From Pomacea canaliculata (taxonomy: Eukaryota > Mollusca > Gastropoda > Architaenioglossa > Ampullariidae), in the NCBI RefSeq assembly GCF_003073045.1, contig NC_037593.1:23865868-23929867 (forward strand): a DNA stretch of 64,000 nt. Reading direction: 5' to 3'. This document shows positions 1 to 64,000 of this stretch, piece by piece. Below the pieces are notes generated by a model. That model was not told the origin of the DNA and did no database searches. It was given only the letters and a program-made list of their open reading frames with translations. The translations under genes and the position numbers were made by a program. How positions within the stretch are numbered: position 1 is the stretch's first letter; every line of letters starts with the position of its first letter.

Positions 1-1433
<1,433 letters not shown>

Positions 1434-1533
1434 NNNNNNNNNNNNNNNNNNNNNNNNNNNNNNNNNNNNNNNNNNNNNNNNNNNNNNNNNNNNNNNNNNN
1501 NNNNNNNNNNNNNNNNNNNNNNNNNNNNNNNNN
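1434..1533. other. Assembly gap of exactly 100 N
   Basis: One hundred consecutive N, the usual placeholder for a scaffold gap of unknown size. The sequence on its two sides need not be adjacent in the genome. Confidence 0.99.
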
Positions 1534-2574
1534 TGGACTAATATTAGATGATTCTGCAACTCTTTATGAAAACCCAGATTTGTACTAAGATCACAAAACA
1601 AATGATTAAAACACCTATTTGTTAAATAATGACTTAATCTGCATGTATATGTTTTATCTCCTCAATTTGTTGTACTCTTGTAAATGCCCTCACTGGAGTT
1701 CCTAATTGCAAGTATCACAAGCTACATAAATCCCGTGTGCAGCAATTCATGGCATACAGCATTCATATATTATTTTTACTCTTTATAAGCACTAAAGTTA
1801 GTATATATATTTGCATAGATGAACAATACCCAAGCTTCTTTGATCACTTTGAGATGCTTTCCGTTATTACACTGATAAGGCAACAGATATATTCATCTAA
1901 ACCCTCGAGGCACTGATGTTTTTGCGGAGCTTTAATTAATGAGGTTTACTTGCAGTGAAACCCTTTGTTGATGAAAAGAGCGGTGATTTCAATGATCTTA
2001 CATCGTAAACATCTGTTATTATCATATATTTGTAAAGCTATTTTAGTGTTTTAACAAGGGGGAAACACACAGCTCACTTAGATTGAGATCATATTATCAA
2101 TTTTAATCAGTTTATCCTCAGAATTTTTTAAATCTTTATAAATAACTTTTTACTTATCTTGATAAACTATTTTTTGTATTATGTGCACATATTTAAAATA
2201 AAAACTCATCATAATTTGTCGGTGTTTTAATTTTTGCGTGGTGTAGCCTTTGAAAACTTGTACAAATCACATTGCTTGTCTGATATCTCACCAAATTTGG
2301 AGAATATTTCTTCATGATATGTTCTTTCAATGGACCATTTGTGTTGCAGCTAGACTGCATTTATTTTCCTCTTGATAATAATATAAATTATATGAAAGAG
2401 AAACTGCGACTCTTGGCAGACAAATGCAACAAATTTGTTATTTTAGATTTGTACTGATGACGCTATGGAACTGGAGGGTGAGAAAGCAATTTATATGGAA
2501 AACATCACTCCAGAAACATCATCACCATTAGAAGAAATCAGGAGTACAAGTTTTTCCCTATTACATCTTTGATA
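1534..2574 (+). CDS. Possible 3' terminal coding pieces of a gene lost in the gap
   Basis: Directly after the gap an open frame runs to a TAA at 1585-1587 and ends in ATLYENPDLY, which looks like a protein C-terminus rather than random AT-rich sequence. A second candidate is an exon at 2449-2574 behind a good acceptor (GTTATTTTAG); it is phase 0, reads ICTDDAMELEGEKAIYMEN and ends at a TGA. The two could be alternative last exons of one plus-strand gene whose body lies in or before the gap. Both share the string AGATTTGTACT near their ends or starts. Acidic and Tyr-containing segments suggest a cytoplasmic tail, but no family is recognised. AATAAA-type signals follow near 2196. Confidence 0.25.
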
Positions 2575-5500
2575 CCTACAAGAGTCATGACCACTAGCTT
2601 AGTAAAAAATTATATTTCATTTATTATCTTTGACCATTTCACAATTACTTACCAGCATCGATACTATTCAGTATAGTTCTCCACAATAAGTTGCTCCTAC
2701 CAAAAACCTGATCTCGTTTCTTTTCACATTTACTAATGAGTTAAATTCCATAACTGCAGTGCACATTCAATTATGGTTGTACAATAAGAAAGATCTTAAT
2801 GAACCTTAGCATTGTTCTCTTGAATTAATTGCCATCAAAACTCTTGAAAATTTTATACAAGTGGAAAAAAAACCTTTCATTTGTTAAATGGTGCTTAACT
2901 GGTGTATAAGCTTCATCACAATTGACAATTTCACTTCCGCTAGCCTGTAATTTGCTTGTGAAGTTTGGAAATCACAGTCCAATTACTCATCATGCATATG
3001 AAAGAAAGATATGTAGTCAAACCATATTTTTGCCACACACCAGGCATTAACCAACTGCTTTACTGCTTTTTGTGATGATGAGTTGCTACGTTGCAAGTTG
3101 TCATTGTCCCTTTAAAAAAAGTCCGAAGATTCTTGCAACTTTTCATTTGGGGTGGTGGGCGAGAATGCAACTTACAGATTTTTGTTTTTTAAAAATAGTT
3201 TTAAGTCTCATTATAACAAACACGACTAAATAATGTATGCCATGCAGACACAGAAGTGACTTTCAGCCATATCTGTGTTGGGGAGTAGGTGACAAAAATG
3301 GCTGCTTCTTTTTCACACTTTGTTAGTAGTCACCACGCATGACTTTAATCTAACCCTTCATTTCAGACGCTGTAGCTTTCTCTCTACACATTTTCTATAT
3401 AAAAAAGTAAATAAAAAGCATAGATCCAATAGAATGTAACCATTCACACACATTACAAGCCTTTCTAGAAAGGCTCTGCCTTTTATTTTGAATTGTGAAA
3501 ATGGATAGAGCAATAGTAAATCCCAATTTCATCCATGCATACACAAATATATACAGAATCACAGTTTCCCAGCTAAAAATATTCTGAAAAAAAAAACATG
3601 AACAGATCCTTATTTTTTTCGTTTGTTGTATCGCATATATCTTTTTAAAACAGTGATATTTAGAAATGTCATCAAGCTGACACAATGCCACAAAAATGCA
3701 TGCTGAGTTCTTACAAAAGATTGCACTCTTCATCAGAATATAGCGTGCGCTTTTCTTAATCTTCTGCATGCTAGTACATGATGATTTCAAATTGTGTGAC
3801 AGGTCCTGACAAGAAGAATGTTTAAACTCAAAAAGTTTTCCACAAACAAGAAGTAATCTTGGCCTGCCAAACACACCCAGCAATGTATATCTATTGCATC
3901 TTGCATGTGATGTGCTTATGAATTCCATTAATGCAAAATTAAAAAAGACATGCAAAAATGATTTAGATCCCACATTGCAGCATGCTATAATTAATGACAG
4001 TTATCTTTACAGTTCTGAAACTTCCTTAAACATTATCACAGCATTCTTCCTGAAAAACCTGAACTTATATAACAACACATAACTCTAAAATATTTTAACA
4101 ATATAAAACCCCACATAAAACAGAACTGTAAACTTCATAATTGTCTATTTAAAATGTTCTTTGTCCAACCACATTTTAATATTGAAAATGAACAAGCCAA
4201 ATTTTGTTTAAAAAAATTTGCTCAACTTACACATCCAAATTTATTCCACAAGAAATAATAAACATGTAATTTTTTTTTAACTTCTCTCCATAGCATTTAC
4301 TTTTCACAAGAAAGAGAATGGCTCAATAATCCCCAAAGTATGGTTAATACTATTGCTTTGTCCGAATGTCATTATCAGCTGCTCAATTACACTTTGTAAG
4401 CAAAAGCTTTAGTATTGGTCCCCACTTGCTTTCAACCAGTCTTTAAAACAAGCTATCCATATGATAAAATACCATAAATAATGTTAGGTATTTTAATTTA
4501 TGTGTCATGAAAATATAGTGAATAAAGGGAAACAAATCTTGACAGGACGATCGCTTTTTGTATTGTACTCCTCTTCAGGCTCTTGCATACGATTGCTAAA
4601 TGTTCACAAAGATCCGAACAGTTGCTGCAGGTGTTTTCATATAATATGTTAGTCAAAACTTTGGGGGGATGCATAACAGCTGAGTGTTAGAACACTCACG
4701 CTGTATTTCCCCAGTGACCCAGCTGGTACTTGAACTCCCAGAGGATTGAAGAAGAAAAGGCTCGCCTTTAGGAACAAAAAAAACCTGCATGAGAGAAGTA
4801 TGTTTCTAACAACTCACTTCACATTGTATGGGGTCTACCTTTACCTCTGAACAAAGCCTGACATCTAACAAAGTATTTTCAACAGCCCAAGTCAATAGAT
4901 TTTCTTCACATCCTGAGCTGGTCTGCTTGGCAGCTTAGTAATCGTCACTTACATATGCACAATATGAAATGGACATGCACAATAGATCGGTAAAGAAGTT
5001 TGCACCAGCAAATAACTCTTTGTAAGGCAAGTGCATGATATAATGCAGTGCGAGATGATGCATGATCCTCAATGTGTTGCACTACAGACTGTCTCTTATT
5101 CTTTAGCTTCATTGGTTGCTAGAGCACTTATTTAAATGAACATAATGTATTCAAATGAGATTCAAAATGCGTTCATACCAAATTTTCCAATAAAGCATAA
5201 CAGTTTATGTGATCATTTAAGAGTTAACACTTCTAGAAACAACAAAAAGAATAAATGTTTTTTTCTCTTGGTCTGTGTGATTTGATTACAATTAACTAAC
5301 GTATATTTATCATAACAAAGAATGCTGCCAGTGACCTAGAGTAGCCTAGCCATCTAATGCTGACAAAAAAACAAACAATAACAAGCTCTTCTTCCTAATT
5401 ACAGAACTATTCACACTGATTCAGCCATTAACAATGCATATGCAAATCTGCTGTTCTTCCACGTATACTTAAAAGAAATGAGAAGTGTGCACCTGAAAAC

Positions 5501-8068
5501 TCTGCTAGCCTTAAGTGCATGTTTATATACAGCACTAAGGAAAAACAAGGCAAAAAACAGGGGCCCCCAAAAAGCGAAAAGAAATTACGGACTGTCCCCA
5601 AATTCTGAAACATAAAGACTTGGAAATGCTTATCTGAAAATGAGGTTTTTTCCCGTGCTTAAAGTGACAGTACCACACTAGAAAAGTTTTTGTTTAAAGA
5701 TTCTAATAACATTTGTGAATTTGAATAATCAAATATAAAAACAATCTAAAAATATATGCTTTTATGTGTTACAAGAAAATTTATCATCAACTCTTAATCA
5801 ATATTTTTTTACTTGTACTATTTTTTTTTCAATAACTTTCAAACATACTCAAAAAACATAGATCATGATTTTAGTGTCTTTAAAGTGTAAAACTATTATC
5901 TTAAATTTCAAGCATGTTCTTTAAAAGTCTGGAATATGTGTGGTCAAAGTGTTAATGTTATAAAAAAATCTTTAAAACAAAAACTGTTTTCTAGAGTGTA
6001 CCATCACTTTTAAATCATCTGTGTCTATGCTTATACTATAATGTTGTAAGACAAAAAACACCAGTCAGCTACAGTATGCGTGAGAACAATGATATAAGAT
6101 GCAGTCAATGAAATGTGGATGCTCGACTGACATCTGCCCGCCATCTGCAACATTTTTTTGACATGCCCATCGTAATAAAGTGTAAACAGCTGCAAAAATA
6201 CTCCACTGTACAAAAAACAGCTGTAAATATGCTTACCCTGTAGAAACATGGTAAGAGCTGTTGATATGCTTTACTACATACTTATGATCATGATATAAAC
6301 AATTATGACCATAACTTACCATACATGACAAGCTTATCATCATACAAGAGTGCCTGCTACATTCATGTTCACTGCTCATAGATTCTTCTGACAACTAAAC
6401 ATTGCTAGAGACTCAACAGTCATATTGATTTCCAAGGCGACTGTACAGTTGATGGACAAATTTCAGTTGTGCATTAACAGATACCTACCACTCACACAAC
6501 TGTTAGGTCACTGTTGTATCACACAGACAAAGCACACCTAGTTCTTTTGAAAATCATTCAAGTGTATACATGTACTGAGCAGAATGAAGCATGTACACAC
6601 CCTATATGGGTTAAGAACATTCAAAGTGTTTGAGACTTGATATTTAAATGAGCTCAAAACAAAAAGCTACAAATAGCAAAATGTATCATAGCACCACTAG
6701 CACACTAGCTTCAGAAATAAAACTGAGAATGCTAAAACAATATATACAAACCTGGAATTGATACAGATTATTACTATTTCATTTTTCATTGGAAAAAGGA
6801 AGCCAGTGAAGCACACTCCCCTTCCAAAAAAAAGGAAAAACAAAGATCTTTATGATGAAAATGGCAGATAAACAACTCTAATCATGTGAATGTTGTGCTC
6901 TGAGGTTTTACTTGACAAAGGAACTTCAGGCATTTTAGGATAGTTGGTTATTATCATATGAAATATACAAAAAGTTAAGAAACATGCTGCAAAATATACC
7001 CAACTTTATAAAACATCTCTAACACACTGTCTCTTGTCTTCTGCAACATGTGATAAGCAGACTAGGATGCTGATACTATCCATGAAGTGCAATGTGACAA
7101 ACATCATCATACATATTTCTGTAAAACAGCAGATGGCAGTTACACCTGCTAAGTATGTGCATACCACTCATACATCTGAATGCATGCACCTAGTGCACAT
7201 CTATATTTGCAAAAACATAAATGTTTTCCTGGAAATATGGACCTGAACAAGCAGATACAAAGCAAATATTTTTTTATCACAAATCACATCTCAACCATGA
7301 TAGCACAATATGACATAATCACTGGATACTATATGCTGTATTTCAGTCTGAATACAAAATGTCAGTCATAAACAGAACACATCAACATAATATGCAGCAC
7401 ATCAAGTCTATATACCTCACACACAGTACTCGTGCATGCATCACAGCAGCAATTATAATTATTACACAGATGCCATTGTCCTCTCTCTTTGCACACCAAT
7501 ACATTATGACAAGCTTTATATGCAATAACTTTACATTTTCACTCCTACACCTGACTAGCAAGACATTGCACCCTCCGAGCACTCAAAGTGTTTCTTACAG
7601 CAAAAATAATATCATTAGTTAGTGACATATTTAGGACAGCGTGCTACAAATACCAGATCAGGGCTCAACAACACTGCATCATGTAGCACTCGACTCTGAA
7701 GCTAGGTCCAACATCTCCGGAAATAGTTTTTTCAAAGTGTATCAGGATGAATAAGGAATGGCCTGGAACAGATTATGCTGACACATATAATTTAACATAA
7801 TGAAAGAGACTGAATAACAGACATGATGTTGCCATGTGAAACATGCTTACTACTGGCTCACAGCTTGGGACATTGTAACTCTCAAAAGAAACTCTTCTGT
7901 CTATGTACTGACTAATAAATAAAACATCTATGCAGCATGAAACAGCTTTATATCACAAATAAAATCTGTTGCTTTCATGAATTCATGCACAAAGATGTAT
8001 TCAATTTGGCTTCTCAAAAACAATAACCTTTTCAACAACAAAAAAAAAAAAAAAAGTTTCTCACTTAT
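2575..8068. other. AT-rich spacer, no convincing gene
   Basis: About 70% A+T, with many A and T runs. A 192-codon minus-strand frame at 3395-3973 is rich in Phe, Ile, Lys, Ser and Cys with no domain pattern, so I treat it as chance. The only recognisable item is a tRNA-like SINE remnant at 4672-4745. Part of the stretch may be 3' UTR of the minus-strand gene that ends at 8069. Confidence 0.6.
4672..4745 (+). mobile_element. tRNA-like SINE head remnant
   Basis: A segment resembling the 5' part of a tRNA-derived SINE: an A-box-like GCTGAGTGTTAGAACACTC is followed about 35 bases later by a B-box-like ACTTGAACTCCCA. No clear tail or target duplication was found. An old tRNA pseudogene is the alternative. 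Confidence 0.45.
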
Positions 8069-11000
8069 TTAGTCTGCGGTTTGGAAAGACCCCAAGAATT
8101 TGTCCACTGCACTGTCACACTCTCTGTGCCCAGCAAGTGCTGCACCACACCTGCAAAATTTAAAATACTGGCTGTCAGTCACAACTATACCTGCAAGTAA
8201 ATATTAGCTGTTCAGTCACAACCATAAGTCCAGCCTGGCACTTCTGATGTACTCTAAGCAATGCTGGTAATTGTATCAGACTCAAATGCTCAGACCAAGT
8301 TTGATCTACAGATGCAAACAATAACATTGCCTTTGCATCATACCACAAACACTCATCTACAGGTCTCTTCCTCCATCAAATATATTAGCCACAGCCCTCA
8401 TGCTCTCCCATACACTCTACCTGAGAACTAAGTGCATGCTCCATGAAACGACCTGCTTTTATGCATGCACGTACAATTACTTGCCATCCACTCCATCGTT
8501 TGGTTTAATCCAATAACATAATATTCAATTTATAGAAGTAAAATAAAAAATGCAAGAGGTTTTTCCCCCCTCTCACACCATCTGATTCCACATGCACACC
8601 TTAGCAAATTCACCTAATTATTCACACATGCAAACCAAACCTAAAAAGACAAAGTGAATTTACCTGGAAAGAAATTCCAAAGGAGACATTTTTGCCACAC
8701 CTTGTAGCCCAGTTTTTCCTCCATTATTTTTTCTGTTCCCCTCCTGACATGAAGTTCCACCTGGCCAAACGTTTTCTCGAGCAAGCGGATGTAAAGTACA
8801 GCACCTTTCCTCATTGTCAGGCTACCACTGAGTTGCGTAGCCACCTGTAAGTCAGAGCTGACAAGTTCAGTGCAGCTATAGCTGTCAATTAGGGTCAAAT
8901 GTCTTTAAAACAGAGCATGTAATTTAACTTTAAATAGAGAGTAGGGTAGCAAAGGCACCTTTCCTCTGTTGTCAGACTAGACACTGAGTTGCACACCATT
9001 GTAAGTCAAAGCTGACAAGAGTGCAGTGCAGTACATTTAGGTCAATGTCTTTATGACAGATGTGATTAACCTTCGATTAGGAAGAAGGGTAGCACATCAT
9101 TTTAAAAAAAATATGGAACACTGTCAAATTGCAAATTTTTCAATTGCACTGCTTTCATTTTATTGTGTGCATCGGCCCAATCCAAATATCTCAAGAGAGT
9201 TTTTCAATCTTAGACTTTATATTCTAAAATGAAAAAAACTCAGTATGTAAAAAGGTTGTCAAATTTGCTATGACAGATTAAAAGAACCTATCATTTTAAA
9301 GTTTTCAAAATATGTTCCCTATTATTCCCTCTTCCCTACCAAAAAGAAGAGCAAACAAATAAACAAACTACACACACAAATTTCCAAGAGCTGAATTCTG
9401 AGTCATTTTCCATTTTTCATATTTTGCCATGTTCTTTCTCATCCTTCTAAAATCATAAACCTTGACTTTACATATTCAAGAGCTTCCCTAAAATATTTCA
9501 TAAATTGTGAAAATTTTGTTGCTTACTCTTTTTAGTCTCTACTCTGCAAGTGAGAAGAGCAGAATGCAAAAATCATGATAGAAAATTCAAGAAAACAACC
9601 CACAATAAAAATTTAAATATTTTTAGTCACCTATCTATCTCTTCTGCGAGAAGATTACGCATGCCTCTCATGACTCTCTCGTGCACAACCAATGCTGACT
9701 AGTGTCGTTGAGAAGCTGCACTAGTAGACTCGCTCCTGCATCATACATTGTGAGTCCTTCTGCAGAATTCCCTGTACCGAGTCACCTTCAGTGGCACCGC
9801 TCACAGGAACCATGTGTATACATAAGCACATGTATGCATAGGTCATATATTTATCACCTTGTTTTTATTCCATTCATTCATTAATTCCTTGACTGGTACC
9901 AGCTGGAAAATAGCTATGCTGGTCTGTTGAACTTACTGCTGAGAAACAATGGGACAACACAGTGGCTGACTTAACAGGCTGCCTACTTGGCTTGTCAAGG
10001 AATGGAGCAGGTCCTTCATGTTAATCCTTAATGTTGCAAGCCAATTCTTCCTCAGTTCCACCTTGTCATGGACCCCCTCAAGTACTCTGAAAAGGTCAGT
10101 CTTAGCGCAAATGTCGAGCTGCCTTACATGGGCAAACCAGACCAGCCTGTGCTGCTTCACTGTTGTAGAATGGTTCCTAGTGCTCCACTAATGCAACTGT
10201 ATATATCTTATATCAAAGTCACTGGTTTTGCATTCCATGTTAGAGATTTGAGCAGCTTCACCATCAGGCACTTGTCTTGCATGCCTAATACTTGCTCTCT
10301 ATTATCGGCAATCAGAGTCTGTGTCTCACATGTACCACAGGGACTCTGTGATCTACATACTGCTATGCAACTTCAGAACCAGATGTTGTCACTGGTTTCC
10401 CCACTCGTGGAACAACCATTCATCTTACAGGGCTTCTGCTTACGCAAAAATTGCGTACAGTATGCATTAAAAGTTCGGAGACCCCTTCAATTTTCATCGA
10501 TGTGTCCCATTCAAAGTTGGCGAAGACAGACCCCTTAAAAAATCTGAAGAAGGTCCCTGGGACCCCAAAGAAACTTAGCCTTAGCAGAAAGCCCCTGATC
10601 TGCTTCATAACTTTGTCTCAAGGAGTTGAGACTTGTACGGTTGGGTAGCAAAAACTGATGGTGTGTGAACAAGACTCTAAAGACTTTGCTTTAATTAACG
10701 ACTGCACTTTTCTTCTCATCTCGATTATTGAAAAGCTATAAACATTCACATAAAATTTCATGTGTAAAAGAAATGAAAAAGCACATTTCCCAGGCTGCGC
10801 AACAAACATAAAACCATCATATAGCTGTTTGACTATTTGACAATGAGTCACACTGTCACAAAGCCAAAGCAAACGTCCAGTCAAAAGTTGTTTGTCTAAC
10901 TGTAAAAACCAACTCATGTGGACCAAAAGTATCTCGCATGGAGTGTGTTTAATGTCAGAGATGTTGCACATAACAGGTGTTGATCATGCATGATAACACC

Positions 11001-13894
11001 TACAAGATGGATTGAGCATGTCATTCACAAATAGATGATGATATATGATGACGAATGATAAAAATGTTCATACTCTGTGAGCTATGCATGAAAAAAGAAA
11101 ATTCAGGACCAAAAAATACCCACCTAGCTTCTTGCTTTTGATGACTCTGCTCGCTGCTATCCAGTCTGGCACCTGAGCAAGCATGTGTCTGAGAGATTTA
11201 AACTCTCATCCTGTAGCAAAAAGTGTCAAAGAGAGCAGGCTCCTGGAATAAGACCCTTAGTTGAACATCACCGACAAATTTCTCACAAAGTCCTTCATAA
11301 GGTTGCTTGAGGCTGCATACAAAGAATTCATTATAAAAGTGCTGAAAAAGTATTAAATGACTAATGACTTCTAAGTTAAAACAGCTGCTGCTATGTACTC
11401 CTCACATCTACTTCACAGTAAAAGTAGTCCGTCTACCTAATCTTTGTAAGGAAGTAGCAACACTTTCATACCATATGAATAGTGATCTTTATAATGATAT
11501 ATCTGTCTTGTAAACTGCCTTTAATAACTTTCTGCTGCGAAGAAATTATTCATAGGTATAAAATATTACCTCTTAAACATCATAAGTCATATTTCTTCAT
11601 ACAATAAATTATAAAACACCAAATCTTACCATGTGTGTTCTCTGTTCTTCATCTCAAAAGGTTAAAATTTCATACCATTTTGTGGGAAAATTCCCGTGTC
11701 AGCACTATCCATGCCATCCCGAGAGGTGAGATCATCTTTTTTATCAGCTGTTTTAATCACGACCACGAATGCTGAGATGACCTCCTGAGTAGGCTGTAAG
11801 ATTCTGAGCTTATCAAAGACACCTGACATGGTTTGACCAGCATCTGTTGGCAATTTAGACTGCAGCTAACAAGGTTTTACTTTTCTACCATGTACTCAGG
11901 CAGTTTAAACTATATAAACAGATAGGGAGACAAAGAGCTTTTAATCATGGAGAATTTCTTGTTCTTTTTCAACAGATGCCATTAGAGGATATTTCTGTCC
12001 ACTAAAAAATATTTAAACAAAGAAATAGGTGCATTTAGGAAAGATGAACAAACATGAATCATTTCTATTCTTTTTCTAGTGTTTGTGATGTGTTAGTGTG
12101 GATCTGTGGCATCCACAAGTCTGTTACCTGCATGCATACAAAAATATGCACATAGCTATTGATGCATGTGACACCGATGATTACCTTGTCCCAGGCGAGA
12201 ACATTATTCTGTAGTTCTGCGGACAAATGCAATGTGGGAGTCACCTTCATAAGCCAGGGAATTCCCGCAGTTCTGGCCATTACACACAGCCTCCACTTGT
12301 ATCAAGCCTGCAATCCCAGCAGTGAACTTTGTTAGACGTCTATTGTCAAAACAGACCTAAAAATGTATGTCGAAGTAATCCAATGAATAATGACCATCAC
12401 TTTAAAAAAAAAATGCCTTTCCCCGCATTTCAGACAAAATTAAGTATCCAAATAACTGTCACCACCATTATGAATCCATTTCTTTAGCAGCGTATTTTTA
12501 TGTTATTTCCTTATCTAATTTAAGTTATGCTATTCTGTCAAAACTTAACAGACCACCTAGTGTAGATAATCAAATTGTAATCACATATCCAGAGAAAATA
12601 TTGGCTACAGTGGAATATATATTATGACATTAAGTCTGTAGTGGAATAAGACAAGAACTTGCTTTACTGTCTGTTTCTTAAGTCTGATGATCACTATTTC
12701 CACATAACCTGCTGACTGATGGATAAGCTTGCAGTCTGTTTCAGATGGAGGTAACTATTTTCACTCAAATAAATGGCATCGAAACTGGTTAGCAGAAGTG
12801 ACCAAACAAACTAATGCTTACTGTAATGCTTAATAATCTTCTGCAATGTTATAGAGTTACATATCTGTATACTTGCAGCACATGCAGGAAAGGAGCAAAA
12901 GAGAAAAAAAAACTAGAGGCATGAGTAAGAGAGAAGAGAGAGAGATACATAAAGGAAAAGAGATGTTGTGGCAGAACTTCTTCAAATTCCATTTATACAA
13001 TTGTTATTTTAGATGGTAAAAATCTAAAAAATTACTTAAGTTAAAGTTTATACCAGAAGAAAACTCAGCTGATTCACATTGGCAATACTGTCAAGTTCAA
13101 CATGCAAGTTACTAAGGATATGTGATAAAATGGAGACACAAAAACTGTAGTACAGCAACAGCCAAATTATAACTGAATTTACCAAACCTTTAGAAACTGC
13201 TCCAGTTGTCTTTGACGTAGTAGAATTTTTTCTTATCCATGTTCTTAAATCGTAATGACACCAGCGCTTGGCCCTTTAATCTGCAAATGCCAGTTAACAT
13301 GTTGTAATAATGCATGTCAGTCCAACAAAGATAACACACATATCAGTCACTAAACAACATACCATTCACAAATAACACCAAATTTGCCAGTATTTCAATA
13401 CACTATGTGTACAACTCTAAATCTGCTAAGACAAGGTCAAATCATTTTTGTTAACAAGTAAGTCACTGACACAGATCATGTGGGTGTGTTGAGGTGAAAG
13501 TGTATTTGCATACATATAATGCATTTTCTCTGTTGTGCAGTTCAAAAAGTTACAATTATATATTCACTTGTGTGAAAAATCGGTGGCCAATGCAATGTGT
13601 CTGAGTGCAAGCAGGTGGAAGGGTGCGGTGTGTGTTGAATAAGAAAACGCAGGCATAAATGAAAAAAGAGGTATGAAAGAGAGAGAATAAAAACACAACT
13701 GATTTCCAGAATTCTGAGCCACTGTCATGTTTTCTAAAAGAAACGCCTTATAGACCTGACAATTAAACTTCGACTTGTAATTCTCGACTAATGTGGACCA
13801 CAAAGACTCTTGTGCCGTTTGTTTCGTATGCCTCCTGCATTGATTTACTCTGCCAATCAGTTTACAGAGAAATGCTTCTGAGCTGGGGATGAGA
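8069..13894 (-). CDS. Unidentified gene, C-terminal seven exons
   Basis: Seven minus-strand segments chain with matching phases. They are 13775-13882 (acceptor possibly at 13894), 13198-13280, 12185-12216, 11676-11859, 11272-11312, 11124-11188 and 8069-8150, which ends in TAA. The joined reading frame stays open for about 185 residues and looks protein-like. Landmarks are QESLWSTLVENY, GQALVSLRFKNMDKKKFYY, NNVLAWDKSKLP, FDKLRILQPTQEV and the C-terminus CDSAVDKFLGSFQTAD. The first two donors (GTCGAA, GTTTCT) are weak; the others are good. The intron between 11272 and 11188 is only about 80 bases, whereas the last one is about 3 kb. I do not recognise the family. The alternating hydrophobic and charged pattern suggests a folded domain, followed by a Ser/Gln-rich linker. 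A LINE relic sits in the last intron. Confidence 0.5.
8795..9090. repeat. Diverged tandem duplication, unit about 155 bp
   Basis: Two adjacent units share the blocks GCACCTTTCCTC, TTGTCAG, CACTGAGTTGC, GTAAGTC, AGCTGACAAG and CAATGTCTTTA/AAATGTCTTTA in the same order (first unit from about 8798, second from about 8956). The units differ by substitutions and small gaps. The first unit overlaps a minus-strand open frame (8641-8898) that I do not place in the gene model. Confidence 0.7.
9985..10157 (-). mobile_element. Non-LTR retrotransposon relic (ORF2 C-terminus)
   Basis: The minus-strand frame reads QHRLVWFAHVRQLDICAKTD and then RKNWLATLRINMKDLLHSL. This matches the typical LINE ORF2 tail pattern (RRL-x-W-F-G-H-V-x-R, K-T-x-L-x-G, then a basic segment, NW, and LL). 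It is short, lies in the last intron of the minus-strand gene, and is clearly dead. Confidence 0.65.
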
Positions 13895-14807
13895 CTGACA
13901 AAGTATCACAGCCACAGGAGCTGCATGTCACTGGGCAGTCAATAACATCAAGCTGCACCAAAGCGATAATGACAAAGCTGATTATAAATTGATGACACTG
14001 TTTAGATGACAGTTCATTACAACACCAACACGAATGATCCCCAAAGTGCATCAAATTTGTATACCATTTATTTATATGATTTTTTTTTTATGCGTAGCAG
14101 TTGCAAAAATCCATTTTTTAAGCACCTGACACTGCCCTGTCCTTTCTCTGACCTTTAAGGCCCTGCATTAGAATGTGACCCTATTCAATGCATTACTGAT
14201 GAGAAGATTGTTTTCTAAGGGCACATTCTTGACTGATCAACAATTTTCTCAATGTAAAATCACTTTTCAATTCCTGATAATACGAGCCCGTGAGAAGCAT
14301 TATCCAACACTAAAATATTGATATAACAACTTTTTCAATCTACCAGTCAATAACCTGTAATATTTTGTCATCATTCTGGACAAATTTAAGGGGGCCTTTC
14401 AGTCTCAATTATTACTGAAAGCTGCAGTTCATGTTTATGTGATTATAATACAGAGTGGACTGAATATAATAAAAGTAACAAATATAGCCAGAAAAAATCT
14501 GTAGGACTGTCTGCATTGCCTACAAATGCTAACTCAGCAACATATTTAATCTACCTGTAACGTACTGCATAGCTAGAATAAACTTTAATGACATAACATG
14601 CCAAGCATAACTTTTCAACCTGAATCCAGTTGTTGTGCCAACTTTTTAGCACTGCAGCGCTAGACCTCTAAATTACATATACGGATCACAAGACCAGAGT
14701 GATAAGCAGCACAAGTTGGAATGAAGAACAACTCTTGTCTGGTTATATATGCACTGCTCAGTGTATAAGGGCACACCTGTCTATGCAACTTTACTGACTC
14801 TGATGAC

Positions 14808-17449
14808 CTTCAGTAGTACGCGTATTCTTTGGAAGGTAAAAGAGGGTGACAATCTTGCCTCTTCCAGCGAAATTAGTTGTGTGGATGACTGGTGTTTTGA
14901 GATTGTGACGTTGTCAAAACGATTATTAGAAAAGCCTTTAGTCAATCCACCTAAAATGCCACAAATTTTTGTAGCTTCTCCATCCGACTTCTAATCATCG
15001 ACCTCTGTTTTCAGGCAGTTTTTGGAATCTCAGGCCACTTTAGTGATGGTTCACCATTGTAATTCTGATATGATTTGAAATGAGTCAATAAGGGTTCACA
15101 ATCACAGAGCCACATAGGGCTAACCACTGTTCTACTGCTCTCTGCAGTCCAATCTGGAACGTTTCATTGAAGCCAGTAATAGCTAATACTTGATGTTGGT
15201 GAAAACCAACTGTGAGCCAATCAAGATGGACTGACTAAACAAACTTCCAAAATAAGAAATTGACTTAAATGCTCTGATCCTCAAATGATTGATCAGACAT
15301 CTGCCAGACGTTGCGTGCCAGATACACTGTCCCATTCCAGTTTCAACATAGATCACATTTTAAATAATAAATTTTTGATCTTGGAATACCTGACTTCATG
15401 CTTGCTGAACATTAAATAATTCAGAAATTTACAAAACCTTTTAGTTTAGCTTTGTTGTATGCGTATTATCTTCAGCGTAACATCAACTGTGACAAAACTT
15501 CCTCTGATAAACGACGTTTAACATTCCTGTTCTAAACTGCTCTTCATACCGTATCAGAGAAGTGAAACGAGCCTTCATACTGCTCCACAAAATAAAGAAA
15601 ACATTTATCATTTGTACCATTGCCATACAACCATATGCCTACTTGTCATATACCACTACAATATTAATACTCACTTGTACTTATATACATTATACTATGC
15701 ACAGTTCTCTCTTAGTCTAAGATGTCATCTTACAACTACTAGACACAGTATCATTTTTCTGCTAAAACCAATATAATAAGATTAAAGTTTTTCATAACTA
15801 GATCCCCTCACTTTTACAAAACAATCCCCACATATACTCACAGCAGTATTACATTACTCCCCCTGCTGAACAAAATACATTCATTTTGACAGAGCAATTA
15901 CACTGAGTTACCACACAATTCAGAGACTTAAATTTGCATTTATCGAGCGAAAAAGTCACCTTAAAAGTCTATTTTAATCAAATTGTGAGTTCAGCCACAG
16001 TAATTCAGCATAAAACATCTCTACTATAGTCATCCATATACCACAGTGTAATAAATCTTAAATCATCAACCTCATAACCAAACTGTACCACACTCATTTA
16101 TACAACCAGTATGGGGAATTAAAGATGTGACACCACCCGATCCCCAATCTGGTATTCAAAGACCCTTTTAGTTTAAGATCCATGAATTGGTTAATGTGGA
16201 TCTCCAGAAATGCTCGTCATTAATTATGTCACTTAATTAATTTCATCAAGTTTATATCTAGTATGTAGACCACCAGAACCTATGTCATCACCTCACAACA
16301 TGCGCACAACTACACACAAACAGGCAAGCTAAAATAAGTACTCAAACATACACCCTCTCCCTACCATTACCCTCGTCATTATTCTTACTATAAAAAAAAA
16401 TATCCCCCTACCTCAATTGGTAAAGAGTAACTTGAGAATTGCTGCAGGAGACTTGTTGGCACGTCGTTGTCCACAGCATATGAGCATGTCCTCTGGAAGA
16501 CATACAAGAACTAATCCAGTCTGATGGCCCTACCCTTCCTCATAATCTCCCTGCTCTCCTTCCCTCCTCATTCAGCTCCAAATTGAACACATCTGTGTTT
16601 TCTGATTCTTGTGCATTGTTTTCTGTTGCATAACATCACTATGACGAGCACACATATTACACTGTACGAAGGGCGAAGACGTTGAGTCTCGAGCTTAGAG
16701 CTCGAACAAAATCATCCTCGTGCTTATCACTTTCATCAGTCCACTGCACAGATGGCACCACTACCCCGTGTTAACAGACTGATCGTGGAAACGCACAGGA
16801 TGTCTCAGTACCTATCAGAGAACTGAAACTGAAAGCATTATTTTCCAAGTCAGCTGTGGAGATCCCAATAATATTTACTTCAGTACCAGGAGAGAGAGAC
16901 ATATTTCTTACGTTCAGCTTGATGCCTCTGCCGTATGCCTGAACAGAAATCTTTCGATCCAACTGGGCTTGGACTAGGTGTCTTAGATGCCTGAGAGTGC
17001 TCTGCCATTGTTCCCTTTCTGTCCGAATCCCATGTGACAGGATCACCGACGAGTTCAACTTGTCATGGTCACGCTTTCATCTACCATCTAGTCTCTCCTT
17101 CTGTTTGCTTGTATCACAATTTTCTTAGTTGACTAATCCCCAAGCGAGTCTTAAAAATACTGTATTGACCTGCCTTCAGGCAGGGCTGAGAGACGCAAAG
17201 AATCTTCTCATTTCGCTTGAAACAGAAGACTATAATTGTCACTTCTACTACATTGCTTGTCACCTCTTGCCTTCTTTCCACATCTCATTTTCACTTAAAT
17301 TCCGATCCTACCTTTACTCTACTGCTGCTGCTTTGCGACTTTCTTCTTAGGCCGAAAGAGATCTTGAAACGTCGAAGTTTGGGTCTAAGGCCCTGCTCCC
17401 TTTGGAGGAACATTTTGTTACAATGCACCATAAATGTTCTGTCTTTGTT
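14808..17449 (-). CDS. Candidate upstream exons of the unidentified minus-strand gene
   Basis: Three segments are flanked by splice sites and open in phase 0 at both ends. 17312-17449 gives 46 residues, very basic and Ser-rich, including KLRRFKISFGLRRK. 16412-16492 gives 27 residues, including VDNDVPTSLLQQFSSYSLP. 14808-14990 gives 61 residues, including GEATKICGILGGLTKGFSNN. Between them, 16560-17067 has further coding-like minus-strand frames (for example QWQSTLRHLRHLVQAQLD and DFVRALSSRLNVFALR). Those frames are interrupted by in-frame stops near 17070 and 16769 and cannot be joined by introns of normal size. The region may therefore contain unrecognised exons, assembly errors or decay. 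The exon at 14808-14990 ends in phase 0 whereas 13775-13882 needs phase 2, so at least one exon is missing. Confidence 0.35.
15090..15180 (-). mobile_element. tRNA-derived SINE remnant
   Basis: On the minus strand an A-box-like AGTGGTTAGCCC is followed by a B-box-like GATTGTGAACCC, as in tRNA-derived SINEs. Only the head is recognisable. Confidence 0.4.
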
Positions 17450-18852
17450 CTGAAATTCACCATCTCCCATCAAGAATAATTCTGAAGATTAACTTGATTC
17501 TGTGCACTCTTCTGCAAGATCTAAGTTACCATTTCCAGTTCATTATTCGAACTCATCACACCAGTGCATCAGACACAACAGGATCTTTACAACTGTTGTG
17601 TTCTTGTTATTGAACGTCATAGCAATGGGACTATCTTCATAAATTGAGTAAGATCTAGTAGTGTAAACGATGGTCTGCCTTTGATTGCCTCATTGCTCCT
17701 GTGCAATTTCTGAGTAGCTTTCTTGCTACCATACTGCCACCCTTCTGCTTGGGTTGGTGGTCAGAATCTTTGTCAGCTTTTGTTAGTCTCTCTCACAATT
17801 TCAATTTGCATGGAAGGACTGGGCTGTTTGAGAAATGTTCTTCTTGAGTTTGTCCTCCCAGGACTTTAGTTCTTTGTGGGATAAATCCCTGACTTTGATA
17901 ACTGGCTCGTCTGCTCCTGCTGGGCACATTCAACATATTTTTCTCTGTTTAATCGCTTCAAGCTGATCATGTATCTAATCGTAGCGGTTGTCCAGCGACT
18001 CCATATGATTAACTTTCTGGGTTTTTTTTGGCATGTATTAACTGGGACTTCCTTAACTTTGCTAACCTCATCATCAATAATTGGGGCAGCTGCCTCATAA
18101 CATATCATCACTCAGCAGAATGACAATTATCCCCATTGTATGTTAGTCTATCAAAAGTTCATAGAGTCGGGTCGGGTGTGCTCAGCATTTCCATTACTGG
18201 AAGTACAACATTCATGGGACAAAACTTCAGTATAAGAAAAATCACCGTTACTTTTGGTTGACGTGTAACATCTGAGCACAAGTACCCATCAAAATCTGGA
18301 CTTTTTGTTACTGCACGCAAGTATTGCCGTTCTGATTCTGCGCTCTCAGAGTGCGTAGTGGAAGCTGGAACTTTTTATGTCCTGAAACACTTCCTCCACC
18401 ACCGTCCACTCCCCAATCATATCCATCTCATCCTTTCCATCGTTTGTATGTTGACTTTTCAGAATGACTATCCTCAACACACATATAGAATGATGCCAGT
18501 GTGTGTGTTGATTGAGGATATCAACAAGTTCTGCGAGACAGTCTCGTGAGCAGACAGTCGTGAAATACGTGCGTTCCACAACATTGTGGATGGCTTCTGA
18601 ACAGAAACACCCGTGAGTCTTTCGCGAAAATTGTGGAGCACTTGTAGCTGAATTTGTGATACCATACGTGCACAAAGTCTCTATTATGGAGCAACGCTAT
18701 TGAATTGAGCTCTAATCGAGATGCTTTATGAAAGAATACCGCTAAAACTTGATTCTCCGTCGACGTCCCAGGTCAGGTATTGCTGGAGAAGCGATCGACT
18801 CGCTGCGGGCTCGCAGTTCTGTACATGGTTCAAATGGCTCTCCGAGTTCTGT

Positions 18853-19174
18853 ATTACGATGTTTGATCCCCTTCAGAGTTTCGATCAATTGAAATATGCT
18901 TCTCTAGATGCTGTGCTAATGGCTCTGTATCCGAGTGTGACACATCGATTGATAGTATCCAGTTTGTAGCTTTGATTGTCAACACAATACTGACAATCAA
19001 TAACACAAACAGACCATACTGACCAAACAAAACAGCTGCAAAAGCGCCTGCAACGATGATTATTATCAGTTTCTGTGTAGATGTATAACGGTTCCATTTA
19101 CAAAAATTCTCGAATAAAGTTTGCTACTCTTTGAATCACTATCGATTCTTCTGTCAGAGACATATTGTTAAAGT
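18853..19174 (-). other. Possible 5' exons of the minus-strand gene; hydrophobic frame
   Basis: A short minus-strand frame starts with an ATG near 19173, reads MSLTEESIVIQRVANFIREF and reaches a GTAAAT donor near 19114. Overlapping it downstream is a different frame without any Met. It starts behind a good acceptor (ATCTACACAG, near 19074) and encodes a strongly hydrophobic stretch with AGAFAAVLFGQYGLFVLLIV, then a polar tail to a stop near 18853. The hydrophobic frame looks like a transmembrane segment. The phases of the two pieces do not match directly, so their relation is unresolved. Confidence 0.25.
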
Positions 19175-19420
19175 CATGGTGCTAGTTTAACGTGTGTAGC
19201 ACTCGAAATGCATACTCCTTTTAATGTGGTCCTCCATGTTGGAAAGTCGCTGTACAAGCCGGATCATGTGACAGTCATGTGATGACTAACCCACTAGACG
19301 TCTGCTCGTTTTCATTGGTAACAGTGGTAAGGCGGCCTGAAAGGGAAAACCGCGATTTCAACCTATAAACTGTAGTTATACTGAATCTTCATGCCTAGCG
19401 GACAGTATTTAAGGTTAATG
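19175..19420 (-). promoter_or_regulatory. Promoter-like region upstream of the minus-strand gene
   Basis: This is a local rise in G+C and CpG compared with the neighbours. It has a CCTCCATGTTGG block resembling a YY1 site, two TCATGTGA E-box-like elements near 19265 and 19275, and an ATTGG (inverted CCAAT) near 19313. It lies just upstream of the first candidate exon of the minus-strand gene. No TATA box is evident. Confidence 0.35.
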
Positions 19421-22099
19421 GATTTGGGTAATGCTTATTGTATAACGTTGACATTTTCGAAGACCGGCTGTCGGACGGAAAAGATCAGATAGAGAAGTGA
19501 GGACCAGATCAAGTCCCTTGTCCATCTACACATCGATTACTTCTAGACGAGACCAACAGACATTGTACTTGAGATAGTCGATCCCTAATTGTCTATCTAT
19601 ATATCGATTACTTCTACTAGACGAGACCATGAGACGATGAATTTGTTGAAAGGGAAAGGTCGACATACCGCGCTTAACAGTTTCTGCACAGAGCGTTCTG
19701 CATGGGTGCAGACTGCTATATAATGATCAATGTTGTAATTATCATGCAGTTGCTGTTTCTTGAAAACATCTCGTAATTGGTCCTGTCATACTGTCAAAGA
19801 ACTAAAATAATTTTGATAATGTTTTTATTATATTTATGCGTAGTTCAGTGTACGTCGCAGCAATTTATAAGATGTACAATGTCAAAATGAAATATTTACC
19901 ATTAGCTGTAGGTGATAAAAGCATTTTAAAATATGCATAATTGTGGCCAAATGTGTTCATCTATGTAGCATTTCTATTAATTAGAAATTAATCAAATTTT
20001 AACAGATTACAGGTTTTATTTAATATTACTTTTCCTTTTATATACATACACACATGCACACCATATTTATAAGTTATATATACACATGCATACACGTACA
20101 CTTGAGATTGATAAATGCTATTGCAATTTTTGTTGTTGATAGATTATGGTGAGCATGAAAAGTATATTTGAATATTTCTTCATTCAACTCTTAATGTTAT
20201 CAAAAGTACTGAAAAGTACATGCTATACTTCCTCTTTAAGAATATATAAGCAGGTATATGCATTGATTACCTAATGACCAGCATTAGGTACCTGATATAA
20301 GGTATTACTAATAAGGTAAAAATTGAAACTTTTTGTGGGATATTATGCATGTTTTTAATAGGACACCAAAAGAGATTCACTCCACTTAATGGAAACACTC
20401 AAAAACATTCACCAAAATATTATATTCTTTCCTTGGCATTTCTCAAGAACACAAATAAAGCTACATCTGAAATTTCATGCATACCTCAAAATATGACTAA
20501 AAATAAACATATAAATCAACTTTTTATCAGCATTCTATTTCACTTCACATAATCTCCAATTTCAAAGCCTTAAAATATCTAAAGACAGGCAGAAAACAAT
20601 GTATTTAGATTTTCTGCAGACTTCTGGTTAAAGAAGGTGAACACTCTACAAAGGGTTAGGGGCTAAAGTTCATTCAAAAACAAGTTTCATCATGCTAACA
20701 AAACACACAAATTTTCAAATTGAGGGAAATGTATGTCAACCTGTTATTCCATGAATATGTATATATGTGTCCGTGGTTATCCACCCTTTTCCTTCTTTGC
20801 CCAATTTTTGAAAGATACATTTTTGTTTAATAAGATAGAAGCTTCTTTATTTGGTAAGTCATCCAGGGCTGGTATTCATATGGTGTCTGCAACTATTGAC
20901 CTCATAAAAAATGCTCAATGCAAAACAAAGAAAAACTGTCAGTCATGCACATATTTTTGTAAGTCAGTTTCTTCATGCTTATATACTCATTACACACACA
21001 CACACACAAAATCAACCAGAAATGTACCTGAAACCTGAAGAAAGGACATGACTAGTCCATAACCAACCTTTACTGGATCAACTGGTCATATGCCCATAAG
21101 GCTAGGCTATGCCTATCAGTGAAAACAAACATGACTACATCCACATAGGTTGTTTCTGTAAAGAAAAAGATCTGCCTCCTTAAAGGTTCTTTTTAATTCA
21201 ACAGGTATGAATAAAGTTAGGCAACCTTTTTATATAACTGTTGTGTAAAGTTGCCTAACTTGGTCAAATATTCACCCATATATGTCTAATTAAGAAGGAC
21301 CCTTAGCTGAACTAACCTGAGAGTTTGTAGATCAAAGTCATGGCTCAAACAACAAATATACCACACAAAATTATTTACAATTCAGCACCAATGTTTCAAT
21401 GATGAAGCGTGCATAGGAAATTTACATAGGAACAATATAAGTGATACATTTCAATAACAGCTTATAACAAAAGCAACAATATATCAACAACAACCCTTTC
21501 TCAAAACTTCAAACCACCTTCATGCTGCACTCTTTCATGACAGAGAATAATTTAAATAGCAAATATTTCTGTCTGGCGTTCAGCTCAGGTATGTTTTGGG
21601 GGCAGCAATGATTGACTCAGCTTCTGAAACAGCAAACAACAAGCCACAGTATTGAAATTAAAAAAAGAGTACCCAGTTACTCTTCCTCAACTTAGCATTT
21701 TTACTGGATGTTTCTCTTTAGGGTTTTATAACAGTTATTGCTTTAATAACACAGATCAATGCACACATGAAAAATTCCAGAAAATTCGGTAAACTGCACA
21801 ATGGTGTTCATAAGTACTGCCTTGATCAATTTTTACAGTCACTTCCTAGAAAAGTCTGTTTTTCATGATTATGTAGCACAATATCCACTACTGATGACTG
21901 ACTGGCTATTAGTTTCCGAAGTTTTGCTTCATTTTAAATCATACATTGACTGAACCAATGTTTACACAGCACTTTCATAGACTCGCAACTTTCTAATATC
22001 AGGTAGATCAAAATACCAGGCACTATACATCTGTCTAAATATCCAATGCAACAACTTCAGCATAAGTAGTCCCACATTTTGTCAAAACACTTCAATAGT
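19421..22099. other. Intergenic AT-rich sequence, no gene seen
   Basis: No splice-flanked coding pattern was found on either strand. It contains short CA/TG microsatellites (20056-20102, 20994-21009) and a 12-bp inverted repeat (21214-21261). The minus-strand CULT gene ends at its right edge, so the last several hundred bases are probably that gene's 3' UTR. Confidence 0.6.
21214..21261. repeat. Perfect 12-bp inverted repeat
   Basis: AAGTTAGGCAAC at 21214-21225 and its exact reverse complement at 21250-21261 enclose 24 bases. This could be the core of a small fold-back element or a hairpin in RNA. Confidence 0.7.
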
Positions 22100-25000
22100 T
22101 TAGAGAAATTTCTTGCCTTGTTCATGAAGCAGATTTCCTAAAATGAGTCCAATAAACTGCTGCATGTAATTAGTTCTATGCATTGAATCGCCCATCACAG
22201 ATGTACTAACAGGTTTGAACACCCTGCAATACATAAATTATTTGATTATTGTGCATCCCTCTATTCTAAATTAAAATTTATTCTCCAAAAAATCTAACAA
22301 GGTTTGAAGAAAAACAGAATCATTAACTAGCATCCTTCTAAAGAAATCTCACTCTCTCTTTTTTTCTCTCTCATGCTGCTTCTATGAATTTATGCTTAAA
22401 ATCTCAGATGACAATTTCATATACCATCCTAAATGATATCCACAGCGAGGACAAACAGCTATTGTCCAGGTAAAACCAGGAAACCAGGAATCAGCTAAGT
22501 GAGGCTGCAACACGAGCCAATCATACATTGTTAAAATAATTTATTACAAATAAATAACTTATATAGCACAAATCTTGGCAGGCTGATAGAGAATACCATA
22601 GGAGGCAATATATGTATCCAGCAGATGCTCCCACTTTGCTCAATTCATTACAATTAAAATATATGTATTGCAATTTATTATTATGTATTACAAACTACTT
22701 TTCCCTGCAAGATGCATAGCTAATTAGTATAATAGCCATAGGGAACATGAAATTACTTTGTCAGATGTCTTCATGGCCTTGTCTGATCATGTGCCATGAT
22801 ATAGTCTTAGTTACTGGCATAGCTTTAAATATAAACATTGTCTGATCATGCCTAGCAGAGCTACTCTATCATCCATGATGATCTCTTCCATCAGCTAATG
22901 CTGATTTTCATGAGCCACAAATTAGATAGCAGAATTTCAGCCAACTCTCCTTCTTAGGCTCTGGAATTTGGAATCTCCTGCCTCTTTCTCTTTAAACTGT
23001 GATTATGTTTAAAGTTTTTACATCCAGTTTCAAAACACCTAATTATTTTTGTCAAAACTGAGAAAATGAGGAATAAAGGAAGATGGGTTTGGGGAGCCTT
23101 TACCCTTCTTGTTTACCTGTTCAACTTCTTGCACATCTGCTTCAGAAGATGTGATCAGTTCAAAATATTTTCCTGTAAATATCAATAAAAAAAATGATCT
23201 GATAAATCTGAAACAAACAAAACAATTGTTATTGCTGACCAGGATGATATATGCACATCAAGAATAAGATACAGCAAATAACAGCTCAAATGACATTGAA
23301 AACGAAGACTTAAATTTTTTTCCCAGAAAATAGGAAAATAAACCCTATATCAAACTGCATTCTAATACTCTTTCTCTCAAAAATAGTGCTTTCTAGGGAG
23401 GATTAAATACCTTGTGGATTTTTAAACAGCTGTATAAGTACACCTTTTGCACCAGCAAGTGTATCATTTCGTTGTCTGTGTGCCAATTGACTTGGAATTT
23501 TTACCAGGCTGTCTGCTCTTGTTACTTCCAGTCCACAATGTCTACAGAGCAGGAAACCTACTCACAAAAAGAGATGGGGGATAAGGTGAGGATATAAGTA
23601 ACAAAATTAATCTAACCTTTCAAAACAGCCTAAAAGTGCAAGAGAAGATTAAGCTTGCCACAGATCTCAAAGCTGGTGGGAAACAAAGTTTAGCAAATTA
23701 AAGACGAGGAGACATATGCTAGTCTAGCAAGTCAGCGACAAGTACACAGGTAAAGAGAAAACATGCCCAGCCTTTCTCAACCTTTTCTTATTACCCTGGA
23801 GGGAAGAGGGACAAGCAACTAAGGCTATATCATGTCAAGGCAACCACCCCTGTAAACAGATACCACATGCAGAGAAAGAACAGTGTGACAGAGATGAGAG
23901 AGCTGAACCCTGGACAGCCAGCCTTCACCAAATTGGTGACAGGTGCTAACCATTGCACCACCTGACTCTGGAGAGACTGTGTTAATTATTTTCAGATTCT
24001 AAAAAAACCTTCTGCAGGAAAAAAAATCATACAGCTCATTCTATGGTAGTATGATCAACAAATTGTAGATATAATAATTGATATAATTATGCTGCAATAC
24101 AATTGCAATTCACTTATCTGCCACAGATGAGACACAGGCAGTGAAATAAATGGTTTGAAGGTTTAAATTCTTTATCACTTACCCACATTGTCTATGTGTG
24201 ACTATGGATAGCAATGCTCAAAAGTGAAGTTTTTTTAAAATGATCTCATGGAACATGAGCAACTTTTCATGGAACTCTTGGTTTCTACATAACTCTGATT
24301 TGAAAAAAAAAGGTTGCTTAAGTCTGTTGAAGACCATGTGTGTTGGAAGAGAGAATAGAATAGTAGGAAATATTAAATAAAGAAGTGAGCAATGTAAACA
24401 ATGAGAGGTAGGTCTCAGAATAAGACAAATATGAAGATATGGGGAACTAAATTTAGCCAAGCCCATTTAAAATTCATTTGCACAAATAAAAATAGAACAG
24501 CTCAAGTTTCAAAGCAAAATTAATTACTATAACAATTCTCCTGTTAATTAAAAAATGACCATGCTGGAAATCCTACCAAACAGAGAAAGACTACAGCTGT
24601 GCAGTTTGACATCAGAAATGCACAAGTTTCATGGATACAAAACCTTCTGCTCTCATAAAAATCTATCATCATTCAAAAGCGCCCTAAGCTGCATCAACAG
24701 GCAATGCAACCGAATAAGCTAAATGTTACAAAACATAATTATCGGCTGCATCTCTAGATGAAAATATTGTGATAAAATAATTAGTTAATAAGTTAATGAA
24801 ACTTTGGCTTTAAAAACTGCTTTTGGTGCCATCTGACAAATTACATGGCCGATTATCAACTTCATATTTCTGTTAAAATTTTGCCTCTACCGCAATGTTC
24901 TCTTAAAGTTGTGCATGTGTGCAGATCATGCAGTAGCAAAGAGTATTCAAGTTTTCCAACCGCACACAAACACCTACATTGGAGGGGAAAACCCACTAAT

Positions 25001-25880
25001 GTGGTTGACAACCTTTGTTTCTCTGTATGCAAGTTCACAGATGCATTTTTTCTTTCCTCCCACCTTCCATTACCAACACTTCCTATTATTAGTATATAGA
25101 GATATCACAAAAATATTCTCTTTGTTTTTGGTCTATCAATTATTGCTTTGGTTTTCCTTCATGGACAGTCTTCTGTTTATTCCATATGTTAAAAATGCAA
25201 ACATTCATTTTCAAGCATGATGCCTTTTTCCCTCCAACAACAAAATCACACAAACCATCACTCGACCATTTGTGTTGACTGTGAAAACTTTAGTGCATAA
25301 TTCCTCCTACCCGTTGGGTAGTTGCTGGCACAGAGTAAAACAACCAACCAACCCTATATCCTACCCGTTGGAGGGTATACTGTTCTCTGTACAAAGCTAA
25401 ATGAATAAAATCTAGCATCAACGAATCTTTTCGTCGAAGGGTGGTGAGGGAGATATGAAGTGGGGAGGGGAGATGCATGTGAGGGTGAATGGAAAAAAGT
25501 TTTAACTAAACCTTGGAAACTGAAAGCATGTGACTTTGCTGCCCTGAAAATATCGATCGTAAAAGACGGGATCTGCGCCTAACTAACCTGCTCACGACAC
25601 AGGACTGAATCTTGTGTGTATGTGTGCTATTTGTTCACTTTACACACCACACTTGAACTGTAACCGTTGCTGCTGACGCCGAACAAAAGATTAAAATGGG
25701 ATAAGCATATGGATTTGATGAAACATCCATGCAGTGTCTAATCACACCCTTTCACTTTGAAGCTACATATAATGGCCATGCAGTCACACCTTCAAAGTGG
25801 TCAGCAGTGTTGCACATTGTGCTTGCAAGCAGTTGCGCCAGACAAACAACGTACAGCATCTCTATCGAACTAGCCAGCAT
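22100..25880 (-). CDS. Secreted CULT-domain protein (cereblon thalidomide-binding fold)
   Basis: Five minus-strand exons join with every phase matching: 25790-25880, 23411-23557, 23117-23172, 22425-22504 and 22100-22223 (TAA), giving 165 residues. Residues 1-25 form a signal peptide (hydrophobic MLYVVCLAQLLAS). In-frame ATGs at 25913 and 25982 are alternative starts; 25880 places the hydrophobic core best. The rest is a CULT domain. Zinc pairs are C35/C38 (LCRHCG) and C116/C119 (CPRCGYHLGW). An NPQG turn at 77-80 aligns with NPHG of human cereblon. Trp105, Trp111 and Trp125 have exactly the spacing of the cereblon cage residues 380, 386 and 400, and Phe127 matches Phe402. Asp103 sits where cereblon has His378. 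There is no Lon or DDB1-binding part, so this is not cereblon. CULT proteins that are secreted are a described eukaryotic family; their natural ligand is not known to me. The first intron is 2.2 kb. The gene starts 840 bases from the divergent zinc-finger gene. Confidence 0.85.
23811..23972 (-). mobile_element. tRNA-derived SINE, copy A
   Basis: This aligns with 32485-32640 (shared AACTAAGGCTATATCAT, CTGTAAACAGAT and CACATGCAGAGAAAGAACAG). On the minus strand it starts with GTGGTGCAATGGTTAGCACC (A-box) and carries AGGGTTCAGCT (B-box), as in a tRNA-derived SINE. It lies in intron 1 of the CULT gene. Confidence 0.65.
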
Positions 25881-26718
25881 TGCAGACGCCCTGCAAGACC
25901 AGGGCGCAGACATTATGGCAGGTGAATTGTGGGAAAAGCAGCGCGAGCGGCAAAGTTGTGACCGAGTTTTCCCCGCCCCCATTTTGTTCCTAGCTGTTCC
26001 GTTTACCGTACTTGATTGACCGATACGATTGCATTGTTTTTACGTTCAACTAGTAAAACATATGTGATATTAACTTTTGATAATATAACTAAATGCTTAT
26101 ATTTCTAGTACTTTATAATATATTAAGTCACATTGTTTACTGTCATATCTATAGAAGTACCATACATATTGTTTTAAAAAAAAAATGTGACGCTGTTGAA
26201 GTCAGCACGTACCGGTATAGATATCAGGACATTAATTCTTTACTATCAAAAGTACTTTATTTTTGAGACAAAATTTAAAATTGCAATAGCAGACAGTGCA
26301 CATTCTCAGTCTCAACCCTGTTAGATGAGAAATGTGCAGAAAGCTTTCGTCTGACTAAAACAGAAAATCGGTGGCAACTGTACCAAACTTGCGCTGACCT
26401 TTGCACTCAACTTTCAACCTTCAAGTTGAGTGGCAGCTACAGAGAGCTAGCCAACCAAACCGAGGAGGTGTGGCTAGGCCGCCCAACTAGAATACGTTCT
26501 GCTGATCATGTGGCCGTGTTGACGTTGCGCGAAAGCTCCGCCTTTGCCAGCACCAAAACAAACCGGCGCAGTTCGCCGGCATTTGTTTACATCCAGTGGT
26601 ACTGCTGCGGACGTCAGCGATTGCTGTTGCATACCTGCGCATTTGGAAAATTGGGGAAAGACGCCAACTTTAATTTTCATTGTAATTGTTACCTTGATCT
26701 CATGATCACTTAATAGTT
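25881..26718. promoter_or_regulatory. Shared region between divergent CULT and ZNF395/704-like genes
   Basis: The start codons of the minus-strand CULT gene (25880) and the plus-strand zinc-finger gene (26719) lie 838 bases apart. The right half (26340-26720) is richer in G+C and CpG than its surroundings and has ACGTCAGCG near 26610 (half-CRE) and GTTGACGTTGCGCG near 26518. The middle (26040-26330) is AT-rich. Some of the left part may be 5' UTR of the CULT gene. A bidirectional promoter is possible; two separate promoters are equally compatible. Confidence 0.5.
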
Positions 26719-29700
26719 ATGTCTGGGACAAAACGATTGGCAAAGCGATCTATCGTTGGGACTCGAGTGAGTGCCTTGTGGCAAGATGGCCGGTTTTACC
26801 CTGGCGTTATTCGTGCCCAAGTGGCCGAAGAAACAACTCTCTCTTCAGCCACATACACTATCCATTTTGACGACGGGTTCGAAGCAGATGTGCCGACTTC
26901 ACATGTGATCGGTCCTGGATTTCAAACAGGACCCTTAGTTCGTCTAAAAAAAGCACAAAGGGTCTATGTCACGATGAACGGTCGAGAAGTGTCCGGCTTA
27001 GTGGTGTATCATAACCGAGAGTCGGACGAGGTGATAATCACTGTCAAACACGGCAACACAGAAGATGTCAACATCTGCCGCAGGCTTGAAGACGTTCGTC
27101 TGATGGAAAGTCGAAAATCTGCCAGGCTTGTTGATCAGGACACAGACTATTCAAAGCTGGCCGATTTACAGCTCAGCGAACCCAAACGCCGGGCTGTTTC
27201 CCACAATATTGACGTTCCAGCACAGGCTTTCAAACAGCAGTAAGTGTGGTTTTACGGCTTTTTTTTCCTCTTTTAACTCGTGTGAACACTCTCTTTCTCT
27301 ATATGTTACAGTCTTACTGCCTTTGTTAACGTGCTTACGCCACTTCAATGCCCTTCGTTTACAATGTTTTGCGCAAAGCAGGCGGTCCGGTAAAGCGGAC
27401 ACAAAAGTAGGTCAAGTCACAGGCCCCAGCTGATTCTTGCGTAACTTAGCCGGCACCAAACGCGGCTTGCCGCAGTCATTAAAAGAAGTGTTTTCTTCCA
27501 CGTTTAGTCAAAATATTATTTGATCCCTAGGGAACGGGTATTTTAATCGCAAAATGCTGTGCTTAATACCCTTATCTACGCGGTGGGCTGCGCACTTTAT
27601 GGGCGTTTACAAGTGACTGCACTGGACTTTCACGGCAGCCGGTGGTTCGAGGCCCAGCAACAAAGAACCGAGCCGTGATGACGTTAGCATTTTCTTTAGC
27701 GAGCGGGACTTTTCGCAATGTGTGTGTGCGTGACTGAAGAGTTGAATATTATTTACTTTTAACTGTTGAAACAGGATATGATCATTTATGATAGTTTAGC
27801 TTTTGCTGAAATGATGTGCGTGATGGTGGGGCGGCCTGTTTAACGAGCGTGCATATGTTTGTCCCTGATACTTTGCGACAGGCGCCAAAGACGGCACCGC
27901 GATAGCTCAGGGGACACAGAAGGGTCGAGCGAGCACGGCGGAAACTTCGACGATGTTGAAATGATGGACGAAACCATTGCTGCCATGGTGCTCACCTCAT
28001 TGTCTGTCAGTCCCAAGTCGCCAACGTTCCCCAGCAATTACAGAGGTACCTGAGCTGTCTTCTCTTGCGCCGGCTCTTACACCATTTAGAAACCTATACT
28101 TTTTCATGGCCCATGTTTATGCCGGCGAAAAGTTATTATCTCAGATACAGACATTATCATCACGTAAAAAGTTATCAGAAATGTTTATGGAACCAAAGTC
28201 TGAAAAAAGATATGCCTTTGCCATATGATAGGTTAACATTCATATCCCAAACAACAATGTAGACAACAACATCCAAAGCTACTTTTTTCATCAGGTGATC
28301 AGCAGCTGGAATCATCTCAAGAACTTCAAGCCTGCATCTCTAGTAGTGTAGCAAGTAGTGGTTTCTACAGTGGTCATTCAGAAAGAGATGACCCTTCCCC
28401 ACCACATATGGGTGGCAGTGCTCCAGCCTCCTTTGAATTTCAGGTTCGGTCAGATGCTGTGCTTGACACAGACAGCACAAGCCTGCTTGACTCCAACATT
28501 AGTGGCAAGGTAGGTTCATATATATGTGTGCGTGTTGGTGGTGGTGGTGGTGGGGGGGGGGGGCACATGTGGGGAGAAAGACTTGAGGGGCAATCGAGGG
28601 AGACTATATATATATAGAGTGGTGTTTTAATGTAAGCTTTATGTTCATCTTTGTTTCTGCCTTTCATACATTAAGGAAAAAAAAAGAGAGAGAAATGGTT
28701 CACATATGTTGTCATAAAAATATTGAAACAACCACACATGTGTTTAACAATTCACATGGTACAGGTGATGAAAGACTTCACGCCATGCTTTTTTGTACCT
28801 TTAATTAACCCCCTCTCCTAACACCTCCATGCCGAGCTGGATTAGTGTCAAATTAGTCTCCTTGCCTTTGTCTTTGCATTTTAAGTGCTTGACCCAGTTA
28901 CTTGCCCAAAGTGCTGCCTGTAACCTGGTTTGGGGTAGGAAAATTTTGACACTTTTCCAGAGAGAGAGAGCAGTGACTTTACCGCGCTTGAAGCGATCAG
29001 CGCCTGGCAGCGTGCGCGACCGACATTGTGCGGTCTCGGAGTGCACGAGCACGATAGTAGGGCAAGCCACCGTGATCTTAGGCTGCAGGCGCCTTGACGA
29101 CTGACGATGCCTGTCCTCTCGGGATTTGACTAAATCCCTGCCGATGGAGCGAAGGTTACCGCTTTTTCTTGCGGTCGGAAAGCCATCATCGATATTTTTT
29201 TTTTCATCTTACAATGGCCGCGGGCGTTGCTGAGAAGAGGCTATTGGCTCAGAGTTTTCAGCGCTGACCTGATTCTAGTCAGCTGATAATCGAGGCGGTC
29301 GTGCAAGCCGCGAGCTATTTTTAGACGTCAGCTGCCAGCAGGCTCACTCGCTGCCACCGGCTTCGCCTCCGTAAACTCGCGCGCGGCTACGGACAATGAC
29401 GAGACCACATCAGCACTAAATACAGCTCCTACATCCCGACAGCTAACATAGGATGATGACGTATTCGGTTTGCTTACATTCGTCAGCTGTTGTCAACAAC
29501 TTTCTCGTTCCCCCAAGCCCCAACACGTACCCTCCACACGCTGCAGGTAGCGGAGCCGGGGATTTTGTTTTGGTCACGTGACTTTTACGTCAGCTTTTTT
29601 CTTAGCGGAGGGGCAAAGTACAAAGGCCTGCAGCAGATTGAATAGACCTTGAGCGGTGATAAGCGACAGAGGAAGTCGATATTTAGCAAAGAGTGTTAGT

Positions 29701-32700
29701 GTGTGTGCAGACATCTTTAGGTTCATGCCGCCGAAATCGCGGAAGTGATGACTCGGTCGCGCGCACGCCTGGCTTGATCATAGACAATAAAGACACTCTT
29801 GTGTCCGTTGCGTTATCAAACAGTCTGTAACCACCACGTCAGTCCCTGATGGTTACGTAGAGGTGCGCACTTACTCAAACAGCCGGCGTGAGAAAGGGAC
29901 AGCCTTGGGAGCTGTTCGACCTCTACCCTCTACAAAGAAAGACATACTTGGTATTGCGCTACTAGAGTGCTACACCTTTCAGGGATGAGCTAAGCTTGTT
30001 CTATCATTCCTATCTTTAGGACATGACACAATCGCCAGTAAGAGACTGGCGTACAAACATGTCACACTTCCGGCAGAATTTACTGACAGTGTGCAGGTAT
30101 AGAAGTTGGCAAGAACAGGAAGAGAAGAATAATTATAATGTTCTTTTCTATAGTTCCTTGATCCTTCATGACTGTGAATCTAATGGCAGCAGGGAATGGG
30201 CCTTGTTTGAAATTAGCCTCCTTAAAGAAATAGATGAATATAGTTTAAACAACAGTTGAAGTTAAGACAAGAGAATGGCATGATTTTCACCCCTTTCTCC
30301 CTGATAAACTATGGATTGAGAGGAGTTAGCCTGCTACCAAAGATGCTGTGTTTGGTCATCTTTAATGTTTCCTATGTGGCAACGTTTTTCTGTGGGTATG
30401 TTTTCCCTAGATTGTGTATGTAAAAGGACAAATTTTAGAATTATCACAGTGGCGTGTGCAGGCAAGTTAAATCAGGCATCATGAATGAGGAAATGCTTCA
30501 CAACTCACAGCAACTGGTCTTGGATACCTGAAACCATGCTGCCACATTATTGATATTTTAACACATCACTCCCATACAGTAGAAGTTACTAAGCACAGTA
30601 AAATAATAATTTTTAAAAATGAACAAAAACATGCACATACACAGTCTGCAGAGTCAAAAGAGAGTACAGGAGGCATGTGGAGGTGGGGGACCCTGCCAGT
30701 ATAGTGAAGAATATTGGCAAAAGAAGTTTGTCAAAAGGCAATTTTCATCAGCAGTATTAAAAGCTTACTTGAAGATGTACATGGAGAAAGGGCAAAGATT
30801 TCAAATTCAGATCTTTATTTGTGGAAATTATTTTTAGACATATTTTTTAATTTAACACTATAGACACTTCTGATGATTATATGATTGCAGGAGGAAGAAA
30901 AAGTGAAATATCGGTGTACATGGCGGGGTTGTGCCACAATGTGCTTGTCCACCAATGACATTGAGCGCCATATCCGTCGCACCCACTTTGAGTGAGCATC
31001 TTGCATCTTTAAACAGTGTTTCAGTCATATTTTTTTCCCAAACAGCAATTTTTCATTCAAAAAAATTGTATGGATTAAAGCATGATTTGTCTGTAGTTAT
31101 GGTCTGAAAATCTGTAGCAATAAAAATCATTGTAGTGCGGCATATTTTTTTTGGTTTGCAGTTTCTGAAGCAAGCCTTGCTTTCTTTTTGTAGCTTGCTA
31201 TGGGCTAGATTGATTCTGTAATGATTTCCAATTTTGTTGTCGCAATAACTTGGCTCTGATGTTTGATGTTAATCTAAGAAAGTCTAGGATGTAGACATTT
31301 TTTGGTAACCAATAGACTTAATGAGTGTCTGCTACGCTGAAAATTTGAAGGACACCTGATCATAATGCAAAATAAGAAGAAAATGGCATTCATAGGATTA
31401 AGGATTTCAAGTGAATGGTAATCAAATAGTGAAGAAGAAGGTGACAGCTGATTCTTGTGTCATAAAACAACAATTTTGTTTAGGGCAATCAGCATGCCAC
31501 AAAGAGAATATAATCTTATAATCCCTGTAACAGATTGATAAAGTTGAATCTTCAGGTAGACCTTCTAGAGCCCCAGTTTTTAAACTTTTCCAGACAAGTA
31601 CCACTTTCAAAAATTCAAACTGACCAAGTACCAACTTTAAAAAATTTTGAATTGACTATCACCTCCCAACCCTCCCCTCTAAGAATATATGTACTAGGAC
31701 TTAGCCATGGGCTAGTGGACCACCTGTCATACTTTCATGTACCAGTAGTGCTACATATATCACACTTTGAAAGCTGGGGGTTCTAGAGTATAAAAATTAG
31801 AGATGAAGTTCAAAATAGCTTAACGACAAGACATAACAGTGACCATAACTTCAGAGACTGGAAGGGATATATAGACCAATCTCAAACTGTGTACATGTTG
31901 TACATGTCTTTTGTTCTCACTAACCATTTCAGCCGTGACAGTGATGAGGAGCTTTCAGCAGCAGAGGAAGAGTTTTACTACACAGAGGTGGAGGATGATA
32001 TGGACTCTGTTACCCATTCATTTGCTCACATGTACACGTCAACACCCCCAAGCCTTCCATCAGAGAAACTGGAAATGGCACAGACTTTTGACCATGATTA
32101 TCAGCGCAAGGTAACAGTCTGGTCATGTATTTTTGCTGTCATCTGAAACATCAAATGCTAAGCATGAATAAGAAGAATTTTAAGATTTCCATAGTCTTGT
32201 TTTATGCCATTGCAACTGAAAATAAAAAAAATATAGTAGATTGTAAGGCATCTGTTCAACAAGTCCACTCATTCAGTCATGTACACCACTCAGAAAAAAA
32301 AGGCCACCACCATTAAGAGATGAAAGGAAGTACTCAGTACATCCAATCAAACAAGATGAAGCCAGTATAAACCACAAGTAGTACTTTCTGAACAAATATA
32401 TTTTTAAGTGAGATTTTTGAAGGCTGAGGAATAAAAGTGTCAAATGTTGAAGGAGTGGGGATCAAGATTGGTGTTTTATGCTGAGCCAACAACTAAGGCT
32501 ATATCATAGCAGAGCTGCCAGGACTGTAAACAGATGCCACATGCAGAGAAAGAACAGCTTGCCCAAAACAAAATATAAACCCTGGTCAGCCAATCCTCAC
32601 TGTATTGGTGACAGATACTAACTGTTGTGCGACTATTTTTGAAGGGCAGAACTCCATAGCAGGTCCATAGTAAAAGAAGGAGAGGAATCTGTTGGAAACA

Positions 32701-34286
32701 TCACAGTAAACAAGGAAAAAGCAACTGTCTGCACCATTAAATGCCACCAATTAAATCAATCAACAAGCACAGCATGGATATAATGAAGGGGTGTCAGTCG
32801 AATCAATAGTCAAACTGTTGAAAGGAGTGAATTCTTCCCACATATAAGCAGTCAGACTGTGTCACTTTGTAACCAAGAAATACACATATACCAGTTAACA
32901 AAGTAATGTGTACATAAAAGTGGAATCATGAAGATATTCACTAATTTGCATATAGCACTAATAAAGGTAAAGTGTATTATACATGACGGCCCTTGGTGCT
33001 ACTAGCAAACACACTAATAAAAATTTGAACATTATTTTAAGTCTGTAGTCTGTACATGTAAGTCTGTAGCTCTAATGCTCATGGAGTTAACTAAAGACCT
33101 CGCATGCTGGTTATCACTGTTACAGGAGGAGCAGCAGAAGATTCACCAGCAGGCATCATCAGTGCCATCTGCTGGAAGCAGTGGGTTCTTGGGAACTTCA
33201 GCCTCTCTCCCCATTACCATACCTGATGGTCAGATCAAACGATCCTTATCTTGGCAGATTCAATCTCCCATTCCAGGGAACCTGGTGAGTATATCACAAG
33301 TTACGAAGATACACCTGTTGCCTTAGCAGTGAGTACATCCTTGTGAGAAATGGGCTGACTTTCTCTTTGTGATGAATTTCCCTACTTGTGTCACTGCACA
33401 CAGCTCTTCAAAAAAACTTCCTTCTCCACTTCCTTCCAAAGCTGCAGTATCAATTGAAGCAACAAACTCTTATCATCTGCAATAAATACGAATGATATCA
33501 TTTTCTTTTAGAAGAACAGAATGCTAGAATCAGCGGCTAGTACAGGACAAGTGTTAAAATAATATTAACAATCTTCTTGTCAGAACTTCCCTTTTTAGTG
33601 TTAAATTTGATACAAGGCTACATATGAACATATATGTTTCATCAAATACTGAAGGCGATAAGGAAATGAAAGATTAAAAGTGGGAAAAATTGGGCAATGG
33701 TATTTAATTCGAAACTTTTGGGAAACTTTTTCACTCCTTGGCTCGCAATTGTAAAGATGAGTTAGATTTTATGTTGCTTGGGGGTCCAAGGTAGTGTATA
33801 TGCTCTTTATGGTGTTCACTTTTATCAGTACCATTTAAAAAGTTTAGATATTGTAAAATAAAACATAATCATAATGTTGATATAATTCTGCTGATTATCA
33901 TCATTTCTTAGCTGGTGGACAAAATAATGAAATAAAGAAATGAAGTAACTTCTGTATGCTGATTTCTTTCACTTTGATAACTCTTTTAAGTTTCCTTCTT
34001 AAGAGAGCTATATGGTAATTTTACATGAGAATGTCATATATCCTTTGTTAAGGTCTCACCCCCTCAGCGCAGCACACCAAGACTTACACCACAGGAACGC
34101 TTGCAGCAGCACCAGGCACAATCTCCTAAATCACACATGCTCCTGTCACCCTTGAAAACTGCAGGTACTCACAGGAAACCTCGTAGTGAGGTCCGCAAGT
34201 GCCGCAAAGTGTATGGCATGGAGAATCGTGACCAGTGGTGCACACAGTGTAAGTGGAAGAAGGCCTGCACGCGCTTTCTGGATTGA
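26719..34286 (+). CDS. ZNF704: ZNF395/ZNF704/SLC2A4RG-family transcription factor
   Basis: Seven plus-strand exons join in phase: 26719-27239, 27882-28045, 28295-28509, 30891-30991, 31933-32110, 33126-33284 and 34053-34286, giving 523 residues. Exon 1 holds the conserved N-terminal domain of this family (about residues 13-120, [18 protein letters not shown] onward). Exon 2 carries the signature [13 protein letters not shown]. Exon 4 holds one C2H2 finger (C-x4-C-x12-H-x4-H), followed in exon 5 by [12 protein letters not shown], also a family mark. The last exon ends in the C-clamp, [20 protein letters not shown] plus ACTRFLD, with its four Cys. Known members (HDBP1/GEF, HDBP2, fly Glut4EF) are nuclear DNA-binding regulators. 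Because invertebrates usually have a single family member, the vertebrate symbol is approximate. Splice sites are standard; the last acceptor (TTTGTTAAG) is the weakest. Intron 3 contains a CpG-rich island. Confidence 0.93.
28536..28563. repeat. GGT and G microsatellite
   Basis: A run of GGT units passes into about eleven G just downstream of exon 3. It is the source of a spurious Gly-rich open frame. Confidence 0.9.
28950..30200. promoter_or_regulatory. CpG-rich island inside intron 3 of the zinc-finger gene
   Basis: In an otherwise CpG-poor intron this stretch is G+C- and CpG-rich. It has several CRE-like motifs (AGACGTCAGC near 29321, TGATGACGTATTC near 29453, CACGTGACTTTTACGTCAGC near 29575), a CACGTG E-box and a TTACAATGGCCGCGGGC start-like context near 29209. 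No long open frame is present. It could be an alternative promoter and first exon for a shorter isoform that contains the C2H2 finger and C-clamp. It could also be an unrelated CpG-rich insertion. Its duplicate is at 1-1433. Confidence 0.4.
32485..32640 (-). mobile_element. tRNA-derived SINE, copy B
   Basis: Same family and orientation as 23811-23972, but more diverged. It lies in intron 5 of the zinc-finger gene. A-box and B-box positions are recognisable on the minus strand. Confidence 0.6.
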
Positions 34287-36361
34287 AGCACTATCTGAGA
34301 ATCTCTGTGTTCGATCTGTCATGCTACAGTTGGGGCCTGAGAATGCAAGATTTTAACCGATGAGAAGCATCATAAGCAAGATGTTGGTCTGGCATGCATG
34401 AATGGAGCCAAAAGATAGTATTACACAAACTGGGAAAAGATGGAGTAATCAGCAAAGAATCAGTGAAGCTAGGTCAAGACAGTGGAATTATGATGGTCTG
34501 ATAATAGGATTTCAGCCGATTTTGCAAGGTGACATGTTATAAAGATGTCTTTAAAGCAAATGAGCAGTCTTTACAAAAGATAGATGGTGGATTTCCTCAG
34601 CTATATTTTAGGCACACCAGTGGGTTTACCAGATAAAGTATGTCTTTATTCTAGCCTTTGTTGCTGATCATCCTGAATTTGTGACAAGTGAAACATGTAG
34701 CCCACAGATACATCACCTACAGGAAGAACTATAAGCTGTCTGAAGAGGGCAAAGAAAGCTGATTTTAGCCAAATTGCATTTTCTGATATTTGCATTCCAC
34801 CTCAATCAGTAGAGAGGGTCCAGGGACATTGGATGCTTCCATATTTACTCATTACGTCACGATTACATTGTCTACTATTGATGGAGGAGAGGTGCTCTTG
34901 ATGCACACCTGACAATGTACAGGGTACATAGGATCAAAGGATTTGATTAACTGGCAGTCTTACCCAAAGGAGTGCAGCTATAAAGAAACATTTAAAATGA
35001 ACCAGAAAAAGACCTCCTTCGAGAATGCCAGTCAAAACTCTCATATTGGGGTAAAAGAAATGTTAGGTTTACAATTTATTTTCCAAGTCAGCATTCATGG
35101 AGATATATCATGTAGTGAAATGTGCTTGCGAAAAACAGCAAGTATTTTGTTTATTAGCAAATGGAATGTGCCTCTGATTGGTTTCATGACATCATTAGGA
35201 TCTCTTTGCAAACTAATAAGAATGCAAATGCTGAGAAATCCTTTTCTGCATTGAATATGGTGAGAAGGAAACAGAAATGAAATGAGTGCAGCTATAGCGA
35301 AACATTTAACAAGAACCATAAGAGGACATCCTTCAATAATAATTCAGATGTTGAAAATCAAATTTGTATTTTTGTTCCTTGGATAATTTTTAACCCCCAC
35401 TAAAAGGATTTAGTGCTTTGTGTAAATCGTGTTTCAAGTGCTTTATTAGTTTCTTTGTCACTTTGCTCCTGTATATGAACAGAAAATGTAAATTCCATGA
35501 TGTATGTTCTCTCATGTTGCACAAAGTATTTTTGATTTATAGATGCAGACAAAGCAGCTGAGTTATGACTTTTGTCTGTGTTAACATGGATATGTACAGC
35601 CTTCCTCAGGTCTTTCCTCAGTTCAGTTTTAATGTTATAAATCTGGATGAAGATCATTATTTAGATGGGAATTTTTTAATCTGCTGCTTCACGGTAAGGG
35701 TGAGAATGGCAAAGTGTAAATGGCTGATGCAGGTTTTTTGTTGTTTTTTTTTTTTAAAAATCTGTGCCCATCCTTTTGATAGGCATCATCTTGTGGCTCT
35801 GTGAGTGTGTCCACTTGATGGTTGTGAGTTTTGGGTGCTACTGCTGTCATTAAACTATATAAATTGCATGAGAATTTCTACAGTATTATCCTTTTGAGAA
35901 TACAAGGTAGGGATGAATCAGTTTATCACAGGTCATTCAGTTTTTCAAAAATGAACTTCCTTCAAAATTTATGTTACTGCTTATGAGGGTTGGGGAGAAA
36001 CAGAGCACCAGAAGGAGAAACCAGGAAAGACTGGTGGTGGTGAAAGAGGGAGGTAGAAGATCAAGCTTTGTTAAGGGAAATAAAGGAGACTTTTTTGTCT
36101 CCCTTTTGACAAATAATACTCAGTAGTTAGATGTCAGTTCAAAAATCTATTTTTGATGATGAACAATTTTTATTAATCCTTTTATGGGTAAGGAATAAGT
36201 TTTGAAATAAAGCAAATCAAATCTAATGATAACAATTAAAATAGCTTAGTCAAAGTAATCTTCCAGTTGAAAGAAAATATGAGTATGACAGCTTTTCCTT
36301 ATCATTCTTCAACATTTGAAGAGCTTAAAAAAAAAAATGCTCAGCAGATATTGTGCTGCAG

Positions 36362-36715
36362 GATGGGATTAGTTGGTGGAACAGTGGCTACAGCTGCAAC
36401 AGTGAGAATCAGGTGTTGTAGGTTCAAGTCTTGGATCAGACATGCCCCTCTCTCAGGATGCAAAACCTGTAGATGATCCCTGATGGTTCAGTCTGGATAC
36501 TCGGTTTTACCTCCACCTTCTGAGTGCATGCATGTTTGTATGTATGTTGTGTACATGTTTGTGTATGAACGTGCATTTGTTGCCAGCTGTCAAAGGTGTG
36601 TGATCATACACTTGTTTGTATGTCATATGTAAAGCACTTTGAGCCCAGCTTTGGTGTTGAGCAAAGGTGCTGTATAAATGCGCTGTATTATATCATTAAA
36701 GTAAAGATAGTTGTG
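36362..36715 (+). mobile_element. tRNA-derived SINE with conserved 3' tail
   Basis: The B-box GGTTCAAGTCT lies near 36420 after a tRNA-like head. About 250 bases further is the tail GTAAAGCACTTTGAGCCC, followed by GTGCTGTATAAATGCGC and a short TATTAT-type end. This tail layout (CTTTGAG, then a GCTATATAAAT block, then an A/T repeat) is widespread among metazoan SINEs and their partner LINEs. A related tail occurs at 50440-50515. Confidence 0.7.
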
Positions 36716-39387
36716 CTTAATGACATGACAAGCAGATAATGTAGCTAACAAATTATGTTGTTTGGTAGCGGTAGTGATATTGGATTGTCCTTCAGTGCTT
36801 ACAAAGAGATTATTTGCTTAGATATGCTGCAACTTCTGCATGTTTTAGATTATTGATTTAATTAGGAGATGCCTTTTGAGTGGCAGTGATTACTTCACAA
36901 GGGTTGAAGTAGGAGAAAGGAGTGGATAAAGATATGCTAGAAATGGTATGATGCTCCATAATGTGATATCATCTATATATGTACAGATTTTGGTGTAACG
37001 TTAAATGTTTTGCTTTGCAGTTTTGGTTTATGCACCAGTTTTTTTTTTAATAAACAATTTTTGCACAATTTTATTGCAGAAAGGGTTAATTTACAAATCA
37101 CAAATTATACTTTTATTTTAAGGCTGATCTGTAAAATAAAACTGTAAATATTGTTCAATATCAGAATATCATACCACATTGCATTTTATGTATGTTGTGT
37201 CACAGATGTACGCAACACACCAAGTCAGTATGAAAGTTACCTGCTTATGTATATATTCGTGTGTGTTTGTGTGTACATGTGTGCACATCCATTACACATA
37301 TTTCAACTTAATGTAAAACAGTTCCAGGGAACCATTTATGCTTGGAAGATGATAGTAGATATAAAATTTGAAACAAAGGACCATACCTTAGGCTGCCAAA
37401 TAAAATTCCAAATGTTCTTATATAATAATGCCTTTTAAGTCTTTATGTTTCTGAGCATTAAGACATCAAAATATTTAATGTCCCACTTTTTTTTTAATTG
37501 GGAAGAGAAAATGTTACATAGATTTTAATCAATATTAAAAAGTGGTGTATCATTCTTGCATCTGTGTGTTTTACTGCTTTAAAGTAATTCTCTGGGTTGG
37601 GCTGAATTCAGCAATGTGCATATGCTAAGTGACAGGTCACAAGAAGCACAAGATAAATGTATCTATAAAGGTAAACTTATAGATTAAATATTTGTGCTGC
37701 TCACTAAGAGTAAGATTTAAGGCTTTTTATCCCAGTTTTTTAAGACCTATTTCTATGTACAGTACAATCTGAATGATCGAGTGAAAATTACAAGATAATT
37801 TAGAGTGTGTAAGTTTGTTGTATATTTGGGACATTATTGCAATTGTAAAAACTATTGTCTAGCACTGATGTCAGAAAGGGATGATTGGGAAGGGAAATCA
37901 AGCTACATCAACATATATGTGAGATATGCCTTCTCCATTTTCACACTTTTTATTCTTGTAAAGTGTTTACCTAGTCTATCAGTTGGTTCTCTGGTTTTAA
38001 CTGAGTGAGAAATTTAACAGGTTGAAGGAGGCAGAGAAAATATTACATTGGTGATAAAGTGTGATATAATTTTGATTAGTGTAGTTACGTGATGCAAATA
38101 CAGGGCTGTGCTTGAAAGTTAAGTTTTTTTGTTGATGCTCTCTTTCTCTTTCTCTGCATTATAGTGGTTTTTTCCCACTTAGTTGGCCATTGTGATTAAC
38201 CCTGAATCCATGTCCAGTTTTTTAATTCCAAAATGTTATGCCACTTGCTGTATTGTTCCTGTTCTCATTTTCTTTTATTCTTGTCTTCATTGTTGTCAGT
38301 TTCAGTTCCACTTTTTTCTGACAAACACGGGCCTAGGCTGATTTAATTGTTGAAATAATAAATTATCTTTTTCAGATAATTTCTAAATTGTCTATAGCAG
38401 AGAACCATTATAATTTTGTACATTGGAAGAAGTGGTTGTTGACATATGCCCTGACAACTTTCAGTGAATGTCATAATCATAAAGTGTGATACAGAGTTTA
38501 CCTTTCATTGTCAACAAATTTAATGAAAATAATTAGTTTGCTGATTTTTGGTTAGGGAAGGGGAGAGGATAAGTGCCAGATAAGGATCTGGCTTATGTAC
38601 TATTTCTTGTGCTTCCTTTTTCATGTCAATAATGTGCATTTGAACGTCTTCTTCCCTTTAATTACATGAGTTTATAAATCATGTTAGTTTATAGTGTGCA
38701 TCATCATGGACAAGTAGACTTTAAACTAGTTTTTCAACAGTTCACTTACTTGTATGTATGTGCATCTTCTCATTTTAATCAACTCCTATACTGTGAATAT
38801 GGTTAGTAGATAATGTACAGTTAATAAGGATTTAATTTTGTTAGTGTATGCATAGCTGTTTATCAGCGACTGAGCGATTTTAGTAATGAAAGTGATCTTC
38901 ACCACTGTATTGTCATTGATGTATCATTTACAATGTATCTGTTGTTTGCACATGCATGACTTTAAACTGGTTTCTTATGTAAATAGACACAAAGATCTAC
39001 TATCGCAAGGGGATGCAAAATATATGTACATAGACAATTTCACATTTTACCACTTCACCCCTTTTCCAACAAGTCAAAAGCATTTCCAGCAGATAACAAT
39101 GGCTCCAATTTAAGGTTTTGCTTCTCATCTTTGTTAGGCTGAAGGGTAGTATATAGTGTTTAAGTTTGAGTTCATCCAAAAATACATTATAATTTTTGTT
39201 GTTGTCAGGATAGTTTTCTCTGACAAAGAACATTTTTACTGCTAGTTTTGATTTCTCCATTTCTTCATCTGTAAATAAATGCATATACAATTACTCTTTC
39301 CTCTAGTTTTGGTTGACATGACATCATGTGCTGTTTTGTTTGTAATGTGTTTTTAGATTAGGTGATCTATTTCTTTGACATTACCAG

Positions 39388-39493
39388 ATGACATGACTAT
39401 AGGAGATAAAGTACGAGATCAGTCAGGGAGACCATTTTCAATCATCAGTCATTAAGGTCAGATGTCACCCTTTATCTCCTACAATCATGTCAT
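39388..39493. repeat. 24-bp inverted repeat, fold-back
   Basis: The left arm at 39388-39411 (ATGACATGACTATAGGAGAT and four more bases) pairs with the right arm at 39470-39493 with a couple of mismatches, enclosing 58 bases. It may be the remains of a small MITE or a stable RNA hairpin. Confidence 0.65.
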
Positions 39494-42400
39494 TGATAAG
39501 TCTCCAAGAAAGAGAATATATAGAATGGAAAGAGGTAAGAATGTGCTAGATGACTGTATATTTGTTTATTATGCTCGTAAACACAATGAAGGTTCTACTA
39601 TGGCAAGGGGAGGCAAATTAACTATGTACACGACGCAAGACAGGGTCTGAGGGGGGAGCATGGCAAGTTGACCTCTTGTCAAACGATTGCATTGAATTTA
39701 TCAACAACTGAAGAATAATGAAGCAAGTTGTTTCAACTGTGCCCACAAAGGTCACATTCAGAGAGTAATAATGTGTGCCAAGGAAGGATCAATCTGAATC
39801 CAACACCAACATTATCACTATCAACAACAGTAATAATGGTACTTATTAGTTATTGTATCCAAGCCAGAGCTTAGTTCCTTGTGCATTACAAAGAAGACCA
39901 AATAAAAGTATATAAAACATAATAACAAAAAGCTATATATACAATGTTAAGATATAATAATTGGACTTGGATGCTTTGACATCGACCCTATATATATATA
40001 GCTGCTTGCCTTCATACATATATGTACTTGACCACATTATAACACACACGTGTGTGTATATATATATATCCACATAATTTGAGTACACTCATAACAAATA
40101 TCACTGTTTATGGGCAGCATGAGAAAATAAAGCAAGTGTAGCTTTTTGATGTGTAGCATGCAGTGGTCAGAGGCAGACCTATGATAAATGTTATATGGAG
40201 CACTTTACACTTGTACCATCAAAGCTAAGCAATTTTTGCATATTTATATCATTAGACCTCAAAATATTTTACAGCTGACTTTTGAAAAGAGACCAGGAAA
40301 GCAGAGTTATGGTTGTTTGAGCTTGTAAGGTCAGCTATCTCTTTCTGACCCTTTTATTGATTTTAGTCTTTGTCTCTGATTATGAAGACATTGATGTACA
40401 GAAATGGGAAATTCTTTTGGCTAACTGTCCATAAAGTCGTTTCTGCTACCTGAAGTTCAAAAGGAAGTGAAGTGCTATTTTAGGGCCATCTTTTGTGAGG
40501 GCAGTGACCATTTCCTTTCCCTTGCTCCCTCAGCTTCACCAACTGAGCTGGGACGAATGTAGTGTATCGTGATGGTATGCTTGGAATTGTACAAGTGAAA
40601 TTCATTGAGAAAAAGAAAATTTGCATTTCATAACAGTAACATATAAATTTTACTTCTCCAGTTTGAAAATAACCAAATATACTCTCACAAATGAGCTTAA
40701 AAAACAGTGTTACTGTTTTGTCTTCTGGATGTTGAACGGAAACTACAAACGCACATTGGAAAGAAGAAATTGCCATATCCAGTCAAATGAATGAATGAAC
40801 TGTCTTGTAATGAGGAAACAGCCACTACCATTTCATGGCAAGATATGCCTGAAGAGCAAACATTAATTAAAAGCCATTTAGAAAGTAATTAACTCTTGAA
40901 AGCAAATGATCACCCTGTTTTGCCTCTCTGATGAATAAAAAAGCAGAATTCCAGTAATTTGGAACCAAACATATATTTAGAATTTAGAAACAGTTGTGTA
41001 TTTACAAATACAGCACCAGAATACTTATGCATTTTATCTCAGAAATAATGATAAATACAGCAGGTTGGAAGGCTTAAAAATCACAAGAAATCTATTGACA
41101 AACATTATTTGTTGCATTTAATTATTATTATTTTGCATGAAAAACGCCATAGAAATGGGATGCTTCTGATTTTTTAAAAAAGATTTTAAGGCATATGGAG
41201 TCAGTTGGCAGATAGTTTACTGATTGTCTTAGTGTGCAATGTTAGCTTTAAAAATTATTAAAAAGATGCACAAGTAAACCAAATAGATATGTGAAGGTAA
41301 AATTGCTTGTTTTTTGATAGGAGTGTGTGAACATTTTTTACTTGTAATACAGCAAGCTGATCACAAAATACAAACGTGCAAATTAATACTGGTATGTAAG
41401 ATTTGATAAGTATAATAAAGCACTTATTATGAAAAGTATCACATGGAGTTAATAATACTTGAAGCCTTTAACTTTTCATAAAATTGTGACAGAAAAGGCA
41501 TTTTAAAATAGAGACCAGTTTTTTAAGTTATAGTACACACATACTAAATTCTGTCACACACATTAGGAGCATTAAAACATGTTTTTTATTGAGTTTTTTT
41601 TTTTTTTTTACAAAAAGCCATGAAACACTCTTGGCAAATATAAAGCAGATGTAAAATATTACCATCAAAATAATACTGAGTCACTGCATAGAATTTTGAG
41701 TCCCACATTTACAATGTTACAAATGAAAATCTAGCACACATCTTGATTCTAAAATGATAACTCTTATTTCTGGCATTCAGTTTTCAGTTTTCAAGCTAAA
41801 ATAGGTTTGGTGCCAGCAAAAATACTTCCTTTTTTTGCTTGAAATAAATTTACAACTTTCTGAATGTTTGGCAAAGTCAAAAATGTTTATATAGAAAATA
41901 ACGATTCTATCATCTTAGGAAAATATCATCATAGGGGGATTTTTATCAAGGAAGAACACTCTCACCACTAACATATCTCTCTGTATACATCCATGCGCTC
42001 ACTTTTTTTATCACATACACATACAGTCACAGTAAAGTGGAAAAAGGAAAGGGGGGAGAGAAGCTAGGTAAAATGATGTAGAATACCTGAATTCTTTTTT
42101 GTCACAAGGATCTTTTTAAAAGTATGAACAGTATGGTGTGTTTCACCTGTAGCAGGCATGGACTAGATATATATATATATCAACACCTATTAATGTTATG
42201 TCTATAAGAAGAATAACTCTTAGAACACCCCTTTAAACTTTTTCAAGTAATTCTGGATCAGTTGTAATTACCTAGCTTTGTCCTAGTCTTCTGGATTTTA
42301 TGTGTATATTTGACATTCTCTCTTATAGTTTATCGCAAAGTTGTGGGTATTTGATGAAGGACACACAAACTTCAATATCATGTGAGTGAAAAAAAAAAAC

Positions 42401-43102
42401 CTGCATAGTAACTACAAGAGGCAACATTTTTTGTAAAAACAGCCCTCATGTAGATACTGGATTCACAAAATAATGTGTCAAAACTTATTGCACAGGACAT
42501 GGAAGACATGATACAAGTAAAACTACATTATCACAGCAAAATATTTTTTTAGAAAAAAATTACTTTAGCATATATAATATAAATGATCGAAACACCACAA
42601 AACTCAAAATGCTTTTTATTTCAAACAAATCTAGTGCAAATATAATTTACTTATTTGAGAGATAAAAATATTCTTAAAGTTTTCACTTTTTTACACTGAA
42701 AGACAAACTGAAGAAAAGAAAGTAAATCTGCACACTTCAAAACAAAAGACTTTAATGCATATTTCTTGATAGTCTGCTGGATCAGAATTAAAGTAATGTG
42801 ACAGTTGTTGCATAAAACTGTCAAGCAGGTGTTGACCTGGTGACAGCTGTTATTGGTTGGGGAAGCGAGGAAGGGCTAGGAGGCTCATGCCACCGTTATA
42901 CATAATGCAGAAAAATGCCCATTATTCTCAAAAAAGTCTAACTTGTCTACCAACTACCATGCTAAATGTGCTGATTCTTTTTTTTTTTTTTATCTTGTTA
43001 TTGAAAAATTCATAACAGGGTTACTCATTTATTTTACTTGCTTTAAAACAGGAGCTGCTCATACAAATATATTATCAATTCTTCCAGCATTGTTTGCCTA
43101 CA

Positions 43103-45981
43103 CTACTTCTTAACTTTACGTTCAAGTGGCTGGCTGAGCTCCTCAATCCGAGGTGTTGGGTGGGCGTGTCGAGCTGCAAGGGAAACTTTAAAAGGATCAT
43201 AATCATCCTTGAGTAACCAGCGACTTCGTGGTCGGCTCAGCTGCAGCACTCGTGCTGATGCCATAACTTTCTTTGCTGCCTCTGAGACGTCCCACTGTAC
43301 AGGCCTTGGCCAACAAAAATCCTGTAACAGTGTAAACACAGACAACATCCTCTTGTGCAACAAACAGACTCCATCAAAATTAAATAAACCAAGAATGTAA
43401 TAGACAGTAACATAGATGTGACAGAGGAAGAGGCAATTATTTGAAAAAATGATGAGAATGACATGAAGAATTGCTATGACACATTAATGGCCACCTTTCC
43501 ATAATTCTTCTCTTGGTCAGCTTTAGTGATACATTTCTCCAATGACTAAAGAGAAACATTTTTTTCTCACAAACTGGCATGGCAGGCCCTTTTAGACAGT
43601 CACAAACATTGAAAGATGCGGCTAAGGTAGACAAGATGTCCCAATTCTGATGCTAACGAAAACTAGCACTAACACTGAAATCAAACCCTGCTTTAATGAC
43701 CAAGTTTAGGCAGAGAAAAGTTCCTTTTTATTGTTTAACTTTTAACATTTTTTATCCCATATTTCACTAAGTGTTTTGACTTAGCAGAAGCTCCTTTATT
43801 GATTGGACCTTACTTTGTGAAAAGGCCTTGGCTCGGCCAATTTTTCCATTCGTTCTGTAACGGTGGCTGTGAGCACTGCTACAGGCAAAGGGTAATATTC
43901 TCCCCACTGTGAGTCATAAGCATCGTAGCAGTTTACACGTGTTTTGGGGGCAGACATTGCTATGATGCGTGTTGATGGTTCGGCGTAAAGAGCTTCTTTT
44001 TTGACAGACATGTAAGGTGATCGTGGCATCTGATAATAAGGAGAAATCCTCTTTGGCTCACTAAGCTCTAGTACACGCTGAGAGGCAACTGCATGCTTTG
44101 CTCTTTCACTGACAGGCCATATTGGAGATCTGTACACAAATAAGGTACACCTTTTAGTAAAGCCCAGTTTCTATGCAGTCTCTTGTTTTCCTCAAATTAC
44201 CACACAAAAAGCAATTGGTCATTAGTCTTAAATGTATTTTGTCTTATTATATTGAACTATCTTCAAATATGGTGGGTATTGAGCATCTTAGGCCTAATCA
44301 AATTTCATTTGAGACTTTAGCATCTATTCTATAACCATTTAGTGACTATTTCTCTCTTGCACATACACAAGCACATACATGCATGTGCACATGCACACAC
44401 ATATGCCTCACACACAAACACCACAACAAATATATACAGGCAGAAATAAGAGAGGAACAGTGCAAAGCTCTACAGGGTACCTGTCAGGATACCACCCAGT
44501 TTTCACAATTTTGGGTCTAGCAAGTTCATCTTCTCTATCTGTAGTATCTGAAACAATTTTGGTGGGGGAGGGGGATTTATTCAACAGCTAAAAAAACCAA
44601 CTGCATTTAATAATGAAGTTGCTGTTAATCTTGATAGTATGAAAGTCTTTTCTAATTAAGTTTTAAGAACATCATTTTTTTTAACTTGGAAGAAACATCC
44701 TGTATACATTTTTATTTTTAATTGATCTACAGCAGAAAAGGAATATGATCATTTAGTTTTAAAAAAATGTGTCTTGCCTTTCCTTTTCAAAATATTTTAC
44801 ATGGGTTAGCAATTTTGGATCATGTCCATTGACTTTAAATCCCTGATAAATTATTATGTTGATCTATAATGACCAATCAGCAATGCATTACATAAGTTAC
44901 ATTTGCACAGATTTTCATATTAGTATAGATCGAATGGGCACTTACAAAAGCATGTGGCACCATTTGCCTCAGGTCTTAGTGGGACATGTGTAATCCAATA
45001 CACACTTCTCCTGAAACAGAGCAAGAAGCATGCACAGTTGTCACCATTGAGCAATGTTTGTGAATTCTGCTCTTTACCATTTTTTAATTTACCTATTTTA
45101 TTTCTATATTGGATTACATAATTACAACTTCAGAGAGATAAAGATCATGTATGCAAATTTATTATATGGATAGTAGACAGACACAGGAATACTCCAGGTG
45201 AGTGTAAGAGGGATAGACTGATATAGAGAGACATAGAGAAAGAATGAGGAAAATTGATGTAGAAAATTAAACTGCATGTAGACTTCATATTTTAATGTAC
45301 CCAAGAAGTTTATGTTCAGTATATATAGCTGTAATGAATGGCATTAAAGCTTCTTAACTCGCTTGAAACGTTTATGACAATATATTTTTTTGTTTTGCTA
45401 GCTTACATAACTGATCTTGAATTAAAACACTTGAGTACGGGGCTGGACTTAGAAAGTTTAGTTAGAACAATGTGCGGATTAAATCTGCGTGATATGTGAT
45501 TTGTTTTTCTTTTCACTCACATATGCACTTTGTTAATTGTTGTTGCTCTGGTTGTTAACACTTATAATTGCATGATTGTTGTACATGCACTACTGGCGCG
45601 TCCAACGTGGATGAACATATATACATGTATCGATATATCTTGGTTGAGACTTAATGAACTAATACGTTTTAATCCTACACACACCATGCTGCTGCTCTTG
45701 CTTCAAATGATCGTGAATATATATATAGATAACAATAGATCGTCATCGATTTCTAGCATACCTGTCATCAAGTTTGGTTGAGACTGTTTTTGGTCGAGCA
45801 AGGTAGTCCAGCCGTCGTCCCGTCAGACCTGTGATTAAGATAAGCAGGCGGTCACAGTTCAGTTCACTAAAACATTTCAACTGACAAAAAAGTCGGTGAT
45901 ATGTTTTTTTTTTCTGCATACTAAAAGAATCCGCTCACCGTTACCAACTGGAGGCTGTGTCGTCTGCTCCGTCGTCATCAT
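43103..45981 (-). CDS. THEG-repeat sperm protein (SPMAP2/SPMAP2L-like)
   Basis: Six minus-strand exons join with all phases matching: 45939-45981 (ATG), 45762-45828, 44946-45010, 44481-44547, 43814-44129 and 43103-43321 (TAG), giving 258 residues. The protein is built from THEG repeats of the form R-hydrophobic-x-x-L/M-[AS]-x-P. They read RLDYLARPK, DELARPK, RVLELSEPK, RIIAMSAPK, RMEKLAEPR, RVLQLSRPR and RIEELSQPL. Between them are the linkers VYWITHVPLRPE, SPIWPVSERAKHAVAS and PVQWDVSEAAKKVMAS. Vertebrate THEG proteins are testis-specific and are reported in or near sperm axonemal microtubules, so a role in the sperm tail is likely here. Several exons are about 65 bases and easily missed. 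The protein is shorter than many vertebrate relatives. Confidence 0.88.
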
Positions 45982-46330
45982 TGCTTCACATGCTCTGTCG
46001 GTCGTCTGTCACTGTCGCTAGGTACACTGCAGGGATTGACTCGTAGCGAACTTTGATTGGCTACAACTTGTCTACCGCGATAAACTTCGTGCGTCCCCCA
46101 CGGCGGCGAGTTCTTGCAACTTACGGGTACCTGGCCCGACAAAGGCAGGTGAAGGGCGCCGACAGGTGTACACTGTATTTAAAGTTGCCGACCGTGACGG
46201 TTCATTGACTGAAGTGCCGAGACGGCCACGAGGATTAGTGCTTGTCCTGTGAAGTAGACCGAATAAGCTCCTCGATCTTGACTTGCGTTCCACGGAATGA
46301 AATAATTAAACCTAAAAGGTTCAATGGTGT
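45982..46330 (-). promoter_or_regulatory. Upstream region of the THEG-like gene
   Basis: CpG-containing and more G+C-rich than its flanks, directly upstream of the first coding exon. A 73-codon minus-strand frame (46072-46293) lies within it. I see no domain there and regard it as a by-product of the G+C content. No TATA box was seen. Confidence 0.35.
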
Positions 46331-46472
46331 GTGAAGCCAATGAAGTATAAACCTTTTCACATCAATGGTGTGTGACGCGAATCAAAAAGAATTAAAGTAC
46401 TGTATTGAGTACTGTCATCTCTTGTGCGTCCGAGCGCGGGTTTTGCGTATCGAGTATATAACTTTTCCTCAA

Positions 46473-46523
46473 ATGCTGGCAAGAAAATTTAATTCTGGGA
46501 TGTATATTGTCTGCTTAATTATT
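46473..46523 (+). other. Possible signal-peptide exon
   Basis: A plus-strand ATG opens MLARKFNSGMYIVCLII, which meets a strong donor (GTGAGT) in phase 0. It resembles a first exon encoding a signal peptide. It could belong to the Cys-rich exon at 50147-50400, but that exon needs phase 1, so another exon would have to lie between. Confidence 0.2.
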
Positions 46524-46627
46524 GTGAGTTGTAGATTATTCCGAAAAATTGTTTTGAAAGTCCACCCTTGAGGCGTTGCTAGTTTGATTGGTCAGGTCCG
46601 CTGAAAAGGTCATTACTGTAAATTATT

Positions 46628-46672
46628 AACATGTTTTGTTTTGTTTTGTTTTGTTTGTTTTGTTTTTGTTTT
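46628..46672. repeat. GTTTT microsatellite
   Basis: Irregular tandem repeat of TGTTT and TTTTG units. Confidence 0.9.
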
Positions 46673-47170
46673 GTCGGTCAATGCACTCCGTTAGTTCCTG
46701 CGTTCACCAGTAAAACACCTGCAAGTGGACAATTAAGTCTCCAACAGACATAACGTAATGCAGTCTTATGACAACAGGTCTAGGTCCTGGGATTTACCTG
46801 AGGCAGAAATCGTGTATGCAACATATCACATAGACTAACCTCCATACTAAACACCTGTAGAGATCTGTTATCTCCGACGTACAGCACTAGAGAAAACATA
46901 ACAAGTTTCTTTAAAGAAACCTAAGTTGACATGCCGATGTTAGTTAAGATGTTAAAACAGCGAATATAGCGATTTTTCTTTGAAAATTATACTACAAATA
47001 CTTATAATAAACTGACGTCAAACAGGTGATCAACCATGCAATAAATAAAAACATGAGTGACGACTGTTCATTCGAGCACTACCAACCTGTGCAGAATACC
47101 GTCTGATGTAGCAGTAATTTTCTTTTGATTTTCAGTGAGATTTGTTAAACATTTTAATTTAACCTTAATG

Positions 47171-48346
47171 TTAACTGTAACTACTATAACCAAGAAGGCA
47201 GAGAGTAAAGCTCAAACCATGGTAACGATCTGGCTTTTCTTTGCGGAAGTGCTTCTTCCCCATAGCGCTGGAGCTCAAAACCTTTGCCATAGGTCCAGGA
47301 ACTAACTGACACACAAACAGCTCATAATTAATCTTCTGATCGTCAATGGCCTGCCAGCTGCAGCCATTCAAACATCAAGAAAGCTGTGCTTTAAAAAAAC
47401 TTATATCAAAGTATGCATCAGATCAATATTAAGTTATTAATCTTTGGAATGGTTTTCTTTTTCTTGACAAAAAAGGTCTGCCCTGAAGCGAGCAGGGTTC
47501 GAAAAAATGGCGATAAATTTTGGCTTTTTTCATACATTCTACTTTTTAAAAAGACTTTTTTCCCACAGGTTTCTGTGGGGATGAATGATATAAACAACCC
47601 AGTGCAATCCTGGCTTAACATTTATGCTGCTGTTACGGACATAAGACATCTTTAAGTAGATGGGCCCCGACTTAACTGGACATATTTTTCGGCAACAAAT
47701 TAAACAATAAATAACAAGAAAACGAAAAAAAACATGTTCCGGAGGGTCTTCAGCTGCAATGTTTATCTCCTTCTGCTGAACGACGGTCACATCACTTACT
47801 GTTTCACCCCGCCCCCTCAAACTCTACCAAAACCAGGGTAATCGAGCTGCTTTTAAAATTTAGTACACACTTAATAAAATAAATACTTAAATAACACACT
47901 TAAGTACATAGATGTGCTTCCTTCCATAGCACTAGAGAAATCCCTTCCCCTCACAGACACATTCACACACCTAACTCTTTCATGGCGTGGCCACAGAGAC
48001 TATGTTATTTTCTGAAATTAGTTCAGTTCGTTTCATGCCGACAGATTCAAATAACTGGCGTGCGGTTAAATTTATCCCCGGTGTAGAAAATGTTATCCTT
48101 CGTCAACAGACATTGCAGCTGGCAAAGGATCGATACCACCTGTGGCTGTGTTGACAATAGCTAGGTAGGTATACAATCAGTCTCAATTTTACACTCACTG
48201 TTGCTGCAAGACTTGCATGCGCTGCTCGCCACTTCTAAACTATTCAGTGTGGAGCACGATAGCCGCCAGCTAAGCAAGCAATGAGCTAGCACACGATAAC
48301 ATTGTGTAACAAATCTTCGCGACGTGGGGAGACGTAACCTTTGCAT
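47171..48346 (-). CDS. Candidate small minus-strand gene, incomplete model
   Basis: A terminal exon candidate at 47171-47357 has a good acceptor (GAATGGCTGCAG) and reads WQAIDDQKINYELFVCQLVP, with GKKHFRKEKPDRYHGLSF further on, to a TAA. A first-exon candidate at 48199-48346 starts at ATG, has a strong GTGAGT donor and encodes MQRLRLPTSRRFVTQCYRV and more. That is Arg-rich with no acidic residues early on, like a mitochondrial presequence. It ends in phase 1, but the terminal exon needs phase 2, so a middle exon (perhaps around 47740-47830) is missing from the model. No family is recognised. Confidence 0.3.
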
Positions 48347-48619
48347 TCACGTCGGCGATAACATAAAGAACGTTACTCACACCACGGACGTGTATGAAAC
48401 AAGTTCGTGCTCACATGTCAACGGCAACCAAGCCGGGCCAGGCGACAGTTCTCTCGGGCAATGGAAGCATTATTAGAACCCATGTAATATCAGCGACTTT
48501 TACTGAAGAACACATGCAATGAGTTGCACGAACTTTCTAGATGTTAACACGTCTCTAGCTTGCGTAAAACATACATGACGTACGTTATACGTCATGCAAC
48601 GTGACCTTCCTAACGCGTA

Positions 48620-48858
48620 ATCTATATATAGCTCTTCTGCTTTTATGCAGTTTTATATATATATGTTATATATATATTCTGTTTTTATAGAGTAAAATTT
48701 ATATTCTTATTATTCTTATTCCTTTTCACCTCCATTGGAGCATATATATATATAGGGCCTGAAAAAATATATATATAGCTCTTCTATTTTTTTATAGTTA
48801 TAAATATATCTTCTGTTTATATAGTGTTATATATATATATGTAGCTCATCCTCTGTTT
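48620..48858. repeat. TA-rich imperfect repeats
   Basis: Repeated TATATATA blocks with recurring pieces such as AGCTCTTCTGTTTTTATAG. It forms the AT-rich target into which the hAT MITE inserted; related repeats continue to about 49085. Confidence 0.7.
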
Positions 48859-48866
48859 GCATAGTT

Positions 48867-49041
48867 CAGTGGTTCTTAACCGGGGTTCGATCGAACCCTA
48901 GGGGTTCGGTGAGTCGGTCTTGGGGGTTCGCCACGGAGGTCAAGACACACCCGCAATTTGTGAGGACACTAAAGAAGGGTTCGGTGAATGTGCATATGAA
49001 ACTTGTGGGTTCGGTACCTCAAACAAGGTTAAGAACCACTG
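48867..49041. mobile_element. hAT-type MITE with perfect 8-bp target duplication
   Basis: The 175-bp element starts CAGTGGTTCTTAACC and ends with the exact reverse complement GGTTAAGAACCACTG. It is flanked by the identical 8-bp direct repeat GCATAGTT at 48859-48866 and 49042-49049. Eight-base target duplications and CAGNGG-type ends define hAT elements (Charlie-like). It is too short to encode a transposase, so it is non-autonomous. The intact duplication and ends point to a fairly recent insertion. Confidence 0.93.
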
Positions 49042-49299
49042 GCATAGTTATATAGATTTAGCTGTTCTGTTTGTATACAGTTACATGCAAATGCGTTACA
49101 AAGACTTACGAAATTCCATCCTAGGGCCAGAAATTCCTTCTAACTTGTTCTTACTTTTTAGTCTTGGGAATTAGTAGATATTTAATGAAAATTAAGTGGT
49201 GTGCTTAAGTGGAAATGGTATACATCCTTTATCTGGGTGGACCTGTCGCTCACCGAGTCACACATTTTCACTTCCGATCATCCAGTTAAGACAGTCCCT

Positions 49300-49370
49300 A
49301 AAAAAAATAAAATCAGAGTAACAAACAAAAAACAAATAAAGAAACAAACACACAAACAAAAAAGCACAAA
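49300..49370. repeat. A-rich AAAC simple repeat
   Basis: Irregular AAAC and AAAT units; low complexity. Confidence 0.8.
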
Positions 49371-50146
49371 CAACACCCCCGAGATGGTAGTCTTGCAATG
49401 TTTGAGTATTCTCCTTTAGTTTGGGTGGTCGAAATTCTCTGGCTTGCTTTTGAGATCCATCAGTTGCTTGGCAAATTAACTTTATTATATCCATTTGCTG
49501 CCTTCCTATTGACTTAATCGTCATCTCCAATCATCGACAGAAAAAGGTTTTCCTGATAAGCCCAGTATGCGTTCCGTTGCACTACGGGCCATGTTATATT
49601 TATGCAGGCCGATGATAAAAACTCTGTTGCTTAATTTGTTGAAGCAAGTACTTTGGTCAGTCAGTGCATCTTGGGCGATACTTGTGGGTCCATAGCAAGG
49701 AGACAATGATCAGTGTGTCAGGGAATACAGTTCGTTACTTGGTTGCGCTGTTGCCACATACGTACAGCTACATATCCTGCTAGCAGTTATCAGCCATCTG
49801 GACATCGAGATGGGCCCAGGCTTTTCCTGCAGTAGATCGTCATTGAGGCTTTCCCTGCTTATAGCTGTGACCATTTTGTACAGGTAGGCTTGGTCGATAT
49901 ATACTAAGTTCGCTGACTTCGATTTCATGAAGAGGATCACCGTCGGCAATGAGTCGAAATCCTTCTGAAGAAAGTGGCAATGATGCACAATTAGCCAATG
50001 CATTTCCAATTGGTCTTTAAACGCTTCCGCAGGTGAAACTATGTCCTCACTTTGCCCTCTTCATTCTGCTTTCTTTATCTTCTCTTTCTTTCATCCAATC
50101 TTCCCTTGCTTGTTTTCTTTTCATAATTGCTGTCACTTTTCTGCAG

Positions 50147-50400
50147 GTTTCTATGACCATAATTATATGTACGTGATTCTTAATTCTTGTGTCCACGGTT
50201 TCTGTGCACCTGAAGCAAACTTCGAGACGTGCCTTAATTCTTCCTCAGAGAAGTGTCCCCTTCTTAAAAGCTTTTATAGGCAGACTGACAGCTGTATAAC
50301 TTATGATTATCTACCGTACCAAGTCATATACATCTGTGACTACCTTCGGTTACAGTCAAAGGTTCAGCAATGCTATAAATCGTATACATGCCTGGGCTGA
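50147..50400 (+). CDS. Candidate last exon of a Cys-rich secreted protein
   Basis: Behind a strong acceptor (CACTTTTCTGCAG) an 84-codon frame runs to TGA. It contains eight Cys in about 60 residues, in the order CVHGFC, CL, CP, C, C, C, C (CVHGFCAPEANFETCLNSSS at its start; VQQCYKSYTCLG at its end). The spacing resembles small secreted invertebrate domains with four disulfides. The frame extends upstream to 50041, but that part is Phe/Ser-rich intron-like sequence. A signal-peptide exon should lie upstream; a weak candidate is at 46473. A SINE tail follows in the presumed 3' UTR. Function unknown. Confidence 0.4.
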
Positions 50401-50439
50401 CAATGAACTTTTTGCTTTTGAGACCAGCTGTGTTTTCTT

Positions 50440-50518
50440 TATGTACAATGCTTTGAGCCTGCCTTTGGTGGTGGAGTAATTTAAAACGCTATCAATTTTA
50501 TTATTATTATTAAACAGT
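50440..50518 (+). mobile_element. SINE 3' tail remnant
   Basis: CAATGCTTTGAGCCTGCCTT is followed by an AAAACGCTATCAATTTTATT block and ATT repeats, matching the tail layout of the SINE at 36362-36715. The head is not recognisable. Confidence 0.6.
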
Positions 50519-50752
50519 AAATTTTCTGTTGCAGCGAATGGGTTCGAAACACTAAACAAATAAAATTAAATCTAAAACCCGTATCAACGCACCAAAATAA
50601 AATATACAACAGCAGCCACACACTTCTGGTGTCTGAAGAATGAAATCGGTGCTAAGAGGTGTGCGTGTATGGGTGGTGGTTGCTGCCCGAAACAAAAGGT
50701 AACTCTTAGAAATCGTTGTTACTTCTCTCCCTTGCCAAATGTGGTCGTAGCC

Positions 50753-53700
50753 ATGCCTGACACGCGACGAATTGTTGGGCCAGAAACCTCACAAAGCCCG
50801 TACAATCTGTGTTCCAGTTTTCGAGCGTCTTCACTTAAGGTAGGAAGGCAACAGCCTGTGAAACACGTAGTTTTATATTTTCTGAACTAAGCAATTAATT
50901 AGTGAAGAAATTAACATGATATGTAAAGACATGACTACCAGTTCAATACACTGGCATTTCAATTCCAAAAAGAATCTATTTATGTAATTGTGTTCTTGGA
51001 AAACAAAGGTAAAAAGTTATAAATACATGAATAATCTATAACTAAACATATTTAATAGCATTTTCCAACTTTAATTTTATGTCTTGAGATGATGTTAACC
51101 AATAGTTCAAGTAATCCAAAAAGTAATGTCTCAGAATTATTATTTTACCTATTTTCTTCAGCTCCTCAATGAAGGCCGTCGTGCAGATGGAAGAAATGAA
51201 TCACAGCATCGTCCTGTTTGTATGCAATATTTTCTAGTGATGCAGTGTTAAAAGCTAGAGAACCTAGCATTTATAATATCTCAACTTTAAATTTATTTTT
51301 TCAGTCTTTCTTTAAGAAAAATAATTTAATACAAAAAGTAATGATTATACCTCATGTAAACATATTAATAATTTTGTAATAGTAGTTGACGCATTTGTTT
51401 TCTTGCCTGAATCAGATGCTTAATAATTTACTATTTAAAGCATTCCTAAGATTTGTGGATTTACTGAAAAAGTCTTTTCTCAGTCTTGCTTCTTTCTCCA
51501 TAATATCTGCTGTTCCATGCACTCCATAGCCTGTTACACTGTTAGTGTGAATGTGACAAGCATTTAAAGATTTTAATTAATATTCCAAGAACAATACCGT
51601 TACAGATATGCGAGCAGGATTGATTACTCAGGCACAAGGTTCAGCTTATGTGGAGCTAAATCGCACTAAAGTCATATGTGCTGTGTATGTATGACTTTTG
51701 GTTCTGTAGTGTTTTATATTTTCAGTTAATTTTTCTGTGCAATAACTTTTTCGCTAATGCAATCTGCTACAAATTACCTTAATTCACTCTTTGGCAATAC
51801 TTCTTTTACTTTAGGTATGGACCCAGAGAGGTTGCTCGTCGAGAAGATGTTCAGATGCAAGGTCAGGTGACATGTGAATTCAAGTTTGCACCTTTCTCAT
51901 GTCATGTCAGACGCCAGCCAGTCCAAGACAGTCAGGAAAAAGATCTTTCAACACAATTGTTAGAAGCGATTAGACCAGCTATCTGTTTGGTGAGTGATCT
52001 GGGTCTTTTTAATTTGATTTAATTAAAGTTCCATAATGAATGAAATGTATTCTTTGTAGATCAGTATGTAGTTAAATATAGGCACATACCAAGCAAGAAA
52101 TAAATGGATTAATATTATTTAAGCTTTTTATTTTTAAATGCCAAGTTTCTACTCTTCATAGGAAAAGAAGAAAACGATATATGCCTGTAGTTAATAAATT
52201 TTTATCATTAAAAGGCCAGAGTTCATTCATTTGACTGTAACTACCAGATCCAGTGTGATCTATTTTGGTCTTGATGCTATGCATTATGTTTCCATTATCA
52301 TTATTAACGTTATTAACACTGCTCTGATGAAATTTGTTGTTATTCTTTTCTCGTAGGATAAGTTTCCCAAATTACAAGTGGATGTGTATGTAACTGTACT
52401 GGAGAATGATGGAAGTGGTGAGTCTGATTATTGGTAAATTGTCCTTGGTACATGGTGGTATAGTCACATGACTTACCTGACCCATTACAAACTTAGCCAT
52501 TATTAGTTGGTGATCCAATGTCTTTTAAGTCACTACTATTTGATTTAAAAAATGTTAGAAAAATGAAAACCACCATGTTTGTGGTGCCTTCTCCATGTGG
52601 ACATTTGATGTTTTATCAGAAGTACTGTTTTGGATGTACACTTTTGTTGGCTATAAGTGTAATTACAATTAATTTGAAATGAATAAATGTATAGCTACTA
52701 AAATAATAGGCAAAAGAGAAATGAATTTTTGGCATTCTTGTCAACTGTGAAGAAAACAAGTAGAGTTACTGTTTACGTGTTACTGTACTGGCTTTACTGT
52801 TTCAGCTCTTGCTGCTGCCATTACCTGCGCCTCCATAGCAGTAGCATCAGCTGGAATCGACATGTATGACCTGGTTATTGGCAGCAGTGCTGTAAGTTTC
52901 ATGATGCTATTTACAACAGATTTTGTACAGTTGACACAGAGGTAGTTGTGACAACTTTGGTCATACATGTATTTTTGTTTAAAAATTAACTTTCCTGCAC
53001 ATATTTATTTTACCTCTGCGTTTCTGCTGGTGAATGGGCATTTCACAGTTTTCTCTTTAGCTATGGGAAGACATTACTTTGGTTTCAAAATTTCATTTTG
53101 ATCCCCCTTGGTGTGTATGCAAGACTGTTTAAGATCCTGTGAAGTTGGTACAATTTGTGGCATCAGACATTTTTTATTTATTTAATACATTTTATTACTT
53201 CAATTAAAGGGTTTGACACAACATAAACTGTCATATATCAAAGTCTTCTGTGAACTTATATTTCAGAAAATCCTTGGAGAAAGAATATTTGTTGATCCAA
53301 CCAACAGTGAAGAAAATACATGCATGGTAAGAAACTGTGTTGTTTAAAGTATTTTTTAAAATGTTTGATGGAGAGAGTTGATGTTATTACATTATTTTGC
53401 TATTGCCTATATCCTTCATTCTCAAACTTGCTTTCTGACAGGATGATGATCCAGCCAGAGTTGGGGGACAGCTGACAATTGGACTGTTGCCATCATTAAA
53501 TCAAGTGTCAGAATTGACCTTCCAGGGAGACATTGGTTTCAACGTGTTGTCTCAAGTAAATTTTCTTTTTGCCAATGCACTTTGCTTAGCAATTATGAAT
53601 CTCCTTAAAAAAAGTTACGTTACTTGACATTACCAGAGTGTACAGATAGCAATCATCAGTTTCATATAGTTTTGGTTCTGTAAACTCCCTGCATCTGAAA

Positions 53701-54189
53701 TATGTAGGCTGTAGCAGATGTCATAGTATTTGCTATGGATTTACACAATGCCCATTTAAGCAAAGCAGAAGCTAGTGTTTTGAATAGTAAATGAATAGTA
53801 AACTCCACAAGAAACTTTTACCACACTGAACCTGCATTCTATAAACCAGTACTGAAATAATGGATAGTCACCAAATGTATTATTATTGATAGCTGCAGCC
53901 AATATGTTACATTGCTAATTATGGTAACTTCTTGCTGTGTCTTAAAAATCAACCGTATAACTTAAGCTTAGCTATAACTAAGGCCATTTATTTGTGACAT
54001 CAGGTATGATGAAATTAAAGGATGGAATGACTTACAAACACTTTGTACATGCATATGCTTTTATATTTATTCTACACAACCTTGATTTTGCAGGCAGTAC
54101 AAATTTGCCAGGACACCTGCCACAAATTATATCCTGTGGTACAGCAGACCCTTGAGAAGATAGTCAAAGACAAACATAAAAATATTTGA
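50753..54189 (+). CDS. EXOSC6: Exosome complex subunit MTR3 (EXOSC6)
   Basis: Nine plus-strand exons join in phase: 50753-50839, 51162-51219, 51606-51684, 51815-51989, 52357-52417, 52806-52891, 53267-53326, 53442-53555 and 54094-54189 (TGA). The product has 271 residues; human EXOSC6 has 272. The N-terminus RRIVGPETSQSP matches the human RRIRGPEESQPP, which favours the ATG at 50753 over the in-frame one at 50669. The RNase PH fold is evident: VYMRAGLITQAQGSAYVE, CAVYGPREVARRED, ALAAAITCASIAVASAGIDM, YDLVIG and LTIGLLPSLNQV. In the eukaryotic core exosome MTR3 pairs with RRP42 in the six-membered ring. It has lost phosphorolytic activity and serves structure and RNA passage in nuclear and cytoplasmic 3'-5' decay. 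AATAAA signals follow at about 54375 and 54390. Confidence 0.95.
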
Positions 54190-56275
54190 TGGCTAATTTG
54201 TACCATTTTTAGATCTTTGTCTCATTGTTTAAAAAAAAATACAGTGTCCAGAGCATAAAGACTGCATACATTTTATTACATTAGCTTGAGCTTGAAATTG
54301 GTAGAAATTTGAGAGATGCTGTGATTATTATGGGTTATATGTATAAGTTTATGAATGACACTGATGATTGTCGAATAAATGTTTAGAAAATAAAACACTG
54401 TAGAGCCAATCCAAGTTGTGTTTTGTATGTACTTAGCAGTTGATTACAATCTTGGACAAGTAAGAGCCCATACTACATCATCTCCCACATCTCTCCCCAC
54501 ACCCTACAAAAAAAAAACTGCACAAAAATAAAACTGTAGATGAGTTGGAATATATACCCATGCACTCACTTCACTACATTTTGTTGTGCTATATATATAT
54601 AAACAAGAATAAGTAGCAACATACCTTGTAGATTAGTTTATCTAATGTTTCACTGCATGTTGCCCTAATGTGCCTATTGCCTCTGTTGTCTTCTTTAGTA
54701 TTTTTCCCTTAACATTTACCATCCTTCATTTTTACCTTCATACATAGCATTTCTTTCATATCCTGTACTTAATGATTTTTGATTCAAACGCACAGCACAC
54801 GATCCTGCACGAGCTGCACTATATAAAGCATGCATTTATAATAATACAATGGGAGATAAAGTGTCCTAGGGGTGCAATGGCCTCCCTTGGACAAACTCCT
54901 GAATGCTTCATCGTACCACGAACTTAGTTAAGCGTAAGGATCATTTTGCTTTTACCTGCAGCATCGAATTGTACCAAAACGTAGACAAGATCTGTATTAA
55001 AAGAATGTAACACTTTATATACATATACTGATTTCTTACGCATGAAGTTTCATGATACTACAGCACTTACCAAGCTTAACACAATTGCAGTTTGTAAGAG
55101 ATATCACACAGGAAGCGTTTGCTGAATTTCCTTTACATCAAGGCCATTAGTGAGGGATACAACTGTATGAAACAAATTCATGAAGGTAATCCCATTAATC
55201 TGTGTTAAGCTTCTTTATTGTGTTAAGTAGTAACTTCGTACAAAGATAACCGCCACAGTTTTTGATCTTTATTTTACAATTTAAGTACATAAGACGGATA
55301 GCTTCCCCTGTCAATTTAGAGTAGCCTCCCATTAAAATTTAATGTTATAAAACCTTAACATGTCAACTTCATATAAGTTACAATTTTTACAAAGATTGTA
55401 AAACAATATAATATGATTTGTTTTCCTTTTTTAATATGTAGAACTTAAGATTTTTATCCTCAAATAAAATAATAAGGATAAGGGAAAGACTGCACCTGCA
55501 GATTTTCTTATGTGAAATGAAGTCAAATGGAATAAGTTTCACTACTTCTCACTCTGGTTGGTCTTTCACCCACGAGGGCCTTTTTTTCTCCGACTAAAGA
55601 TGTGCGTGGTAACACGAGATCTTTGTTCCTTTTACTAAAGGTTTACGTGGAGAGGAACAACTTACGAGTATATAAACCAATTTTTTGTGCTCCCGAGAAG
55701 GGTAGCTAAATGATGAAATGTAGTTAATTAAATTATCAGCAAGGTGAGTGCTGGAGCAGAAGTGCATTGATTACTAGATGTTCTCACTGTGCTACTATTG
55801 TCTGCACAGCCTTGCCCCAGCATACCTATCTGAGCTAATGTTTTACCAGTTACCACCCAAGTCGGTGTCTTTGGTCTGCTTATGTTACCTGTGCCAGCAT
55901 CAGAGGGAAGAAATTCAGCCCTACTGTTTCGAATTCTCTGCTTCTTTCTCTTCAAACTGTCTGTACTTCGAAGCTTTCAAGTTCGGCCTCAAAGCCCACC
56001 CCTTTAAGAAATGTGTCACCTAATCAAATTTTGTTCTGCTCACTCCTCTGTTTATTTTCTTCTATGCACTTTGATCATGTTTGCCAGGATGTTATCCGTT
56101 TGTGCTTCTTTTACTGTTGGTTTGTTTGTAATCTTTCATGTATGAGCTTTACAAATTCAATTATCATTAGAAGTATTTAATGATATAATATTGAGATTTT
56201 TTATTGTTTTAAATGTTTATGGATTTTTTAAATATTTATGTACATAAAGTACTTATTTTCCCCAATTTGTTTCAG
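54190..56275. other. Spacer between EXOSC6 and the DHHC exon
   Basis: The first 200 bases are the EXOSC6 3' UTR. The rest is AT-rich and holds a LINE relic (55795-56025). The first exon of the DHHC gene should lie here or inside this interval. A minimal candidate, ATG TGC GTG followed by GTAACA at 55600-55608, would join in phase 0 but is unproven. Confidence 0.45.
55795..56025 (+). mobile_element. Non-LTR retrotransposon relic (3' end of ORF2)
   Basis: The plus-strand frame reads CLHSLAPAYLSELMFYQLPP, later YCFEFSASFSSNCLYF and FKFGLKAHPF. This follows the common LINE C-terminal layout: LAPxYLSELL, then RSF-x-x-xAP-x-LWN, then FKxxLKTHLF. The middle part is degraded. It lies directly upstream of the DHHC exon and probably sits in that gene's first intron. 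Confidence 0.7.
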
Positions 56276-57142
56276 AACAGAGATGTCAAAAAAAATTGGG
56301 AATGGAAACTAGCTGCACTAAACATTGTAGGCATCTTGTATTTTGTTATATTATCCATCAGCTCATTAATAATTAATCTCTTCATCACAATGCCAGATGC
56401 CTTTGGATATGACCCACAACTTCTGTTCTATAGCCGTGCATCTGTTGTGTATATCTTCATTGTTCTCATTTTGAACTATTTATGCCTGGTCTACTTCAAG
56501 AAACACTCTTATGTGTCATCGGCACACAGTGCATTACCAAAATTCATTTCACAGGAGCCAGGTGGTTTCCAAACATGCAACAGATGTGCACTTTTTTGTC
56601 CACCACGGGCCAAACATTGTCCACTGTGTCAGCATTGTGTCTTGAAGCGAGATCACCATTGTTTCTTTGGAGGCTGCTGTGTTGGATTCCACAACCAAAG
56701 ATATTTCATTGTCTTTTGTTTTTATGGCATTGTTGGAGCTCTGTACACCACTGCGGTTACCTTTCGGTACCTAAGTAAATATTATGTTAATGTGCTAAGT
56801 CTTCAGGTGTATTCTTATTTTTTACCATTCTTGCTGTGGAACTGGACAGTAGGTCAAGTGCAGGCTAACATTGTTGCTATGGTGATATATGGCTTCTTTT
56901 GTTTTTTCGCGTTATGTGGCTGTTGCTATTATTTTGCTTTTCAGTGCATGCTTCTTGTAACGGGGCAAACTTCTTATGAATATGTCAAGGGTATTACAGA
57001 GTACAAGCGCCCACTGCTGGTAAACATAGCCTCAGTCTTTGGACCATTTTGGTTCTTAAACTTCATATTTCCAGTCCCTTGCTTGAAGAGTGGTGAGGAT
57101 GGAATTAACTGGAGGGAACATTTAGACTTGAAAAATAGATAA
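56276..57142 (+). CDS. DHHC palmitoyltransferase (ZDHHC24/ZDHHC22-like), main exon
   Basis: A 289-codon exon lies behind a good acceptor (CCCAATTTGTTTCAG) and ends in TAA. The frame runs on upstream to an ATG at 56213, but that would read through the acceptor, so I take the 5' end of the coding region to be in an upstream exon. Four membrane segments are visible: ALNIVGILYFVILSISSLII, VVYIFIVLILNYLCLVYF, YFIVFCFYGIVGALYTTAV and AMVIYGFFCFFALCGCCYYF. Between the second and third lies the cytosolic Cys-rich domain, with CNRCALFCPPRAKHCPLCQHC (zinc ligands), the catalytic RDHHC and CVGFHNQRYF. After the fourth segment TSYEYVKG stands where the family has TTxE. DHHC enzymes S-acylate Cys of target proteins at internal membranes. 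The subfamily is a best guess from the short tails and four-segment layout. Confidence 0.9.
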   Translation, partial: NRDVKKNWEWKLAALNIVGILYFVILSISSLIINLFITMPDAFGYDPQLLFYSRASVVYIFIVLILNYLCLVYFKKHSYVSSAHSALPKFISQEPGGFQTCNRCALFCPPRAKHCPLCQHCVLKRDHHCFFGGCCVGFHNQRYFIVFCFYGIVGALYTTAVTFRYLSKYYVNVLSLQVYSYFLPFLLWNWTVGQVQANIVAMVIYGFFCFFALCGCCYYFAFQCMLLVTGQTSYEYVKGITEYKRPLLVNIASVFGPFWFLNFIFPVPCLKSGEDGINWREHLDLKNR

Positions 57143-59729
57143 GTAATAATAAAGAAGATTGATATATGTTATTTCCTGATTAAAGGTGTATATCTGACAT
57201 CAGATAATCAACACGTCCATTAAGTCTCTAACATTCTGGAATGTGTCTGGAAAATTGTTTACCCTAATGTTTTAATGATGCAGTTGTTCTGCAAATGTGC
57301 TTTGCAAAAATTGATGAAAGGGACTGAGACACAGTCTGAGATGTAATGTCTAATCTCTAAACTAGCTACAGAATGACAATTATTATTTATTAAATAGAAA
57401 AACTTGCAAAATAATTGTTTAAATTCCCAGTCAGTTTTTTCCTTCCCCATCGCATAGTTGTTAACCTGTGATGGAGTTAAGGCCAGACCAAGTCAAATGT
57501 GAACTACAGTTTAAAACTGCTGGCAAGTTAACATATCACTGTTATTTGTTACAAAAATACTTCCTGCATTTTTTTTTACATTTTATGAAAAGAAAATGTA
57601 ATGGATATTGGTGTAGATATCTTTTTGGTTGAGGTGTTATTGAGAAAGTTACAAGAACATTCCAGCTGATCTCAGTAACAGAAGTTTTGAATACAAAAGC
57701 ATAGTATTTGCATTCACACTAATTGAAGTCCTATACTCTAATGTAGATTTTATTTTTAGATTCTTTAAAAATTTACCTACACCCTTAGTTTTTATATCCT
57801 GCTGAAATATTCTGAATAACATTCTGGAGATTTGCTGTTCAGTTTCACATCCATTTTACTTTGCTGTTTGTTGATTAGCACTGCTGATAATGGATAATAT
57901 TAATCTAATCAAGGTGCACTCCAAAGGTATTGTAAATATGTATTACCTAATTATAGTCCGCTGTTGGAGTTTTATTTTTGACTTATATGTTGCTGAGATC
58001 ATAACAGGATTGTTTTGATGAAATGTATTTTTTTAATCAAGTTTATTGTATCTAAACAAATTTCTTTGCAAAACAATGGGTGATGTCTAACTAACAAATC
58101 AGCAATAAAAAGGTGTATTTTTTTTCTGATGAAATATAAGTGAAATTTAAATGATGAAATACGTAGCAGGTTCAAGTTTTTTTTTATGTATTTGGAAGTG
58201 TGCATATTTTTGCTTTTTTTTCTCTGCATCTCTCACTCCTCTCTTTGCTCCTACACACAAACATGCATGCACACAAACCACACATTTGAGGCCAGGGAAA
58301 AGATTGAGTTAAAGTTAAGATTGAGGGGGACAAAGACAATTAGTTTGTTGAGGAACTGGTGAACGAGAATGAAAATCATCTCAAAAATACCAAAGCGTAA
58401 TGGTTTGACTTTAATAATCATTTTAAGGATAGTGGTCATAAACAATAGATTTACTCAACATATATACATTTTTTAGGCTTAAATTAGAATAATTTTTAAA
58501 AGAAAAGAAATTAAAGCCTTTATCTTTTATCCTCTCCTCACCTGCCAGCACCTACTGGCTTTTCAAACATGATAAAGAAACATAAGCTAATATCATTTTA
58601 CATGATTTTCCAGACATAAAACAAGTAATTATGTGGACTGGCCAAAATTTCTTTTATAAGAAAAAAAAAAATGTATAAGCCAGCCCGACATTTGCATGCA
58701 TACTCGTCCTAATTCTCAGTCCCTGAAGAAATTTATGGAAATCGATGCAAATGTTTTGAATATGGAAGCAAATTAAAGGAGACAAACCATTACTTAAAAT
58801 TTTATCAGTTCTACAAATAACAATAATATAGGACATACCATGAGACCAATCATGACAGCGCACCAAACATGCAGCCTGAGGATTTCATCAAGTGAAGCGT
58901 TTAACAACATTTTTCTTGCAGAGTGATGCAGCTTTATGGAAATGGGATTCATGAATCCTACAGAAAAATACAATATTGAATTAGTAAACTGTTGTTGTCA
59001 GAATTATTATTTAACAGGGAGTAGCAGTTTGCATTTTGATTGAAAATACTGAAATAATCTTGGGATCCGACCTGGTCCAGACAACTTTGCTGCTCCAGAC
59101 AACTTTGCGACCAGAGTCAGTACGCGGGGCCCTGGCAGTGTCATTTGTGATGCCCCGCATATTTGTATGATCTGACGGTGACAAAAGAATCTCCTATCGC
59201 GGGGTCACCCTCTGGTGTGGGGTCAGGGGCAGTTGCCCTAGTCGCCACCCTCAAAGGTCGCAGTATCTTCTCTGTTCCACAGGACTTGGCATCGCTTCCT
59301 CTCCTCTTCCTATTCCAGCGTTTGCTTGTCACCACTGTAGCGAGGGAGTAAAGTATCTGCGCTCGGATTTTTGGGTAACTATCAGTGTTCCAGGGATTTG
59401 AAGGTTTGATTTGAATACTGTTTCATTTAGTGGTTAGAAATACGCTAGAAAAGACTCAAAGGACAATTAAGCGTCAAGAACTATATAAGCCTTTCTTAGA
59501 AGAGAATTATTTATCTACACAAGGATCATTAAGGATCGAGTCACAAAAACCGTTGTCTGAATTAAAACTTTCACATTCAGAATCAGAGTAGGGCTTTTTT
59601 TAACTAGAACTGAAACCGAAATCAAATAGCTGCTCACAACCAACGTTGTGTTGGCGTTGTGAAAGTGAAAAGACGGGAAACCTAGCGGTCCCTTGTGTCA
59701 TCTTCTCTGTTTCACACACATAATCATCA
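57143..59729. other. Downstream sequence, no gene seen
   Basis: The DHHC 3' UTR (AATAAA near 57147) is followed by AT-rich sequence. A G+C-richer patch at 59060-59400 contains a short direct repeat CCAGACAACTTTGC (59076, 59096). A minus-strand basic frame there (59141-59335) has no domain I recognise. Confidence 0.55.
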
Positions 59730-59875
59730 TTACCGTCAAGCGCCAGAAGTTGTACCTCGGACATATCGTCCGATATGACACCTTGCCGAAGACAGTCCTC
59801 CATGGGTACTTTAAAGGAGGTAGACGCCGTGACAAGCAAAAGAAAAAGTGGGTGACGAAAGTAGACAGGCTGTCC
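59730..59875 (+). mobile_element. Non-LTR retrotransposon relic (ORF2 C-terminus)
   Basis: The frame KRQKLYLGHIVRYDTLPKTV and then LHGYFKGGRRRDKQKKKW matches the LINE tail pattern K-R-x-L-x-x-G-H-x-x-R-x-x-x-L-x-K-T-V-L-x-G, with GRRRGRQ-like basic residues and W. It is a different copy from the relic at 9985-10157, and on the opposite strand. Confidence 0.75.
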
Positions 59876-60829
59876 TCTGAAAGATCTTCTCACGAGGGCG
59901 CAAGACCGACCCCGACGAGAGTCGTGTGTCTTGTTTTCGGGGAAACACAACATTATTTTCCGCAGAGAAATGGCTTTCACATGTAGATCTAGTGAAGTAC
60001 AACGCCTGCCTTTTTTTCTTCATTTTACAAGGACAGCGACTTATCATGCTGAAATCATTTTTTCTTTCTTTACTGCTGTACTCGAAATACGTTAAATGGA
60101 AATTAAATTATACACATTGGAAGCCTCACATTTCAGCTCATCACTTCTTATATGTAACATGTTATTCCTTATCAGACTATTCAGGTCTTCACTAACACCT
60201 TAGGGTTGAAATTATCCCCGCTTTTCCGGTTTGACCATGATTGCAGACATTTCTATGGCTACTGAAAAAATATCTGCAAAATGTATTTTCTACTCCTAGC
60301 ACCGAAAATGTACTTGACTATTAGAAACTGTGCTCGATGCTGACTTTAGATTGGTGACCCAAAACAGTGGGACTTAAAGAAAGATGTGCTGTACTTTTAC
60401 AGCCAGTACTAAACAAACAACCCTTTCTCTTCGCTGAAAAACAATCGTATCGTGTTTGATACTCTTTCGTAGTCACATAGACAGGAAAATCACAAGAGAC
60501 GGTGAAAAAGAAAAAAAAAAATGGTTTCGCGACAAAGCGGACAGGACTTGGCATGATGGGTCCCAGAGGTCCTCGGAAATATCAGCTGAAGAAAACAGCG
60601 TTTGGAGGGAAAGGTGGAGGCTGGGGGAATAGACATCCTAATGGCAAGTTCCCGGTCCGACCGGTTTAGTAGTTTCTCTGCAGGATTTGTTGCAACATCA
60701 TCTGCATCTGATGACATTCCGTACAGATTCCTTCCTTTGAGAAACTTGAAACCTCAGTGTCGAAACAAATTGTACCTGTAGTCAGCGTACTGCTTCTCAG
60801 GTGCACTGGCTACAATATTATATTTGCAG

Positions 60830-60968
60830 CTTGTTTACTGCGCAAAACTGGCAGCTGGTTCCCCGCGAGGTAAAACATGAAGACGTACAAAAATCCATGA
60901 GGGAAGCTTCTGGAAGGCTGGGTACTGACAGAAGTGAACAATCAGAAGCTTTGAATGAGACTTTGGAG
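60830..60968 (+). CDS. Candidate internal exon, unidentified
   Basis: Flanked by acceptor TTATATTTGCAG and a strong donor GTGAGT, this 139-base segment is open in the frame NWQLVPREVKHEDVQKSMRE, then GRLGTDRSEQSEALNETLE (entry phase 2, exit phase 0). The composition is polar and charged, as in a disordered or coiled region. Neighbouring exons were not found; a plus-strand gene would continue to the right. A non-coding transcript exon is the alternative. Confidence 0.3.
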
Positions 60969-63900
60969 GTGAGTCTATCCTACAGTGTTCACAAAACTCA
61001 ACACAGCAGGAGTGTCCGTTATCAATATCTGTCTTCCCCACTCAATCTCTGTAAAAGATTCAATTGCGACGAAAAAGTGAAAAAAATATTCCACCATCTT
61101 TTTTAAACGAGTTGAGATCAACACAATAAAGCTATGAAAACTATAAGCGCAACGAGTCTGATATATAAGATTAGTAGAAACTTGTCAACATATGAGTAGT
61201 GTCATTCAATGTTCTTGTGATAAATGCTTGAACCGGTTGACATGCAACAAGAAACTATGAGTTCTCAAGAAAAACTGTTTTACATGCCTAGGTTTTTAGA
61301 TACAGCTCCTTATTTCTAATCAAATTCGAGGGAATCATTGACAATTTAGCTGAAAACTGATTCTCCAAGAAATTTGCACCTGTTGACTTTTCACAGGTCG
61401 TTGCTAATAGCAAAAAACGTAAAAAAAACTGTAATTTACATTTCTCGGAAATTCTGAAAAGGAAGAAAAGTAATAAAACAATAAAGAAAGTGGTATTAGA
61501 AAACATGGGGGAAAAAAGTGAAAGAAACAGGATCAAGAGAAGGAAGAATAATAAGAAAAGATTAAAAATGAAAAAAATCCGCAAAAAAGAAACCGAAGAA
61601 GGCTCTGCTGATTAATACAAAACGCCTAGAAGAGAGAGAGAAGGCAAGGAAAAAAGGTATTTTTGTAATCAAGTAAGTCATATGAGAAGCAGATCGTATG
61701 TACGCCTTGACAAAAGCCACGCAAAGCTTCCTGATCATCTCACCACGCGGGCGGGGCGGCAGCACCGCGCCAACGGCACAGTAAGTGTCGTAACAAGGTG
61801 AGAGATGCAAATCACCCATCATCACTGAGCGACAACGACCTCAAGGATGATAAAAGAAAGCGAATTTAACCCTTTGTTGAATCTTAGAAATTGTACAGTC
61901 TAGGCAAGCTGAAAAGCAGATAGCTACTTCCATCTTGTAGTTGATTTTTCTTTTTGTCTGGGAAGAAAATTTGAAGAATAAACTGGAAAAAGTCTTAGTT
62001 AGAAGTATAGTGGTCTGTTTAAAAGTTTTTTTGAGTGTGCATGGTAGATGAGTCGGGGGTGGGAGTGGGGGAATCACTTTGAACCGCAGGAATTGCTGTA
62101 TTCTACGATCATTCTAACTTTGTAGGTATCACTAAAAATAAACTACTTTTTCTTTTCACACTATGGAAGCACAGAATATAAATTCCATTACTTTGTTAAC
62201 AAGGAGAGAAGACAAAAAAGAAACCATCATGGGAAAAGGAAAGAGTAAAAAAAAGTGAGTGACTACAGAAACTGCTTAAAGAATGATAAATATCGTGACA
62301 AAATCTTTTATTTATGAAACCTCCACAAATCTTTTCTGTGGGAAGTAACAAGTTCACCCGTTCTTTTATTTACTTATTTTGTAAAATGTTTCAAATATGC
62401 TCTGTTTTGTGTTGGTTCAGGGAAAATAAAATGTAAAAAATGCACATGTAAAAAAAAGATACTATACAGATCTGTGGAAAAAAAATGCAGACCGATTTCG
62501 GTTCCAACCTTGGTCACAACCCATAGTTTAGTTGGAGGCCTCCGTGTGTGCCTAAACTAGTCTAGTTGTGACTTTGGAACCTAGAGGTTGTGTTTTGTTG
62601 ATTGTATTATCGACTTTAAGGGATTTGTCAACATTATAATTTTAATTCTACATAGAAAATCAATTGGTAAACTTGAGTTTAGCGCCCGAGTCGAGACTGG
62701 AGCAGAAAGAAGGAAAAAAAGTAACCCCTAACCTCATTTCGCTAGATGAGATTAGACGGTAACTAAGAGAAACCAGACGGTCACAACAAAGCTGTAAACT
62801 GTATTGTCCAGTTTGAAACTGAACATTCTTAACCTAGGTACGTAAACCTAGTCATTAATATTTTCAATAAGTTTGTATGTATTGTTGTGGTATTAATTTT
62901 TTATCATTTATATGGAACAGACTCAATGCATTATACACAAATAAAAACAAATGACAATGAAATAAATAGTCAAAGCACCTACAGATCGTATGTACACCCC
63001 TCGCAGTAGAGAGAAATCATAATAGTGTAGTCACAGAATAATAAGAACAGGACACGAAATATAACACTCAAACTTTATTTCTTTGCGCGAAACGTTGGAA
63101 TTTGTTTTAGGTAAATATTGTTTTCGTCAATTGTAATAGAATGCTTTCCTCGAGAAGAAAAAACATGTTTCAGAACTAACAAAAGTTGAGAACTGATGCA
63201 CAAAGATAATTTACTGTAAAGGTTAAAAAATACTATATTTTCAGCCCCTGAAAGGTGAACTATTTATGTTTTCTTTTCCTGTTTGATCAGTAAAGAAAAC
63301 TAAACTCTATATTGTGATTTTTTTTTCTTCCTGTTACTTAGTTACTTATTCCTCAAGACTGAAAACCTGAACTTCTGTCTTATCTGTCCATGTACGGTCT
63401 GTACCGCTTACATTAGGAACATATTTGTGGCGGCTGAAATGTTAAAGTGTTTTAGTTCTTTGATGATGTTTGCTTGCAGATAATTTTATTATAAGTTAGA
63501 TTCTTATCTTTCCACATAAACTTCTTGCTTATGGTCAAACAAATCTATGAAAGAAATGATCAAGAAAATAAATGTACAATGTAACATTTTGCGACTTGGT
63601 GGATTAAGACGCCACCCCCGAATTCCCCGCCACTAATGGGCGCAGGTGTAACCTGACCTCACACATTAATGAATAATTTACACCTCTCCCTGTGACGAAC
63701 GTCTCGGGGCAAATCACTAGGTTGATGAGTGATTACTAGTCCCAGGCTTGCGCCGCCACTTGTATCGTCCATAGCCTCATAATCCGAGGCTACTCTATCG
63801 AATGGAGGGAAGAAATAACTTCTTTATACACTATAAATGTCATTATATTCTGACTATAAAATTGAGTAAGTAAAATTTTGTTTATATGGCCCTAATGCCT

Positions 63901-64000
63901 CTCTTATTTAGCCAACAGTTTTTTGTTTGTTTGTTTGTTTTTTTTGATGTACTGGTTCTTCCCACGATCAGTTTCGACACGTCGTTAGCATTGTTGCTGG
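60969..64000. other. Right end, no firm gene
   Basis: AT-rich with A-rich runs. A short plus-strand frame from ATG 61682 (MRSRSYVRLDKSHAKLPDHL) meets a perfect GTAAGT donor near 61792 inside a G+C-rich patch, and might be a first exon. Inverted repeat at 62500-62581; TTTG microsatellite near 63921-63945; G+C-richer patch at 63600-63800 of unknown nature. Confidence 0.4.
62500..62581. repeat. Interrupted inverted repeat (hairpin)
   Basis: The blocks GGTTCCAA, GTCACAAC and GTTTAG on the left (62500-62531) recur as CTAAAC, GTTGTGAC and TTGGAACC on the right (62552-62581). They enclose GGAGGCCTCC, itself a palindrome. It may be a degraded MITE or an RNA hairpin. Confidence 0.65.

Follow-up and report, generated by a model that had tools for sequence, protein, structure and literature searches.

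A probable gastropod member of the secreted animal CULT-domain family in Pomacea canaliculata

The CULT domain family has been surveyed by Lupas et al. (2015; PMC4287342), whose description defines a group II of animal proteins that consist of a single CULT domain with a secretion signal, represented in Danio rerio, Caenorhabditis brenneri, Trichoplax adhaerens and Nasonia; what CULT domains bind under physiological conditions is left open in that account. The bacterial protein MsCI4 has been reported to have low micromolar affinity for both thalidomide and uridine, its pocket becoming ordered upon ligand binding. C-terminal cyclic imides have been described as marks that cereblon recognises, and the Y384A variant of human cereblon has been reported to be deficient in thalidomide binding.

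I analysed a stretch of 64,000 nucleotides from the genome of the snail P. canaliculata (hereafter the window), in which an initial annotation had proposed that five small exons join in perfect phase. Re-deriving the frame confirms this: five minus-strand exons splice in phase to a 165-residue protein, with a coding sequence (CDS) of 498 nucleotides including the stop. All four introns run GT..AG, with cumulative phases of 1, 1, 0 and 2. The exons, in window positions, are as follows.

Exon 1, 25790..25880, minus strand: probable signal peptide and start of the mature protein; GT donor, phase 1
Exon 2, 23411..23557, minus strand: zinc pair C35/C38 through the NPxG hairpin (FKNPQ)
Exon 3, 23117..23172, minus strand: GKYFELITSSEADVQEVEQ, second half of the inserted hairpin; 18 whole codons
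Exon 4, 22425..22504, minus strand: PHLADSWFPGFTWTIAVCPRCGYHLGW, Trp cage W105/W111/W125 and zinc pair C116/C119
Exon 5, 22100..22223, minus strand: VFKPVS...QFIGLILGNLL...KKFL and stop; last part of the CULT domain

The CULT domain spans residues 31–159 of the 165. The residues that had been singled out as a pocket signature, namely C35/C38, C116/C119, W105, W111, W125, F127, D103 and an NPxG turn, are all found at the positions claimed, the turn being N77-P78-Q79-G80. Exon 2 bears an insert in the alignments with cereblon and the bacterial CULT proteins, and the exon 5 residues F148, G150, L151 and I152 fall in columns conserved in at least 90% of the aligned rows.

An HMM search bears out the assignment to the CULT family. 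Using phmmer against PDB sequences, residues 74–130 match a cereblon chain (E=3.3e-10) and residues 64–128 match bacterial MsCI4 (E=4e-9). I then collected 29 bacterial CULT loci, starting from a small alignment in which the window domain stood beside two fragments of cereblon; the motifs were found in 49 stretches, of which 29 are relatives. A profile was built from these 29 bacterial proteins alone, leaving out the window protein, which nonetheless scores 78.7 bits, compared to 11.6 bits for the best of 1000 shuffles. When the same profile was run on 2164 six-frame fragments of the window, the top three were exons 4, 2 and 5, in that order (E=1.2e-12, 0.008 and 0.79, the next fragment having 1.9), and three CULT exons are thus recovered independently of the gene model, with the exon 5 fragment not significant by itself among the 2164. 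Exon 3 has no match of its own to the bacterial profile, but the phmmer alignment to cereblon over residues 74–130 runs across it.

The alignments further illustrate which positions are kept. N77, S104, W105, F106, G108, W111, C116, C119, G124 and W125 are invariant across 31 aligned rows, both CxxC pairs align with the zinc pairs of the bacterial proteins, and the hairpin turn is likewise kept. The Trp spacing of 6 and 14 is seen in 30 of 30 rows (window and 29 bacterial), and is partly enforced by the search motif: the window protein was itself part of the alignment from which the motifs (SWFPG..W and NP.G stretches) were taken, which makes the motif columns partly dependent on it. The snail protein is divergent, with 27–37% identity to the six other rows of a seven-row alignment, and it forms a long, unplaced branch in a tree of the bacterial and cereblon rows. 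In Pfam, no family exceeds its cut-off for the snail protein, the best being Yippee-Mis18 at 18.1 bits where 26.6 are required. That model has no match in the snail genome, but is also silent in all 14 controls, and the search is therefore uninformative. A 64-residue part of the protein gave 19 pattern matches and no relatives in viral contigs, and the CULT domain has no match in 50,697 phage records. On the profile and PDB matches, the snail domain is a homologue of those in cereblon and MsCI4, and the gene very probably encodes a CULT-domain protein.

Among the bacterial loci, ten single-domain CULT genes are in MAGs (L019, L022, L032, L036, L038, L039, L040, L043, L044 and L045), labelled as Eremiobacterota, Cyanobacteria, Acidobacteria, Aminicenantes, Limisphaera and Chloroflexi. 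Taking these labels as given, the spread is wider than that in the 2015 account (PMC4287342).

Exon 1, which lies outside the CULT domain and has no similarity support, is the weakest part of the gene model. No 11-mer in the protein is more hydrophobic than residues 8–18 (2.27), and 1007 of 20000 shuffles attain this value somewhere in their first 30 residues. Of the 29 bacterial proteins, 28 have no equally hydrophobic N-terminal stretch, their maximum ahead of the first zinc pair being 1.36 (L034 was excluded, owing to an early chance CxxC). Such exons are nevertheless common by chance: over both strands the window has 86 stretches that run in phase from an ATG to a donor and contain an 11-mer with a hydropathy of at least 2.0, or about 2.5 per 3.7 kb of strand, in a count that takes several ATGs of one exon separately.

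A different first exon, with the CULT exons being real and the protein intracellular, is rather improbable, but finds some grounds in this chance frequency, in the presence of a competing hydrophobic first exon at 24466-24289, and in the uncertainty of the start, since in-frame ATGs are found at 25982, 25913 and 25880, the first of which would add 34 residues ahead of M1. The two candidate exons differ in their context, and it is this that leads me to prefer exon 1: the CpG observed/expected ratio is 0.88 around it, on the margin of a CpG-rich stretch extending to 28 kb across the divergent neighbour, whereas it is 0.0 around 24466-24289. The single-domain CULT proteins of animals, as described in PMC4287342, also have a secretion signal. 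The hydrophobic stretch and the CpG context speak for the signal peptide that had been claimed for this protein; the ease with which such an exon arises by chance and its lack of similarity support speak against it. With exon 1 as modelled, on which this prediction depends, the protein is likely secreted.

The gene has a second copy in the assembly. I searched the genome (440,159,624 bases in 24 contigs, the window contig being C4) and found 12 matches at E≤10, ten of which are in two copies: that of the window, and one further exon set 29 kb upstream in the same orientation, at C4:23858700-23862458, just outside the window. The others are on C8 (E=0.44) and C7 (E=2.7). Both were dropped; the minus-strand frames in the region of the C8 match resemble, by eye, a ryanodine receptor. 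The paired regions, C4:23838585-23867282 and window 1534-30171, are each about 29 kb long and alignable over most of their length, in six long BLAST pieces of 86–97% identity (86–92% outside the gene region). Between them lies the following feature.

100-N gap, 1434..1533, no strand: the only run of N in the window, separating the window copy from the upstream copy

The left flank of this gap aligns with the terminal part of the right-hand copy. The two coding sequences differ at 2 of 498 positions, changing one amino acid (G136S), with the splice sites and the whole frame kept. In the introns 55 of 3234 aligned positions differ, gaps set aside, which is 1.7%. Had the coding sequence changed as fast as the introns, about 8.5 differences would be expected in it; the Poisson P for 2 or fewer is 0.01, which points to coding constraint, although this figure depends on two changes, of which one alters the protein. 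The P. canaliculata genome paper gives a heterozygosity of 1–2% and reports that heterozygous regions emerged as alternative contigs. Since a 100-N gap is what separates the copies and their intron divergence lies within this range, the upstream copy is probably the other haplotype, with two haplotype contigs placed end to end.

That it would instead be a true recent tandem paralogue, giving the snail two secreted CULT genes, is improbable. In its favour, both copies are intact, 29 kb apart and in the same orientation on one contig, and the 86–92% identity outside the gene region goes beyond average heterozygosity, which speaks somewhat against plain alleles. The gap, the match of its left flank to the end of the right-hand copy, and an intron divergence inside the published range all point the other way, and tandem duplication as biology was set aside for haplotype overlap on these grounds. 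If the haplotypes are indeed uncollapsed, every gene in the ∼29-kb stretch would be doubled. Very long and nearly pure T tracts are found near the gap, at window 556-864, possibly a sequencing or assembly artefact.

In the ligand pocket, the cage of human cereblon is formed by W380, W386 and W400 with F402, and on this numbering Asp103 stands in the snail protein for His378, and Phe109 for Tyr384. These two pocket differences, and the binding defect reported for human Y384A, weigh against the mode of action proposed below. The zinc pairs, NPxG, SWFPG and the equivalents of the cage Trp and Phe residues are kept between the two proteins, while the snail hairpin reads NPQGKYFE against NPHGYVHE in cereblon, and the Lon domain is lacking. 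With MsCI4 (PDB 4V2Y) and the other bacterial single-domain proteins, the snail protein has in common both the stand-alone domain and the same cage residues.

The initial annotation had taken Asp103 as a sign that specificity may differ. The substitution itself is confirmed, but is a weak indication of changed specificity, as the position varies: among 30 rows (window and 29 bacterial) it is occupied by F in 17, D in 3, A in 3, H in 3, Y in 3 and W in 1, Asp being shared by the window protein and two of the 29 bacteria (L029 and L030). MsCI4, whose motif is EFSWFKGYDW, has Phe there. The Tyr384 position is Y in 18 and F in 12 of the same rows, and two positions beyond the third Trp, F and Y occur in 15 rows each. 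Because both positions of the substitutions vary, and because MsCI4 binds its ligands with Phe at the first, neither Asp103 nor Phe109 alone is a sign of a lost pocket, though either may modulate it.

The protein could then work as follows. The CxxC pairs would hold zinc and pin the beta-tent fold, the signal peptide would direct export, and W105, W111 and W125 would form a cage closing around a small planar ring of imide or uracil type, candidates being a uridine-like metabolite or the cyclic imide in which an aged peptide terminates. Ligand binding may order the pocket, as in MsCI4. The protein would be an extracellular binding or scavenging protein and not an enzyme; no catalytic or ligase part is apparent in the 165 residues, and a ubiquitin-ligase role would be absent, because this length leaves no space for a Lon or DDB1-binding part. 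A working cage for imide- or uracil-type rings is reasonably probable, and that its ligands would lie outside the cell is a fair inference. Either particular class, uridine-like or cyclic-imide, is doubtful when taken singly. The fuller proposal, in which the protein would read cyclic-imide ends or uracil-type rings outside the cell and Asp103, on the rim of the pocket, would shift its preference away from that of cereblon, is unlikely as a whole; were it true, the protein would be an extracellular sensor of a metabolite or of products of protein ageing.

The gene neighbourhoods of the bacterial relatives were also compared. For 22 of the 29 loci, 44 ORFs lying next to the CULT gene were compared with one another; apart from those of two pairs of near-identical relatives, L019/L036 and L027/L031, they show weak likenesses only. 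Pfam, run on 20 of the 44, identified two radical SAM proteins, two ABC transporters and two with Pyr_redox_2, four having no family and the rest being all different. No clue to the ligand emerges from the 20 neighbourhood ORFs scanned.

Compared with group II as described in PMC4287342, the snail protein has in common the single CULT domain, the probable N-terminal signal, the zinc CxxC pairs, the hairpin motif and the three Trp, a likeness drawn from the published description; it also has an insert before the hairpin and a longer loop before QFIGL, which that group may or may not share. Within the secreted animal CULT family it is likely a gastropod representative, made of the ligand-binding domain of cereblon on its own, preceded by a signal peptide. 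That it would be new in kind is not supported, as secreted single-domain CULT proteins of animals are already described there, and the snail gene adds one member to the family described in 2015. No separate description of this gene was found in the papers searched for cereblon and CULT-domain proteins. The word cereblon is absent from the text of the P. canaliculata genome paper, a search for secreted or salivary cereblon-type proteins returned only unrelated results, and the passage found in a sand fly salivary paper names no CULT protein. A probably secreted snail member with intact cage residues beside an ordinary cereblon offers a further system in which to ask for the physiological CULT ligand, and a pocket of the thalidomide type may exist in animals outside the cell as well as in cereblon.

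The cereblon of the same genome is a separate gene, on contig C9. Seven Lon-family matches are listed for the genome, on C12, C3, C13 and C9, and with none of the seven on C4 the window gene is not a Lon-CULT fusion of the cereblon type, which agrees with the earlier claim that the Lon part is absent. The C9 frame resembles, by eye, the start of the cereblon Lon domain. About 17 kb downstream of it are two exons with a cereblon-type CULT domain, reading EHSWFPG, an intron, and YSWTIAQC; in the tree, this domain and the cereblon fragment from the PDB form a pair with 100/100 support. The C9 gene is split inside SWFPG^Y, while the window gene is uninterrupted there and has its introns elsewhere, and it is therefore not a recent cereblon copy. 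A search of the genome for an uninterrupted W-F-P-G-[YF]-x-W motif (x being S, P, T or A) gave two matches, which are the two secreted-type copies, against one for the backward-pattern control; cereblon is missing from these matches, as expected if an intron splits its motif.

A decaying or split cereblon gene could account for the lack of Lon and for the divergent, long-branched CULT domain, but is scarcely credible given a cereblon (Lon exon and 100/100 CULT pairing) on another contig, the different intron positions of the two genes, and a frame and splice sites intact in both copies, with a CDS that has changed less than the introns.

Upstream of the independent, secreted-type CULT gene, whose protein is made of the CULT domain only (31–159 of 165), the neighbouring gene is on the opposite strand. 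A frame of this plus-strand divergent neighbour, at 26698-27243, matches DUF4772 (5.4e-26) and Tudor models, and the two genes may share a divergent promoter. The other copy of this neighbour is 94.9% identical with 12 gap positions, its matching pieces lying in different frames; judging by these gaps and differences of frame, one copy of the DUF4772/Tudor gene has errors or damage. Further along the window, a testicular haploid expressed repeat (THEG) frame is found on the minus strand at 43106-43483 (Pfam 2e-15), and a single frame of 309 amino acids on the plus strand at 56213-57139, apparently intronless over its length, encodes a DHHC palmitoyltransferase (Pfam 2.1e-27).
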